A stretch of 64,000 nt of DNA, taken from assembly GCF_000772705.2 (NCBI RefSeq), contig NZ_JSBW02000027.1:62001-126000 (forward strand), in the 5' to 3' direction. The notes under the pieces were generated by a model. The model ran no database searches and was not told the DNA's origin. It saw nothing but the letters and a program-made list of their open reading frames with translations. Positions 1 through 64,000 of the stretch are shown one piece after another. The position numbers and the translations under genes are program-made. Source of the DNA: Xanthomonas vasicola. GTDB lineage: Bacteria; Pseudomonadota; Gammaproteobacteria; Xanthomonadales; Xanthomonadaceae. How positions within the stretch are numbered: the first letter of the stretch is position 1; each line of letters starts with the position of its first letter.

Positions 1-359
1 GCGCTGCGCAGGCAGGCGCCGAGGTTATGCGGGTCCTGCACGCCGTCGAGGATCAGCACCAGCGCGCGCCCTTCTGCGGCTTCGACCAGGCCTTCCAGTT
101 CGTTCTCGGCCCACAGCCGTGCCGCCGCATAGCGCGCGGCCACGCCTTGATGGCGCACCTGCCCGCCTACGCCGTCCAGCGCCTGGGTGTTGACCCGGCG
201 CACATCGATGCCCTTGCGACGCGCCTGTTCCTCGATCTCGGTGAGGCGCGGGTTCTTGCTGCCGGCCTCGATCAATACCTCGCGCACGTTATCGGCGTCG
301 TTCTCGACGGACGAGGCGACAGCATTGACGCCGACGATCCACTGGTTCTGCTTGCTCAT
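1..359 (-). CDS. rlmB: 23S rRNA 2'-O-methyltransferase RlmB (partial, N-terminal part)
   Basis: The reading frame begins MSKQNQWIVGVNAV and continues off the left edge of the window, so only about 119 N-terminal residues are visible. The small substrate-binding domain is seen (GVNAVASSVE, later RRVNTQALDGV), then the start of the SPOUT domain with ILDGVQDPHNLGACLR, which is diagnostic for the TrmH/RlmB family that methylates the ribose of a G in 23S rRNA domain V. In many gammaproteobacteria rlmB lies directly after rnr; here it is on the same strand as rnr but a GFA-family gene sits between them. The start is the ATG at 359, the only Met that gives the full N-terminal domain. The SPOUT knot and catalytic residues lie outside the window. 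Confidence 0.9.
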   Translation of the reverse strand, partial: MSKQNQWIVGVNAVASSVENDADNVREVLIEAGSKNPRLTEIEEQARRKGIDVRRVNTQALDGVGGQVRHQGVAARYAAARLWAENELEGLVEAAEGRALVLILDGVQDPHNLGACLRS

Positions 360-677
360 TGCGCGGGCATACGAAGAGATAAAGGGGAATGGTAGGGCCT
401 GCGGCCGGTTACGTCACGGTCGAGGCGTAGGAGCGGTGGCGACGCCGACGGAGCCGCGAGGGCAATGGCATCGGCGCTGGGGGCGGGGAGTGTGCGGGGT
501 CTGGCTAGCGCGTGCCTGCCTTGAACGCATGCCGGTCGCGTAGATCAACGTGCCGATGGACAGCTATCAAATGGTGCGCTGGCACGTCTCATCGCGGCGA
601 ATAAAGTCAGCGAGCGCGGTAACGCCGTTGATGCTCGTGTCCCGCGATCAACAGCACAACACCACCAAAACGACGCC
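360..677. other. Intergenic region between rlmB and the GFA-family gene
   Basis: This 318-bp stretch holds no convincing gene. Near 427-445 there is GTAGGAGCGGTGGCGACGCC, which resembles one arm of the GTAGGAGCGC palindromic repeat seen complete at 27886-27953, so it may be a decayed copy. Nothing else was recognised. Confidence 0.5.
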
Positions 678-1151
678 TCATACCGGCCACTGCTCGGTGT
701 CATGATCCGGATGCTGCCACGAGACCACGCTGGCCAAAAAGGCTTCCGCAGTGGCATCGTCTTCGGGTGGGCGCGTGGGTAGCTGCGCCAAGGTATCGAC
801 GAATGGCAGCTTGCGATCCAATCCGTACTGAATATGCGGCGGCAACTGCTCTGGCGTATCGAATGTACCTGCCGCAACTGCCACGCCATCGGGCGCTTCA
901 TAGGTCAACGGCGTACCGCACTCGGCGCAAAAACCGCGCTGTACGACCGACGAGGAGGCAAAGCGCTTAGGCGCGCCACGGGTCCAACGAAACTCGGTGC
1001 CGCGCACCGACACCAGCGGTGCGTAATACGCCCCGAAGGCCTTCTGGCACATGCGGCAGTGACAGATCGACGCGTCTACCAACGCACCGCGCACATGAAA
1101 ACGCACGGCACCGCACTGGCAGCCACCGCTGTATTCGCTTGAAGTCTCCAT
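678..1151 (-). CDS. GFA family (Mss4-like) zinc-binding protein
   Basis: The 157-residue product has the layout of the glutathione-dependent formaldehyde-activating (GFA) family: GGCQCGAVRF at residues 9-18, CHCRMCQ near 31-37 and FCAECGTPL near 74-82. These give the paired cysteines that bind structural and catalytic zinc in this fold. The family name comes from Paracoccus Gfa, but most members have no proven substrate, so a role in formaldehyde handling should not be assumed. The gene lies on the same strand as rnr upstream and rlmB downstream with gaps of about 270 and 320 bp, so it probably has its own promoter. It appears to be an insertion into the usual rnr-rlmB pairing. The start is the ATG at 1151. 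Confidence 0.85.
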   Translation of the reverse strand: METSSEYSGGCQCGAVRFHVRGALVDASICHCRMCQKAFGAYYAPLVSVRGTEFRWTRGAPKRFASSSVVQRGFCAECGTPLTYEAPDGVAVAAGTFDTPEQLPPHIQYGLDRKLPFVDTLAQLPTRPPEDDATAEAFLASVVSWQHPDHDTEQWPV

Positions 1152-1425
1152 CGTCTGCTCCGCACATCAGTCTGTTACGGACGCCATTGCGCACAAGCAA
1201 CGCTCGCAATGGATGCACCTGCATTTAGATCAGCTCACGCAAGGAATGCGCTAACTCAGGCGGTAGCGACCGGTTCCCGGATTGGGCGGAAAACGCTCGC
1301 ATGCGGCGGTTCCTGAGCACCGTCCACGCCCACCTGAAGACGGCTCGCGATGTTGCGGTAAATGCTCTTGCTGGCTACTACGCCGCATCGCGGGCGCCAC
1401 CTCGGCCGCCCGCAACGCCATCGGC

Positions 1426-3975
1426 TCAGTACGACTTCTTCTTGCGCTTGGTCGGCTTTTCGCGTGGCGGCAGCGGCGCTTCTGGCGCTGCGGGCGCTGC
1501 GCCATCTTCGGCCAGGCGGAAATCGATCTTGCGCTCTTCCATGCTGGCTTTGAGCACCAATACGCGTACCGGGTCGCCCAGACGGAACTCGCGGCCGCGG
1601 CGCTCGCCGCTGAGCGTCTTGCGGATCGGGTCGAACTGGTAATAGTCCTGCGGCAGCTGGGTGACATGCACCAGGCCGTTGACCTTGGACTGCGTCAATT
1701 CGACGAACAGACCAAATCCGGTCACGCCGCTGATCACGCCGTCGAACTGACCACCTACATGCTTTTCCATCCACGCGGCGCGGTACCGCTCGTCCACTTC
1801 GCGCTCGGCTTCGTCGGCACGCCGGCCACGTTCGGAGCATTGCAGGGACAACGCCGCCATCTGGCGCGGGGTGTAGATGAATTTTTCCGGGCTGGCGCCG
1901 GTCAAGGCGTGCTTGATCGCGCGATGCACCAGCAGATCCGGATACCGGCGAATCGGCGAGGTGAAGTGCGCGTACGCCTCCAACGCCAGACCGAAGTGGC
2001 CGTTGTTCTCCGGCGAATACACCGCCAGGCTTTGGCTGCGCAGCAACACCGATTCAAGCAACGCCGCGTCCGGACGGGCACGCACCTTCTTCAGCAGCTT
2101 GGTGTAATCGCCGGGGCGCACCTTGCTCCATGCCGGCAGACTCAACTGGAATTCCTTAAGAAACTCCAACAAGTCTTCGTACTTGCTCTCCGGTGGGCGC
2201 TCATGCACACGGTACGGCGCAGGCACATGCATGCTCAACAAGTAGCGCGCGGCCTCGACGTTGGCAGCGATCATGCATTCTTCGATCAACTTGTGCGCAT
2301 CGTTACGCACCAGCATGCCGGCCTGAGTGACCTCGCCGGTGTTGTCGAGCACAAAGCGCACTTCGGAGGTTTCAAACTCGATCGCGCCGCGATGCGTGCG
2401 CGCCTTCGACAGCACGTGATACAGCTGATGCAGACGCTGCACTTGCGGCAGCAACGGGCCGATGAAGGCCTTGGTGTCCGCATCATCTTCGCCCACCGCC
2501 TTCCAGACCTGGTTATAGGTCAGGCGCGCATGCGAGTTCATCACCGCTTCGTAAAAACGCGAGCCGGTCACTTCGCCATCGCGTCCCACCTGCATGTCGC
2601 AGACGAAGCACATGCGATCGACCTTGGGCATCAGCGAGCAAATGCCGTTCGACAGCGTTTCCGGCAGCATCGGCACCACGAATCCCGGGAAATACACCGA
2701 GGTGGCGCGTTTTTGCGCTTCGTCGTCCAGTGGCGTACCGGGACGCACGTAGTTGGACACATCGGCGATTGCCACCACCAGACGGAAGCCGTCGACATTG
2801 GGCTCGCAATACACCGCATCGTCGAAATCCTTGGCGTCTTCGCCATCGATGGTGACCAGCGGCATCTGCCGCAGATCCACGCGCCCACCGATCATCTGCG
2901 GCTCGACCACCAACGGTACCGCCGCGGCCTCGTCCAGCACTTCCTGTGGAAATTCGTGCGGCAGCTCATGGCCGTGGATGGCCATTTCAACCACCAGCGA
3001 CGGGGTCAGTTTGTCGCCAAGCACTGCGATGATCTTGCCGATCGCCGGGCGGCGCGCGTCCGGCGGTGCGATCAGTTCGCAGACCACCAACTGGCCTTCG
3101 CGAGCCTCGCCGATACCATCCGGTGCGATCTGCACGTTGCGCTGGATGCGCTTGTCATCCGGGTCGACATAAGCCACGCCGTGCTCATAGAAAAAGCGCC
3201 CGAGCATGCGCGACATGCCGCGCTCGAGCACGCGCGCAATCGCACCTTCGCGACGGCCGCGGCGGTCGATGCCGGTGACGTTGGCCAACGCACGGTCGCC
3301 ATGCATGACCTTGCGCATTTCGAACGGCGGCAGGAACAGGTCGTCGCCACCTTCGTCGGGCTTGAGGAAGCCGAAGCCCTCCGGATTGGCGATCACCACG
3401 CCGGCGATCAGGCTGGTCTGTTGCACCGGCGCGTAGCCGCCGCGGCGGTTCTGCACCAGTTGCGCTTCGCGCACCATCGCGGCCAGGCGCTTGCCCAGTG
3501 CATCGATGCGATCGCTCAGATTGAGCTGCTCGGCAATTTCTTCGGCGGTTTGCGGACCGTCGCAGGCTTCAAGCAACTGCAGGATCGCCTCGCGGCTGGC
3601 GATCGGCTCGGCGTAACGCAGGGCCTCGCGGTCGGCGTGCGGATCCTTGAATTCGGCAGCCGGAGTCGCGGCAGCGGGGGGCGAGAGAGTCTGGAAGCGT
3701 TCCGGCGGCGGCGCCAGCGGGCCACTCTTGCGCGGATGCGGTGCGCGCGGAGCTGGTGGCGTGGGCAGTGCGTCCAGCGGCTGCGGTGCGGCACCGGCGG
3801 CTTTGTCAGCGGCGCGCTTGTTGGCAGACTTGGTCGACGCGCCGGCTGCGGCGCGGACCAGGAAGTCTGGCATCCAGCCCGGCAACTTCTGCTGTTCGGC
3901 GGTGCTGGACTCGCCTGCGCTGGTGGATTTGCGGCGACTCGGCCGATCGGAATCTGGGGTGTTTTTCTTTGTCAT
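1426..3975 (-). CDS. rnr: Ribonuclease R
   Basis: The 849-residue product is a 3'-5' exoribonuclease of the RNB superfamily that degrades structured RNA and acts in rRNA and mRNA quality control. After an unusual ~115-residue Pro/Ala/Lys-rich, probably disordered N-terminus come a winged-helix segment (about 120-185), cold-shock domains (about 190-330), and the RNB domain with GEDAKDFDDAVY carrying the catalytic aspartates. A C-terminal S1 domain follows (GVISGVTGFGLFVELT near 760), then a basic tail ending KRKKKSY. E. coli RNase R is slightly shorter; the extra length is mainly N-terminal. The ATG at 3975 lies 121 bp from the divergent tRNA-Leu gene, so the two probably share an intergenic promoter region. 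Confidence 0.95.
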   Translation of the reverse strand: MTKKNTPDSDRPSRRKSTSAGESSTAEQQKLPGWMPDFLVRAAAGASTKSANKRAADKAAGAAPQPLDALPTPPAPRAPHPRKSGPLAPPPERFQTLSPPAAATPAAEFKDPHADREALRYAEPIASREAILQLLEACDGPQTAEEIAEQLNLSDRIDALGKRLAAMVREAQLVQNRRGGYAPVQQTSLIAGVVIANPEGFGFLKPDEGGDDLFLPPFEMRKVMHGDRALANVTGIDRRGRREGAIARVLERGMSRMLGRFFYEHGVAYVDPDDKRIQRNVQIAPDGIGEAREGQLVVCELIAPPDARRPAIGKIIAVLGDKLTPSLVVEMAIHGHELPHEFPQEVLDEAAAVPLVVEPQMIGGRVDLRQMPLVTIDGEDAKDFDDAVYCEPNVDGFRLVVAIADVSNYVRPGTPLDDEAQKRATSVYFPGFVVPMLPETLSNGICSLMPKVDRMCFVCDMQVGRDGEVTGSRFYEAVMNSHARLTYNQVWKAVGEDDADTKAFIGPLLPQVQRLHQLYHVLSKARTHRGAIEFETSEVRFVLDNTGEVTQAGMLVRNDAHKLIEECMIAANVEAARYLLSMHVPAPYRVHERPPESKYEDLLEFLKEFQLSLPAWSKVRPGDYTKLLKKVRARPDAALLESVLLRSQSLAVYSPENNGHFGLALEAYAHFTSPIRRYPDLLVHRAIKHALTGASPEKFIYTPRQMAALSLQCSERGRRADEAEREVDERYRAAWMEKHVGGQFDGVISGVTGFGLFVELTQSKVNGLVHVTQLPQDYYQFDPIRKTLSGERRGREFRLGDPVRVLVLKASMEERKIDFRLAEDGAAPAAPEAPLPPREKPTKRKKKSY

Positions 3976-4096
3976 TGCTTACATGGTACCCCTTGACGCA
4001 GCGAGATGGGCAGCAAGGCCGGCGCAGCCGTTGCCAGTTGCCGCGCACGAATCGTTGACAAACCTGGCGGGAGGCTGCAAAATTCGCGGCTCACCT

Positions 4097-4183
4097 GCCC
4101 AGGTGGCGGAATTGGTAGACGCACTAGCTTCAGGTGCTAGCGGGGGCAACTTCGTGGAGGTTCGAGTCCTCTTCTGGGCACCA
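4097..4183 (+). tRNA. tRNA-Leu (anticodon CAG)
   Basis: A complete class II tRNA of 87 nt with CCA encoded at 4181-4183. The acceptor stem GCCCAGG (4097-4103) pairs with TCTGGGC (4173-4179). The anticodon stem CTAGC/GCTAG encloses the loop TTCAGGT, giving anticodon CAG. A long variable arm and the T-loop GGTTCGAGTCC follow, as expected for leucine. It is transcribed away from rnr and is followed at once by a strong hairpin. Confidence 0.95.
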
Positions 4184-4190
4184 GTTTAAA

Positions 4191-4216
4191 AAGACCTCCG
4201 AGTAATCGGGGGTCTT
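4191..4216 (+). terminator. Terminator after tRNA-Leu
   Basis: An 11-bp stem AAGACCTCCGA / TCGGGGGTCTT with one G-U pair encloses the 4-base loop GTAA and is followed by CTGGTTTCTG. The U tract is weak, but the hairpin sits 8 bp after the tRNA CCA end. Confidence 0.75.
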
Positions 4217-4544
4217 CTGGTTTCTGGGGTTCGAAAACGCGCTGTCACTGCGCCTGCTCGCCTTGGGAGGCCTCGCTTGGTAACCCGGAGCGCGTTTCGA
4301 TTCCACTGCGCTGAATACAACCGACCTGTTCGCGCTACGCCTTGCCTCGTGCATCGATGGCTCGCTTGAGGCCGCCAGGCCACCCGAAGCCATCGTCACC
4401 CTCCGCGCCGCAATGCGGCCACTACACATAAGCCAAGCGCGACTGTCAGCGACGCGCTCGATAGTGCATCGCGCGGGTGGCCGCACCGCCCCGCTCACCG
4501 GCCACGCTCGCCTTTTCGATGCATTCGCTTGGGTGCCGCCCGCT
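4217..4544. other. Intergenic region after tRNA-Leu
   Basis: No convincing gene was found in these 328 bp. I looked for a repeat of the tRNA 3' end that would mark an integrated element and did not see one. Confidence 0.5.
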
Positions 4545-6068
4545 TCAGGGCGCTGCGGTAATCCCGGCCTCGCGCAGCGCTTGTGCCCAGATACGGTAGC
4601 CAGCTTCGCTGGGATGGGTGCCGTCCGGCAGCAGCGCTTCGGGCAGCGTGCCGTCGGCTTGCAACAGCTTCGGGCCGATATCGACCAGGCGCACCGACGG
4701 ATCCTTTGCGTAGCGCGCGGCCAGCAGCCGGTTAGTCTCGGCGATTGGCGCACGCCGCGCATCGTCGGCATTGCGGCCACGCGGCATGATCGCCATCAGG
4801 ATCAGCTTGCTGTTGGGCAGGCGGCGGCGTACTTCACTGACCACCGCCTGCACACCCAATGCGGCTTCGGCCGGGGTGCTGGCGCGCGATTGCGCGGTGC
4901 CACTGAGGTTGTTGGTGCCGATATGCAGCACCACCCAGCGCGGATCCAGGCCATCGAGTTCGCCCTGGCGGATGCGCCACAGCACGTTTTGCGTGCGGTC
5001 CCAGCCGAAGCCCAGATTCAGTACAGGCCGCTTGCCATACAGCCACTGCCACGATTCGGGCCCACTGACGCGCGTGGCCTGCGGCGGCCCGGACCAGAAA
5101 TGCGTGATCGAATCGCCGATCATCACCACCTCCGGCTTCAAGCTGCGCGCGGCCGCCAGCGCGGCGTGGTGGCGCGCGTACCAGTCATAGGAATCCTGCT
5201 CCAACCAATCGACCGGCATCAGCGAAGTGGCCGCGTCACGGCCAAGTTCGGCCACCGGCTTGACCGGCGGCTCGCCCAGTAGCCGCGCCAGCGTAGGTTC
5301 GATCGCTTCGGCCAGCATGCGCTGTCCTTGCGTGTCCGGATGCAAGGCACCGGCCGCCGGACGAAACCGGGTGTCGTAGAACAGCTCGGTGCGTAGCTTG
5401 CCGTCGCGCTGGAAGATAGAGCTCACATCCAGATAGGTCACGCGCGGGTTGTCGCCGTAACGCACCGCCAAACCCTGATTGATCTGCGCATCGTGCCGCG
5501 ATTTTTCGCTGGAAATATCGCTGGGCAACACACTCAACAACAGGATATGCGTGCGCGGCAGCTTTTGTTCGATCGCTGCCACCACCGCATCGATACCCAG
5601 TTGGGTCTGTTCGGCGGTTTGGCCGAGATGACCGGTGTTGTTGGTACCGATCAGCACCAGTGCGACCTTTGGCTGCAGCCCGTCCACTTCGCCATTGACC
5701 AGCCGCCACAGCACGTTTTCGGTGCCATCGCCGCTGAAGCCCAGATTGAGCGCGCCGCGGCTGCCGTAAAAGGTCTGCCAGGTGGGTTGGAAGTCTTCGT
5801 CCGGCGCCTTGGCCTTTTCGTAGTTCTGGGTGATCGAATCGCCGATCAGCAGCAGCTTGGTCTCCGGGTGCTGCTTCACCTGCTCCAGCACCTGCGCGTG
5901 CCGCTGCGCCCACCAGGCTTCTTGCAGGCGATCGGTCGGCATGATCGACGGTGGCGGCGTTTGCGCGCTTGCCGCAGTGCAAATCAGCAATAGCCCGAAG
6001 CAGCACAGCGTGCGTGAGAGGCCAGACAAAGAAACGCGAGACGACGCAGCGTGCGAAGACCGGGACAT
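4545..6068 (-). CDS. Secreted tandem SGNH/GDSL hydrolase
   Basis: The 507-residue product starts with a signal peptide (basic start, then CFGLLLICTAASAQ) and contains two SGNH hydrolase domains resembling the platelet-activating-factor acetylhydrolase type. Domain 1 has IGDSITQNY, NLGFSGDGTENVLWR and LIGTNN; domain 2 has IGDSITHFW, NLGFGWDRTQNVLWR and HIGTNN. Domain 2 ends with the catalytic Asp-x-x-His motif (LPDGTHPSEAG), but domain 1 has AGALHPD, so the Asp three residues before His is Gly. The first domain may therefore be weak or inactive. The start at 6068 was preferred over upstream in-frame codons because it places the signal peptide at the N-terminus. The substrate is unknown; a role in removing acetyl groups from plant or own polysaccharide is only a guess. 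Confidence 0.85.
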   Translation of the reverse strand: MSRSSHAASSRVSLSGLSRTLCCFGLLLICTAASAQTPPPSIMPTDRLQEAWWAQRHAQVLEQVKQHPETKLLLIGDSITQNYEKAKAPDEDFQPTWQTFYGSRGALNLGFSGDGTENVLWRLVNGEVDGLQPKVALVLIGTNNTGHLGQTAEQTQLGIDAVVAAIEQKLPRTHILLLSVLPSDISSEKSRHDAQINQGLAVRYGDNPRVTYLDVSSIFQRDGKLRTELFYDTRFRPAAGALHPDTQGQRMLAEAIEPTLARLLGEPPVKPVAELGRDAATSLMPVDWLEQDSYDWYARHHAALAAARSLKPEVVMIGDSITHFWSGPPQATRVSGPESWQWLYGKRPVLNLGFGWDRTQNVLWRIRQGELDGLDPRWVVLHIGTNNLSGTAQSRASTPAEAALGVQAVVSEVRRRLPNSKLILMAIMPRGRNADDARRAPIAETNRLLAARYAKDPSVRLVDIGPKLLQADGTLPEALLPDGTHPSEAGYRIWAQALREAGITAAP

Positions 6069-6160
6069 GCGCGCACCAGACACGGAAGAAGCGCCGATTG
6101 TGATCCGCGCGTACTGCACCCGACAAGCGCTGGCGTCGCGCTCGGTGGTGATAGTTTCGC

Positions 6161-6440
6161 GGTGAGCGCTCCAGCGTTGCCGCGCAGCTCGGCAGTGATG
6201 GAGCGTGGCCGATATCGCCGCAGCCCGGTCTCGCCGCGCGCAATCACCAGCCGTTGAATTTCCGAAGTGCCTTCGTAGAGTTCGGTGATCTTGCATTGCG
6301 GTGAGCGCTCCAGCGTTGCCGCGCGCCGCGGCAGTGCTGGAGCGCCGCCGATATCACCGCAGCCCGGTCTCGCCGCGCGCAATCACGAGCCGTTGAATTT
6401 CCGAAGTGCCTTCGTAGATTTCGGTGATCTTGGCATTGCG
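6161..6440. repeat. Tandem duplication of the 3' end of the acyl-CoA dehydrogenase gene
   Basis: Two imperfect direct copies with a period of 139 bp lie at about 6161-6300 and 6300-6440. The right-hand copy is the real end of the dehydrogenase gene plus its downstream hairpin; the left-hand copy repeats both. In the left copy the stop TGA has become CGA, and the hairpin has decayed more. The duplicated segment encodes the catalytic YEGTSEIQR tail. Confidence 0.85.
6305..6345 (-). terminator. Hairpin after the acyl-CoA dehydrogenase gene
   Basis: Arms of 19 bp (GCGCTCCAGCGTTGCCGCG at 6305-6323 and its near reverse complement at 6327-6345, two mismatches) enclose a 3-base loop. It begins 9 bp after the stop codon. 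There is no U tract, so it could be an intrinsic terminator of weak type, an mRNA-stabilising hairpin or a REP-like element. Confidence 0.55.
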
Positions 6441-7502
6441 GAAGTAGCGCTCCAGCGGCATCTCTTTCGAGTACCCCATGCCGCCATGAATCTGCACGGC
6501 TTGATGGGTGATCCACATCGCCGCTTCGGATGCAGTGAGCTTGGCCACTGCCGCTTCGGTGCCGAACTTCTGCCCCTGCCCCTTCAACCATGCTGCACGC
6601 AGCGTCAGCAGCAGCGCCGCATCCAGCTTGCACTTCATGTCGGCGATCTTGGCCTGGGTCATCTGGAAGGTGCCGATCGCCGCGCCAAACGCCTTGCGCT
6701 CCTTGACATAGGCCAGCGTGGCTTCGTACGCCGCACGCGCGATGCCGACCGCCTGCGAAGCAATACCGATGCGCCCGGCATCCAGCACGCTCATCGCGGT
6801 CTTGAAGCCCTCGCCCTCCACGCCCAGCACCTCATCGGGCTGCGCGACGTAATCGGCAAACTCGATTTCGCAGGTGGCCGAGGCGCGGATGCCCAGCTTG
6901 GGCTCGGTCTTGCCGCGGTGGAAACCGGCGCGCTCGGTATCGACCATAAAAGCCGTGATCCCGCGCGAGCCCTTGTCCGGCTCGGTCACCGCGAACAACA
7001 CGATGTATTTGGCCACCGGGCCGGAGGTGATCCAACTCTTCTTGCCGTTGATGACGAAGCTGCCATCGGCCTGCTTCACCGCGCGGCAGCGCATTGCCGA
7101 GGCATCCGAACCGGACTGCGGCTCGGTCAGCGCGAACGCTCCGATGTGCGTGCCTTCGGCAATCGCGCGTACGTACAGCTGCTTCTGCGCCTCGCTGCCG
7201 TTCTTCAAAATGCCGGTGCAGAACAGCGAGTTGTTGACCGACACGATGGTGGAGTGCGCGCCGTCAGCAGCAGCGATTTCGATCATCGCCAGCGCATAGC
7301 TGATCGGGTCCATACCGGCGCCGCCGTATTCGGCCGGCACCTCGATGCCCATTAGTCCGTTCTCGCCCAGCAAGCGGATGTTTTCCAACGGAAATTCGCC
7401 GCTGCGGTCGAATTGCTCTGCGCTGGGCGCGATCTTTTCCTGCGCGATGCGGCGCGCCACATCCTGGATCATCAATTGTTCTTCGGTAAAGCTGAAATCC
7501 AC
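6354..7502 (-). CDS. Acyl-CoA dehydrogenase
   Basis: The 382-residue flavoprotein is full length for the short/medium-chain acyl-CoA dehydrogenase family, which introduces the 2,3 double bond in fatty acyl or branched-chain acyl-CoA and passes electrons to ETF. Landmarks are FALTEPQSGSDA (FAD-binding loop near 120-135), KKSWITSG, QIHGGMGYSKE, and YEGTSEIQR near the C-terminus, in which the Glu (about residue 364) is the expected catalytic base. The chain-length preference cannot be read from sequence. The start is GTG at 7502, preceded by GGAGG at 8 bases; the longer upstream frame has no such site. The gene is divergent from the ArsR/MetH genes, with a palindromic operator candidate about 90 bp upstream, so shared control is possible. 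Confidence 0.9.
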   Translation of the reverse strand: MDFSFTEEQLMIQDVARRIAQEKIAPSAEQFDRSGEFPLENIRLLGENGLMGIEVPAEYGGAGMDPISYALAMIEIAAADGAHSTIVSVNNSLFCTGILKNGSEAQKQLYVRAIAEGTHIGAFALTEPQSGSDASAMRCRAVKQADGSFVINGKKSWITSGPVAKYIVLFAVTEPDKGSRGITAFMVDTERAGFHRGKTEPKLGIRASATCEIEFADYVAQPDEVLGVEGEGFKTAMSVLDAGRIGIASQAVGIARAAYEATLAYVKERKAFGAAIGTFQMTQAKIADMKCKLDAALLLTLRAAWLKGQGQKFGTEAAVAKLTASEAAMWITHQAVQIHGGMGYSKEMPLERYFRNAKITEIYEGTSEIQRLVIARGETGLR

Positions 7503-7593
7503 GTCGCACCCCTCCAGGCCTGAGCTGAGCCCCCATTGTAGCGCTAACCATTCGCATGCGTATGTAGTTGACCGCACCTGCTGCCCGGTCGAA

Positions 7594-7623
7594 AATATCT
7601 CCATATCGCGATATAGAGATATT
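7594..7623. promoter_or_regulatory. Palindromic operator candidate of the ArsR-type regulator
   Basis: A 30-bp palindrome with a single mismatch (pair 7602/7615), centred at 7608/7609, made of ATATCTCCATATCG and CGATATAGAGATAT. It ends 1 bp before the ATG of the ArsR-family gene, where bound protein would block transcription or ribosome loading. ATATC/GATAT half-sites are typical of ArsR-family operators. It lies in the divergent promoter region with the acyl-CoA dehydrogenase. Confidence 0.75.
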
Positions 7624-7624
7624 C

Positions 7625-9742
7625 ATGGATCTGGAAGACTGGTCGGCCCGCTTGAAGGTATTTGCCGACGCTACCCGAGTTCGCCTGTTGACCTTGCTGG
7701 AGCAGGAAGAACTCACCGTGGCCGAGCTGTCAGCTATCACTCGGTTGGCGCAGCCGCGCGTGTCCACGCATTTAGCCAAACTCAAGGAAGCCGCGCTGGT
7801 GCGCGACCGCCGCGCCGGGGTGTCGGCCTACTACCGCTTCGACGAAGTCTCACTGGACCCGGCCCAGCGTGCGCTATGGCTGGCACTGAGCACCGGCAGC
7901 GACGACCCGCTGCTGCGCCAAGATGCCGAACGCGTGGCCGCCGTGCTGGCCAACCGTGCAGCCGACCAGAACTGGGCCGATTCGGTGGCCGGCGACATGG
8001 AACGCCATTACTCGCCCGGACGTACCTGGGAGGCCCTGGCGCGCACCGCCCTGCCGCTGCTGGAAACCGGCGACGTGCTCGACATTGCCTCCGGCGATGG
8101 CGTGCTGGCCGAACTGGTGGCGCCGCACGCCACGCGCTACATCTGCATCGACACCAGTGCGCGCGTGGTCGCGGCCGCCAGCGAGCGCCTGCGCAAACTG
8201 CGCAACGTGGAAGTGCGCGAAGGCGACATGCATGCACTGCCGTTCCCCGATGCCAGCTTCGACCTGGTGGTGCTGATGCATGCGCTCACCTACGCGGCCA
8301 AACCCGAGCAGGCGGTGGCCGAATCGGCACGCGTCTTGCGCCCCGGCGGCCGCCTGCTGTTGTGCAGCCTGGCCAAGCATGAACACCGCGCTGCAGTGCA
8401 TGCATACGGCCACGTCAATCTCGGGTTTGCCGCAAAGGAATTGCGCAAGTTTGCGGAAAAAGCCGGGCTGGACGTCTCCAGCCTGGAGACGGTGACGCGC
8501 GAAAAACGCCCGCCCCATTTCGAAGTGATCTCGTTGATTGCTGTGAAGCCGGGAATCGGGATTCGTGGAAAACAAAGACACTGCTGCGCGGAGAACCGGA
8601 CTATGACGCACGCGCGAATTCCCAATTCAGAATCCCCGATCCCGTTTGCATTGCCCTGGCTGCATCCCGAGCGCGCGGCCAAGCTCACTGCCGCGCTCGC
8701 CGAGCGCATCCTCATCATCGATGGCGCGATGGGCACCATGATTCAGCGCCACGATCTGCAGGAGCCCGATTATCGCGGCACCCGCTTTGTCGACGGTTAC
8801 GACAGCGCGCATGTGCACGGCCCCGGTTGCGATCACGCGCATGCACCAGAAGGCCGCGACCTCAAGGGCAACAACGATCTGCTGTTGTTGACTCGCCCGG
8901 AAATCATTGCCGGCATCCATCACGCCTATCTGGACGCGGGCGCAGACCTGCTGGAAACCAATACCTTCAACGCCACCTCGGTGAGCCAGGCCGACTATCA
9001 CCTGGAACATCTGGTGTACGAGTTAAACAAGGCAGGCGCCCAGGTGGCGCGTGCATGCTGCGATGCCGTCGAAGCGCTGACGCCGCACAAACCGCGCTTT
9101 GTCATCGGTGTGCTCGGCCCCACCAGCCGTACTGCCTCGATCAGCCCGGACGTCAACGACCCGGGCTACCGCAATACCAGTTTCGATGCGCTGCGCGAAA
9201 CCTATCGCGAAGCCATCAAGGGATTGATCGATGGCGGTGCGGATACGCTGATGGTGGAAACCATTTTCGATACCCTCAACGCCAAAGCCGCGTTGTATGC
9301 CATCGAAGAAGTCTTCGAAGCCCGCGGCGGGCGGTTGCCGGTGATGGTCTCCGGCACCATCACCGACGCATCCGGCCGCACGTTGTCCGGACAGACTGCC
9401 GAAGCGTTCTATGCATCCGTCGCGCACGGGCGGCCGTTGTCGGTCGGCCTGAATTGCGCCCTCGGTGCCAAGGATCTACGTCCACACGTGGAGACGCTTT
9501 CGCAGATCGCTGATGCCTATGTCAGCGCGCATCCGAATGCCGGCTTGCCGAACGCCTTTGGCGAATATGATGAGACGCCTGAGGAAATGGCCGAAACCTT
9601 GCGTGAGTTTGCCAAGTCCGGCTTGCTCAATCTGGTGGGTGGGTGCTGCGGGACGTCGCCTGACCATATCCGCGCGATTGCCGAGGCAGTGGCTGATCTA
9701 CCGCCACGGCAGCTGCCTGGTGCGCAGGAGCTGGCGGCGTGA
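7625..9742 (+). CDS. ArsR-family regulator with methyltransferase domain, fused in frame to the MetH homocysteine-methyltransferase domain
   Basis: From the ATG at 7625 the frame is open for 705 residues. Residues 1-95 are an ArsR winged helix ([16 protein letters not shown] recognition helix); about 140-270 is a class I SAM-dependent methyltransferase ([15 protein letters not shown] as motif [13 protein letters not shown]). Residues from about 327 are the MetH homocysteine methyltransferase barrel. In most relatives I would expect a stop after the methyltransferase part; here dispersed-repeat sequence (8548-8644) bridges the two parts without one. No metal-binding CVC motif is seen in the helix-turn-helix, so this resembles SahR-like regulators of the methionine/SAM cycle rather than a metal sensor. 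Whether the protein is made as one chain, or mainly as two through the internal start at 8603, is open. Confidence 0.75.
8548..8644. repeat. Dispersed GGGATTCGGGATT-type repeat, copy 1 (in coding sequence)
   Basis: Left arm GGGAATCGGGATTCG and right arm AGAATCCCCGATCCCG face each other around the metH start. The same motif family occurs at 11949-12021, 43493-43698 and 56862-57010. Here the whole element is translated, because no stop codon occurs in the frame that joins regulator and MetH. Confidence 0.75.
8603..9742 (+). CDS. metH: Methionine synthase, homocysteine S-methyltransferase subunit (MetH N-terminal half)
   Basis: This internal start (ATG at 8603, with GGAGA 8 bases upstream) gives a 379-residue homocysteine-binding barrel in the frame of the upstream regulator. 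It contains [25 protein letters not shown], the zinc-ligand cysteine of GLNCALGA, and the Cys pair of [12 protein letters not shown] near the C-terminus. It matches the first ~350 residues of E. coli MetH and supplies the Zn-thiolate site for homocysteine. The remaining three MetH modules are encoded by the next gene, 142 bp downstream, so two chains must assemble into one B12-dependent enzyme. This split gene pair is the usual arrangement in Xanthomonas as far as I recall. Confidence 0.85.
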
Positions 9743-9884
9743 TGCGTACAACGCACCTACACCGTGGGTCGCGTTTGTCGCATGCACCTGTAGGGCCCAA
9801 CGCTGATCCAAAGGTGGTTGGTGCGTTACATCTACAGCGTTTCTCCCTGCGGCCCGCGCAGGCCTCTATCCGCATGGGCTTTGC

Positions 9885-12638
<2,754 letters not shown>

Positions 12639-13000
12639 GAGCGACTACCTGCGGCTGGGCTGCAAGCCCACCATCGCAGGACACACGATGAGTAAGCAGG
12701 CACCAGTCGAGATGACTGGTGTGCATAGCTTTCAGTAAAGCTACCAACAACTATCGGGTGCGGTGATTGCGGTGATGCCGGTGCAGTGACTGCACTCGCC
12801 CCGATTGCGGGGCCATGGCGGCATGAATGCCGCCATGGCCCCACGGACGGATTTACGGCGTGTCGCGAGCGGTGAGGGCATCGCGCCCTCAACTGACCCA
12901 AGCGACTGACTCACGCTTTCGCCTGCATCCGAACGACGCTACGACCGAACTCGACGCACATAGCTTTCAAATAGGCGTACATATAAGGATGCTGAAAACA
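12639..13000. other. Intergenic region between metH and the sugar operon
   Basis: No gene was seen. It contains the perfect 16-bp-arm hairpin at 12809-12842 and a smaller hairpin near 12871-12890 (TGAGGGC...GCCCTCA). The minus-strand terminator of the sugar operon follows at 13001. Confidence 0.6.
12809..12842. repeat. Perfect 16-bp inverted repeat (REP-like hairpin)
   Basis: GGGGCCATGGCGGCAT at 12809-12824, a 2-base spacer GA, and the exact reverse complement at 12827-12842. It lies about 170 bp after metH with no U tract. It could end metH transcripts or be a dispersed palindromic element; one copy was seen in this window. Confidence 0.75.
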
Positions 13001-13025
13001 GATCGCCGGGCAAAACCCGGCGATC
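13001..13025 (-). terminator. Terminator of the sugar operon
   Basis: A perfect 10-bp stem (GATCGCCGGG / CCCGGCGATC) with a 5-base loop. Read on the minus strand it is followed by TGTTTTC. It lies 41 bp beyond the stop codon of the AGE-family gene, the last gene of the operon. Confidence 0.8.
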
Positions 13026-13065
13026 CAGACTCAAAAGTCAGCACACCCCCGCCGACCTCATCGGA

Positions 13066-14271
13066 TCACGCCGCCGGCCGCAACACGTTCAAGACTTCGT
13101 AGCACGCGCCCATCGTGTGGTAGTCGGTCTTACCCGCCGGGCTTTTCTCATCGCTGTACTTGCGGTTGTCCGCATCCAGAATGCGATACCACGCACCGTA
13201 CTGATGGTCGATCATGTGCGCCCACGAATAGGCCCATAGCTTGTCGTACCACTGCCAGTAACGATCATCGCCGCTGCGCTGAGCCAGTAATGCAGCGGCA
13301 GCCAGCGACTCGGCCTGCACCCAGAAATACTTGTCATCGTCGCAGACCTTGCCGTCAGGATCGAAGCCGTAATACAGCCCGCCGCGCTGCGCATCCCATG
13401 AACGCTCCACTGCCACATCGAACAGATGCTGCGCGGTCGGCAGCAACCAGTCGGCCGGCGCATAGCGATCCAGCAGCATCAGCAACTTGGCCCACTCGGT
13501 CTGATGGCCCGGCTGAAAGCCCCACGGACGGAACAAGTGCTTGGGATTGTCGCGGTTGTACTCCCAATCGATATTCCACTGCAGGTCGTAATGCTCCCAC
13601 ACCAACCCATCGGCCTTGGCCGCTTGGCGCTTGGTCATGTTCTCCGCGAGCACCAGTGCGCGATCGAGATAACGCTGCTCGCCGCTAGCCTCGTACGCGG
13701 CGATCATCGCCTCGCACATATGCATGTTGGCGTTCTGGCCACGGTAGCTGGTGAAGTTGAATTGCGCGTCGGCTTCGTCGCGATACAGCCCGAACTCCGC
13801 TTCCCAGAAGTGCTTTTCCAGCAGCTGCCAGGTTTCGTCCATCCACGCACGCGCCTCATCGACGCCGGCCTTCAAACCACACGAATACGCCAGCAGCACG
13901 AAGGCCACGCCGTAGCAGTGATTCATGTCGTCTTCGACTACGCCATCGCGCAGCGTCCACGCATAACCGCCGGTTTGTGGGTTGCGATGCACGTTGCGTA
14001 GATAGTCCAGCCCGTGGCGCACTGCTTGCAGATACGCCGCATCGCCAAACTCGCGGTAGGCCATCGCGTAGTTGAAAACGAAGCGCGTACTGCTGACCAG
14101 GTGCCGATGCCCGGCATCGTAGATCGAACCGTCATCGCGGAAGTACTGGAAAAACCCGCCCGCCGGATCGATCGCGCGCGGATGGTAGAACGCCATGGTG
14201 TCGGCGATGTGCTGGCGCAAGACGTCAGCCGAACGGAAATCGGGTGCAGGTGTTGCAGGCAAACGGCTCAT
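13066..14271 (-). CDS. AGE-family sugar isomerase/epimerase (probable mannose isomerase)
   Basis: The 401-residue product belongs to the N-acylglucosamine 2-epimerase (AGE) superfamily of alpha6/alpha6 barrels, which interconvert aldoses with ketoses or C2 epimers. Seen motifs include TRFVFNYAMAY, NANMHMCEAMIAAYEA, FRPWGFQPGHQTEWAKLLML with the conserved His, and KTDYHTMGACYEVL with the C-terminal His. The PGHQ-EW motif with two histidines is the general-base pair of mannose isomerases and cellobiose epimerases. Its operon partners are a fructokinase and a hexose permease, which favours mannose to fructose isomerisation followed by phosphorylation. The ATG overlaps the fructokinase stop by 4 bp, implying translational coupling. 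Substrate is inferred. Confidence 0.85.
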   Translation of the reverse strand: MSRLPATPAPDFRSADVLRQHIADTMAFYHPRAIDPAGGFFQYFRDDGSIYDAGHRHLVSSTRFVFNYAMAYREFGDAAYLQAVRHGLDYLRNVHRNPQTGGYAWTLRDGVVEDDMNHCYGVAFVLLAYSCGLKAGVDEARAWMDETWQLLEKHFWEAEFGLYRDEADAQFNFTSYRGQNANMHMCEAMIAAYEASGEQRYLDRALVLAENMTKRQAAKADGLVWEHYDLQWNIDWEYNRDNPKHLFRPWGFQPGHQTEWAKLLMLLDRYAPADWLLPTAQHLFDVAVERSWDAQRGGLYYGFDPDGKVCDDDKYFWVQAESLAAAALLAQRSGDDRYWQWYDKLWAYSWAHMIDHQYGAWYRILDADNRKYSDEKSPAGKTDYHTMGACYEVLNVLRPAA

Positions 14272-15254
14272 GATTGTTCCTGGATCAAAGAATGGACCTC
14301 ATCGACGCTCGGCATCGCAGCGAACGCGCCCTTGCGTGTCACCGCCAACGCACCGACAGCTGCAGCAAAACGAATCACCTCGTTGATTGCCGCCGGATCG
14401 CCGCATAGCTGCTCCAGCGAAGATGCGCGCACGGCAAGCTGATACAGCAGGCCACCCACGAACGCATCGCCGGCAGCGGTGCTGTCGCGCACCTGCACGC
14501 GGAAGGCAGGTACCTGGCCGGAATCGGTACGTGTCTGCCAATGCACCGGACCGCCACCATCGGTGACCAGCAACCAGCTGGCCTTGCCCTGCCACAGCTT
14601 TTGCGTCACCGCACTGGCATCGCCATCGAGCGTCCCCGCCAAATAGTCGAGTTCTTCGCGCGAGAGCTTGACCACATCGGCTAGCGCCAGCGCCTCCCAC
14701 AGCAATGGCGCCGGGTCGACATCCTGCGGCCACAGCATCGGCCGCAGATTGAGATCCAAGCTGACGATGGCGCCATCGGCGCGCGCACGGCGCATGCCGT
14801 CGAGCGTGCATTGCGCAATCTCCGGCTCGGTCATGCTGTTCGAACACACATGCAATACCGCGGCTTGGGTAAACCCATCCGCAGCGAAGTGCTCGGGGCG
14901 GAACAACAGGTCTGCTGCCGGCGGACGGTAGAAACTGAAACTGCGCTCACCCGCTTCGTCCAGTGCAACGAAGGCCAACGCAGTCTTGGCTTGATCGGTG
15001 CGCACAATGCCATCAGTCACCACGCCAGACTGCTGCAAGCTCTGCAGCAAGAAATCGCCGAACATGTCGCGCCCGAGCATGCCGACGAAATGTGCAGCGC
15101 CACCCAAGCGCGCCACCGCAACGGCGACGTTGGCCGGCGCACCGCCGGCATATTGCGCGAAGGTCCGCGCTTCGTCCGGGCTGGCCTGCGGCAACGCCAG
15201 CATATCGATCAACGCTTCGCCGAAACACACCACCTGATGCTTGCTCGCACTCAT
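14268..15254 (-). CDS. Fructokinase (PfkB family)
   Basis: The 328-residue product is a ribokinase/PfkB-family sugar kinase. It shows the N-terminal signature GGAPANVAVAVARLG (about 37-51) and the C-terminal signature DSTAAGDAFVGGLL with the catalytic Asp in the anion-hole motif. Family members phosphorylate fructose to fructose-6-phosphate with ATP. The gene is third in the LacI-permease-kinase-isomerase operon, overlapping both neighbours by 4 bp (ATGA), so the four proteins are probably made together. The start at 15254 is chosen because it overlaps the permease stop and places MSASKHQVVCFGEAL at the N-terminus; upstream codons would run into the permease. 2-Keto-3-deoxygluconate kinase is an alternative, but the neighbouring isomerase favours fructose. 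Confidence 0.88.
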   Translation of the reverse strand: MSASKHQVVCFGEALIDMLALPQASPDEARTFAQYAGGAPANVAVAVARLGGAAHFVGMLGRDMFGDFLLQSLQQSGVVTDGIVRTDQAKTALAFVALDEAGERSFSFYRPPAADLLFRPEHFAADGFTQAAVLHVCSNSMTEPEIAQCTLDGMRRARADGAIVSLDLNLRPMLWPQDVDPAPLLWEALALADVVKLSREELDYLAGTLDGDASAVTQKLWQGKASWLLVTDGGGPVHWQTRTDSGQVPAFRVQVRDSTAAGDAFVGGLLYQLAVRASSLEQLCGDPAAINEVIRFAAAVGALAVTRKGAFAAMPSVDEVHSLIQEQS

Positions 15255-16561
15255 GCGCGTGCCTCCGCCAGTGCGCCGCGCAAACGCGAGCCCCAGATAC
15301 CGTAGAACACGATGTACAGGTAGCACAGCAGGGGCAGCACGAACGACTCATGCAAGCCAATGCTGTCTGCGAGCAGTCCTTGCAGATACGGCACGATGGC
15401 GCCGCCGACAATGGCCATGATCAACAGGCTCGACGCGCGACCGGTCAACGGACCCAGCCGCTCGATGCCCAGGGTGAAGATAGTCGGGAACATGATCGAA
15501 TTGAACAGGCCGATCGCCACCAGCGCATACACTGCCAGCATGCCGCCGCTGGCCATGGTCAACCCCAGCAATACCGCATTGATCGCAGCGAACACCGACA
15601 ACAATACGCGCGGCGACAATTTAGCCAGCAGTGCCGAGCCAATGAAGCGGCCGATCATCGCCAGCGTCCAGTAGGCCGACACATACTTGGTCGCCTCACG
15701 CTCGGTGAAACCGCCGATCTGCGGCAGCGAGAAGTAATTGACCATCAGGCTGCCGATCGCCACTTCTGCGCCGACATAGAAAAAGATCGCCAGCACACCG
15801 AAGCGCACGTGGGGATGACGCAAGGCATCAAGCAAGGAATGCTTGCTCTCGTCCTTCTGTGCGCTTGCATCGGTCAATGCCGGCAGACGAAACAGAAACA
15901 CGAAGATCGCCAGCAGGAACAACACGATGCCCAGCCCGATGTACGGGCCTTGCACGGCTTGCGCTTCCTGCACGCGATAGGCAAGTTGCTCGGCTTCCGG
16001 CAACGCCTTGAGCTGATCGCCACTCATCACCGTGTTGGACAGGATCAACCAGCCACCCATCAGCGGCGCGATTGCGGTGCCGAGCGAGTTCAACGCCTGC
16101 GCCAGCGTCAAACGGCTGGAAGCACTGCGCTCTGGACCCAGCAAGGCGACGTAGGGATTCGCAGCGACCTGCAAGATGGTGATGCCGGTGGCCAGCACGA
16201 ACAGTGCACCGAGGAAAGCACCGTACACGCGCAATTCCGCCGCCGGCCAGAAGCCCAGCGCGCCCACCGCCGCCACTGTCAACCCGGCCACGATGCCCTG
16301 CTTGTAGCCCAAGCGATTTACCAACCAACCGGCCGGCAGCGACATCAGGAAGTACGCACCGAAGAAGGTGAATTGCACCAGCATCGCCTGCGCGAAGTTG
16401 AGCTCGAACACCGCTTTCAAGTGCGGAATCAGGATGTCGTTGAGGCAGGTGAGAAAACCCCACATGAAGAAGATCGTGGTCACCACCGACGACGCGACGC
16501 CGTTATTGACGGGCGCCTTGTTGCCGCTGGACACGGAGGATTGCGTGGAAAGGGAAACCAT
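15251..16561 (-). CDS. MFS sugar permease, FucP/GlcP type
   Basis: The 436-residue product is a 12-segment major facilitator of the fucose/glucose-galactose H+ symporter group. Seen are FFMWGFLTCLNDILIPHLK at the first segment, which has the conserved Asn-Asp of FucP relatives, FFGAYFLMSLPAGWLVNRLGYK at segments 2-3, and QVAANPYVALLGP in segment 4. It sits in the inner membrane and would import a monosaccharide such as mannose or fructose with protons. It follows the LacI regulator by 13 bp and overlaps the fructokinase by 4 bp. The ATG at 16561 lacks a strong ribosome site. The exact sugar is not readable from sequence; the operon context suggests mannose and/or fructose. Confidence 0.88.
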   Translation of the reverse strand: MVSLSTQSSVSSGNKAPVNNGVASSVVTTIFFMWGFLTCLNDILIPHLKAVFELNFAQAMLVQFTFFGAYFLMSLPAGWLVNRLGYKQGIVAGLTVAAVGALGFWPAAELRVYGAFLGALFVLATGITILQVAANPYVALLGPERSASSRLTLAQALNSLGTAIAPLMGGWLILSNTVMSGDQLKALPEAEQLAYRVQEAQAVQGPYIGLGIVLFLLAIFVFLFRLPALTDASAQKDESKHSLLDALRHPHVRFGVLAIFFYVGAEVAIGSLMVNYFSLPQIGGFTEREATKYVSAYWTLAMIGRFIGSALLAKLSPRVLLSVFAAINAVLLGLTMASGGMLAVYALVAIGLFNSIMFPTIFTLGIERLGPLTGRASSLLIMAIVGGAIVPYLQGLLADSIGLHESFVLPLLCYLYIVFYGIWGSRLRGALAEARA

Positions 16562-16574
16562 AGGAGTTGCCTGG

Positions 16575-17708
16575 TCAGCGGCCTGAGGCCTTGGTGGGGG
16601 AATGGGCGGATGGACTGCTTGGGGGAGGTGATGACATCTGCGCTGCTGGCGCGCAGGCGCTGCTTGCGCGAATTTTCAGGGCGACTGCTGCGGTCAACTG
16701 CTGCGCGGCGAGTTCGGGGCTGCCGATCCGCTGCAATACCAGTTGCGCAGCCTGTCTGCCACGCGCACGCGGGTCTGCGGCCAACGTGGTCAATGCAGGC
16801 GTGAACAACGCTGCTTCGGCGATGTCGTCGAAACCGGTCACCGCAAAGTCACGGCCCGGCATGATGCCTTGCATCGCCAACGCGGCCATCAAGCCCAGCG
16901 CAACGCTATCGTTGTAGCAGACCGCAGCAGTCGCCGAGTGCGCTTCACTGCTTAGCAAGCGCACGCCACACAGTGCAGCGTCCTGGCGATTGGGGGCCGA
17001 CTCGACGTAGTGGGTTTCCAAGCCCGCTTCTTGCATCGCCCGCGCGTAGCCGGCGCGGCGCTGGCGGCAGGAGCTAGATGCAGCATGCCCACCAAAAAAC
17101 ACAATGCGCCGATGCCCTTGCGCGATCAGATGCGTGCACGCCAGAAACGCGCCCTGCGCATTGTCCAACGCCAGCAGATCCCACTGCGCCCCTTCTACCT
17201 CGCGGTTGAACAGCACCACGTTACGTTGGCGGCCGAGTACCTGGCCGAGTGCCTGCGCCTGGCTACCTTCGGCTGGCGATAGGATGATGCCCGCCGGTGT
17301 GTGCTCCATCAGCGAGGTCAGCACGGCCTGCTGACGCTGCGTCGATTCGCCAGTGCTGCCGAGCAAGGTCACATAACCCGCCACGCCCAATGCCTCGTCG
17401 ACACCGGCAGCGAATTCGGCAAAAAAGGGGTTGGACAAATCATTGATGACCAACGCGATGCTGGACGAGGTGCGCTGGCGCAAATTCGCCGCGGCGCGGT
17501 TGTAGACGTAATTCTGCCGATCCAGCTCGGCTTCCACCCGCGCGCGCGTGCTTGCATGCACCAGCGGGCTACCGCGCAGCACCAGCGACACTGTCGCCCG
17601 CGACACACCAATGGCCCCTGCGATATCGCGCAAGGTCACCGCACCGCGACGCACACGTAACGCGTCGATGTCTTCAGTCGCCCCGGATGTCGGCTCGGCT
17701 TGCGTCAT
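16575..17708 (-). CDS. LacI-family transcriptional regulator of the sugar operon
   Basis: The 377-residue product has a LacI-type DNA-binding domain near residues 24-75 (TLRDIAGAIGVSRATVSLVL, then a hinge helix) and a periplasmic-binding-protein-like sensor domain (ALVINDLSNPFFAEF, TGFDDIAEA). It heads the operon and is followed by permease, kinase and isomerase. A perfect 18-bp palindrome lies 45 bp upstream of the chosen start, so autoregulation and operon control are very likely. The start at 17708 (MTQAEP) was preferred because earlier in-frame Met codons fall in or next to that operator. The C-terminus past about residue 345 is Pro/Ser-rich and unlike the core family. The effector is probably a hexose or its phosphate, an inference from context. 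Confidence 0.9.
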   Translation of the reverse strand: MTQAEPTSGATEDIDALRVRRGAVTLRDIAGAIGVSRATVSLVLRGSPLVHASTRARVEAELDRQNYVYNRAAANLRQRTSSSIALVINDLSNPFFAEFAAGVDEALGVAGYVTLLGSTGESTQRQQAVLTSLMEHTPAGIILSPAEGSQAQALGQVLGRQRNVVLFNREVEGAQWDLLALDNAQGAFLACTHLIAQGHRRIVFFGGHAASSSCRQRRAGYARAMQEAGLETHYVESAPNRQDAALCGVRLLSSEAHSATAAVCYNDSVALGLMAALAMQGIMPGRDFAVTGFDDIAEAALFTPALTTLAADPRARGRQAAQLVLQRIGSPELAAQQLTAAVALKIRASSACAPAAQMSSPPPSSPSAHSPTKASGR

Positions 17709-17752
17709 GTGGCAAGCCTTGCGGTGAAAGAAATGCGCATGCATTGGCATCA

Positions 17753-17770
17753 AATTGGATCGATCCAATT
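17753..17770. promoter_or_regulatory. LacI-family operator
   Basis: A perfect 18-bp palindrome AATTGGATCGATCCAATT, with the central CG typical of LacI-family sites. It lies 45 bp upstream of the LacI-family gene and would control the whole four-gene operon. No other copy was noticed in the window. Confidence 0.85.
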
Positions 17771-17890
17771 AGGCCTTTTCTGCGCAATCAATGCATGCGG
17801 CAGTGCAACATAGACAATCGAGCAACCGCAGGAACACCAACGTCAAACTCGACTCGACCAGTGACCGCGGCTGCCACAGCTTCCTCGCGC

Positions 17891-18655
17891 TCATTCGAAC
17901 GCGATCGACACCCCGATTCCGCCCTGCCAATCCGGGCTCTCCGACGTCAGTCCGCGCAATACTGACACGTCCAGCTGCATCGCATGCGGCAGCTGCCAGG
18001 CGCCGCCGACGCCAGCCACGCGCGACTGCTCGCTGCCGGTATCGAACCCCGCTTCCACGTAGCTGCTGAAATGATCGCCGGAAAAAAACGTGTAATTGGG
18101 CGCGAAGGTCAAGGTGTGGCCCTCATCGTCGCGCGCGTAATTGACGTACATCGCGATAGCGCGTTGCTCCCGCAGATCCCAGGACGCGGTCACACCGAGT
18201 TCGCGCGAATAGCCCTCGCTAAAGGCCGGGCTGCCGGTCGGCACGCTGTAGGTGCCCAGCGCAGCCCAATGGAAACTGTCCGAGCGCGACGGCAAGACCA
18301 CCTTCAAGCCAATACTGCTGTCGCCACCACCACGCACCCGCGCGCCGCCGCCATGCTGCCAGTTATAGCTGTCGCTCCCGAGCTGCAACTCGACGTTCTG
18401 GAACAGCCCCAGCCGCAGCAGCGTATCGGCGGTGTATTGGCTGGTGCGCTGCCCGTCGCTGCGATCGGCACTCGCATCCGGCAAGCCCTGTTCCCAGGCA
18501 AACCCACCTGGCTGCAATACCTCCGCCGAGAAGGGAATACCCGGGCGATCGAATGCCGGTGCATCGTCTGCCTGTGCCGCGACGTGGCCGCTAGCCAGAC
18601 ACAATGCGAGCGCTACAGCGGTCGAGACCGTTCGGCCTGTCGCCTGCACACGCAT
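17891..18655 (-). CDS. Outer-membrane beta-barrel protein (phenol MetA-like/transporter family)
   Basis: The 254-residue product has a signal peptide (STAVALALCLASGHVAAQA) and a mature part rich in alternating polar/apolar strands ending in aromatic Phe (VSIAFE), a typical outer-membrane beta-barrel terminus. Segments such as ALGTYSVPTGSPAFSEGYSRELG, SWDLREQRAIAMYVNY and FAPNYTFFSGDHFSSYVEAGF recall the small transporter family annotated as MetA-like or DUF3187-type. The substrate is unknown. It is a single gene, with a long non-coding stretch upstream. The start at 18655 gives the signal peptide; a longer start at 18724 is possible and neither has a clear ribosome site. Confidence 0.7.
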   Translation of the reverse strand: MRVQATGRTVSTAVALALCLASGHVAAQADDAPAFDRPGIPFSAEVLQPGGFAWEQGLPDASADRSDGQRTSQYTADTLLRLGLFQNVELQLGSDSYNWQHGGGARVRGGGDSSIGLKVVLPSRSDSFHWAALGTYSVPTGSPAFSEGYSRELGVTASWDLREQRAIAMYVNYARDDEGHTLTFAPNYTFFSGDHFSSYVEAGFDTGSEQSRVAGVGGAWQLPHAMQLDVSVLRGLTSESPDWQGGIGVSIAFE

Positions 18656-19022
18656 GCCACTAAGTGCACGAGCTTCCAAAAATCCATCGACATGGGAGTT
18701 CAAGGATTTCGACGATATGGACATACGCAGCACCATTGGCAGGACGGAGCGAGCAAGAAGGGGCGACGCCACAGCAAGATAATCCTGCCTGCATCGACCA
18801 GCAGAGGCACGCATGGTGCCGCGCTGGCCGTGACCGGCTTGTATAGCGGCCCCTTGTCTATTGTTTTCCCTTTTTTTCGCGGGTTACCGGCTGTGGTGCG
18901 CCTTGATGACATTCAAGGGGAAACCCTGCTCGACAACACCGCACGCGTGCTGCGCCCGACAGATTGATGCACGTGATGACGCTGCTCTGTTGCGCCCCTT
19001 CTGACTTTCGGTGACACGCAAA
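18656..19022. other. Intergenic region upstream of the outer-membrane protein
   Basis: This stretch of about 370 bp is unusually T-rich near 18860-18880 and holds no convincing gene. It should include the promoter of the outer-membrane protein on the minus strand; no strong match was picked out. Confidence 0.4.
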
Positions 19023-19048
19023 CAAAAATGGGCACCCGCAGGCGCCCA
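19023..19048 (-). terminator. Terminator of the ugd-slyX-DUF2058 genes
   Basis: Read on the minus strand, TGGGCGCC and GGTGCCCA pair with one G-U across a 4-base loop and are followed by TTTTTGTTTG. It lies 29 bp beyond the DUF2058 stop codon. Confidence 0.8.
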
Positions 19049-19076
19049 CTCACAACACACTCAAGGTAGTGCAGTC

Positions 19077-19811
19077 TTACCAGACCAAGTCGTCAGGAAC
19101 CTGATATTTGGGGTCTGCGTACGGGTCGTCTCCCGCCGGTGCGTTCGGGTCCACTTTCAAGGCGACCGATGGGGCGAACACCGTTTCGGCTTCGGTGAGT
19201 ACCTCGGCAGTTACCAGCACATAGCGCCCGTTGAGTTGCAGCACGCCCAGCTCGCCGGCGTTGAGCGCCTTGAGTTGATCGGCGTTGACGTAAATACGCT
19301 TGATCTTGCCGCCATACGGAAAGTGCCGGGCGATATCCGCAGCGGCATCGTTCAAACCTTTGTCCTTCACCAGCTCTTCGAGCTTTGCCTTGGCTTCGCG
19401 ACGCAGGCGTGCTTCTTCCTGCTTCACTCGCTCGGCTTCGATGCGCTCGTCTTTCTCGCGCTGCGCACGGATCGCATAGGCCTTGGCCAGATCGATATCT
19501 TCGCGGGTGCGTGCCGGCCTGGGACCACGACGGTCTGCAGCGGCATGCTGCGGGCGCGGCGCTACGCCGGGCTTGCCGTCATGCCGAGGCTTGGGCCTGC
19601 CATTGGGTTTGCGCTCGCCATTGCCGTCGGCCGCCGCAGCGGCATGCGGCCGCTGCGGTCCCCTGCCCTGGCCCGGCCGATTGCCGCCGGGTCCTGGCTT
19701 GCCACCGTTGCCATGCGCACGCGCGGCAGGCCGTGCGTCGGGTTTGCGTTCGGGCTTGGGCGTGGACTTGAAGCCCAACCCAAGCAACTGGTCACGTAAT
19801 GTATCGCTCAT
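19077..19811 (-). CDS. DUF2058 family protein (YaiL-like)
   Basis: The 244-residue product matches the DUF2058/YaiL family, sometimes called nucleoprotein or polynucleotide-associated enzyme regulators without firm proof. It begins MSDTLRDQLLGLGFK, the family signature, followed by a ~90-residue Arg/Pro/Gly-rich low-complexity stretch likely to bind nucleic acid. A charged coiled coil (AYAIRAQREKDERIEAERVKQEEARLRREAKAKLEEL is spread over about 115-155) comes next, then a globular end with FPYGGKIKRIYVN. It lies 18 bp after slyX on the same strand and is the last gene before a terminator. The start at 19811 is chosen by the family N-terminus. The function is unknown. Confidence 0.88.
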   Translation of the reverse strand: MSDTLRDQLLGLGFKSTPKPERKPDARPAARAHGNGGKPGPGGNRPGQGRGPQRPHAAAAADGNGERKPNGRPKPRHDGKPGVAPRPQHAAADRRGPRPARTREDIDLAKAYAIRAQREKDERIEAERVKQEEARLRREAKAKLEELVKDKGLNDAAADIARHFPYGGKIKRIYVNADQLKALNAGELGVLQLNGRYVLVTAEVLTEAETVFAPSVALKVDPNAPAGDDPYADPKYQVPDDLVW

Positions 19812-19829
19812 GGCGGTGGCAATCTGCAA

Positions 19830-20066
19830 TCAATAGTGCGGAGGCGGCGGTTCGTCCGCTGCATCGGCAAACAACGTGGAGCGCACCTTGCCCAAATCCT
19901 CGAGCAGGTGGCGGATCAGTTCGGCATTGCGGGCGCCCGTCAAACGGGCGTCCGCAAGTGCTTCACTCAGTTCGTTGAGCGCCTGCTCCTGAAAGGAGAG
20001 GCGTGTTTCCAGTTCAACCAACCGCGCTTCCAGTGCCTGGTCGCGCGGCGAGAGTTGCTCATGCAT
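19830..20066 (-). CDS. slyX: SlyX family protein
   Basis: The 78-residue product is a small heptad-rich coiled coil ([22 protein letters not shown]) ending in DEPPPPHY, the Pro-rich PPHY tail typical of SlyX. Length and layout agree with the family, whose function is not established. The gene overlaps the ugd stop by 8 bp and precedes DUF2058 by 18 bp, so it is co-transcribed with both. Confidence 0.9.
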
Positions 20067-21408
20067 GCAACGAACGGCCTCGTCCGATGGCGTAGTACGC
20101 CAGACCTGCGGCTTCGATTTCCTGCGGGTCGTACAGGTTGCGACCGTCGAACACGACGTCGTCCTTCAAGGCCTGCTTGATCTTGCCCAAGTCCGGGCTG
20201 CGGAACTGCTTCCACTCGGTGACCACGACCAGTGCATCGGCGCCTTCCAGTGCGGAGAAAGCATCCTCGCAGAAGGTCAGATCGTCGCGCTCGCCGAAGA
20301 TGCGCTTGGCTTCATGGGTGGCTTCCGGATCGTAGGCACGCACGGTTGCACCGGCTTCCCACAACTGCTCCATCAAGCGGCGGCTGGACGCGGCACGCAT
20401 GTCGTCGGTGTTGGGCTTGAACGCCAGGCCCCACACCGCAAACGTCTTGCCGGCCACGCTGCCAGTGCCTTCGGTGCCGTAATGACGCTGCACCAGTTCG
20501 AACAGATGACCCTTTTGCGCGTTGTTGACGCTTTCCACTGCGTTGAGCAGGGTCGGCTGCATGCCGTACTGCTCGGCCGTCTTGGCCAGTGCCTGCACGT
20601 CCTTCGGGAAGCACGAGCCGCCGTAACCAGCGCCGGGATAGATGAAGTGCCAGCCGATCCGCGGATCCGAACCAATGCCGTTCCGCACGTGCTCGACGTC
20701 CGCACCGACACGCTCGGCAATATTGGCGATCTCGTTCATGAAACTGATCTTGGTCGCCAGCATCGCGTTCGCCGCGTACTTGGTCAGCTCGGCCGAACGC
20801 ACGTCCATTTCCACAATCCGATCGCGGTTGCGATTGAACGGTGCATACAGACGCCGCATCCGCGCAATGGCCGCCGGCTTCTTGGCACCGATCACGATGC
20901 GATCAGGACGCATGCAGTCGGCTACCGCGTCGCCTTCCTTGAGAAACTCAGGGTTGGAAACCACGTCGAATTCATGGTCCACGCCACGCGCGTCCAGTTC
21001 TTCCTGGATTGCCACGCCCACCTTGTCGGCGGTGCCGACCGGCACGGTGGACTTGTTCACCACAACCGCGGGCCCATCGATATGGCGACCGACCGTACGT
21101 GCAACAGCCAGCACGTACTGCAGGTCGGCGCTGCCGTCTTCGTCCGGCGGCGTGCCCACGGCGATAAAGGTGATTTCGCCGTGCGCAATCGCCTCGGCAG
21201 CATCGGTGGTGAAGCGCAACCGGCCAGAGGCGTGGTTGGCTTTCACCATCGGCTCCAGGCCGGGTTCATAGATGGGAATCACCCCACGATTGAGACCATC
21301 AACTTTCGCCTGATCGATATCTACACAGATAACGTGATGACCGACTTCGGCCAGACAGGTTCCGGTGACAAGACCAACATAACCGGTACCAAAGATCGCA
21401 ACTCGCAT
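20059..21408 (-). CDS. ugd: UDP-glucose 6-dehydrogenase
   Basis: The 449-residue product oxidises UDP-glucose to UDP-glucuronate with two NAD+, supplying precursor for xanthan and other surface polysaccharides. Seen are the N-terminal Rossmann motif [14 protein letters not shown], the central helix region, [13 protein letters not shown] with the catalytic Cys near residue 260, and [14 protein letters not shown] in the C-terminal UDP-binding domain. The length is normal for the bacterial enzyme. It lies 24 bp after the FKBP gene on the same strand and overlaps slyX downstream. The start at the ATG of 21408 gives [12 protein letters not shown], the expected beginning of the Rossmann fold. Confidence 0.95.
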
Positions 21409-21432
21409 GGGTGGGGGTACTCCTGTGGGGGA

Positions 21433-22404
21433 TCAGGGAAGGATACCCATCAGTTCGACATCGAACGTCAACGTTGCGTCAGGTCCGATCGGCCCCCCCT
21501 GCGTGCCGTTCGGGCCATAGGCCAGGTTGGATGGAATCCAAAAACGATATTTCGAACCGACCGGCATCAACGCAACGCCTTCGGTCCAACCGGGAATGAC
21601 TTGATCCAGACCAAATTCGGCCGGCTGGCCGCGCTGGTAGGAACTGTCGAAGACCTGCCCGTTGAGCAGCTTGCCCTCGTAGTTCACACGCACCTTGTTG
21701 GTCCGCATCGGGCGCTCGCCGCTGCCCTGGCGCAACACCATGTACTGCAGGCCAGACGCGGTCGTGATCACGCCCTTCTCGGTCTTGTTCTTGGCAAGGA
21801 AGGCGTTGCCTTCTTCGCGATTCTTGGCACCGGCAGCGCCCTGCTTGGCAGAGGCGAATGCCTGCATGGTGGCCATCGCTTCCTGCTGGGTCAGACGCGT
21901 GGTGCCCTTGGCGAACACGGTACGCACCGCTTCCATCAGGATCGACAGATCGATCTCGTCCTTGATGCCGGCCAGCGACGGACCGACCGCGCGATCGCCG
22001 AGCATCAGGCCAACATTTTCCTTGGACGGTGCGGCCGGCGCGGCGCCCGGCGCCATGCCAGGCACTTGCTGGCCGTTACGGGCAGCGAGCGCGGTACGCA
22101 ATGCGGTATCGGTGGCCTGAGTCTGCTCATCTGACAACAACGGCTTGCCGCCCTTGAATGCATTTTCGATGGCGCGTTGCATCGCGTTCACATCGATGTC
22201 CTGAGCAATCGGCTCGAACGAACGTGCCACGTCCATACCGATGGCGTAGCTGACGTTCTCGCGCGTGCTCTTCTCAGACGATGCATTCAAAGCTGGCTTC
22301 TCCTTGGTGGCCGCTGCGGCCGGTTGCTGCGACATCGCCGGCATCGATGCCGACATTGCCACCATCAGTAACGACGCCGCCGCGCCGCGCTTTCCCATCT
22401 TCAT
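21433..22404 (-). CDS. FKBP-type peptidyl-prolyl isomerase (FkpA/Mip-like)
   Basis: The 323-residue product has an N-terminal signal peptide (MKMGKRG then an apolar stretch ending near PAMSQ), an alpha-helical FKBP dimerisation domain (about 40-200; VSYAIGMDVARSFEP) and a C-terminal FKBP domain (about 225-320; VRVNYEGKLLNGQVFDSSY, VIPGWTEGVALMPVGSKYRFWIPSNLAYG). It should act in the periplasm as a proline isomerase and chaperone; Xanthomonas Mip-like proteins of this type have been linked to virulence. The two FKBP_N-like helical stretches make it longer than E. coli FkpA. The start at 22404 has GGGAA upstream. It is co-directional with the Gpx-like gene (90 bp before) and ugd (24 bp after). 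Confidence 0.9.
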   Translation of the reverse strand: MKMGKRGAAASLLMVAMSASMPAMSQQPAAAATKEKPALNASSEKSTRENVSYAIGMDVARSFEPIAQDIDVNAMQRAIENAFKGGKPLLSDEQTQATDTALRTALAARNGQQVPGMAPGAAPAAPSKENVGLMLGDRAVGPSLAGIKDEIDLSILMEAVRTVFAKGTTRLTQQEAMATMQAFASAKQGAAGAKNREEGNAFLAKNKTEKGVITTASGLQYMVLRQGSGERPMRTNKVRVNYEGKLLNGQVFDSSYQRGQPAEFGLDQVIPGWTEGVALMPVGSKYRFWIPSNLAYGPNGTQGGPIGPDATLTFDVELMGILP

Positions 22405-22494
22405 TCGATGCAGTTCCCAAAAGTGAAAAGACACGCCACCGATGGCGCTGAATGCGTATTGTCGCATGCGCGCGCGGCGATGCGAGCGCTGCAC

Positions 22495-23052
22495 TCAGCG
22501 CGACGGCGCCTTGAGCTCGCGTTCGATTGCTGCCAGCACGCTCGGATCGTCCGGTTTGATCTTGCTGGGGAACTGCGCAACCACGCGACCATCGCGACTA
22601 ATCAGGTACTTATGGAAGTTCCAGCCCGGCGCCACGCCGGTGACCTGGGTCAAGCGCTGATACAGCGGCGTTGCCTGCGCACCCAGCACATGCACCTTCT
22701 CAAACATCGGGAACTTGACGCCATAGGTCAGCGTGCAGAATTCCTGGATCTGTTTCTCAGATCCGGGTTCCTGGCCCTGGAAATCGTTCGACGGAAAGCC
22801 CAGCACGGTGAAGCCGCGGCTGCCGAAACGCTGATTGAGCGCTTCCAGGCCTTCGTATTGCGGGGTGAAGCCGCCCTTGCTGGCCGTGTTGACCACCATG
22901 ACGACCTTGCCGCCGTAGGTACGGTTCAGGTTGATTGGCGCCTTGCCGGCCAGCGGCCGGTAGTCGACATCCAGCACTGGAGTGCCAGCGGCAAGCGCCG
23001 AGGTTGCAAAAAAGCCAGTCAATACAATAGCTAGCAGACGATTGAGCAACAT
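22495..23052 (-). CDS. Glutathione-peroxidase-family protein lacking the peroxidatic Cys
   Basis: The 185-residue product has a signal peptide (AIVLTGFFATSALAA) and the glutathione peroxidase/thioredoxin fold. The active-site segment reads VVNTASKGGFTPQYEGLE, where family members have ...SKCGFTPQY; the peroxidatic Cys (or Sec) at residue 60 is Gly, encoded GGC. The rest of the catalytic set is kept: the Gln of GQEPG near 95 and the Trp-Asn of GWNFHKYL. The second Cys (EFCTLTYG, Cys106), often resolving or structural, is also present. The protein is therefore probably exported to the periplasm and unlikely to reduce peroxide by the usual chemistry. The start is the ATG at 23052; a TTG two codons earlier is less likely. 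Confidence 0.85.
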   Translation of the reverse strand: MLLNRLLAIVLTGFFATSALAAGTPVLDVDYRPLAGKAPINLNRTYGGKVVMVVNTASKGGFTPQYEGLEALNQRFGSRGFTVLGFPSNDFQGQEPGSEKQIQEFCTLTYGVKFPMFEKVHVLGAQATPLYQRLTQVTGVAPGWNFHKYLISRDGRVVAQFPSKIKPDDPSVLAAIERELKAPSR

Positions 23053-23121
23053 GAGCAATGCCTTGGAGAGTTGGGGCGGCGCACCGGTGAGGAGGTGCCA
23101 TCAGTTGGGGATGACAAACAG

Positions 23122-23149
23122 TTGACTGCCTCCGTGTCGGTGTTATAGT
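23122..23149 (+). promoter_or_regulatory. Promoter of the GntR/ABC operon
   Basis: A good sigma-70-like pair: -35 TTGACT at 23122-23127 and -10 TATAGT at 23144-23149, spaced by 16 bp, about 37 bp upstream of the first small gene. The -10 box lies inside the palindrome at 23139-23162. Confidence 0.75.
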
Positions 23150-23162
23150 TGAATACAACACC
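23139..23162. promoter_or_regulatory. Candidate GntR (YtrA-type) operator
   Basis: A 24-bp inverted repeat with outer arms GGTGTTATA and TACAACACC (8 of 9 positions matching) covers the -10 box of the operon promoter. YtrA-subfamily GntR repressors commonly control their own operons from such sites. That the adjacent GntR protein binds here is inference. Confidence 0.65.
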
Positions 23163-23186
23163 AGTCATCCAACGCAGGGGGAAAGC

Positions 23187-23435
23187 ATGAACAGCACACG
23201 CTTTACGCGACCAGTTCCGCTGTTGCTGTTCGGCAGCACCCTGTTTGCCATTGGTTGCCTGGGAGCCGCTTCCAGTCAGGTGACGGAGTCCGGCGCTGAT
23301 TATGGCGCCTCGGAGGCGGTTACGGAAAACGCGACAACTCCCCCCGAAGCGCGTTCGCGGCCTGGCCGGCATGTGCGCGCTTCGCTGTCGATGCCCTATT
23401 TCTCCTTCGCGCAAGCCCTGCGCCCACGGAGCTGA
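23187..23435 (+). CDS. Small exported protein/lipoprotein, first gene of the GntR-ABC operon
   Basis: The 82-residue product was not recognised. It has a positively charged start, an apolar stretch (PVPLLLFGSTLFAIGC) and a Cys at residue 24 that could be a lipobox (AIGC), so it is probably an exported protein or small lipoprotein. The rest is polar and ends in Arg-rich LRPRS. It has a strong ribosome site (AGGGGGA, 6-8 bases upstream) and stops 2 bp before the GntR gene, placing it firmly in the operon behind the promoter at 23122. It may be a membrane-associated partner or sensor of the ABC system; that is speculation. Confidence 0.7.
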   Translation: MNSTRFTRPVPLLLFGSTLFAIGCLGAASSQVTESGADYGASEAVTENATTPPEARSRPGRHVRASLSMPYFSFAQALRPRS

Positions 23436-23437
23436 TC

Positions 23438-23800
23438 ATGAATGACATTCAGTGGAGCGACGGCGCTCCCATCTACCGCCAACTCAAGGAACGGGTAATT
23501 GCCATGATGCTCGATGGAATCCTCAAGCCCGGCGATGCACTGCCCTCGGTACGCCAGGTGGCCGCCGACTACCAACTCAACCCCATCACCGTCTCGCGCG
23601 CCTATCAAGAACTGGCCGACGAGAACCTGGTGGAGAAACGCCGCGGTCTGGGCATGTTCATGACCCCGGAAGCCGCACAGAAACTGCGTGGCAGCGAACG
23701 CGAGCGTTTCTTGAATGAAGAATGGCCCGCGGTGCTGGAAAGGATCCAGCGCCTGGGACTGTCCATCGACGATCTGTTGCCACAGGGAAAAACACCATGA
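23438..23800 (+). CDS. GntR-family regulator, YtrA subfamily
   Basis: The 120-residue product has the short YtrA layout: a GntR winged helix (residues about 10-75; PIYRQLKERVIAMM, LPSVRQVAADYQLNPITVSRAYQ) and only a ~45-residue helical tail for dimerisation, with no ligand-binding domain. YtrA-type repressors typically control adjacent ABC transporters, often responding to envelope stress or antibiotics. Here the ATPase start overlaps the GntR stop by 4 bp. A palindrome overlapping the operon promoter is the likely site of autoregulation. Confidence 0.92.
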   Translation: MNDIQWSDGAPIYRQLKERVIAMMLDGILKPGDALPSVRQVAADYQLNPITVSRAYQELADENLVEKRRGLGMFMTPEAAQKLRGSERERFLNEEWPAVLERIQRLGLSIDDLLPQGKTP

Positions 23801-24672
23801 CCGCCGTCTCCTCCGACCATGTGGTCGACGCACGTGGCCTGCGCAAGGCTTACAAGCATCGGCTCGCGCTGGACAACACCAGCTTCACCATCGACGCCGG
23901 CCGCATCATCGGCCTGATCGGCCCCAACGGTGCCGGCAAGACCACCGCGCTCAAGGCGGTGTTGGGGCTGACCGATTTCGATGGCGAGTTGCGCGTGTTG
24001 GGCATGGATCCGCGGACCCAGCGCAACGCGCTGATGAATGAGGTCTGCTTTATCGCCGACGTCGCGGTGCTGCCGCGCTGGCTGCGGGTTGGCGAAGCGA
24101 TCGATTTCGTCGCCGGCGTGCATCCGCGCTTCGACCGCGCCAAGTGCGAGCGCTTCCTGGCCAACACCCAGCTCAACCGCAAATCGCGGGTGCGCGAATT
24201 GTCCAAGGGCATGATCGTGCAGCTGCATCTGGCGCTGGTGATGGCAATCGACGCACGCATCCTGGTGCTGGACGAACCGACCCTGGGCCTGGACATCCTC
24301 TACCGCAAGCAGTTCTACCAGCGCCTGCTGGAGGATTACTTCGATGAGCAAAAGACCATCATCGTCACCACGCATCAGGTCGAAGAGATCGAACACATCC
24401 TCACCGATGTGATGTTCATCCGCGACGGCCGCATCGTGCTCACCGCCGATATGGAAAGCGTCTCCGAGCGCTATACCGAGGTGTTGGTCGGTGCCGACCA
24501 TCTGGATGCAGCGCGCGGCTTGAAGCCGGTCGACGAGCGCAGCCTGCCGTTCGGCAAGACCGTGATGTTGTTCGATGGCGCGCCGAAAGCGCAGCTCGCC
24601 CGTTTCGGCGAAACCCGCAATCCCGGCCTAGCCGACCTGTTCGTTGCGGTCATGAAGGGGACCTACGCATGA
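23797..24672 (+). CDS. ABC transporter ATP-binding protein
   Basis: The 291-residue ATPase has all motifs: Walker A GPNGAGKTT, an ABC signature in degenerate form (RELSKGMIVQLHLAL), Walker B ILVLDEPTLGLD, and the switch His in VTTHQVEE. The C-terminal ~70 residues form an extra domain common in antibiotic or lipid-type ABC-2 exporters. It pairs with the permease that follows, overlapping it by 4 bp. The start at 23797 overlaps the GntR stop (ATGA), which decides it over upstream codons. Likely substrate class is a peptide, bacteriocin or membrane-active compound, judged only from YtrA-type context. Confidence 0.92.
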   Translation: MTAVSSDHVVDARGLRKAYKHRLALDNTSFTIDAGRIIGLIGPNGAGKTTALKAVLGLTDFDGELRVLGMDPRTQRNALMNEVCFIADVAVLPRWLRVGEAIDFVAGVHPRFDRAKCERFLANTQLNRKSRVRELSKGMIVQLHLALVMAIDARILVLDEPTLGLDILYRKQFYQRLLEDYFDEQKTIIVTTHQVEEIEHILTDVMFIRDGRIVLTADMESVSERYTEVLVGADHLDAARGLKPVDERSLPFGKTVMLFDGAPKAQLARFGETRNPGLADLFVAVMKGTYA

Positions 24673-25655
24673 ATGCAGTGACCAACCAAGCTTCACCCGC
24701 ACGCACCTTCGCCTGGCTGCTCAAACGCGAGTACTGGGAGCACCGTGGCGGCTTCGTGTGGGCCCAATTCATCACCGGTGGCATCGCGGTGTTCTTCGCG
24801 CTGCTGGGCGCGGTGATCGGTGCAATCAGTGCACGCCGCAACATGGTCGGCGACAGCATCAACATGGACGATCTGGCCGAATACACGCGCACGCTGGGCC
24901 AGGTTGGCGACGGCCTGTTGCTGGGCGGCATCGGGATCGCCTCGGTGGTGCTCGCATTCGTGGTGTTTTTCTACGCACTCGGCAGCCTGTACGACGACCG
25001 CCGCGACCGCAGCGTGCTGTTCTGGAAATCCTTGCCGGTGTCCGACCTGCAGACGGTGTTGTCAAAAGCCGCCTGGGCATTACTGCTGGCGCCGCTGATC
25101 TCCATCGTGATTGGTGCGGCAGTCGGCTTGGCACTGTGGTTGATCGCCATCGTGGGCGCTTTGATTGCCGGCGTGCCCAGCCCTTGGGCATTGGCAACCC
25201 ATTCGCACCCGTTCTCGCTGCTGTGGCTATTGCTGAAAACCGTGCCGATGAGCCTGTTGTGGGCACTGCCGACCGTGGGCTGGCTGATGTTCTGCTCGGC
25301 CTGGGCCAACAGCAAGCCGTTCCTGTGGGCGGTGTTGTTTCCATTACTGGCCTGCGTGATGCTGAGCATTCTTTCGGCGATGCCGGGCGTGTCGCTGCCG
25401 ATCGGCTGGATCTGGTACATCGTCGGCTACCGCGGCCTGCTCAGCGCCCTGCCCGGCACCTGGTCGCCACTTGCCGTCAGCGGCACTCTGGACAGCAGCG
25501 CGCTGCAAAACCCCAGCGACTTGGTGCAGTGGGCGCTGCAGCACACCAACAGCACGCTCGTTTATGGCAGCCCGGACATCTGGATTGGCGCAGCCATTGG
25601 CATCGCCTTGATCGCCGCTTCCATCTACCTGCGCCGTCGGCGCGCCGAAGCCTGA
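24669..25655 (+). CDS. ABC-2 type transporter permease
   Basis: The 328-residue product has about six to seven apolar segments (FITGGIAVFFALLGAVIGAI near 33-52, then GIGIASVVLAFVVFFYALG, ALLLAPLISIVIGAAVGLAL, and others) and no soluble domain, as expected for the membrane partner of the preceding ATPase. The sequence LYDDRRDRSVLFWKSLPVSD between segments 2 and 3 is a family landmark for ABC-2 permeases linked to YtrA-type regulators. It overlaps the ATPase gene by 4 bp. The substrate is unknown. Confidence 0.88.
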   Translation: MNAVTNQASPARTFAWLLKREYWEHRGGFVWAQFITGGIAVFFALLGAVIGAISARRNMVGDSINMDDLAEYTRTLGQVGDGLLLGGIGIASVVLAFVVFFYALGSLYDDRRDRSVLFWKSLPVSDLQTVLSKAAWALLLAPLISIVIGAAVGLALWLIAIVGALIAGVPSPWALATHSHPFSLLWLLLKTVPMSLLWALPTVGWLMFCSAWANSKPFLWAVLFPLLACVMLSILSAMPGVSLPIGWIWYIVGYRGLLSALPGTWSPLAVSGTLDSSALQNPSDLVQWALQHTNSTLVYGSPDIWIGAAIGIALIAASIYLRRRRAEA

Positions 25656-25665
25656 GGGACATCCC

Positions 25666-26484
25666 ATGCGCCCGACCTTGAGCTTTGCCATTTTGCTCGC
25701 ACTGCCCTTTGCCGCAGCGGCAGAGGAGCAGTGCAAAGTCTCCGAACCGCGTAGCCTGGACTTGCAGCTGACCGGCGTGAAGTCGGTGCTGTTCGAGGTC
25801 GCCTCCAACGACCTGCATCTGGACGCGTCAGCGAGCAGCAGCGGAAAACTGAGCGGGCGCGCCTGTGCTGCCAGGGCGGAGTTGCTCAAGAGCCTGACCG
25901 TCACCCAGAAGCGCGTCGGTGACAAGCTGGTGGTGACCTTGAAGGATGACCGCCGGTTTTCCTTCGGTAACAGCTATTCCTACCTGGATCTGCGCGGCAG
26001 CGTGCCCAACACGATGCTGGTGCAATTCGACGTGGGTTCCGGCGATGCGCAGATCAACGGGGCCGCTGCAGTGAGCGCCGACGTGGGCTCCGGCGACATG
26101 ACGATGCGTCACACCAAGGGCCGCGTGACCGCCAAGGTCGGCTCCGGCGATGTCGAGCTGGAAGATCTGGGCGCACTGCGCGTGTTGGCAGTGGGCTCCG
26201 GCGATCTCAAGGCGCGTGAGGTGCACGGCGCGGCAGAGGTGGCGAAAGTGCAATCTGGCGAGGTCGAGCTGCACGGTGTCGCAGGCAACATCAAGCTCGG
26301 CACGATCGGCTCGGGCGATGTCGATATCCGCGATGTGCAAGGCAACGTCAGCGTGGAGTCGGTCGCTTCCGGCACGTTGAATGTGCGCAAGGTGCGCGGT
26401 GATCTGAGCGTGGCGCGCAAAGGCAGCGGCGATATCAATGTAAGCGATGTCACCGGCAGCACGCGGGTGCCGGCAGACAAATGA
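25666..26484 (+). CDS. Exported DUF4097-like beta-helix protein
   Basis: The 272-residue product starts with a signal peptide (SFAILLALPFAAAAEE) and from about residue 120 carries repeats of ~19-20 residues built on (V/I)GSGD: DVGSGDAQINGA, DVGSGDMTMRHT, KVGSGDVELEDL, AVGSGDLKAREV, TIGSGDVDIRDV and RKGSGDINVSDV. This pattern predicts a parallel beta-helix of the DUF4097/putative adhesin type, with one copy changed to VQSGEVEL. It lies 10 bp after the permease gene with a GAGG ribosome site, so it belongs to the same operon. It should sit in the periplasm or envelope; a role in sensing or buffering the stress handled by the ABC pump is only inference. Confidence 0.82.
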   Translation: MRPTLSFAILLALPFAAAAEEQCKVSEPRSLDLQLTGVKSVLFEVASNDLHLDASASSSGKLSGRACAARAELLKSLTVTQKRVGDKLVVTLKDDRRFSFGNSYSYLDLRGSVPNTMLVQFDVGSGDAQINGAAAVSADVGSGDMTMRHTKGRVTAKVGSGDVELEDLGALRVLAVGSGDLKAREVHGAAEVAKVQSGEVELHGVAGNIKLGTIGSGDVDIRDVQGNVSVESVASGTLNVRKVRGDLSVARKGSGDINVSDVTGSTRVPADK

Positions 26485-26515
26485 CGACTCTTTTCAGATT
26501 TCGGGGGAATTGCTG

Positions 26516-27046
26516 ATGAAATTACTTGTTTCAGCGGTAGTGATGAGCGTGTTGCTGGTGGGCTGCGGTAAGTCCGAACCCACCGTCAACGTCTCCGGCC
26601 AGGCCAACAGTGCCGGCGTGACCTTCAATGGCAAGAGCTTGACGCTCAAACGCGATGGCCTGCCCGCGGCCACGATCAGTGTAGATGGCGCGCTCAGCAT
26701 CGACGGCAAGCCGGTGGATTTGAACGAGGCGCAGCATAAGGCCATGCGCGATTACTACGCGCAGGTGCAGGGCGTGGCCAAGAAGGGCATCGATATCGGC
26801 ACCCAGGGCGCGGCATTTGGCGCACATGCGGCGGGCGAAGCAATCAAGGGCGTGCTTAGTGGCAACTCCGATCAGATCGGCGACAAGATCCAAGCCCAAG
26901 CCGATACCTTCAAGAACAGTGCCATGCAGATCTGCGATCAGTTGGCCAGCTTGCGTACCGCACAGGATGCAGCTGCGCAACTTGTGCCGGCATTTGCGCC
27001 GTATTCGAGCCTGACGCAGCACGACATCGACGACTGCCGTAAGTAG
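26516..27046 (+). CDS. DUF2884 (YggN-like) lipoprotein
   Basis: The 176-residue product has a lipobox (MSVLLVGC, Cys at 17) and resembles the YggN/DUF2884 family: VTFNGKSLTLKRDGLPAATISVDGALSIDGKPV followed by a helical part (MRDYYAQVQGVAKKG, then IGDKIQAQADTFKNSAMQICDQLASL). The ATG at 26516 has GGGGGA about 10 bases upstream. It follows the beta-helix gene by 31 bp and is likely the last gene of the GntR-ABC operon. It is expected to be anchored to a membrane facing the periplasm. Function is unknown. Confidence 0.82.
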   Translation: MKLLVSAVVMSVLLVGCGKSEPTVNVSGQANSAGVTFNGKSLTLKRDGLPAATISVDGALSIDGKPVDLNEAQHKAMRDYYAQVQGVAKKGIDIGTQGAAFGAHAAGEAIKGVLSGNSDQIGDKIQAQADTFKNSAMQICDQLASLRTAQDAAAQLVPAFAPYSSLTQHDIDDCRK

Positions 27047-27417
27047 AGCAGTTAGCAATACGACTGCGCTCACCGTCAGGCGGGCGCGGCCGGGTGTCCG
27101 GTGCGGCGTAGACCGCTCGTACACTGCGTCTACGAGCGCGCTGTCCACGCAAAGCTGCGACTGCTCGCTACTGTTTGGAAGCCGCTCCAAACACGGCGGT
27201 TCGGTGACTGCGTATGGACTAGGGCCTGCGCAGCTGCTGATCAATCGTCGACACTCGATCGTGATCGTCGGGGAAGCGCAGCGGCGCGAGACTGCATACA
27301 TGGCAACCAAGCGGGCAACGCCCTGCGACATTTTGGCGCGCACTCCGCTGGCACTTAGCCAATCCGCAGACCGGAGCGGGATTACACTAGTGTGCTCTCC
27401 CTCACTCCATCGACCCC
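27047..27417. other. Intergenic region between the two lipoprotein genes
   Basis: No gene was found in these 371 bp. The first part contains copy 1 of the ~90-bp repeat (27083-27171). The last 60 bp upstream of 27418 should hold the promoter of the next lipoprotein gene. Confidence 0.6.
27083..27171. repeat. ~90-bp intergenic repeat, copy 1
   Basis: It begins GGCGCGGCCGG, has CTCGTACACTGC at offset 33 and GCTCGC at offset 80, exactly the spacing of the copies at 46992 and 34401 (81 in the last). Confidence 0.75.
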
Positions 27418-27840
27418 ATGAACAAGTTCGTGATGCTCTGCATGGCGCTGCTGCTGTGCACGCTCGCCGCCTGTGGCGATCAATCGTCCCGCCGCGCCGA
27501 ACGCGGCAAGCCGCGCGTTGCGATCACCACGCAATCGGTAATGATCCGCCGTCCGCCGGCTGCCAACGCTGAAATCACCCCCGACGGCACGCTCAAGATC
27601 GACGACATCGCGCTGCCCCAGAAGGAGCCGACGCGCGCCAAGTTGCAACTGCTGTTCGGCCACCTGCAGATGTTGCGTCAGCAGGCGGTCAACGATGCTG
27701 GACCGGATCCGGATTACAAGTCGATCAAGCTGACCGCCACGCCGGAAATCCAGAAGCTCAGTGGCGAGTTGCTGGATGAAATTCCGTCGCTGCAGCCATA
27801 TCGCGAGAGTTTTGGTAACGTGCAGGCCGAGCGTCACTGA
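27418..27840 (+). CDS. Small lipoprotein related to DUF2884
   Basis: The 140-residue product has a clear lipobox (LLLCTLAAC, Cys at 19). The mature part includes ITPDGTLKIDDIALPQ, which parallels the ISVDGALSIDGKPV segment of the preceding lipoprotein, and then two helical stretches. The two may be distant paralogues. It has its own upstream region of 370 bp, so it is probably a separate transcript, ended by the palindromic element at 27886. Function is unknown. Confidence 0.78.
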   Translation: MNKFVMLCMALLLCTLAACGDQSSRRAERGKPRVAITTQSVMIRRPPAANAEITPDGTLKIDDIALPQKEPTRAKLQLLFGHLQMLRQQAVNDAGPDPDYKSIKLTATPEIQKLSGELLDEIPSLQPYRESFGNVQAERH

Positions 27841-27885
27841 GTAGTAGCGAAGCAGCGCGAAAATCGCGGATTCGCGCAAGGCCGC

Positions 27886-27953
27886 GTAGGAGCGCGCTTG
27901 CGCACGACAGGGCGTTATCGATGATGCCCCGTCGCGCACATGTGCGCTCCTAC
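27886..27953. repeat. REP-like palindromic element between convergent genes
   Basis: Outer arms GTAGGAGCGCGCTTGCGCACGAC (27886-27908) and GTCGCGCACATGTGCGCTCCTAC (27931-27953) pair with few mismatches, and GGGC/GCCC extends the stem inward. It lies between the end of the lipoprotein gene and the end of fumC, where it could stop transcription in both directions. GTAGGAGCGC palindromes are common dispersed repeats in Xanthomonas and Stenotrophomonas. Confidence 0.8.
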
Positions 27954-27967
27954 ACACGCAGCAGTGA

Positions 27968-29371
27968 TCAGCCGCCGCTACCACCGCCGGCCTGGATACC
28001 GCCACGCGTCAACGCGGCCGGGTCAAGCAATCGCCGCAGCTCCGCTTCGCTGAGGCCGCTGTCTTCCTTGGCTACGTCGAGTACCGGACGCTGCTCCTTG
28101 TAGGCACGCTTGGCAATCGCCGCGGCCTTTTCGTAACCGATGATCGGATTCAGCGCGGTCACCAGGATCGGATTGCGGTCCAGCGCCTCGCGGACACGCT
28201 CCTGACGCACCTTCAACCCGGCAATCGCCCTGTCGGCCAGCAGGCGCGAGACATTGCCCAGCAACGTGATCGAATCCAGCAGGTTGTAGGCGATCAGCGG
28301 CAGCGTCACGTTCAATTGGAAATTGCCGGTCTGCCCGGCCACGGTGATCGCGGTGTGGTAGCCGATGACCTGCGCACACGCCATCACGGTGGCTTCGGGA
28401 ATCACTGGATTGACCTTGCCCGGCATGATCGAGCTGCCCGGCTGCAACGCCGGCAATTCGATCTCGCCCAGGCCCGCCAACGGGCCGGCATTCATCCAGC
28501 GCAGATCGTTCGCGATCTTGATTAGTGCCACCGCCAGCGCATTGAGGTGGCCGGACAATTCCACCGCATCGTCCTGCGCAGCGAGCCCTTCGAACTTGTT
28601 TTCCGCACTCTCGAACTTGGCCCCACTCAGGCTGGACAAGGCCTTGCTCACCTTGCCACCGAAACGCGGGTCGGCATTGATGCCGGTGCCGATCGCGGTG
28701 CCGCCCAACGGCAACCGCCGCAACCGCTTCAGCGCATCGTCGAGACGCTCCTGCGCCGAACTCAGCTGCGCTGACCATGCACCGAACTCCTGTCCGAAGG
28801 TCAGCGGCATCGCATCCATCAAATGTGTGCGGCCGGTTTTGACGATCTTGTCCAGCGATTTCGCGCGCTTGTCGATGGTCTTGCGCAGATGCTTGAGCGC
28901 CGGCTGCAGGTGTTCCTGCACAGCGAGCAATGCCGACACGCGAATGGCAGTGGGAATCACGTCGTTGGAACTCTGTCCCAGATTGACGTGATCGTTCGGA
29001 TGTACCGCGTCCTTGCCAGCGCGCGTGGCCAATGTGGCAATCACCTCATTAGCATTCATGTTGGACGAGGTGCCCGAACCGGTCTGGTACACATCGATGG
29101 GAAACTGCGTATCGAAGCTGCCCTCGGCCACTTGCAACGCAGCGGTCTGCACGGTTTTGCCGATCGATTTCGGCAGCAATCCAAGTTCGGCATTGACGCC
29201 GGCCGCCGCTGCCTTGATCAAGCCCAGTGCGCGGATGAAACCGCGCGGCATCGGCTGCCCGGACACCGGAAAATTCTGCACCGCCCGCTGGGTCTGCGCG
29301 CCCCACAACGCATCGGCGGGCACTTGCAGTTCGCCCATACTGTCGTGTTCGGTCCTGAAACGTTCGCTCAT
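27968..29371 (-). CDS. fumC: Fumarate hydratase, class II
   Basis: The 467-residue product is the iron-free class II fumarase, converting fumarate to malate in the TCA cycle. It has TGSGTSSNMNANEVI (about 95-110), TGRTHLMDAMPL with the active-site His, and the family signature PGSSIMPGKVNPV near residue 320 with the catalytic Ser. The length equals the usual FumC. Aspartase or argininosuccinate lyase is less likely because of the SSNMN and TGRTHLMDA motifs. The start at 29371 gives MSERFRTEHDSMGEL, the family N-terminus. It is monocistronic and faces the preceding lipoprotein gene across a palindromic repeat. Confidence 0.95.
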   Translation of the reverse strand: MSERFRTEHDSMGELQVPADALWGAQTQRAVQNFPVSGQPMPRGFIRALGLIKAAAAGVNAELGLLPKSIGKTVQTAALQVAEGSFDTQFPIDVYQTGSGTSSNMNANEVIATLATRAGKDAVHPNDHVNLGQSSNDVIPTAIRVSALLAVQEHLQPALKHLRKTIDKRAKSLDKIVKTGRTHLMDAMPLTFGQEFGAWSAQLSSAQERLDDALKRLRRLPLGGTAIGTGINADPRFGGKVSKALSSLSGAKFESAENKFEGLAAQDDAVELSGHLNALAVALIKIANDLRWMNAGPLAGLGEIELPALQPGSSIMPGKVNPVIPEATVMACAQVIGYHTAITVAGQTGNFQLNVTLPLIAYNLLDSITLLGNVSRLLADRAIAGLKVRQERVREALDRNPILVTALNPIIGYEKAAAIAKRAYKEQRPVLDVAKEDSGLSEAELRRLLDPAALTRGGIQAGGGSGG

Positions 29372-29648
29372 CTGCACTCTCCGCACATGGTTGGTTTGTG
29401 GTGATGGATGGCTGGCAGCGGGCGTACCCACGCTGGCGTGGCTGTCTACGATACTCGCTCGGCGCGTTGCGACGATGTCGTCGCGCGCCGTCCGCTAGGC
29501 TGCATGCTGATCAATACGAGGTACCAAGCCGCCATGGGCGACGAGCCTGACTGTAGATACGCAAACTCCATGTCCGCGCAATACCGCACCGCCGCTAGGC
29601 GTGCATTGGCGCGCAGAAGCAGCGCTTTCAGAGCGCACGGAGGCGGAC

Positions 29649-30971
29649 ATGTTAGGTAACGTTCTGCTGCTGTTCGTGGCGCTGTTGCTGGTGCTGTTGA
29701 ATGGATTTTTTGTTGCCGCCGAGTTTGCGCTGGTCAAGCTGCGGCACACGCAGGCGGTGGGCCTGGCGCAAACCAACGGCTGGCGCGGGCGATTGCTGCT
29801 TGGTGTGCACGCACATCTGGACGCGTATCTGTCGGCCTGCCAGCTCGGTATTACGCTGGCCTCGCTCGGACTGGGCTGGGTCGGCGAGCCGGCTTTCGCG
29901 CATCTGCTGCAACCGGTCTTCGATACGTTGGGCCTGTCGCCGGAAGCGGCACAATTCACTGCGCTGGCGATCGCTTTCAGCCTGATTTCGTTCCTGCACA
30001 TCGTGCTGGGTGAATTGGCGCCCAAGACCATGGCGATTCGCCGGCCGGAGCAGATGTCGCTGTGGACCGCTGCGCCGCTCTACGTTTTTTATTGGGCCAT
30101 GTATCCGGCGATCTGGGTGCTCAATAACAGCGCGAATCGATTGCTGCGCCTGCTCGGCTGGGGCGATGCGGGACATCACTCGCACCGTTATTCGCGAGAA
30201 GAGCTGATGCTGATCGTTGGCCGCCAGGACCCGAACGCGGCCAGGTCCGACCAAGGCCTGGCCTTGATGAGCCACGCATTGGAATTGCCGGATTTGGTGG
30301 CCGGCGATCTGATGCGTCCGCGCGAGCATATGCGCAGCCTGCGCGAAGGCATGAATCTGCAAGCGGTGTTGGCGGAATTCAGTGAGTCGCGCTACAGCCG
30401 CTACCCCTGGTTCGATGCCGATGGCGAACAGGTGCTGGGCATCCTGCACACCAAGGACCTGCTGGTGACGATGGCACGCGGCCAGGACCTGGACGATCTG
30501 CGCCCTTTGCTGCGGCCACCTACCGTACTGACTCTGGAAACGCCGATTCCCAGCGCGTTAGAGCAATTCCGCACCGGCACCACCCATCTGGCGCTGTGCG
30601 TTGAAGAAGAAGGCCGCATCCTGGGCTTTTTCACCCTGGAGGACCTGCTGGAAGTGGTGGTCGGCGAGATCGAGGACGAGCATCGCCACGTGGTGCGCGA
30701 TGCCCCGATCCGTGGCCAGGACGGCTCGCTACTGGTCGCCGGCAGCACGTCGATTTTCCGCCTGGAACGCTTGCTCGGCCAGGATCTGAGCGCGCCGGAC
30801 CACGTCAATTCGGTCGGCGGGCTGATTCTGTATCAGCTGCAGCGGCTGCCCGAGGAGGGCGAAACGCTGGAGGTGGATGGCCACTTATTGACTGTGCGAC
30901 GCATGGCCGGCCACCGCATCCAGGCAGTGACCGTGCGTCCGGTGGGCGACGCTGACGCCCCGGCCGGATGA
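29649..30971 (+). CDS. CorC/HlyC family (CNNM, DUF21-CBS) membrane protein
   Basis: The 440-residue product has an N-terminal DUF21 (CNNM) membrane domain with four apolar segments (residues about 1-190; LNGFFVAAEFALVKLR, ACQLGITLASLGLGWVGEPAF, VLGELAPKTMAI), a CBS pair (about 205-330; MRPREHMRSL, GILHTKDLLV, GFFTLEDLLEVVVGEIEDE) and a C-terminal CorC_HlyC domain (about 345-430). Such proteins act in magnesium or cobalt efflux or homeostasis; the old hemolysin name is not functional evidence. The ATG at 29649 follows GGAGG at 4-5 bases. It is monocistronic. Confidence 0.9.
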   Translation: MLGNVLLLFVALLLVLLNGFFVAAEFALVKLRHTQAVGLAQTNGWRGRLLLGVHAHLDAYLSACQLGITLASLGLGWVGEPAFAHLLQPVFDTLGLSPEAAQFTALAIAFSLISFLHIVLGELAPKTMAIRRPEQMSLWTAAPLYVFYWAMYPAIWVLNNSANRLLRLLGWGDAGHHSHRYSREELMLIVGRQDPNAARSDQGLALMSHALELPDLVAGDLMRPREHMRSLREGMNLQAVLAEFSESRYSRYPWFDADGEQVLGILHTKDLLVTMARGQDLDDLRPLLRPPTVLTLETPIPSALEQFRTGTTHLALCVEEEGRILGFFTLEDLLEVVVGEIEDEHRHVVRDAPIRGQDGSLLVAGSTSIFRLERLLGQDLSAPDHVNSVGGLILYQLQRLPEEGETLEVDGHLLTVRRMAGHRIQAVTVRPVGDADAPAG

Positions 30972-30981
30972 TGCCGTCGAT

Positions 30982-33496
<2,515 letters not shown>

Positions 33497-33508
33497 ACTG
33501 ACCCGCCC

Positions 33509-33529
33509 GCAAGCCCTCTGTGGGCTTGC
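33509..33529 (+). terminator. Hairpin after purB
   Basis: An 8-bp perfect stem GCAAGCCC/GGGCTTGC with a 5-base loop, 13 bp after the purB stop. No U tract follows, so it may be a weak terminator or an RNA-protecting hairpin. Confidence 0.55.
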
Positions 33530-33744
33530 CGTGTGGATCAGCTCATCGACGATCATCAACGAGATGGCATCGGCATCACCACATGCCGATGACGCACCGT
33601 CGAAATCAGTGACACCTGCGCCGCGGCACACGTCGCGGCGCATGCGTCATGCCTCGCTACCGGCCTGGACAGCGGACGCTGGCCTGCACATGGGTGACCG
33701 AGCGGACTGCTACCGTGCCGGATTAACTGATCAGCAGATCGGCG

Positions 33745-34241
33745 ATGCCTGTCACTCACCCACTTTCGCTGTTGACGCTGGCAAGCGTCTTTACACTGAG
33801 CGGATGCGGCGGCGACGGCCCTGCCGCGCAGGCGCTGTCGGCGGTCTCGTCAACGTTGACCGATCCTGCCAGCGGCGCAGACTGCGCCGGCAAGGATGTC
33901 CGGCTGACCGCAATGACAGCGAATGGATCCTGCACGGCGAGTGCGGCATGGTCACCAGCACCGCCTCGCGTGGCGCCATGAATCTGGACACCGCGCGCAG
34001 CATTCGCCTGGAAAGAAGCAACTTCACGGTGCTCAACAAGCAACTTGGCCAGCTCAGCGTGACCGGTCACGACAACACGCTCAATCTGACCCATGTTGAT
34101 AGTGTGGATATCCAGGGCAACAAGAATCTTGTGCTGGCGCGCGAAATGAAGCAGGTGCGGTTTTCCGGCAACGACAACACCGTCAACCCATCCAGCAAGC
34201 CCGCGCTGGACGACCGCGGCCGCGATAACAAGGTGATGTGA
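33745..34241 (+). pseudogene. Frameshifted DUF3060-type lipoprotein gene
   Basis: The frame from 33745 encodes a lipoprotein start (LASVFTLSGCGGDG, Cys at residue 21) through DCAGKDVRLT. The matching continuation, NDSEWILHGECGMVTS and a repetitive beta-rich domain (DTARSIRLERSNF, SVTGHDNTLNLTHVDSVDIQGNKN, RFSGNDNTVNPSS), lies in another frame and ends at 34241. Adding one base near 33908, where CTGACCGCAATGAC would read CTGACCGGCAATGAC, restores a single 165-residue protein. The C-terminal part resembles the DUF3060 family of periplasmic or secreted beta-repeat proteins. It is either a true 1-bp deletion or a sequencing error. Confidence 0.75.
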
Positions 34242-34400
34242 TCTGTCGGCTGTGATGCGCGCCAATGCAGGCGTACGCGCTCCAGATCAGCCGTCTGCAC
34301 GTCGCTGCATGACCGCACTGCACGCAACGCCAGCAGGCATTGCTTTTACAAACGATGCGAATTTAGTGCGACTAACAACCCACTGCGTACACGCCAGGCT

Positions 34401-34490
34401 GGCGCGGCCGGCGCTCGCAATTCGGAGGAACCACTCGTACATTGCGGTTCCTGCATGCCCGCACGCAGCCACCTGACGAGGGCTCGCCAC
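34401..34490. repeat. ~90-bp intergenic repeat, copy 3
   Basis: It begins GGCGCGGCCGG, has CTCGTACATTGC at offset 33 and GCTCGCCAC at offset 81. It shares these blocks and their spacing with the copies at 27083 and 46992. Confidence 0.75.
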
Positions 34491-34511
34491 GTTTAAGCCG
34501 TTCCTAGCGCG

Positions 34512-34881
34512 TCAGTCGGGCCGCCGGGCGGCCACCCGCGTCACTTCGCGCGGCTTGGCTGCACCGCGCACGATCACGAACAGCAGGGTCTGCCCGACCT
34601 TGCGGTTGACGGCCTGCTTTAGCACATCGGCCTTGCTTCCAGCCACCGTGATGCCTTGTGCGGACACGATCGCATCACCCACCTGCAGCCCCGCTGTGGC
34701 TGCGGGCGAGGCCAGCTTTACCGAATCGATCGTGACCGAGGTCAGCGTGGGATTGAACGAAAATCCCTCGCTTTCCACCGCGAAACTCAGGCCGAACCAG
34801 CCTTGTCATCGGCGGCCTGCACGGCGCCGTGCACTCCCACGTCGCACTCAACAACAGCTGCAGCAGTGTCCGACGGTTCAT
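34512..34881 (-). pseudogene. Disrupted PDZ-domain protein gene
   Basis: The last 88 codons encode most of a PDZ domain (SVTIDSVKLASPAATAGLQVGDAIVSAQG, then VGQTLLFVIVRG). Upstream, a signal-peptide-like start MNRRTLLQLLLSAT at 34881 is in a different frame, and AADDK at about 34800 is in a third. The sequence GGCTGGTTCGGCCTG would join AADDKGWFGLSF to the PDZ if one G were added. So at least two frame changes separate the N-terminus from the PDZ. The intact ancestor was probably a small periplasmic PDZ protein of about 120 residues. A short GTG-initiated PDZ peptide from 34778 could still be made, but it would lack an export signal. Confidence 0.65.
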
Positions 34882-35121
34882 GCACCCGGTTTCCAAAGCG
34901 AGGGAGCAGCACACCAAGACTGCGATGCCGCAGTGTTTCAGTGCAGGCGCTACCACTCATGTGCCATCGGACACCCTGACCAGTGCTGCGTGGCGGACGA
35001 CAGCACGTGCGCGCCGCACCGGCACAGGTGCACATCCGGCTCAGGCAGTCGACAATAGGCCATTCGCGCCTGCCAACGCCGCGCGCCGCACTCTCTTCTA
35101 CACCGTTCAAGGACCCCCAAA
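34882..35121. other. Intergenic region upstream of roxA
   Basis: No gene recognised. It must hold the roxA promoter on the plus strand; no strong -35/-10 pair was picked out by eye. Confidence 0.4.
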
Positions 35122-36621
35122 ATGGCCGTACGTAAAGCGACCCCACTTGCCATCGAAGTCCAGGCCCGTCCGGGACAGCAGCTGGGCATGCCGGTCGAGC
35201 GTTTCCTGCGCAATTACTGGCACAAGCACCCACTGTTGATTCGCAACGCGTTCGCGGATTTCGCCTCGCCGCTGCAGCCGGAAGATCTGGCCGGGCTGGC
35301 CTGCGAAGACGGCGTGCTGGCGCGTCTGATCAGCCACGACCGCACCACCGACAGCTGGGACGTGCGCAGCGGCCCGTTCCAGGAAACCGATTTCCCCGGC
35401 CTGCCCGACCATGACTGGACTCTGCTGGTGCAGGACGTGGACAAATGGGACGCCGACGTGCGTGCCCTGCTGGAGCACTTCCGCTTCCTGCCGCGCTGGC
35501 GCATCGACGACATCATGATCAGCTTCGCCGCCACCGGCGGCTCGGTGGGCGCGCATGTCGACCACTACGACGTGTTCCTGCTGCAGGGCCAGGGCCACCG
35601 CCGCTGGCAGATCGATGCGCGCATCGCACAGGGCCGCAAGCCCACCCCACTGGCGTTCCGCGACGATGTCGAGCTGAAGCTGCTGCGCGAGTTCAAGCCA
35701 ACGCACGATTGGGTTCTGGGCCCGGGCGACATGCTGTATCTGCCGCCGTTGATCCCGCACCACGGCGTGGCCGAAGACGCCTGCCTGACGTTCTCCATCG
35801 GCACCCGCGCGCCGTCCTCGGCCGAGCTGATCGGCGATTACCTGGATACCTTGATTGCCGATGCCGACGAGGCCGTGCGCTATCACGACGAAGACCTCAA
35901 GGTGCCGGCAGACCCGTACGAGATCGACGTCACCGCAATGAACCGCGTGGTTGAAGCGCTCAACGCGTTGCGCATGAACGATCCCGATCGCCTTGGCGAC
36001 TGGTTCGGCCGTTTCATGACCACCTACCGCGCCTCCGGCGACGTGGTGCCGGCGCCAGAACCCATCCCGCGCGAAGCGGTCGAGCAGGCGCTGGAAGAAG
36101 GCGTGCTGCTGCATCGCCACCCGTGGTCGCGGCTGGCCTGGCGGCGTGCCAAGCGCGGCGCCACGCTGTTCTGCAGCGGCCTGGAGTTTGCGCTGTCGGC
36201 CAAGGACGCGTCCCGTCTGGCCGCGGCCGAAGAGATCGACGGCACGCTGTACGGGCAGTTGTCGCCACGTGGGCGTGAGGTCGTGCTGGAGCTGCTGGCA
36301 CAAGGCCATTACCAGCGCGCCCACGAAGACGCCGATGGGGATATCGCCGACGACGATGCCGTACATGCCCTGAGCGTGTCTTCCGACCACGACGAGGCAG
36401 ACGCCGAAGACGAGGCACCGGAAGCGGACGACGCCATCGATGCCGATGCCGATGTCGAACAGGTCGCAGACGACGCCGGCAACCCGGCAGAGACGCTGGA
36501 TGCCGTGCAGGACGCTGTTGCCGAAATCGAGAGTGACGACGCAGCCGAGCAGGACGACGCCAGCCATAGTGCCGACGACACCGATTCCGACGACAGCGAC
36601 GAGACCACCAAACCCGCATGA
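35122..36621 (+). CDS. roxA: Ribosomal oxygenase RoxA (50S L16 arginine 3-hydroxylase) with long acidic tail
   Basis: The first ~400 residues match the JmjC-type cupin oxygenase YcfD/RoxA, which uses Fe(II), O2 and 2-oxoglutarate to hydroxylate an Arg of ribosomal protein L16. The iron-binding HVDHYDVFLLQ motif (about residues 151-161) and LPPLIPHHGVAE with the distal His are visible, followed by the dimerisation and winged-helix parts. The product is 499 residues, about 125 longer than the E. coli enzyme, because residues from about 400 form a very acidic Asp/Glu/Ala tail (DHDEADAEDEAPEADD and similar), which should be disordered. The ATG at 35122 has AAGGA upstream, and the gene overlaps the next one by 4 bp. 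Confidence 0.9.
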   Translation: MAVRKATPLAIEVQARPGQQLGMPVERFLRNYWHKHPLLIRNAFADFASPLQPEDLAGLACEDGVLARLISHDRTTDSWDVRSGPFQETDFPGLPDHDWTLLVQDVDKWDADVRALLEHFRFLPRWRIDDIMISFAATGGSVGAHVDHYDVFLLQGQGHRRWQIDARIAQGRKPTPLAFRDDVELKLLREFKPTHDWVLGPGDMLYLPPLIPHHGVAEDACLTFSIGTRAPSSAELIGDYLDTLIADADEAVRYHDEDLKVPADPYEIDVTAMNRVVEALNALRMNDPDRLGDWFGRFMTTYRASGDVVPAPEPIPREAVEQALEEGVLLHRHPWSRLAWRRAKRGATLFCSGLEFALSAKDASRLAAAEEIDGTLYGQLSPRGREVVLELLAQGHYQRAHEDADGDIADDDAVHALSVSSDHDEADAEDEAPEADDAIDADADVEQVADDAGNPAETLDAVQDAVAEIESDDAAEQDDASHSADDTDSDDSDETTKPA

Positions 36622-37550
36622 CTCCGCATGCCAGCCCGCAGATCGTCACGCTGAACCCGGCTTCCGATGCCGCGGCGCTGCGTGCACTGCGGCTGACCTG
36701 CGCCACCGACACCGCTGGCACCACCAGCGGTGCCGAATGGGATGCCTTGGACCCGCTCAGCCTGCATCTGGCAGCGCGCACCGAGGACGGCCAGTGGATC
36801 GGCTCGGTGCGAGTCACCGCCGATCGCCGGCTCGACCGGCTCGGCGTTCTCCCCCACTGGCGCCGCCGCGGAGTCGCCGACCAACTGCTCGCTGCCGCCG
36901 TCGACACGGCCCGCCAGCACGGCTGGCCCAGCCTGCACGCGCGCCCCAGCCCCAACGCGGAGGCGGTCTTCGCGCGCCTGGGCTTCCTGCCCGACACCAC
37001 CCCACTTCCCTTCCCCGAGCGCTTCGGCCAGACACACGCTGCGCCCGGCATCGTCGTGCACCGTCGCCTCGATGGCCCAATGGCCGTCGAGACCCTCACC
37101 GCGGCCCTGGCCGCCACCACTGGTCTGCTCTGCGCTGCGCGCCGCCAAGTGCTGATCTACACCCGCGCCCTGGACCCACCCCTGTTCGACAACGCTGCAG
37201 TGCTCGATGCGTTGCGCCGTTTCGCCACCGCCCGCCACGACAAGCGCGTGCATGTCTTGGTGCAAGACCCCACCAGCGCCAACGCCGGTAGCAGTGCAAT
37301 GCTGAGGCTGGCACAGCGCCTGCCCAGCGTGTTCCGGTTCCGCGCGGTCAGCGACCCGGTCGATGCAAGTTTTGCATCGGTCTATGTCGTCGGCGACGAC
37401 GCCTACTACTTTCGTCCAACAGGTCATCGCTTCGATGATGGCGAAACCTGGTTGTCTGGCGCAGCGCGTAGCCGCCAGTTAGAGCGCGCATTCGCGCAGA
37501 TATGGGAGCGCAGCGCACTTTGGAATGAGCCACGCGCGCTCGGCATCTGA
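36618..37550 (+). CDS. GNAT-family acetyltransferase with extra C-terminal domain
   Basis: The 310-residue product has an N-terminal GNAT fold (residues about 10-155): DGQWIGSVRVTADRRLDRLGVLP followed by the acetyl-CoA binding segment WRRRGVADQLLAAAVDTAR and FARLGFLPD. The C-terminal half (about 160-310) is a second domain with RRQVLIYTRALDPPLFDNAAVLDALRRF and HDKRVHVLVQDP, which recalls a PLD-like or DUF7931-type fold but was not identified. The gene overlaps the roxA stop by 4 bp (ATGA), so the two are co-translated. A role in modifying ribosomal or translation-related proteins is conceivable from that linkage alone. Target and chemistry of the second domain are unknown. Confidence 0.8.
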   Translation: MTPHASPQIVTLNPASDAAALRALRLTCATDTAGTTSGAEWDALDPLSLHLAARTEDGQWIGSVRVTADRRLDRLGVLPHWRRRGVADQLLAAAVDTARQHGWPSLHARPSPNAEAVFARLGFLPDTTPLPFPERFGQTHAAPGIVVHRRLDGPMAVETLTAALAATTGLLCAARRQVLIYTRALDPPLFDNAAVLDALRRFATARHDKRVHVLVQDPTSANAGSSAMLRLAQRLPSVFRFRAVSDPVDASFASVYVVGDDAYYFRPTGHRFDDGETWLSGAARSRQLERAFAQIWERSALWNEPRALGI

Positions 37551-37639
37551 CGCCGCAGCGTTCCTCGCACGTAGGCGTGTGAGCAATTGGCCTACCCCGC
37601 CGGTCAGCTCGCAGACGCCCCCTCACTGGCGCAAGAGGG

Positions 37640-37645
37640 TATAAT
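37640..37645 (+). promoter_or_regulatory. -10 element upstream of sucA
   Basis: A perfect TATAAT, 86 bp upstream of the sucA GTG, in the first AT-rich pocket after the GNAT gene. No good -35 hexamer was seen 16-18 bp before it, which could mean activator-dependent control. Confidence 0.55.
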
Positions 37646-37730
37646 TTTTCGAGATTTGAGACCGACCGATAGGGCATCTTGCCCTGCCGCTTCCGCACAA
37701 TCATCCCCACAGCAGACCCGACTTACCATC

Positions 37731-40559
37731 GTGGATAATCTCCTAAAGCAGTTCGCGCAGTCATCGCAGCTCGCCGGCGGCAACGCCGCCTATATCGAGG
37801 ATCTGTACGAGCAGTACCTCGTCGCCCCGGACAGTGTCGATCCGAAGTGGAAGAGCTACTTCGATGGTTTCGAAGGTCGCAGTGCCGGTGACGTACCGCA
37901 CTCGGCGGCCATCGCCCACATCCTCAGTGCGTCCAAACACGCAGTCAACGCCGGCACCGGTGCAGGCGTCAGTGACGAGCGCGAGCGCAATGTCGGCCGT
38001 CTGATCACTGCCTACCGCGCCCGCGGCCATCTTGGCGCGCAGCTCGACCCGCTGGGCCTGACCCCGCCGGTCAACCCGCCCGATCTGGATCTGCCGTTCC
38101 ACAGCCTCTCGCAGGCTGACATGGACAGCGAGTTCAGCACCGGCGGCGTCGGCGGCCAGCCGCGGATGAAGCTGAAGGATCTGTTGACGCGCCTGAAGGC
38201 GACCTACGCCAGCAGCATCGGCGCAGAGTTCATGCACATCCAGGAATTCGACCAGCGTCAGTGGATCTACAAGCGACTGGAAGATGCCGGCGGCAAGATT
38301 GCAGGCGATGCTGCCAACCGCAAGCGCACCCTGGAGCGGCTCACCGCCGCTGAAGGGCTGGAGCGCTACCTGCACACCAAGTACGTCGGCCAGAAGCGCT
38401 TCTCGCTGGAAGGCGGCGATTCGTTGATTCCGATGATGGACGAGATCATTCGCCGGTCCGGCAACGATCAGGTCAAGGACATCGTGATCGGCATGGCGCA
38501 CCGCGGCCGCCTCAACGTGCTGGTCAATACGCTGGGCAAGAACCCGCGCAAGCTGTTCGACGAATTCGAAGGCAAGTTCGAGCACGCCCATGACGACCGC
38601 GCGCATACCGGCGACGTCAAGTACCACATGGGTTTCTCGGCCGACATCGCTGTTGGCACCGACAAGCAGGTGCATCTGGCGCTGGCGTTTAACCCCTCGC
38701 ATCTGGAAATCGTCGACCCGGTTGTGGTGGGCAGCGTGCGCTCGCGTCAGGAACGTTTCGGCGATGCCGAACGCAAGACCGTGCTGCCAATCCTGATCCA
38801 TGGCGACGCGGCATTCGCCGGCCAGGGCGTGGTGATGGAGCTGTTCCAGATGTCGCAGGCGCGCGGTTTCGCAGTCGGCGGCACGGTGCACATTGTCATC
38901 AACAACCAGATCGGCTTCACCACCAGCACCCGCGACGACGCGCGCTCCACGCTGTACTGCACCGACGTGGCCAAGATGATCGGCGCGCCGGTCTTCCACG
39001 TGAACGGCGACGACCCCGACGCGGTGATGTTCGTGTCCAAGCTGGCCTATGAATTCCGCCAGCAGTTCAAGAAAGACGTGGTCATCGACCTGGTCTGCTA
39101 CCGCCGTTGGGGCCATAACGAAGCCGACGAACCGGCAGCGACCCAGCCGGTGATGTACCAGACGATCCGCAAGCACAAGACCACCCGCGAGCTGTATGCC
39201 GCCAAGCTGGAAAGCGACGGCGTGCTGAGCGCCGACGAAGCCAAGGCGCTGGTGGATGGCTACCGCAACAAGCTGGATTCGGGCGAATACACCACCGAAC
39301 TGGCCAAGCGCAAGCCGGACGAATTCGCCATCGATTGGTCCAAGTATCTGGTCGGCACCGCTGCCGATCCGGTCGACACGCGCGTCAAGCGCGAGCAGTT
39401 AGACCGTTTGGCAAAGCTGATCACCACCATCCCCGAAGGCGTCGAACTGCACGCCCGCGTGGCGAAGATCTACGAAGATCGCGTCAAGATGGCTGCCGGC
39501 GATCAGCTCGGCGACTGGGGCTTTGCCGAAAACCTGGCGTACGCCACGCTGCTGGCGGAAGGCCACAAGTTGCGTCTGGTCGGCCAGGACGCCGGCCGCG
39601 GCACGTTCTTCCACCGTCACGCGATCCTGCATGACCAGAAGACCGACAACTACTACCTGCCGCTGCGCCAGCTGGTGCAGAACCCCGAAGACGCCACCGT
39701 GATCGATTCGCTGCTCAGCGAAGAAGCGGTGATGGGTTTCGAATACGGCTACTCAACCACCGACCCGAATGCGCTGTGCATCTGGGAAGCGCAGTTCGGC
39801 GACTTCGCCAACGGCGCGCAGGTGGTGATCGATCAGTTCATTGCCGCTGGCGAAGCCAAGTGGGGCCGCATTGCGGGCCTGTCGCTGTTCCTGCCGCACG
39901 GCTACGAAGGCCAGGGTCCGGAGCACAGCTCCGCGCGCCTTGAGCGTTTCCTGCAGCTGTGCGCGCTGGAGAACATGCTGGTCTGCGTGCCGACCACGCC
40001 GGCGCAGTGCTTCCACATGATCCGCCGTCAGATGCGCATGACCACCCGCAAGCCGCTGGTGGTGATGACGCCCAAGTCGTTGCTGCGCCACAAGCTGGCA
40101 GTGTCGAGCCTGGAAGAATTGGCCGAGGGCGAGTTCCAGCATCTGATCCCGGATGCCAAGGCCGACGCGGCCAAGGTCAAGCGCGTGGTGCTGTGCTCGG
40201 GCAAGGTCTATTACGACCTGCTGGAAGACCAGACCAAGCGCGGCCAGGACGACGTCGCCATTGTGCGCATCGAACAGCTGTATCCGTTCCCGCGTGCGCA
40301 GCTGGCTGCCGAGCTCAAGGCCTATGCCAACGCCACCGATGTGGTGTGGTGCCAGGAAGAACCGCAGAACCAGGGTGCGTGGTACCAGATCCGCCACCAC
40401 CTCAACTTCTGCCTGGCCAGCGGCCAGAGCCTGCATTACGCCGGCCGCGCCCGTTCGCCCTCGCCTGCCGCCGGCCACATGGCCGACCACATCATCGAAC
40501 AGCAGAAGCTGGTCGCCGATGCGCTACTTAATCCGTTCAACGACCAAGTCGCTGAATAA
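37731..40559 (+). CDS. sucA: 2-Oxoglutarate dehydrogenase E1 component
   Basis: The 942-residue thiamine-dependent E1 decarboxylates 2-oxoglutarate and passes the succinyl group to the E2 lipoyl arm in the TCA cycle. It begins with the E2-binding N-terminus (DNLLKQFAQSS, YIEDLYEQYL, PKWKSYFDGF). It shows IGMAHRGRLNVLVN, AFNPSHLEIVDP, the TPP/Mg motif region GDAAFAGQGVVMELF...VINNQIGFTTS, and LPHGYEGQGPEHSSARLERFLQ. The start is GTG at 37731, where the family sequence MDNLLKQF begins; the open frame extends upstream but without homology. E2 and E3 genes follow on the same strand, so this is the full OGDH operon. Confidence 0.95.
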   Translation: MDNLLKQFAQSSQLAGGNAAYIEDLYEQYLVAPDSVDPKWKSYFDGFEGRSAGDVPHSAAIAHILSASKHAVNAGTGAGVSDERERNVGRLITAYRARGHLGAQLDPLGLTPPVNPPDLDLPFHSLSQADMDSEFSTGGVGGQPRMKLKDLLTRLKATYASSIGAEFMHIQEFDQRQWIYKRLEDAGGKIAGDAANRKRTLERLTAAEGLERYLHTKYVGQKRFSLEGGDSLIPMMDEIIRRSGNDQVKDIVIGMAHRGRLNVLVNTLGKNPRKLFDEFEGKFEHAHDDRAHTGDVKYHMGFSADIAVGTDKQVHLALAFNPSHLEIVDPVVVGSVRSRQERFGDAERKTVLPILIHGDAAFAGQGVVMELFQMSQARGFAVGGTVHIVINNQIGFTTSTRDDARSTLYCTDVAKMIGAPVFHVNGDDPDAVMFVSKLAYEFRQQFKKDVVIDLVCYRRWGHNEADEPAATQPVMYQTIRKHKTTRELYAAKLESDGVLSADEAKALVDGYRNKLDSGEYTTELAKRKPDEFAIDWSKYLVGTAADPVDTRVKREQLDRLAKLITTIPEGVELHARVAKIYEDRVKMAAGDQLGDWGFAENLAYATLLAEGHKLRLVGQDAGRGTFFHRHAILHDQKTDNYYLPLRQLVQNPEDATVIDSLLSEEAVMGFEYGYSTTDPNALCIWEAQFGDFANGAQVVIDQFIAAGEAKWGRIAGLSLFLPHGYEGQGPEHSSARLERFLQLCALENMLVCVPTTPAQCFHMIRRQMRMTTRKPLVVMTPKSLLRHKLAVSSLEELAEGEFQHLIPDAKADAAKVKRVVLCSGKVYYDLLEDQTKRGQDDVAIVRIEQLYPFPRAQLAAELKAYANATDVVWCQEEPQNQGAWYQIRHHLNFCLASGQSLHYAGRARSPSPAAGHMADHIIEQQKLVADALLNPFNDQVAE

Positions 40560-40601
40560 CTCCTCTTCCCCAAAGAACGAAAACCCTAGGACGCTCCCCG
40601 A

Positions 40602-41813
40602 ATGGCCACCGAAGTCAAAGTTCCGGTACTGCCCGAATCCGTTTCCGACGCCACCATCGCCAGCTGGCACAAGAAGGCCGGTGAAGCGGTCAAGCGCGAC
40701 GAGAATCTGGTCGACCTGGAAACCGACAAGGTCGTGTTGGAAGTTCCTTCGCCGGTCGACGGCGTACTGAAGGAAATCAAGTTCGAAGCCGGCAGCACGG
40801 TGACCAGCAACCAGATTCTGGCGATCATCGAAGAAGGCGCTGTGGCTGCGGCTGCACCGGCTGAAGAGAAGAAGGCCGCTGCACCGGCGGCTGCAGCAGC
40901 TCCGGCTGCCGCTCCGGCCCCGGCTGCCGCAGCTGCGCCTGCCGCTGCATCCAAGTCGGCTGCCGATGCGCTGCCGCCGGGTGCGCGTTTCTCTGCGATC
41001 ACCCAGGGTGTGGATCCGTCGCAGGTCGAGGGCACCGGCCGTCGTGGCGCGGTGACCAAGGAAGACATCGTCAACTTCGCCAAGGCCGGCGGCGTGGGCA
41101 AGGCCTCTGGTGCGCGTCCGGAAGAGCGCGTGCCGATGACCCGCGTGCGCAAGACGATTGCAAAGCGCCTGATGGAATCCAAGAACTCCACCGCGATGCT
41201 GACCACCTTCAACGAGGTCAACCTCGCCAAGGTGTCGGCTGCGCGCAAGGAACTGCAGGACGAGTTCCAGAAAGCACACGGCATCAAGCTCGGTTTCATG
41301 AGCTTCTTCGTCAAGGCCGCCGCCAACGCGCTGCAGCGCTTCCCGCTGGTCAATGCTTCGATCGACGGCGACGACATCATCTATCACGGCTACAGCGACA
41401 TCTCGATCGCCGTGTCGACCGACAAGGGTCTGGTCACGCCGGTGCTGCGTAACGTCGAGCGCCAGTCGTTCGCCGATGTCGAACAGGGCATCGCCGATTA
41501 CGCCGCCAAGGCGCGCGCCGGCAAGCTGGGCCTGGACGATCTGCAGGGTGGCACGTTCACCATCACCAATGGCGGCACCTTCGGCTCGCTGCTGTCCACC
41601 CCGATCATCAACCCGCCGCAGAGCGCCATCCTGGGCATGCACGCGATCAAGGAACGCCCGATCGCCGAGAACGGCCAGGTCGTGATCGTCCCGATGATGT
41701 ATCTGGCGCTGTCCTACGACCACCGCATCATCGATGGCAAGGATTCGGTGCAGTTCCTGGTCGACATCAAGAATCAGCTGGAAAACCCGGGCCGCATGTT
41801 GTTCGGTCTGTAA
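40602..41813 (+). CDS. sucB: Dihydrolipoyllysine succinyltransferase (E2 of OGDH)
   Basis: The 403-residue E2 core has a single lipoyl domain (residues 1-80; [17 protein letters not shown] with the lipoylated Lys near 43), a flexible Ala/Pro-rich linker (about 85-125), an E3/E1-binding domain ([20 protein letters not shown]) and the catalytic acyltransferase domain ending with [15 protein letters not shown] (His and Asp of the active site). Length and architecture are typical for the succinyl-transferring enzyme. It lies 42 bp after sucA. Lipoyl attachment should be by LipB/LipA encoded elsewhere. Confidence 0.95.
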
Positions 41814-41822
41814 GCCTTGAAG

Positions 41823-42031
41823 CCCCTCTCCCACCGGGAGAGGGGTTGGGGACGCCAGGCAACTGCGTCCGACTCAGCAATGAAGAACGAGCCGCCGCGA
41901 GTCACAGAGGCGAACTATCGGCTGTTCACTAACTCCACTTCGCAGTGGCTTGCTTCATGTCGGGAATACCGGGCAGGCGACCACAGCACCCTCATCCGGC
42001 GCTACGCGCCACCTTCTCCCGCAGGAGAAGG
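41823..42031. repeat. Paired hairpin repeats between sucB and lpd
   Basis: Two hairpins flank the 240-bp gap: CCCCTCTCCC-ACC-GGGAGAGGGG at 41823-41845, and CCTTCTCC-CGCA-GGAGAAGG at 42012-42031, the latter next to CCCTCATCC and GGCGCTACGCGCC. This mosaic of paired purine-rich palindromes is a common Xanthomonas intergenic element. Lying within an operon, it could uncouple lpd expression from sucAB by partial termination or RNA processing. Confidence 0.7.
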
Positions 42032-42053
42032 GAAAGGCAAAGGACTCTAGAAA

Positions 42054-43490
42054 ATGGCTGAAAACTACGACGTCGTCGTCATCGGTGCCGGTCCGGCCGG
42101 TTATCACGCCGCCATCCGTGCGGCGCAGTTGGGCATGAAGGTCGCCTGCATCGACGCGGCCCTCGGCAAGGATGGCAAGCCGGCGCTGGGCGGTACCTGC
42201 CTGCGCGTGGGCTGCATCCCGTCCAAGGCGCTGCTGGATTCCTCGCGCCAGTTCTGGAACATGGGTCACCTGTTCGGCGACCACGGCATCAGCTTCAACG
42301 ACGCCAAGATGGACGTGCCCACCATGATCGGCCGCAAGGACAAGATCGTGAAGCAGTTCACCGGCGGCATCGCGATGCTGTTCAAGGCCAACAAGATCAC
42401 TCCGTACTACGGATTCGGCCAGCTGCAGCCGGGCAACATCGTCAAGGTGACCCAGCACGAAGGCGGCGAGATCGAGCTGAAGGGCACCAACGTGATCCTG
42501 GCGGCCGGTTCGGAGTCGATCGAACTGCCGTTCGCCAAGTTCGACGGCGACACCATCGTCGACAACGTCGGCGGCCTCGATTTCACCGCCGTTCCCAAGC
42601 GTCTGGCGGTGATCGGCGCCGGTGTGATCGGCCTGGAGCTGGGCAGCGTGTGGAAACGTCTGGGCGCCGAGGTCACCATCCTCGAAGCGTTGCCGGACTT
42701 CCTGGCGCTGGCCGATGCCGAAGTGGCCAAGACCGCGCTGAAGGAATTCAAGAAGCAGGGTCTGGACATCAAGCTGGGCGCCAAGGTGAGCAAGACCGAG
42801 ATCACCGGCAGCGGCGATGCCAGGCAGGTGGTGCTCAGCTACACCGACGCCGCTGGCGAGCAGACCCTGACCGTGGACAAGCTGCTGGTGGCCGTCGGCC
42901 GCAAGGCCGCGACCAAGAACCTGCTGGCCGAAGGCACGGGAGTCAAGGTCACCGACCGCGGCCAGATCGAGGTGGACGGACATTGCCACACCGGCGTGGA
43001 CGGCGTGTGGGCGATCGGCGACTGCGTGCGCGGCCCGATGCTGGCGCACAAGGGCTTTGAGGAAGGCATCGCAGTGGCTGAGCTGATCGCCGGCCTGCCC
43101 GGCCACGTCAACTTCGACACCATTCCGTGGGTCATCTATACCGAACCGGAGATCGCCTGGGTCGGCAAGACCGAGCAGCAGTTGAAGGCCGAAGGCGTCG
43201 CCTATAAGGCCGGCAGCTTCCCGTTCGCGGCGATCGGCCGTGCGGTGGCCATGGGCGAGCCGGCTGGCTTCGTCAAGGTGATCGCCGATGCCGAAACCGA
43301 CCGCGTGTTGGGCATGCATTTGGTCGGCGTGGGCGTCTCCGAGTTGGTGCACGAAGGCGTGCTGACGATGGAGTTCAACGGCTCCGCCGACGACCTGGCG
43401 CGTATCTGCCACGCGCATCCGACGCTTTCCGAAGCGATCCACGACGCCGCGATGGCAGTGAGCAAGCGCGCGATTCATAAGGCGAACTAA
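42054..43490 (+). CDS. lpd: Dihydrolipoyl dehydrogenase (E3)
   Basis: The 478-residue FAD enzyme reoxidises dihydrolipoyl groups of 2-oxoacid dehydrogenases using NAD+. It has the N-terminal FAD motif VVVIGAGPAGYHAAI, the redox-active disulfide GGTCLRVGCIPSKAL (about 45-58), the NAD motif VIGAGVIGLELGSVW near 185, AIGDCVRGPMLAHK, and the dimer-interface His of CHAHPTLSEAIHDA near the end. It is third in the OGDH operon, 240 bp after sucB with the repeat pair between, and is followed by a strong terminator at 43562. Confidence 0.95.
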   Translation: MAENYDVVVIGAGPAGYHAAIRAAQLGMKVACIDAALGKDGKPALGGTCLRVGCIPSKALLDSSRQFWNMGHLFGDHGISFNDAKMDVPTMIGRKDKIVKQFTGGIAMLFKANKITPYYGFGQLQPGNIVKVTQHEGGEIELKGTNVILAAGSESIELPFAKFDGDTIVDNVGGLDFTAVPKRLAVIGAGVIGLELGSVWKRLGAEVTILEALPDFLALADAEVAKTALKEFKKQGLDIKLGAKVSKTEITGSGDARQVVLSYTDAAGEQTLTVDKLLVAVGRKAATKNLLAEGTGVKVTDRGQIEVDGHCHTGVDGVWAIGDCVRGPMLAHKGFEEGIAVAELIAGLPGHVNFDTIPWVIYTEPEIAWVGKTEQQLKAEGVAYKAGSFPFAAIGRAVAMGEPAGFVKVIADAETDRVLGMHLVGVGVSELVHEGVLTMEFNGSADDLARICHAHPTLSEAIHDAAMAVSKRAIHKAN

Positions 43491-43492
43491 GG

Positions 43493-43698
43493 CCGGGATT
43501 TGGGATTAGGGATTCGCAAGAGCGGTCGTCCCCGTCCCGCATCTTTCCGGCAATGGCATGGCGCCGGGCGAAAGCCCGGCGTTGTGTTTTTCAGGTCCAG
43601 TCAAAACAATCGTGCAACGTGTATTCGACTGATTTCAGATGACATCGACGCGCCGCGCCCCGCTTTTAAGAATCCCCAATCCCAACTCCCAAATCCCA
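43493..43698. repeat. Dispersed GGGATT-type repeat arms, copy 3
   Basis: Left arm GGGATTTGGGATTAGGGATTC begins 3 bp after the lpd stop; right arm AGAATCCCCAATCCCAACTCCC runs to the LOG-gene start codon. The lpd terminator sits between them. The arms match those of copies at 8548, 11949 and 56862. Confidence 0.75.
43562..43591 (+). terminator. Terminator of the sucA-sucB-lpd operon
   Basis: An 8-bp perfect GC stem CGCCGGGC/GCCCGGCG with the stable GAAA tetraloop, followed by TTGTGTTTTTC. It lies 71 bp after the lpd stop codon. Confidence 0.88.
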
Positions 43699-44291
43699 TG
43701 AAAAGCATCTGCGTCTATTGCGGCTCCAACGCCGGCAACAAACCGGTCTATGCCGAACGCGCCACCGCGTTGGGCACGCGCATCGCCGCGCAAGGCCTGC
43801 GACTGATCTACGGCGGCGGCAATGTTGGTCTGATGGGCACGGTGGCCAACGCCGTCCTCGCTGCCGGCGGCCAGGTCACCGGCGTGATTCCCAAGCAGCT
43901 GGCGGACTGGGAAGTGGCCCACCGCGGCCTGACCGAACTGGAGATTGTCGGCTCGATGCATGAGCGCAAGATGCGCATGTTCGAGTTGTCCGATGCGTTC
44001 GTCGCCCTGCCCGGCGGCTTCGGCACCATGGAAGAGATCTTCGAAATGCTGACCTGGCGCCAGCTCGGCATCGGCAACAAGCCGTGCGCGTTCCTGGATA
44101 TCGATAGCTTCTACGCACCGTTGATCGGCATGATCGATCGCATGGTCGAAGAGCGTTTCCTGCATCCGGACCAGCGTGCCGACCTGTGGTATGGCGCCGA
44201 TATCGAGCAGATGCTGGAATGGATGCAGCACTACACCCCGGCGCAGGCGTCGAAGTGGATTGACGAGAAGCGCCGCTCCACCCTGGTGTAA
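43698..44291 (+). CDS. LOG-family protein (TIGR00730)
   Basis: The 197-residue product belongs to the LOG family, named for plant LONELY GUY cytokinin riboside 5'-monophosphate phosphoribohydrolases. It begins MKSICVYCGSNAG and has YGGGNVGLMG, the substrate/metal motif PGGFGTMEE (about residues 101-109), and MLTWRQLGIGNKP. Bacterial members hydrolyse AMP or related nucleotides; whether this one makes free cytokinin is unproven but notable in a plant-associated bacterium. The ATG immediately follows repeat sequence (AAATCCC), so no ribosome site is seen. It is a single gene. Confidence 0.88.
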   Translation: MKSICVYCGSNAGNKPVYAERATALGTRIAAQGLRLIYGGGNVGLMGTVANAVLAAGGQVTGVIPKQLADWEVAHRGLTELEIVGSMHERKMRMFELSDAFVALPGGFGTMEEIFEMLTWRQLGIGNKPCAFLDIDSFYAPLIGMIDRMVEERFLHPDQRADLWYGADIEQMLEWMQHYTPAQASKWIDEKRRSTLV

Positions 44292-44556
44292 CCGAAAGCA
44301 GCCAAAACACACGTCGTCTCACTGCGAGTCTGCTGGGTTACCAAGGCGCGACTCACTAGGTTGCCCAGCACACGATGCCAGCCGCCGCCGCGGTGCCGGC
44401 AAGCGCGATGCCGCTGTGGACGCGTCGGCCAACATCACTCCGACACTGCTGAGGTAGTGCTGCACGACGGCGCACCTGGCACTGTTTTGCCAGCTTGCAA
44501 CGGCAGTCACGATGGCCGCAGCAACCCGCAACACCGCCTCGCATAGAATGGCGGCG

Positions 44557-45150
44557 ATGCTCGATACCCTCGCCGCTGACGCGCACCACAGCCTGGACAT
44601 CAAGCACAGTCGCTTTCTGGCCCACGCTGCCGCACTGGACACTCCCGCGCATGCGCTGGAGATCGTGCAGCGCGTGTCCGTGCCGGATGCCACCCACAAC
44701 TGCTGGGCCTATCGGTTCGGGCAGGACTATCGCTCCAGCGACGACGGCGAGCCGAGTGGCACCGCCGGCCGGCCGATCCTGGCCGCCATCGACGGCCAGG
44801 GCTTCGACCGGATAGTGGTCGTGGTCACGCGCTGGTATGGCGGCATCAAACTCGGCGCTGGCGGGCTGGTACGCGCCTATGGCGGCACGGCGGCCGAGTG
44901 CTTGCGGCTGGCGACGCGGCAACCGCTGATCGCGTTGTCGCTGGTGCAGGTGCAGTGCCGGTTCGACGATCTGGGCCTGGTGCACGCAGCGCTGGCGGCC
45001 TTCCATGCCGACAAACTGGATGAACATTTCGACGCCAACGGTGCAGCGTTGCGCGTGCAACTGCCTGCGGATCAGCTCGCCGGCTTGAAAACCCGCCTGT
45101 GCGACGCCACTCGCAATCGTGTCAATCTCTCAACTCCGGAAGCCGCATGA
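44557..45150 (+). CDS. YigZ/IMPACT family protein
   Basis: The 197-residue product has the UPF0029/IMPACT N-terminal fold, with KHSRFLAHAA, DATHNCWAYRFG, DDGEPSGTAGRPIL and VVTRWYGGIKLGAGGLVRAYGGTAAE, followed by the DUF1949-type C-terminal domain. The family is linked to translation control in eukaryotes and has no settled role in bacteria. The start at 44557 is chosen by the conserved MLDTLAAD; an in-frame ATG 9 bp upstream (44548) is also possible, and no clear ribosome site is present for either. Its stop overlaps the start of the MsbA-like exporter by 4 bp, so the pair is co-translated. Confidence 0.82.
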   Translation: MLDTLAADAHHSLDIKHSRFLAHAAALDTPAHALEIVQRVSVPDATHNCWAYRFGQDYRSSDDGEPSGTAGRPILAAIDGQGFDRIVVVVTRWYGGIKLGAGGLVRAYGGTAAECLRLATRQPLIALSLVQVQCRFDDLGLVHAALAAFHADKLDEHFDANGAALRVQLPADQLAGLKTRLCDATRNRVNLSTPEAA

Positions 45151-46928
45151 CCCAGCCAGCCGCTGCACGTCCCAACCCGTTGCGGAAGCTGGGCAGCCTG
45201 CGCACCCTGTGGCCCTTCATCCAACGCCAGCGTGGCCTGTTCGTTGCCTGGATGGTCGCGCTGACGATTTCCGCTGCCGCCACACTGAGCCTGCCGGCAG
45301 CGGTCAAGCGCATGATCGATCAAGGCTTCTCCGGCGACGCGCAGATCAACCAGGCGTTCGCGCTGTTGTTCGCAGTCTCGGTGGTGCTGGCGGTGGCGAC
45401 CGCTGCCCGCTTCTATTTCGTCGCACTGCTGGGCGAAAAAGTGGTCGCCGACCTACGTGGCCGGCTGTACGCACACCTGATTGGCCTGGACGCCGGATTT
45501 CATGACCGCAGCCGCAGCGGCGAACTGGTGTCGCGCTTGTCGGCCGACAGCGAATTGCTGCGCGGGCTGATCGGCAGCACCATGTCGGTGGCCTTGCGTA
45601 GCGTGGCCACGGTGATCGGCAGCGTGGTGATGTTGTTCGTCACCAGCCCACGCCTGGCCGGCTTCACCTTGATCGGCATCCCGCTGGCGGTGCTGCCGAT
45701 CGTGCTGGGCGCACGCCGCCTGCAGAAGATTTCGCGTGCAAGCCAGGACCGCGTGGCCGACGCCAATACGCTGGCGGCCGAAACCCTGGGCGCAGTACGC
45801 ACCGTGCAGGCGCATGCGCGCGAGCGTTACGAAAGCCAACGTTTCAGTACGGCACTGCTGACCGCCATCGACACCGCAAAGCTGCGCATCCGCACCCAGG
45901 CCACCGTGACCGCGGTGGCGATCATGCTGATCTTCGGCGCGATCGTTGGGGTGTTGTGGTTGGGCGCGCATGATGTGGTGTCTGGCCGCATGACGCCCGG
46001 CACGCTGGGCCAGTTCGTGTTGTACGCAATGATCGGCGGCGGTTCGGTCGGCGCGCTGGCCGAGGTCTGGAACGAGTTGCAGCGTGCCGCCGGCGGCATG
46101 GGCCGGGTAGGTGAATTGCTCGACGAACAACCGGCCATCGTGGCGCCGGCCACGCCGCAGCCCTTGCCGCAGCCGCTGCGCGGCGCGATCCATTTCGATC
46201 AGGTGGTGTTTCATTACCCACAGCGTCCGGACGCGCCGGCGCTGGATGGCTTCGATCTGCATGTCAGCCCTGGCGAAACCGTGGCGCTGGTCGGTCCTTC
46301 CGGGGCGGGCAAGAGCACGGTGCTGGCGATGCTGCTGCGTTTCCACGACCCGGTCAGCGGCAAGGTGCGCATCGACGACATCGACCTGCGCGACACCGAC
46401 CCGGTACTGCTGCGCGAACGCATCGCGCTGGTGCCGCAGCAACCCACGCTCTTTGCCGCCAGTGCCGCCGACAACATCCGCTACGGGCGCCTGCAAGCCA
46501 GCGATGCCGAAGTGGAAGCGTCCGCCGCCGCGGCCGAAGCCGATGCCTTCATCCGCGCCCTGCCCCAGGGTTACGCCAGCGAACTGGGCGAACGCGGCAC
46601 GCGACTGTCCGGCGGCCAGCAGCAACGCGTGGCGATTGCGCGTGCGCTGCTCAAGGACGCGCCGATCCTGCTGCTGGATGAAGCCACCAGCGCGCTCGAT
46701 GCCCAAAGCGAACGGTCCGTGCAACAGGCACTGGACCGGCTGATGGAAGGCCGCACCACGCTGGTCATCGCGCACCGCCTGGCCACCGTGCTCAAGGCCG
46801 ACCGCATCGTAGTAATGGATGCCGGCCGCATCGTCGCACAGGGCACGCATGCGCAATTGATCGCCGAAGGCGGCCTGTACGCGGAGCTGGCGCGGCTGCA
46901 GTTCATCGATCAATTAAGAGTTGCCTGA
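45147..46928 (+). CDS. MsbA-like ABC exporter (fused membrane and ATPase domains)
   Basis: The 593-residue half-transporter has six membrane segments (about 30-315) and an intact ATPase domain: Walker A VGPSGAGKST near residue 390, signature LSGGQQQRVAIARALL, Walker B ILLLDEATSALD, and the switch His of IAHRLAT. It should act as a homodimer exporting lipid or amphipathic compounds; it resembles the multidrug/lipid group annotated as ABC transporter permease/ATP-binding in Xanthomonas. Genuine msbA is usually next to lpxK, which is not here. The ATG overlaps the YigZ stop by 4 bp. The intact motifs contrast with the degenerate ABC protein 1.2 kb downstream. Confidence 0.9.
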   Translation: MTQPAAARPNPLRKLGSLRTLWPFIQRQRGLFVAWMVALTISAAATLSLPAAVKRMIDQGFSGDAQINQAFALLFAVSVVLAVATAARFYFVALLGEKVVADLRGRLYAHLIGLDAGFHDRSRSGELVSRLSADSELLRGLIGSTMSVALRSVATVIGSVVMLFVTSPRLAGFTLIGIPLAVLPIVLGARRLQKISRASQDRVADANTLAAETLGAVRTVQAHARERYESQRFSTALLTAIDTAKLRIRTQATVTAVAIMLIFGAIVGVLWLGAHDVVSGRMTPGTLGQFVLYAMIGGGSVGALAEVWNELQRAAGGMGRVGELLDEQPAIVAPATPQPLPQPLRGAIHFDQVVFHYPQRPDAPALDGFDLHVSPGETVALVGPSGAGKSTVLAMLLRFHDPVSGKVRIDDIDLRDTDPVLLRERIALVPQQPTLFAASAADNIRYGRLQASDAEVEASAAAAEADAFIRALPQGYASELGERGTRLSGGQQQRVAIARALLKDAPILLLDEATSALDAQSERSVQQALDRLMEGRTTLVIAHRLATVLKADRIVVMDAGRIVAQGTHAQLIAEGGLYAELARLQFIDQLRVA

Positions 46929-46991
46929 CGCTGCGCTACCAGCGCTTGGCACTTGGAGCAGCGAACAAAAGACGGCGCTCATCGCCACGCA

Positions 46992-47082
46992 GGCGCGGCC
47001 GGTGTTCGGCATCGGCCCGCGTCACTCGTACACTGCAATTCCAACGCGCAGTCCACAGCCACCGGACGACCGCTCGCTCCAC
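46992..47082. repeat. ~90-bp intergenic repeat, copy 2
   Basis: It begins GGCGCGGCCGG, has CTCGTACACTGC at offset 33 and GCTCGC at offset 80, identical in spacing to copy 1 at 27083. It lies between the exporter gene and the LysR gene. Confidence 0.75.
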
Positions 47083-47157
47083 GTGTTAGCCACACTTCGC
47101 CCATCTTGCCTCACCGGCCACGCCGGCCGTGCGCTCCCACGCAATCCGATGTGACCC

Positions 47158-48057
47158 ATGCCCCGGCCTAAAACCACGCTTCGCCAGCTGAGCTATTTCG
47201 TCGCACTGGCCGACACCGGCAGCTTCACCCGCGCGGCCGAGCAGATGGGCGTCTCGCAACCCTCGTTGTCGCAGCAGATCCGCGCATTGGAAGCCATCAT
47301 CGGAGCGCCGCTGTTCGAGCGCGGCGCGCAGGCGCTCCTGACCCCGCTGGGTCGCGATCTGCTCGACCGCGCACGCAGCATCCTGCTCGGCGTCACCGAT
47401 CTGGAAGAGGTGCGCGCCACCGCCGCCGACACCTTGGTCGGCACCATCCGGCTCGGGGTGTCGCCCACGCTGGGCGCCTATCTGATGCCGAGCCTGGTGG
47501 CACGTTTGCATCGCGAAAATCCGGCCCTGCGCGTGCATGTGCGCGAGGGGCTGCCGACTGCGCTTGCCGCCGGCCTGAGCAGCGGCGTACACGATCTGGT
47601 CCTGGCGCAACTTCCGGTGGCCGGCCGCGGCCTGCATAGCGAGCGGCTGTTCCGCGAACTGCTGCATGTGACCATGGCCGCCGACCATCCGCTGCGCACC
47701 AAGACCTGCATCACCCCGGCCGATCTGCGCGGCGCCAACCTGCTGACCTTGATGCCGGAATACCGATTGGCAGAACAGGTCGCCGCAATCGCCATGGATG
47801 TCGGCGCGAATGTCTTGCGCGATTACGAAGGCACCAGCCTGGATGCGATCCGCCAGATGGCCGGCATGGGCATGGGCCTTGCTTTGCTCCCAGACCTATA
47901 TGTCCGCCAGGAAATCCGCGAAGGCGATGATGTGGTGGTTCGACCAGTCAGAGGCGGACGCTACTATAGAGAGATTGGTCTGCTCTGGCGGCAGGGCGCC
48001 GGTCGTGCGCCAGCCTTCGGTTTGATCGCCAATCTGCTACGTGCGGTGGCGGCATAG
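47158..48057 (+). CDS. OxyR-like LysR-family regulator without the redox cysteines
   Basis: The 299-residue product has a LysR helix-turn-helix (TLRQLSYFVALADTGSFTRAAEQMGVSQPSLSQQI) and an effector domain whose course follows OxyR closely (GTIRLGVSPTLGAYLMPSLVARLH, later GTSLDAIRQMAGMGMGLALLPDL). Where OxyR has its two peroxide-sensing Cys (199 and 208), this protein has Arg and Ala in MPEYRLAEQVAAIA, so it cannot form the OxyR disulfide. It must sense something else, or sense peroxide otherwise. It lies 89 bp upstream of the degenerate exporter cassette on the same strand, which makes that cassette a natural target. Confidence 0.85.
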   Translation: MPRPKTTLRQLSYFVALADTGSFTRAAEQMGVSQPSLSQQIRALEAIIGAPLFERGAQALLTPLGRDLLDRARSILLGVTDLEEVRATAADTLVGTIRLGVSPTLGAYLMPSLVARLHRENPALRVHVREGLPTALAAGLSSGVHDLVLAQLPVAGRGLHSERLFRELLHVTMAADHPLRTKTCITPADLRGANLLTLMPEYRLAEQVAAIAMDVGANVLRDYEGTSLDAIRQMAGMGMGLALLPDLYVRQEIREGDDVVVRPVRGGRYYREIGLLWRQGAGRAPAFGLIANLLRAVAA

Positions 48058-48146
48058 GAAAATCCTATGCGGTACATAAGCGCTGCGGCCTTGTTGGAAG
48101 GCTGACAACTCGTCAATGTTTTACTGAACTCATCAACGGATAGCCA

Positions 48147-49835
48147 ATGGCGGCCCAGCGGATCGGATGGCAAGAAGCAGCAAGCTGGCTGGCGGAAGTC
48201 CTCGGCCCGGATATGCCGTACGTACGCTTGACCTTGGTGTATGGCATTGCGATCAGCCTGCTATCGCTGGCCACACCCATCTCGGTGCAGTTGCTGATCA
48301 ATAGCGTCGCCAACACCGCATTGCCCACGCCGTTGTGGACCTTGTCCAGCCTGTTGCTCGGCCTGCTGTTGCTGGTGGCGGCACTGAGCGCGATGCGGGT
48401 GTGGGTGATGGCGCTATTCGAACGCCGCCTGTTTGCACGGGTGGTCGCCGAGATCACCGTGCGCGCAGTGCATGCGCAGAACCCATTCTTCGCCGACCAG
48501 AACCGTGGCGACGTGTTCAACCGCTATTTCGACCTGGTGATCGTCCAGAAAGCGGTCCCCAGCCTGGCGGTTGGCGCCTTCACCATCGTGCTGCAGTCGG
48601 CGGTCGGCCTGATCGTCACCAGCTTCTATCACCCGTTTTTCCTTGGGTTCAACGCGCTGTTGTTGCTGGCCATCTTCTCGATCTGGATGATCTGGTCGCG
48701 TGGCTCGATCCGCACCGCGGTGGACCTGAGTCACGCCAAGCACAACGCCGCGCACTGGCTGGAAAGCGTCGGCGGCTCCAACGGCTTCTATAAATCCAGC
48801 CGGCATCTCAACTTCGCGATGGATCGCTCGGAAGCGGTGACCGCGGAGTACGTCGACCGGCATCGGCGCCATTTCCGCTACACCTTCACCCAGACGCTGG
48901 CGTTCCTGCTCACCTATGCGGTGGCCAGCGCGGCCCTGCTGGCGCTGGGCGGCAGCCTGATCCTGCGCGGCGAGTTGTCGATCGGCCAGCTGGTGGCGGC
49001 CGAACTGATCTTAAGCGCGGTGTTTTACGGCATCGCGCAGCTGGGCAGCTATCTGGACGTGTTCTACGACCTGGTCGCCAGCGCAGAGGAATTGTCGCTG
49101 CTGTATGCCATTCCTCAAGAGCGCCCGGTGGCCGTCGCCGGCGAGGCGCCGCGCAACAGCGCCGTACGCCTGGATGGTGTGGAAATCGACGGCGCGCGTT
49201 TCGATTTCGCGTTGGAAGCTGGCGAGCAGTTGGTCACGCTGGCCGACGGCGGCGCCGACCGCTTGCTGGCCATGGTGCTCAAGCGCCACGTGGTTCCTGA
49301 CCGCGGGCTGGTCATGGTGGGAGGCGCCGACCTGGCCACCTTCGACATGTACCTGCTGCGTTCGGAAGTCACCGTGCTGGACCGGCCGACCATCGTGGAG
49401 GTCACCATTCGCGAATATCTGGCGATGGCCTCGGCCGATGTGACCTCCGAAGCGATGCTGGAAGCGATCGATACGGTGGGCTTGCGTGCGCGCATCGCCA
49501 CGTTGCCGCAAGGCCTGGATACCCGGCTTGCCGCGTCCGGCTTCCCGCTGTGGATTGGCGATGTGATGGCGCTGAAGCTGGCCAATGCGCTGCTGGTGCG
49601 CCCACGCGTGCTGATGTTGTCGCAGTTGTACGACCTGCTTCCGGCAGAACGTTTGACCCGCATCCTGCGGCGCTTGAAGGACGCAGGAACCACGGTGTTG
49701 CTGTGCACCGGCCGGCCGGAGGACATCACCCTGGACGGCTGGTTCCGCCTGGAACCGGAGCATCAGCAACGCTATGCCACGCGTGCTGAATTGATCGCGT
49801 CCACACAGGAGGCTTCGCATGCCGCACGCCCCTGA
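48147..49835 (+). CDS. ABC exporter-like membrane protein with degenerate, catalytically dead ATPase domain
   Basis: The 562-residue product has the layout of a type I secretion or MsbA-like half-transporter: membrane domain with five to six apolar segments (about 25-310), then an ATPase-like domain (about 335-550). All catalytic motifs of that domain are lost: TLADGGADRLL stands at the Walker A slot (about 364-374), ASGFPLWIGDV at the signature (about 463-473), RVLMLSQ at Walker B (about 487-493, no Asp-Glu), and CTGRPED at the switch His. The scaffold around them is kept, for example IATLPQGLDTRL, ANALLVRPRVL and LVMVGGADLATF. HlyD- and TolC-type genes follow with overlaps. The frame is intact, so the domain is a pseudo-ATPase rather than a decayed gene. 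Confidence 0.85.
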   Translation: MAAQRIGWQEAASWLAEVLGPDMPYVRLTLVYGIAISLLSLATPISVQLLINSVANTALPTPLWTLSSLLLGLLLLVAALSAMRVWVMALFERRLFARVVAEITVRAVHAQNPFFADQNRGDVFNRYFDLVIVQKAVPSLAVGAFTIVLQSAVGLIVTSFYHPFFLGFNALLLLAIFSIWMIWSRGSIRTAVDLSHAKHNAAHWLESVGGSNGFYKSSRHLNFAMDRSEAVTAEYVDRHRRHFRYTFTQTLAFLLTYAVASAALLALGGSLILRGELSIGQLVAAELILSAVFYGIAQLGSYLDVFYDLVASAEELSLLYAIPQERPVAVAGEAPRNSAVRLDGVEIDGARFDFALEAGEQLVTLADGGADRLLAMVLKRHVVPDRGLVMVGGADLATFDMYLLRSEVTVLDRPTIVEVTIREYLAMASADVTSEAMLEAIDTVGLRARIATLPQGLDTRLAASGFPLWIGDVMALKLANALLVRPRVLMLSQLYDLLPAERLTRILRRLKDAGTTVLLCTGRPEDITLDGWFRLEPEHQQRYATRAELIASTQEASHAARP

Positions 49836-50904
49836 TCGGTTGGTGCATTTCCCCACCCTGGCGTCGATGCGGCCGCCCAGCATCGCCAAGGCGTTGGCAT
49901 GGATGCTGTTGATCGGCGTTGCCATCGTCGGCGCGATCCTGGCGTTTGCGCCCTGGGTGCAGACCGCCAGCGGCAAGGGCCAGGTGGTCTCGCTGGATCC
50001 GGGCGACCGCCAGCAACAGGTCACCGCCTTCGTGCCGGGCCGCGTCGAACGCTGGTATGTGCACGATGGCCAGCATGTGTTGAAAGGCGACCCGATCGCG
50101 CGTGTCGGCGATCTGGACCCGGACCTGCTCACCCGCCTGGCCAGCGAACGCGCGCAGGCGCAGGCAGAAATCGCCGCCATCCAGCAGGCACGCGCAGTCG
50201 CGAGCATCGATGTGGCACGCAGCAAGCAGTTGCTCGCCGAAGGCCTGGCCGGCCGCCGCGACTTCGAGCTGACCCAGATCAAGGTGGCCGAAGCCGATGC
50301 CAAGCTGGCCGAATCGCGCGCCAAGCTGACCCGCATCGATATCCAGTTGAATCGTCAGTCTGCACAGCTGGTGCGCGCACCGCGCGACGGCCGCGTGCAG
50401 CAGCTCAACGCCGCCAGCGGCAGCGCCATGGTCTCGCCGGGCACGGTGCTGGCGGTGATCGCACCGGAACGGGTGGAACGCGCGGTCGAGCTCTACATCG
50501 ACGGCCGCGACGTGCCACTGATCCGTCCCGGCCGCCCGGTGCGGCTGGAGTTCGAAGGCTGGCCGGCGATTCAGTTCAGTGGCTGGCCGTCGGTGGCGCA
50601 CGGCATGTTCGATGGCCGCGTGCGCGCGATCGACCCCAACGCTGCGCCCGATGGTCTGTTCCGCATCCTGGTCGAACCGATGCCGGACAAGCCGGCGTGG
50701 CCCGCGCAGGAATTCGCCCGCCAGGGCGGCAAGGTGCGCGGCTGGGTGCAAGGCGAAACTGTCAAGGTCGGCTACGAACTGTGGCGCCAGCTCAACAACT
50801 TCCCGCTGGAATTCGGCCGGCGCCCGGCTGCGACCACGCAGGAAGACGGTAAGGCCAAACCGGCCGCGCCCAAGGCCGAAGACGAAGCGACGGGCAAGAA
50901 ATGA
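49819..50904 (+). CDS. HlyD-family periplasmic adaptor
   Basis: The 361-residue product has a short cytoplasmic start, one membrane segment (AWMLLIGVAIVGAILAFAPW, about 27-46), a split lipoyl/barrel-sandwich region (FVPGRVERWYVHDGQHVLKGDPIARVGD and VRAPRDGRVQQLN) around a coiled coil (about 100-175), and a beta-barrel part. It would link the inner-membrane ABC protein to the TolC channel. It overlaps the ABC gene by 17 bp and has AGGAGG before its ATG. The C-terminal tail is Lys/Ala-rich. The hairpin length suits a TolC-type partner. Confidence 0.9.
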   Translation: MPHAPDRLVHFPTLASMRPPSIAKALAWMLLIGVAIVGAILAFAPWVQTASGKGQVVSLDPGDRQQQVTAFVPGRVERWYVHDGQHVLKGDPIARVGDLDPDLLTRLASERAQAQAEIAAIQQARAVASIDVARSKQLLAEGLAGRRDFELTQIKVAEADAKLAESRAKLTRIDIQLNRQSAQLVRAPRDGRVQQLNAASGSAMVSPGTVLAVIAPERVERAVELYIDGRDVPLIRPGRPVRLEFEGWPAIQFSGWPSVAHGMFDGRVRAIDPNAAPDGLFRILVEPMPDKPAWPAQEFARQGGKVRGWVQGETVKVGYELWRQLNNFPLEFGRRPAATTQEDGKAKPAAPKAEDEATGKK

Positions 50905-52304
50905 TCGGCCGTCTTGTTGTCCTGCTGATCGCACTCTGCCCCGGTGCGGCATTCGCCCAGGCCGATGCGCTGACGCTGGACGAAGTGCTGCAGTCGTCGG
51001 CCCGCTCTGCACCGCAGATCATCGAATCGCTGGCAAAGGTGCGCCAGGCCGAGGGCAAAGGCATCTCGGCCGACGGCTCCTTCGACACTGTGTTCGACAT
51101 CGAAGGCCGCTCGCGCGAGGCCGGTTATTACGACGGCAGCACGATCGAAACCGGCGCCAAGCGGCCGTTCGAAGAAAACGGCGGCTATTACTACGGCGGC
51201 TACCGCTCCTCGCGCGGTTCCTTTCCCGTCTACGAAGACAAGTCCTATACCGACCGCGGCGGCGAAGTGAAGGTCGGCGCGCTGTATGCGCTGTTGCGCG
51301 ACCGCGTGATCGACGAACGCCGCACCAAGCGCAGCATTGCCAGCACCGATATCGATGTGGCCAAGTACGAAGCGGAAATGGTGGCCATCGGCGTGCAACG
51401 GCGCGCGGTAGATGCCTACCAGAACTGGGTCGCCGCCGGGCTGAAGTTGCGCGCCTACAACGACCTGCTGCAACTGGCCGAGCAACGCCGCAATGCGATT
51501 TCGCGGCAGGTCACGCTCGGTGCGCGACCGACCATTTTGCTCACCGAAAACGACCAGAATCTGGTGCGTCGGCATGCGTTGGTGGTGCGCTCGGAACAGG
51601 ATTTCGCCAGCGCCGCCAACGCGTTGTCGCTGTATCTGCGCGATGACGCCGGCATGCCGCTGATCGTCTCCGCCGAGCGCCTGCCGGCCGACACCTCGGC
51701 GCTGGAAGGATTAGCCGGCGCCAGCAAGATCACCGCACCGGTGGAGCGCCCGGATTATCGCGCCGTGCTCACCCGCATCGACCAGGCCACCGCACGTTTG
51801 ATGCTGGCGCAGAACGATCTGAAACCGCGCCTGGATGTGAGCGTGGAAGTCAGCAAGGATCTCGGCCCACCCGGCGTTGGCGGACCGAATCGCTCGCTGA
51901 CCGATGCCATCATCGGCTTCCGTTTCAGCGTGCCGCTGGAAAACCGCGCCGCCAAGGGCCGCGTGGCCGAGGCGCGTGCCGAGATCGAAGCGCTGGATCA
52001 GCGCAGCCGTTTTCTGCGCGACCAGATTTCGATCGAGGTCGAATCGATCGTCATCTCGCTCAACGCCGCCGAACGGCTGGCCACGATCGCCGATGAGGAA
52101 CGCGGCCTGGCAGATCGCCTGGCCGCAGCCGAGCGGCGGCGCTTCGAGCTGGGATCGGGTGACTTTTTCCTGGTCAACCAGCGCGAGGAAACCGCCAACG
52201 ACGCGCGCGTGCGCCTGATCGATGCACAAGCACGCATCGCCTCCGCGCGTGCAGAACTGGCCGCAGCCACAGCCGACCGGAATGCGTTGCAGCTGAGTCG
52301 TTGA
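50901..52304 (+). CDS. TolC-family outer-membrane efflux protein
   Basis: The 467-residue product has a signal peptide (LVVLLIALCPGAAFAQ) and the alpha-helical duplicated layout of outer-membrane factors (LTLDEVLQSSARSAPQIIE at the start; a Tyr/Gly-rich stretch YYYGGYRSSRG near 95; IGFRFSVPLENRAAKGRVAEARAEIEAL around 335-360, the family hallmark where helices return). It completes the tripartite cassette with the HlyD protein, overlapping it by 4 bp. The Tyr/Gly-rich insertion is unusual and may lie in the barrel or its external loops. Confidence 0.88.
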   Translation: MIGRLVVLLIALCPGAAFAQADALTLDEVLQSSARSAPQIIESLAKVRQAEGKGISADGSFDTVFDIEGRSREAGYYDGSTIETGAKRPFEENGGYYYGGYRSSRGSFPVYEDKSYTDRGGEVKVGALYALLRDRVIDERRTKRSIASTDIDVAKYEAEMVAIGVQRRAVDAYQNWVAAGLKLRAYNDLLQLAEQRRNAISRQVTLGARPTILLTENDQNLVRRHALVVRSEQDFASAANALSLYLRDDAGMPLIVSAERLPADTSALEGLAGASKITAPVERPDYRAVLTRIDQATARLMLAQNDLKPRLDVSVEVSKDLGPPGVGGPNRSLTDAIIGFRFSVPLENRAAKGRVAEARAEIEALDQRSRFLRDQISIEVESIVISLNAAERLATIADEERGLADRLAAAERRRFELGSGDFFLVNQREETANDARVRLIDAQARIASARAELAAATADRNALQLSR

Positions 52305-52755
52305 ATGCTTGGCTGCGCGTCGTGCATACGCGACGGTGCAGTCAATGGGCGATGCTTGCGCAGTGCTGCCTTTGCAATTTCTCGGCTGGGCATCTGTTGA
52401 GGCCATATAAAGCGTTGCATCCGCCCCGTCTCAAGCCACACAGTCGGTTGATTACTGCCCGCAATGACCTCGTTTCAAAACGTTCACCACCCAATCGAGC
52501 CTGCGCAATGCAGGTAACTGCTTGATTGCTGCTACGCGCGCCGCCGATCTGACCCACTCAAGCGTCACGGCGTGACGATGTAACGAGTGGCTTGGTGGCT
52601 CTGCTGACGAGCTCAACTTGCACGCATTCGTACCTCACCACATAACGACGTCTGGGTAACAAATACGTGCGCATGCTCGCCCTACCGGCTTGGCGCCGGT
52701 GGCGTGCGGGTCCGAGCGATCTGCACTGCAACCTTAGGAACTTTCGGAGGTGCGT
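52305..52755. other. Intergenic region between tolC-like gene and the small protein
   Basis: About 450 bp without a recognised gene, hairpin terminator or repeat. It must include the promoter for the small gene at 52756. Confidence 0.4.
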
Positions 52756-52950
52756 ATGTCTTTCCGGCAATTTCCCGCAATCGGTGCAGATGGCGAGTCT
52801 TACGTCATCGTCGAATTCCGCGACGAACAGCAACCACGCGCAAATGCGCAATCGGCGCCGCGTTACGAGCTCCCTGACGGACGACACCTGCAACGGCAGG
52901 GGCAGCGCTTCGTCACCGATGGCGGCGAGCTGCGCCTTTCTACGCTCTAA
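52756..52950 (+). CDS. Small conserved-looking protein of unknown function
   Basis: The 64-residue product (MSFRQFPAIGADGESYVIV at the start, later YELPDGRHLQRQGQRF) was not assigned to a family. It looks like a small beta-sheet protein, YELPDGRHLQR being a typical strand-turn-strand pattern; the same motif is found in several short proteins of this genus as far as I recall. It has a strong ribosome site, GGAGG, 5 bases before the ATG, which supports it being real despite its size. It has no signal peptide or membrane segment. It stands alone between the exporter cassette and tyrA. Confidence 0.72.
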   Translation: MSFRQFPAIGADGESYVIVEFRDEQQPRANAQSAPRYELPDGRHLQRQGQRFVTDGGELRLSTL

Positions 52951-53153
52951 AGCGGCAGTTAACGGTAGCGAGCAGTTGTCTGTTGGGCCTGGACGGCGCG
53001 CGTGGGGACCGGTGTACAAGAGCGTCGCCGATTCCGAGCACCAGCCGCGCCCGACTGACAACTGCGCAGCAGATGCGTTGCGTGCTCTACACGGCACTGG
53101 TCAATTTTTCACCACTGAATGCGCAACCCTTGCGCGGCAGGGGCTGTGCGCAT

Positions 53154-53199
53154 TTATCCACATGCTTGTGCAAGCTTCATCCACACCCTGTGTGGATGA
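53154..53199. promoter_or_regulatory. Cluster of DnaA-box-like sequences
   Basis: A perfect DnaA consensus TTATCCACA at 53154-53162, TCATCCACA (one mismatch) at 53177-53185, and its inverted copy TGTGGATGA at 53191-53199, all in 46 bp. The first two are 23 bp apart, about two helical turns. The last two form a 9-bp-stem hairpin. No other origin features such as AT-rich unwinding repeats are nearby. Confidence 0.5.
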
Positions 53200-53243
53200 A
53201 ATCGATGGCGGCAGAAAGCCGTCCTCGTATCGCTGCATCGCAA

Positions 53244-54365
53244 TCAGGAATCGGATCGCTCCAGCACACGGCCAATCCCACTGCGATCAATCTCGCTCGC
53301 CGCTTGCGCTAATGCCGCGCGATCACTTTCAGCCTCAAAGCCAATACGGAAATGCAGCTCGCCCATCGGCGTGCGCGATGAATGGATCGACGACAGGTTC
53401 ACGCCGTGTCGCTCGAACACATGCAGCAAGGCGCGCAGCGAACCGGGCTGGTCTTCGGGTAGATACACGCTCAAGGTGAGCGGTTCGGTGAGATCGGCCA
53501 GCAGGTAGCCCACACGCTCATAGGTGTAATTGCCTGCCGCAAGTGCGTCCTGCTGCAACGCTTGCGCGTTGTCGTGCAGGAATTGGCTGCGGAACTGCGC
53601 ACGCGCCGCATCGTCGCCCTGCGCCACCAAGGCACGCAGCTGCTGCAATTGCAGCAGCAGCCGGTCGAGCATCTCGCCAACATATGGGTTACCGAACTGG
53701 ATGTCTTCGTAGATCGATGGGTTGAGCGAGAGAATGCGCGCGATCACCGCGGTATCCAGTTCGAACGATGCCGAGCGATACGGCATCAGCGCGCGCAGCT
53801 CGCCCAGCAGCGGCGCGTAGTCGCGCAAGGTGCCGGCCTGCGCCAGATGGGTGGCGTGCACCATCGCCTGCACCAGCGCCATCACGCGGTCGTGGTGCTC
53901 GGGGGTGGCGTACACGCATTCGGCCTGCAGCGCGCCGCACAAGCGCTGCACCCATGCCGACCAGTGCTGCAACCGCGCCGCGCAGACCACCATGACGCGC
54001 CCTTTCAAGGTCGGCGATTTGGGTGGAGCGGTCATTGGGTGCAGGCCGACGACTTCCGCCTGCGAGGTCAACATCGCAGCGACCGGCGCCTGCTTGATCG
54101 AGGTGACATCCAGCCACAACTGCGAGGCAGCGCGCACGCCGGCAAGTTCCACATAGCGCTCGATCAATGCAGCGGTGTGCCGGATCGGCGCGGAAAAAAT
54201 CAGCACGTCCGCGCGTTGCGCGAGCGTGGCCTCGTCCATGCTGCCGCTGTCGGCCGGGTCGAACCCGATCACCTCCAGCTGCATGCGCGCGCGCACGAAC
54301 TGTGCCAGCCAGCGCCCGTACGCGCCGGCGATGCCGACGATGCCGACCACCGGCTGCGCGATCAT
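53244..54365 (-). CDS. tyrA: Prephenate dehydrogenase with C-terminal ACT domain
   Basis: The 373-residue product oxidatively decarboxylates prephenate to 4-hydroxyphenylpyruvate in tyrosine synthesis. It has a Rossmann start (VVGIVGIAGAYGRWLAQF), SAPIRHTAALIERY, VTSIKQAP and GLHPMTAPP with the catalytic His, a helical dimerisation part, and an ACT domain from about residue 295 (LTLSVYLPEDQPGSLRALLHVFERHGVNLSSIHS), which suggests feedback control by tyrosine. The first glycine motif GIAGAYG is slightly non-standard. The ATG overlaps the pdxY stop by 4 bp. Confidence 0.9.
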   Translation of the reverse strand: MIAQPVVGIVGIAGAYGRWLAQFVRARMQLEVIGFDPADSGSMDEATLAQRADVLIFSAPIRHTAALIERYVELAGVRAASQLWLDVTSIKQAPVAAMLTSQAEVVGLHPMTAPPKSPTLKGRVMVVCAARLQHWSAWVQRLCGALQAECVYATPEHHDRVMALVQAMVHATHLAQAGTLRDYAPLLGELRALMPYRSASFELDTAVIARILSLNPSIYEDIQFGNPYVGEMLDRLLLQLQQLRALVAQGDDAARAQFRSQFLHDNAQALQQDALAAGNYTYERVGYLLADLTEPLTLSVYLPEDQPGSLRALLHVFERHGVNLSSIHSSRTPMGELHFRIGFEAESDRAALAQAASEIDRSGIGRVLERSDS

Positions 54366-55270
54366 GCCAATCGCTCGACGGCGAATCGCGGCGCAGCGGC
54401 AAGTGCTGCCGGCGCAGCAGCCATGACGTCGAACTCTTCGTAACCCGCCGCCAGTGTGGCTTCCAGCGCGCTATGCACGCCGCTGAGTGCGTGCCCCACC
54501 GCCTGCTCGAACGGCACATTGCGCAATAGCAGGCCGATCAGCAGCGCCATCAGCACATCGCCGGTGCCGGCAACATCCACCGGCAGATGCGGGCTGGCCC
54601 AGCGATACACCGCCGCGTCGCTGACCGCCAAGGTCACCAGCTCACCCGCGGCACCGGCCACGCTATGCGCAAGCACCCACTGCGGCCCACGCGCCAGCAA
54701 CGCGCGCGCAGCAACGATGGCATCGTCCTGTTGCAGGCTCGGCAAGCCGGTCAACCGACCCAACTCAAACGCATTCGGTGTGACCAGCCAGGCATGCGGC
54801 AGCAAGCGCTCGGCGAACACGCGTTCCAGCCCGGGTTCCACATACGGGCCAGTGTGCGTATCGCCGATCACCGGATCCAGGCAATAGCGCAGCTGCGGCG
54901 CCTGCGGCAAGGTTTGCTCCAGCCAATCGGCGAATGTTTCGCCGTTGGCCAGGCTGCCGAAATAACCGGACACCAGCATGCGCGCACGCTGCGGCAGCCC
55001 GCGCTCGGTAGCGCCCAATAACAGATCCGCCAGCCAGTCGGCCGGCAGGATGCGCCCGCGCAGGGTTGCGTAAAACGGCGCGTTGCTCAGCAGCGTGGTC
55101 GGCACCTCCGCTACACGCAGCCCCAGCGCGCGCAGCGGCGGCACCGCAGCGCTATTACCGGCATGGCCATAGACCAACTGCGATTGCACGGAGATCACAT
55201 CGATCGGCGAAGGACCATCCGGACGCTGGCGGCGACCATGGACGAGGTGGCTGTCGGTTGCATCGCTCAT
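54362..55270 (-). CDS. pdxY: Pyridoxal kinase
   Basis: The 302-residue product is a ribokinase-fold pyridoxal kinase that makes pyridoxal 5'-phosphate in the salvage pathway. It shows DVISVQSQLVYGHAGNSAAVPPLRALG (first strand and lid), DPVIGDTHTGPYV, TPNAFELGRLTG, and the ATP-site motif DVAGTGDVLMALLIG with the catalytic Asp. PdxY-type rather than PdxK-type length. The start at 55270 gives MSDATDSHL; an upstream Met is less likely. The gene is first of a two-gene unit with tyrA. Confidence 0.9.
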   Translation of the reverse strand: MSDATDSHLVHGRRQRPDGPSPIDVISVQSQLVYGHAGNSAAVPPLRALGLRVAEVPTTLLSNAPFYATLRGRILPADWLADLLLGATERGLPQRARMLVSGYFGSLANGETFADWLEQTLPQAPQLRYCLDPVIGDTHTGPYVEPGLERVFAERLLPHAWLVTPNAFELGRLTGLPSLQQDDAIVAARALLARGPQWVLAHSVAGAAGELVTLAVSDAAVYRWASPHLPVDVAGTGDVLMALLIGLLLRNVPFEQAVGHALSGVHSALEATLAAGYEEFDVMAAAPAALAAAPRFAVERLA

Positions 55271-55664
55271 AAAGGCGGCCGTTCTGGAGAAAGATGGCAA
55301 CGATTATCCGCGCAACCCTGCAAGTGTGCTGTGGATGCACGCTGCAATCGGCACCTAGCGTTTTGGAAATGGTGCACGGGCGATCTCACCATATCGAAAC
55401 CAGATGCCGACGCCAACCGGCGCAGCGGTGCGCAATACCGCAGATATTCCCAACGAAACCGCTAAATTTTGCCCGATTATGATGCACCCCGCTGGCCCGG
55501 CTTGCATCATTCAAGGCACAGCTTCGCTAGCGTTGCAGGCGACAGTGTTCTCGGCCAGGAAGAGCCGCGGGTGCGTCAAACGGGCATGTGTCACGCGAGC
55601 AACCCCGGCTGCTTCCGTCGCTTCACGCACACACGTTTGCATGCGCGTGATGTCTTGCAGCCAG
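55271..55664. other. Intergenic region between pdxY and the dnaJ terminator
   Basis: About 390 bp with no convincing gene. A 128-codon open frame on the plus strand runs through it into dnaJ antisense and looks accidental. The pdxY promoter should lie near 55290-55400. Confidence 0.4.
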
Positions 55665-55707
55665 CAAAAAAATGGCCCGGCGTGCAGTCTGCTGCACGCC
55701 TGGCCAT
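55665..55707 (-). terminator. Terminator of the hrcA-grpE-dnaK-dnaJ operon
   Basis: On the minus strand, ATGGCC-A-GGCGTGCAG and CTGCACGCC-G-GGCCAT pair as a long stem with one mismatch and a 4-base loop, followed by a run of seven T. It starts 21 bp after the dnaJ stop. This is the strongest intrinsic terminator in the window. Confidence 0.93.
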
Positions 55708-55727
55708 CGGTGTATCAGAAGGCTAAA

Positions 55728-56858
55728 TCAGGACGTCATCCGATCCCAAAAACCCTTGACGCCGTCGATGAATGTAGCCGACTTGGGTGAGTGCTTACGT
55801 GCATCCTCACCGGTGAACGTCGCCTCGAACTGTTGCAGCAGTTCGCGCTGATCGGCCGTGAGATTGACCGGGGTTTCCACCACCACACGGCAATACAGAT
55901 CCCCTTCGCTGCGGCTACGCACCGAACGCACACCCTTGCCACGCAGGCGGAACAGCTTGCCGGTCTGGGTCTCGGCCGGGATGCGGATTTCCGCCTCGCC
56001 GCCCAGCGTTGCCACGCGCACGGTGTCGCCCAGTGCCGCCTGCGAAATACGGATCGGCACTTCGCAGTGCAGATCGTCGCCGTCGCGCTGGAAGATCGCA
56101 TGCTCGCGCACGCGCACTTCCACATACAGATCGCCCGGCGGTGTACCGGCCGGGCCGGCCTCGCCTTCGCCTGCCAGACGAATCCGGTCGCCGGTGTCCA
56201 CACCGGCCGGCACCTTGATCGACAGCACCTTGTCTTCTTCAACGCGACCGGCGCCGTGACAGACCTTGCACGGGTTCTGGATCAGCGTGCCGCGCCCATC
56301 GCAATGCGGGCAGCTCTGCTGCATGGCGAAGATGCCGCGCTGGATACGCACCTGGCCGCGTCCATGGCAGGTGCCGCAGGTTTCGATCTTGCCGTCTTCC
56401 GAACCGCTGCCATGGCAGGGTACGCATTCGATCAAGGTCGGAATCTCGATGCGTCGCTCGATGCCGGCGACGGCTTCTTCCAGATCCAGTTCCAGCACGT
56501 AACCGACGTCGGCGCCACGTCGCGCAGCGCGCGGACCGGCGGCGCCACCGCCGAAAATATTGCCGAAGATATCGCCAAAGATATCTCCCATGTCCGGGCC
56601 ACCCGGCCCACCTCCACCACCGCCCATGCCGTGCTCGAAGGCCGCATGGCCGTGCGCGTCGTAGGCACGCCGCTTATTGCCATCGGACAGCACTTCGTAG
56701 GCTTCCTTGCATTCCTTGAACGCCGCTTCGGCAGCAGCATCGCCAGGATTGCGGTCCGGGTGGTGCTTCATCGCACAGCGCCGGTACGCCTTCTTCAGCT
56801 CCTCGTCGCTGGCGCCACGGGCAACGCCCAGCACTTCGTAGTAATCGCGTTTGCTCAT
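55728..56858 (-). CDS. dnaJ: Chaperone DnaJ
   Basis: The 376-residue co-chaperone has a J domain ([19 protein letters not shown] with the HPD motif), a Gly-rich linker ([23 protein letters not shown]), four CxxCxGxG zinc repeats ([32 protein letters not shown]), and the two-part substrate-binding region. It stimulates DnaK ATPase and delivers unfolded clients. The gene is the last of the operon and lies 161 bp after dnaK, with dispersed-repeat sequence in the gap. The start at 56858 gives MSKRDYYE. Confidence 0.96.
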
Positions 56859-56861
56859 AAG

Positions 56862-57010
56862 CGGGGATTTGGAATTCGTGATTTGAGATTCGTTGAAACG
56901 CAAAAGCGGACAGCATGTGCTGGTCCGCCTTGGCGACGCGACGCGTAAAGGATATCGGGATGGGGATCGGCAAGCTTTAGCGCTTGCCAATCCCCACTCC
57001 CCGACTCCCA
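56862..57010. repeat. Dispersed GGGATT-type repeat, copy 4, in the dnaK-dnaJ gap
   Basis: Elements are GGGGATTTGGAATTC near 56862, GGGATGGGGATCGGCAAGC near 56958 and GCTTGCCAATCCCCACTCCCC near 56983. The last two form a hairpin (GGGGAT/ATCCCC and GGCAAGC/GCTTGCC around a short loop). The family matches copies at 8548, 11949 and 43493. It fills nearly the whole gap between the two genes. Confidence 0.72.
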
Positions 57011-57019
57011 AACCACGAC

Positions 57020-58945
<1,926 letters not shown>

Positions 58946-59000
58946 GGATATGCTCCTGATGATTCTTCAGCTGTGTCCGGCGACGCCGGGTCTGGCTGAG

Positions 59001-59028
59001 ATGTGGGGGTGGTGCGCAGGTGTTCAAG
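59001..59028 (-). promoter_or_regulatory. Sigma-32 (heat-shock) promoter of dnaK
   Basis: Read on the minus strand: -35 CTTGAA (59023-59028), spacer 14 bp, -10 CCCCACAT (59001-59008), a near-perfect match to the CTTGAA-N13/15-CCCCATNT consensus. It lies in the grpE-dnaK gap, so dnaK-dnaJ can be induced separately from hrcA-grpE. Confidence 0.85.
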
Positions 59029-59086
59029 CCACCGGCGCACATCTGTGTTTCATGCCTGCGCCTGGCAGTTCAGCCGGCACTTCGGT

Positions 59087-59605
59087 TCAGTCGTGCTTGG
59101 CCACGACCACCAGGGCCGGGCGCAGCAGACGCTCGTTGAGCAGGTAGCCCTTCTGGAACACCTGCACCACGTGGCCCGGCGCGATGCCCTCGGCCTCGCC
59201 CTGGCTGATCGCCTGGTGCTGGTCCGGGTTGAACGGCTGGCCGACGGGATCGAGCAGGGTCAGGCCGTTGTCGGCGGCGACCTTGAGCAATTGCTTGTAG
59301 GTCATGTCCAGGCCATCGCGCAGCGGGCTGGGCTCGGTACCGGCTGCGGTCAGGCCGGCGTCCAGGCTGTCGAACACCGGCAGCAGTTCGCCCAGCAGCT
59401 TCTCGTTGGCGAACTTGCGCGCGTTCTCGACATCGCGCGCGATGCGCTTGCGCTGGTTTTCCAGGTCGGCGCGCTCGCGCAGGGCATCGGCCTTGACCAG
59501 CGCGATCTCGCTGCGCAGCGATTCGATCTCGGCCTTGAGCGGATCGGTCTCGGGCGGGTTCTGGGACAGGTCTTCGGAGTCGAATTCGGGGTGGTCTTGG
59601 TTCAT
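59087..59605 (-). CDS. grpE: Nucleotide exchange factor GrpE
   Basis: The 172-residue product has the long N-terminal helix pair (about 20-85; [29 protein letters not shown] in pieces) and the beta-wing with [15 protein letters not shown] and [25 protein letters not shown], the GrpE signature. It releases ADP from DnaK and acts as a thermosensor. The start at 59605 gives [12 protein letters not shown]. It lies 100 bp after hrcA on the same strand. Confidence 0.95.
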
Positions 59606-59705
59606 GTGCAGTTCCCGGGCAAGCGGAACGCCCGCCCCAACGTCACCCCGTATATGGGCGCTCGCGCGCGTTTCAAGCAAACACGATCGCGCCGATCGAT
59701 GCCGG

Positions 59706-60758
59706 TTATCGCGTGCCGGGCGACTCCATGGCCGCGCCCAGCACGTCGGCGGCGGTCTGCACCAGCGGAATCAGCCGGTCGTAGGCCATGCGTTTGGGCC
59801 CGATGACCCCCAGCACGCCCAGCACTTGGCCGTTGGCGGCGTAGGGCGCGGTGACCAATGAGACGCCTTCCAGCGAAACCACGCCGGTTTCCTCGCCGAT
59901 GAAGATACGCACGCCCGGCGCCTGGATGGTGCGTTCGAGCAGCTGCAGGATCTCGCGCTTGCTGGCGAAGGCCTCGAACAGTTCGCGCAGGCGGTCCAGA
60001 TCCGACAGGTCCTGCACGCCCATCAGCCGGGTCTGCCCGGCCATCACCATATCGTCGGCATCGGCCGGCACCAGCGCCTCGCTGGCCAGGTCAACGCTAT
60101 GCGCCAACAGCTGTTCCATTTCGTTCTTGGCCATGCGCAGCTCGCGCAGCAGGCAGGCGCGGATGTCCGCCAGCGCGCGCCCGGCGAACTGCGCATTGAG
60201 ATAATTGGCCACCCGTTCCAGCTCGGCAGGCTCGTAGGCGCGACGTGGCTCGATCACCCGGTTCTGCACCTCGTTGTCGGCAAACACCAGGATCGCCAGC
60301 ACCCGGCGTGCGTCCAGCGCCACGAAATCGATATGCCGGAACGCGAACTGCTCGCGCCGCGGCGCACTGACCACGCCGACGAAGTGGCTCATCGCCGACA
60401 GCATCTGCGAGGCGCTGCCCAGCAGCGACTGGGTGCCGTTGCCGCTGGCCAGTTCCGCGCGCAGGCGGCGCACTTCTTCTTCGCCGGGCGGCTGCATCTG
60501 CACCAGGCTGTCGACGAATACACGGTAGCCATGCGCAGTAGGCACGCGCCCGGCCGAGGTGTGCGGGGAGCTGAGCAGGCCCACGTCTTCCAGATCGGCC
60601 AGAATATTGCGGATGGTGGCCGGACTGACATCCAGCCCCGCATGCTGGGCCAGCGTCTTGGAGCCCACCGGCTCGCCATCGCGGATGTAGCGCGCGATCA
60701 GCGTGCGCAGCAACTGACGGGCGCGGGGGTCGAGCATTGGGGACTGGGACGCGCGCAT
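59706..60758 (-). CDS. hrcA: Heat-inducible transcription repressor HrcA
   Basis: The 350-residue product begins with a winged helix ([49 protein letters not shown] in pieces, residues 8-56) and [21 protein letters not shown], then the GAF-like domain and dimer region of HrcA. In other bacteria HrcA binds CIRCE (TTAGCACTC-N9-GAGTGCTAA); none was seen upstream of this operon, so its targets, such as groESL, probably lie elsewhere. The start could be 60758 ([10 protein letters not shown]) or 60737 (MLDPRARQ); the longer one is given. A sigma-70-like promoter is just upstream. Confidence 0.92.
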
Positions 60759-60783
60759 GGGATCATCCGGTGAGACTGGGCAT

Positions 60784-60811
60784 AGATAATGTCTGGCCCC
60801 GGGGATGGCAA
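60784..60811 (-). promoter_or_regulatory. Promoter of hrcA
   Basis: On the minus strand, -35 TTGCCA (60806-60811) and -10 TTATCT (60784-60789) are spaced by 16 bp, 26-53 bp upstream of the hrcA start. It is a plausible housekeeping promoter; no CIRCE was seen around it. Confidence 0.6.
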
Positions 60812-60875
60812 GCGTCCGATTCCTTGTCTGCCCCCTTCCACCCTAAGCTTCCCCAAAGCGTTCACACTCGACCTC

Positions 60876-62540
60876 ATGCTCAGACACCTCTCGATCAAGG
60901 ATTTCGCCGTTGTCCGCGCCACCGAACTCGAATTCGGTCCAGGCATGACCGTGGTCTCGGGTGAAACCGGTGCCGGCAAGTCGTTGATGGTGGACGCGCT
61001 GGGCTTTCTGTCGGGCCTGCGCGCCGACAGCGGCGTGGTCCGCCACGGCGCTGACCGCGCCGAACTGTCTGCCGAATTCCAGCTGCCGGCCGAGCATCCG
61101 GGCCTGAGCTGGCTGGCCGACAACGAACTCGATGACGAGGCGCAATGTCAGCTGCGCCGGATCATCCGCGCCGACGGCGGCTCGCGCGCCTGGATCAATG
61201 GCCGCCCGGTCACTTCCTCGCAGCTGGCGGAACTGGCCTCCAGGCTGGTCGAAATCCACGGCCAGCACGAACATCAGGCGCTGATGGCCCGCCACAGCCA
61301 GCTCGCCCTGCTCGATGCCTATGCCCGTAACAGCGCCCAGCGCGAACAGGTGCGCCAGGCCAGCCAGCGCTGGCAAGCGCTGCTGGACGAGCGCGATGCG
61401 CTGTCGGCGCAAGGCGATGTCTCCGACCGGATCGGCTTTCTGGAGCACCAACTGGCCGAACTGGAACGCGAGGACCTGGACCCGGCCGCGATCGCCGCGC
61501 TGGACGTCAACCATCGCCGCCAGGCGCATGCCACCGCGCTGATCGGGGCCTGCGACAGCGTCGCCCAGCAGCTCAACGGCGACGACGGCGCCAGCGCGCT
61601 GGGTCTGTTGCAGGACAGCCGCCACGATATCGCCCGTGTCGCCGAGCACGAACCGCGGCTGGGCGAAGTGGACGCACTGCTGGACAGCGCCGTCATCCAG
61701 ATCGAAGAAGCGCTGGCCCTGCTCGACCGCGTGCGCGACGACCTGGAGGCCGACCCGGCCCAGTTCGACGCCATGGAGCGCCGCCTGGGCCGCCTGCACG
61801 ACCTGGCCCGCAAACACCGCGTCACCCCGGACGAGTTGGCCGCGCACCGTGACCATCTAAGCGCCGAAGTCGAGAGCCTGCGCGGCGCCGACGAGCGCCT
61901 GCAGCAGCTCGACAAGCACATCGAAACCGCTACCGCGGCTTGGCGCAGTGCCGCCGGCGTGCTCAGCGACAGCCGCAGCACCGCCGCCGAAGCGTTGTCG
62001 GCCGCCACCACCACGCTCATCGGCGAGCTCGGCATGGGCGGCGGGCAGTTCCTGATCCAACTGCAGCCGCACGACAGCGCGCGGCCGGACCCCAACGGCG
62101 CCGAACGGGTGGAATTCCTGGTCGCCGCCAACGCCGGCCAACCGCCGCGCGCGTTGCGCAAGGTCGCCTCCGGCGGCGAACTGTCGCGCATTTCGCTGGC
62201 CATCGAAGTGGCGGCGCTCGGCCTGGACAGCGTGCCGACCATGGTCTTCGACGAAGTGGATTCGGGCATCGGCGGCGCAGTGGCCGACATCGTCGGGCAG
62301 AAGCTGCGCGCGCTTGGCGAAGAGCGCCAAGTGCTGTGCGTCACCCACTTGCCGCAGGTGGCCGCCAAGGGCCACGCGCATTACCGGGTCAGCAAGGCGC
62401 CGGTGGACGGCATGACCCAGAGCGCGGTCGAGCTGCTCGGCCCGCAGGCCCGCCAGGAAGAGCTGGCACGCATGCTAGGCGGTGTGGAAGTGAGCAAGGA
62501 AGCACGCGCGGCAGCCCGCAAGCTGTTGCAGAGCGCCTGA
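60876..62540 (+). CDS. recN: DNA repair protein RecN
   Basis: The 554-residue SMC-like ATPase acts in double-strand-break repair. It begins MLRHLSIKDFAVV and has Walker A VSGETGAGKSLM (about 29-40), the QHEHQALM region, two long coiled coils (about 155-345), the signature KVASGGELSRISLAIE and Walker B TMVFDEVDSGIGG. Length is normal. It diverges from hrcA across about 120 bp. The start at 60876 gives the family N-terminus. RecN is usually SOS-induced; no LexA box was recognised upstream. Confidence 0.95.
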   Translation: MLRHLSIKDFAVVRATELEFGPGMTVVSGETGAGKSLMVDALGFLSGLRADSGVVRHGADRAELSAEFQLPAEHPGLSWLADNELDDEAQCQLRRIIRADGGSRAWINGRPVTSSQLAELASRLVEIHGQHEHQALMARHSQLALLDAYARNSAQREQVRQASQRWQALLDERDALSAQGDVSDRIGFLEHQLAELEREDLDPAAIAALDVNHRRQAHATALIGACDSVAQQLNGDDGASALGLLQDSRHDIARVAEHEPRLGEVDALLDSAVIQIEEALALLDRVRDDLEADPAQFDAMERRLGRLHDLARKHRVTPDELAAHRDHLSAEVESLRGADERLQQLDKHIETATAAWRSAAGVLSDSRSTAAEALSAATTTLIGELGMGGGQFLIQLQPHDSARPDPNGAERVEFLVAANAGQPPRALRKVASGGELSRISLAIEVAALGLDSVPTMVFDEVDSGIGGAVADIVGQKLRALGEERQVLCVTHLPQVAAKGHAHYRVSKAPVDGMTQSAVELLGPQARQEELARMLGGVEVSKEARAAARKLLQSA

Positions 62541-62931
62541 TCCAGGCAAATAGCTCGCAAACTGTTGTAAAGCAACTGATCGGGCCGGCAGCGCTGCACC
62601 GGTGCTGCTACGCCCGTGCGATGGCGGCAACGCTAGACACGCGTAGCTCCACCGACGTTTTCGATGCATGCAGTGCTGTAACTGATCGGCGCCCCTGAGG
62701 CCGCCTGGGCAGGCTTCATGCATTGAGGCCCCATCCCAAGCTCCGTTCGCTTGTCCCGTTCGCAAGGCGCCCTCCCTGCCCGCGAGGTCTCTACTGACGA
62801 GACTCCCTGTTCTCGTCAGCGAGGTCAGACTCCCCGCTAACGGGGCTCCATCGCCCCCGCCAACGGGGAAGCGGCCGGAGGCCCGATTGAGCCGCGGGCC
62901 ATGCAGCGAATCCACCACCGCGCCCCACAAA
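62541..62931. other. Intergenic region between recN and fur
   Basis: About 390 bp without a gene, but rich in hairpins: the cluster at 62794-62868 and the fur terminator just beyond. The rest is plain sequence. Confidence 0.5.
62794..62868. repeat. Cluster of three hairpins between recN and fur
   Basis: CTGACGAG...CTCGTCAG (62794-62801 and 62812-62819), CCCCG-CTAA-CGGGG (62832-62845) and CCCCG-CCAA-CGGGG (62855-62868) follow one another, each flanked by GACTCC- or GCTCC-like words. They could terminate recN, or be a small structured RNA or a decayed repeat cluster. Confidence 0.55.
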
Positions 62932-62956
62932 TGCAAAAGGCGGCCGAAGCCGCCTT
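62932..62956 (-). terminator. Terminator of fur
   Basis: An 8-bp perfect stem AAGGCGGC/GCCGCCTT with a 4-base loop; on the minus strand it is followed by TTTGCATTTG. It lies 27 bp after the fur stop codon. Confidence 0.85.
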
Positions 62957-62982
62957 GTGCTTGCACCTGCAGAACGCGGAAC

Positions 62983-63393
62983 TCAGCGCGGGCGCTTCTT
63001 GCGCACGTACAGCACCAGCGAGTGCTCTTCGAGCTCATAGCCGTGCTTGGCGGCGATCTGGCGTTGCAACGCCTCGATTTCCTCGCTCTCGAACTCGATT
63101 ACATGGCCGGTATCCACGTCGACCATATGGTCGTGGTGACCGCCGCGATCCAGCTCGTACACAGCCTGCCCGCCTTCGAAATTGTGCTTCAGCACCAGGC
63201 CGGCGGCCTCGAACTGGGTCAGCACCCGATACACCGTGGCCAGACCGATCTCGTCGCCGTGGTCGAGCAACTGGCGATAGATGTCTTCTGCGCTGAGGTG
63301 GTGGTGATTGCTCTTTTGCTCGAGCAATTCCAGGATCCGCATGCGCGGATGGGTCACCTTGAGCCCGACTTTGCGCAGGTCGTGGGTTTCCAT
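62983..63393 (-). CDS. fur: Ferric uptake regulator Fur
   Basis: The 136-residue regulator binds Fe(II) and represses iron-uptake genes. It has the winged helix (VTHPRMRILELLEQK, HLSAEDIYRQLLD, IGLATVYRVLTQFEAAGLV) and the metal-rich dimer domain (HHDHMVDVDTGHVIEFESEEIE). The structural-zinc CxxC found in E. coli Fur is absent: MVDVDTG stands where relatives have LICLDCG, and no C-terminal Cys pair is present. The start at 63393 gives METHDLRKVGLK, the family start. It diverges from bamE, as known for the fur/omlA pair in Xanthomonas. Confidence 0.95.
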   Translation of the reverse strand: METHDLRKVGLKVTHPRMRILELLEQKSNHHHLSAEDIYRQLLDHGDEIGLATVYRVLTQFEAAGLVLKHNFEGGQAVYELDRGGHHDHMVDVDTGHVIEFESEEIEALQRQIAAKHGYELEEHSLVLYVRKKRPR

Positions 63394-63497
63394 ATGTTCT
63401 CCGTTCATTGGCGATTTAGCGCCAGCTGCCATCAAACGGGTCGCGGCGACCGACGGAAGTGTATCATCGGCGTGATTTCCTCAGCACTTAATCCCCG

Positions 63498-63893
63498 ATG
63501 CGTAATCTTCTGCTGGTCGCCGCCGTTGCTCTTTCCACCGCTGGCTGCGGCATCATCTACAAGCAGCCGATCTACCAGGGCAATCTGATCAAACAGACCG
63601 CCGTGGAGCAACTGCAGGTAGGCCAGAGCAAGCAGCAGGTCAGCGCGTTGCTGGGCACCCCTTCGATTCCCGACCCGTTCCATGCACAGCGCTGGGACTA
63701 CACCTCCACGCAGCGTGTGGACCGTCTGGCGCACACCGAGGTCAAGAACTTCACCGTGTTCTTCGAGAACGAGCAAGTTGTGCGCTGGGAAGGCGACTAT
63801 TTCCCGTCGCAGGACGAGCAGCTGGCCAAAGCCGCGCCCAAGCAGTTCGGCCGCAACCTGGCACGTGACAAGAAGAAGCAGCGCGGCCGTTGA
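63498..63893 (+). CDS. bamE: Outer-membrane assembly lipoprotein BamE (SmpA/OmlA)
   Basis: The 131-residue product has a lipobox (ALSTAGC, Cys at 17) and the SmpA/OmlA fold: YKQPIYQGNLIKQTAVEQLQVGQSK, VSALLGTPSIPDPFHAQRWDY and FTVFFENEQVVRWEGDYFP. As part of the BAM complex it helps insert beta-barrel proteins in the outer membrane. In Xanthomonas it is called omlA and lies divergent from fur, as here. The Lys/Arg-rich C-terminal tail (about 108-131) is longer than in E. coli BamE. The transcript ends at a strong terminator. Confidence 0.94.
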   Translation: MRNLLLVAAVALSTAGCGIIYKQPIYQGNLIKQTAVEQLQVGQSKQQVSALLGTPSIPDPFHAQRWDYTSTQRVDRLAHTEVKNFTVFFENEQVVRWEGDYFPSQDEQLAKAAPKQFGRNLARDKKKQRGR

Positions 63894-63940
63894 TGCGGTT
63901 GCTGGGCGGTCTTGCGATCGCCTGAGGCTGGCGGGACCAG

Positions 63941-63975
63941 AAAACGCATCCCGTCGAACGGATGCGTTTTTCATT
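63941..63975 (+). terminator. Terminator of bamE
   Basis: An 11-bp perfect stem AAAACGCATCC/GGATGCGTTTT with an 8-base loop, followed by TCATTTG, 47 bp after the bamE stop. The A/T ends of the stem also let it act in the opposite direction. Confidence 0.88.
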
Positions 63976-64000
63976 TGCATGATCGGAAAACATGCTCGAT

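Follow-up and report, generated by a model that had tools for sequence, protein, structure and literature searches.

How can an envelope-spanning export cassette work when its inner-membrane protein, built as an ABC exporter, appears to have lost its ATP site? The question is raised by three genes (48147-52304, + strand) of the window, the 64,000-nucleotide stretch of DNA analysed here, which is part of a 4.9-Mb draft genome. The first gene (48147..49835, +) encodes an ABC exporter-like protein of 562 amino acids, with a six-helix transmembrane domain and a pseudo-nucleotide-binding domain, as assigned by Pfam, profiles, alignment and an AlphaFold model. It is followed by genes for a HlyD-type periplasmic adaptor, or membrane fusion protein, of 361 amino acids (49819..50904, +) and a TolC-type outer-membrane channel of 467 amino acids (50901..52304, +), with overlaps of 17 bases between the first two genes and 4 bases between the last two. 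Pfam recognizes ABC_membrane, HlyD and OEP domains in the three products, and the gene order, coordinates and strand given in a preliminary description of this locus were confirmed. Upstream by 89 bases lies a LysR-type regulator (47158..48057, +; Pfam HTH_1 and LysR_substrate), a candidate regulator of the cassette, and two genes upstream of the dead ABC gene lies an ABC exporter (45099-46928) that is intact by alignment and that we take to be a TIGR02204-like protein. No second ABC exporter gene is found inside the three-gene cassette, the promoter scan of the cassette returned no promoter-like site, and terminator-like sites showed no excess over shuffled sequence. A role in defence was also tested, and PADLOC gave no match for any of the three proteins; in one relative (L089), a single weak match to mad3 (E 5e-4) was observed.

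The ABC protein has no ABC_tran match in Pfam at E values up to 1, and a PF00005 search of its own genome gave 57 matches at E ≤ 0.001 without the dead ABC gene among them. Despite this, it is by homology a full-length ABC exporter, as its profile matches show, namely to the NCBIfam HlyB-type family TIGR01846 over residues 13-512 (E 1.7e-29, far below the cut-off of 725.55 bits) and in a PDB profile search. The AlphaFold model (pLDDT 89.1) presents a complete ABC exporter fold, with TmrAB and TM287/288 among its closest matches, and the pseudo domain region follows the six-helix ABC_membrane domain, as in the type IV ABC exporter fold. A family-only structure model (pLDDT 61) was discarded as too weak. 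The nearest named relative of the protein is found in Xanthomonas prunicola, with 97% identity.

When aligned with working exporters, the pseudo-ATPase domain (residues 335-550; 49149..49796, +) carries LADGGADRL at the former Walker A (residues 365-373; 49239..49265, +), with Asp371 in the position of the lysine, and Asp412 in the position of the glutamine at the former Q-loop (residues 410-415; 49374..49391, +). The former LSGGQ signature (residues 468-472; 49548..49562, +) now reads LWIGD, the former Walker B (residues 488-493; 49608..49625, +) has VLMLSQ in place of hhhhDE, with SQ replacing DE, and Gly522 stands at the histidine position of the former switch-histidine region (residues 518-523; 49698..49715, +). 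The joint loss of five ATPase motifs within a retained fold, as previously claimed, is thus borne out by the predicted exporter fold and the alignment, and a homodimer would be incapable of ATP hydrolysis, as also proposed. The features that define an ATP-driven type IV exporter (Walker A, Q-loop, signature, Walker B and switch histidine) are absent, as far as can be judged from the sequence. Motifs lying in another reading frame had been named beforehand as a finding that would refute this; standard patterns for Walker A, signature and Walker B gave no match in the six frames of the ABC gene, and the scan returned a single relaxed match, on the minus strand and interrupted by a stop. As the GC content by codon position is coding-like throughout the ABC frame, the loss cannot be put down to a frameshift.

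The same loss is seen across the family, as compared with 36 rows of working exporters, 25 of which were picked partly for having Walker A and signature patterns and two of which (L135 and L140) represent one gene, giving 35 genes. The Walker A lysine is present in 4/39 family members, the Walker B aspartate in 4/39, the catalytic glutamate in 5/39, the switch histidine in 1/39 and the Q-loop glutamine in none of the 39, each of them being present in 36/36 working-exporter rows. No LSGGQ-like signature occurs in the 39 members, and its first glycine, found in 35/36 working-exporter rows, is missing in all of them; the commonest family form at this site is L-S-x-x-E. Moreover, the family has gained residues of its own, namely Asp or Glu at the signature glutamine (35/39), Asp496 (38/39) and Pro467 (36/39), and the lysine position is acidic (Asp or Glu) in 23/39 members, including the window protein. 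A very divergent 40th member, L072, was kept apart from these counts, and its motifs are likewise missing. Partial sites are kept by some members: Walker A is retained in L069 and L081, together with Walker B in the former; in L070 and L059 the lysine survives within unusual loops; and L071 keeps the switch histidine and the Walker B aspartate. Pfam ABC_tran matches above the cut-off were obtained for L089 (the L069 protein), L101 (the L081 protein) and L059. These members branch outside the main group of 34 in the tree, a position that fits an order of loss starting with signature and Q-loop and reaching the Walker motifs afterwards, and nucleotide binding may persist in such early-branching relatives. 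An apparent fused N-terminal domain in L096 was rejected, being an upstream extension of the open frame.

Regarding its spread, 30 loci were obtained by scanning genome contigs, and they belong to Xanthomonas, Sphingomonas, Sphingobium, Novosphingobium and Croceicoccus. In Novosphingobium aromaticivorans DSM 12444 the cassette corresponds to SARO_RS19820-19810. A match was found in 17 plasmid records, two of them from Persicobacter (Bacteroidota) with 25-27% identity; the Bacteroidota were covered by plasmid records, and one of the two Persicobacter matches was examined. Relatives sharing the motif loss occur in Sphingomonadales, in other Gammaproteobacteria and in one species of Bacteroidota. 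The ABC profile matched, at E 1e-40, 10/321 genomes sampled from the class to which the window belongs (its own genome included), 11/398 sampled Pseudomonadota genomes (own genome included, two intact exporters not counted) and 2/289 sampled genomes of the alphaproteobacterial class, where, as in the adaptor searches, only the best 3 to 5 candidates per genome were scored and weaker matches could escape. In a sample of the window's taxonomic family, matches were confined to Xanthomonas, one of 54 genera, and to 18 of 297 genomes. The tree separates 40 family members from 19 working exporters by one branch with a support of 100/100, a clean split that is partly due to sampling, as a profile built from dead members was used to collect the family rows, and the tree carries a warning of several long branches. 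Xanthomonas falls within Sphingomonadales, which suggests a transfer of the cassette into the ancestor of Xanthomonas.

The prediction that intact motifs in close relatives would mark this gene as a decaying copy could be followed in the same searches. No close relative with intact motifs was found in a cassette by the ABC profile (321 class, 398 phylum and 289 alphaproteobacterial genomes) or by the adaptor profile (398 phylum genomes), among the best few candidates per genome, and the close relatives seen lack the motifs. Two genomes, G727 and G920 (109-111 bits, 1e-31 to 1e-32), were discarded, as they hold ordinary exporters with C39-like N-termini and the adaptor family was not found there.

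The three genes behave as a unit. An adaptor of one subfamily immediately follows the dead ABC gene in 39/39 loci, and a TolC-type gene is third in 38/39, being absent in L092, while two contigs end inside this gene. The adaptor profile alone, at E 1e-25, recovered 11/398 Pseudomonadota genomes, the same 11 as the dead ABC protein, among the best few candidates per genome. The cassette has every component of type I secretion, and their order is conserved: an ABC exporter, an adaptor of HlyD type and a TolC channel. LysR-type genes of several kinds, searched with four LysR queries and counted without a background rate, adjoin the cassette in 15/40 loci, 13 of them upstream within 362 bases (four in Xanthomonas) and two just after TolC. 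Besides these, no other recurring neighbour, transporters included, was noticed in the neighbour lists inspected. Within flanks of a few kb, the four Xanthomonas loci are the only ones of the 40 with a complete working exporter nearby, two genes upstream; other ABC ATPases are encoded in four further loci, two of them UvrA-like, one FtsE-like, as labelled by protein size and neighbour gene, and one a 310-amino-acid protein 7 kb away.

Selection on the cassette was studied in Xanthomonas, where the ABC gene is present in 35/35 genomes examined, uninterrupted in 32 and broken in three. A survey of secretion systems in X. arboricola describes, in its available part, pathovar juglandis as lacking all the type I systems studied there (PMC12448352); two other genomes of the species, L027 and L034, do carry the cassette. 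Comparing 19 Xanthomonas sequences in 171 pairs, broken copies left out, the dN/dS of the dead ABC protein is 0.085 in its transmembrane domain and 0.090 in its pseudo-ATPase domain (residues 335-535), its C-terminal tail being looser (0.206). The values are similar for the adaptor (0.087), the TolC-type protein (0.090), the LysR regulator (0.084) and the intact exporter (0.090, and 0.074 in its working ATPase domain), which accompanies the dead ABC gene in 19/19 sequences of this set. The pseudo-ATPase domain is under purifying selection in Xanthomonas, on par with its partners and its intact neighbour. The earlier argument that such a complete loss in an intact, co-translated cassette points to a selected function is upheld by the low dN/dS, by the lack of intact motifs in the close relatives seen and by the lack of motifs in other frames.

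The transmembrane domain has conserved residues of its own. Glu286 (codon 49002..49004, +, by alignment), in the stretch GQLVAAE of helix 6 and seven residues into this helix in the structure model, is present in 39/39 members and in a single one of the 36 working-exporter rows, which is gappy. The residues F128, Q150, G154, K198, W204, Q281, E286 and Y307 are shared by 39/39 members, against 0 to 3 of the 36 working-exporter rows, H162 in 38/39 against 4/36, and positions 129 and 308 hold Asp or Glu in 39/39 members. In addition, N112, P113, F115, D117, F124, N125, R126, F128 and D129 are invariant (15/15) in a stretch aligned with the first coupling helix, which we presume to be this region from the known fold. 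The conservation of this stretch makes it probable that the pseudo domain has stayed docked on the transmembrane domain.

Starting from the motif loss, the conservation, the purifying selection in Xanthomonas, the unity of the cassette and the predicted fold, as demonstrated above, it is very probable that this is an old, conserved ABC exporter family without a usable ATP site, maintained by selection and independent of ATP. The best overall explanation, with a probability of roughly 0.5, is an exporter without an ATP site whose homodimeric inner-membrane unit would pass its substrate, without using ATP, into the conduit formed by adaptor and TolC. The work would be done by the transmembrane domain, with ion-coupled (secondary) or gradient-gated export as the most likely mode. 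Glu286 would be the candidate coupling or substrate-binding residue, and its intramembrane position suggests export of this kind; alternatively, it could have a structural role or interact with a cationic substrate. The pseudo-ATPase domain would be retained on the coupling helices, serving there as a clamp for the structure or as a lid with a regulatory role. The cargo would be a small molecule, sensed by the LysR regulator in a good part of the lineages, although a LysR-type gene adjoins only 15/40 loci. Against this explanation, the early-branching relatives have kept part of the ATP site, and in Xanthomonas an intact exporter is encoded two genes upstream.

The ion-coupled or gradient-gated mode, taken by itself, falls a little short of even odds and is favoured by the analogy with SbmA. 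According to the available part of PMC13316013, SbmA has an ABC-exporter-type transmembrane domain without ATPase and uses the proton gradient through conserved glutamates, and SLiPTs (SbmA/BacA) have neither a nucleotide-binding domain nor coupling helices and import peptides. As far as that part describes them, the likeness to the present family would lie in the transmembrane domain, in work without ATP and in conserved intramembrane acidic residues. However, the dead ABC family, as modelled, keeps its pseudo domain and the coupling-aligned region and sits in an export cassette, and the SbmA/BacA family is absent from the Pfam matches of the window protein. It would not be an SLiPT, then, and may be SbmA-like in its energetics, yet without SbmA's loss of domain and coupling region. 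The inferred mode also resembles that of EmrAB-TolC and AcrAB-TolC, MFS and RND tripartite efflux pumps in which a proton-driven inner-membrane unit is joined to an adaptor and TolC, but here the inner-membrane protein has an ABC exporter fold.

Compared to HlyB-type type I secretion, the cassette shares the list of parts and the exporter fold; it differs in that its ABC protein appears to have no ATPase motifs, and hence no ATP-energised component, in that no C39 domain was found in the window protein by Pfam, and in its own adaptor subfamily. No RTX-like cargo gene was found within the stretches scanned, since none of 2129 frames in the few-kb flanks of 40 loci has at least three GGxGxD repeats, a search that a non-RTX cargo would escape. 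With parts and fold present and the defining ATP motifs apparently absent, the cassette is best described as a variant of type I secretion and ABC exporter systems, and not as a member.

Among other explanations, the ABC fold could act as a valve, channel or sensor, gating the adaptor-TolC conduit in a passive or ligand-responsive way, without net pumping and with a regulatory pseudo-ATPase domain. This would suit a domain that lost its ATP motifs while under purifying selection with newly conserved residues, and the LysR regulators suggest ligand-induced use. It is nevertheless less likely, as a dedicated export adaptor and channel would leak without energisation or tight gating, and the intramembrane Glu286 hints at coupling.

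The preliminary description, which also considered proton-motive force and a sensor or valve, allowed for a partner ATPase encoded elsewhere; such a partner could supply energy as a heterodimer or by docking in trans. TmrAB, TM287/288, Pdr5 and MRP1, heterodimeric ABC exporters with a degenerate site, are alike in the known degeneration of their ATP motifs, and as generally understood they keep one complete ATP site; the present family differs in having lost both Walker and signature halves in most members and in encoding a single subunit, so that neither a second ABC subunit alongside nor an intact composite site is apparent from the sequence. Heterodimeric exporters in which one site is degenerate are common, as stated in the available parts of PMC7756269 and PMC8277102, and the first of these describes the composite site as formed by Walker A/B and the Q- and H-loops of one subunit and the signature of the other. 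Because both halves are lost in most members, a complete site would be missing from a homodimer and from an ordinary 1:1 heterodimer with an intact partner alike. The idea is weakened further by the absence of full-length working exporters from the few-kb flanks of the cassette outside Xanthomonas and by the 2.1-Mb genome G586, where ABC_membrane has, apart from the dead gene, three matches (two in adjacent positions), which leaves little room for a dedicated partner. It is kept alive by the intact full-length exporter upstream in Xanthomonas, by the retained coupling-helix-aligned region and by other exporters in each of five carrier genomes checked for ABC_membrane, and is altogether improbable.

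Still less probable is a scaffold or docking platform, in which the ABC protein merely holds adaptor and channel in place for some other transporter of the inner membrane; the adaptor and TolC are indeed most tightly tied to the ABC protein, but no recurring transporter was noticed beside them, and the family-wide transmembrane residues exceed the apparent need of a passive scaffold. A non-classical switch, binding ATP or another nucleotide without hydrolysis, has very little in its favour, since the Walker A lysine is kept in only four relatives, and the acidic residue at its position in the window protein and most members would repel phosphates. Finally, a decaying pseudogene or a sequencing artefact, to which the three broken Xanthomonas copies might point, can be dismissed given the 32 uninterrupted copies, the low dN/dS, the codon-position GC, the six-frame scan and a motif loss common to lineages far apart.

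Returning to the ATP-independent exporter, a more specific and more tentative proposal is that a clade of ABC exporters turned into a secondary, ion-driven transporter, keeping the dead ATPase domain as a mechanical part and gaining Glu286 as its new coupling residue. If true, this would be a route from primary to secondary transport unlike that of SbmA, which lost its ATPase domain, and L069, L081, L070 and L059 would be surviving intermediates. A literature search, made in titles and abstract openings and with most subscription papers and all bioRxiv preprints outside its scope, found no description of an ATPase-dead ABC/HlyD/TolC cassette. Plasmid annotations name the family genes 'ABC transporter ATP-binding protein' or 'ABC transporter transmembrane domain-containing protein', general names that keep the family hidden. 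To our knowledge, ABC exporters with dead sites otherwise keep at least one working composite site. In a family with neither site working and still tied to envelope-spanning export, a switch of energy source becomes directly testable, and its partly degenerate early branches would offer a natural series of steps.

In one gammaproteobacterial family, the cassette has a divergent LysR-type gene as a neighbour (L098 6526-7452, L099 7659-8561 and L100 10415-11308), whose product may resemble NhaR, the regulator of a sodium/proton antiporter. On the Sphingobium plasmid pHAL16 (L060 1362-9069), the cassette is directly preceded by a gene for the inorganic-carbon transporter DabA, with a LysR gene on its 3' side and a carbonic anhydrase gene close by. 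Two alphaproteobacterial genomes have a UvrA-like gene adjacent to the cassette, upstream of it (L094 12352-15516 and L095 10813-13746).

Two early-branching relatives of the ABC protein (L089 8086-10155 and L059 8584-10758) possess an additional N-terminal stretch, for which no match was found in Pfam at an E-value of 0.01, whereas ordinary secretion exporters have a C39-like domain at this position.

In the source genome, a match to an HlyB-like exporter is present on contig C53 (L002), containing one in-frame TGA and reaching near the end of the contig. Shortly after the cassette, a reading frame of 64 codons, starting with MSFRQFPAIGADGESY, occupies positions 52756-52950 of the window.

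Within Xanthomonas, the ABC gene is interrupted in 3 of 35 genomes, namely those of X. phaseoli pv. phaseoli (L049), X. axonopodis DSM 3585 (L040/L023) and a further Xanthomonas (G1000), and these broken copies suggest that the gene is dispensable in some lineages of the genus.
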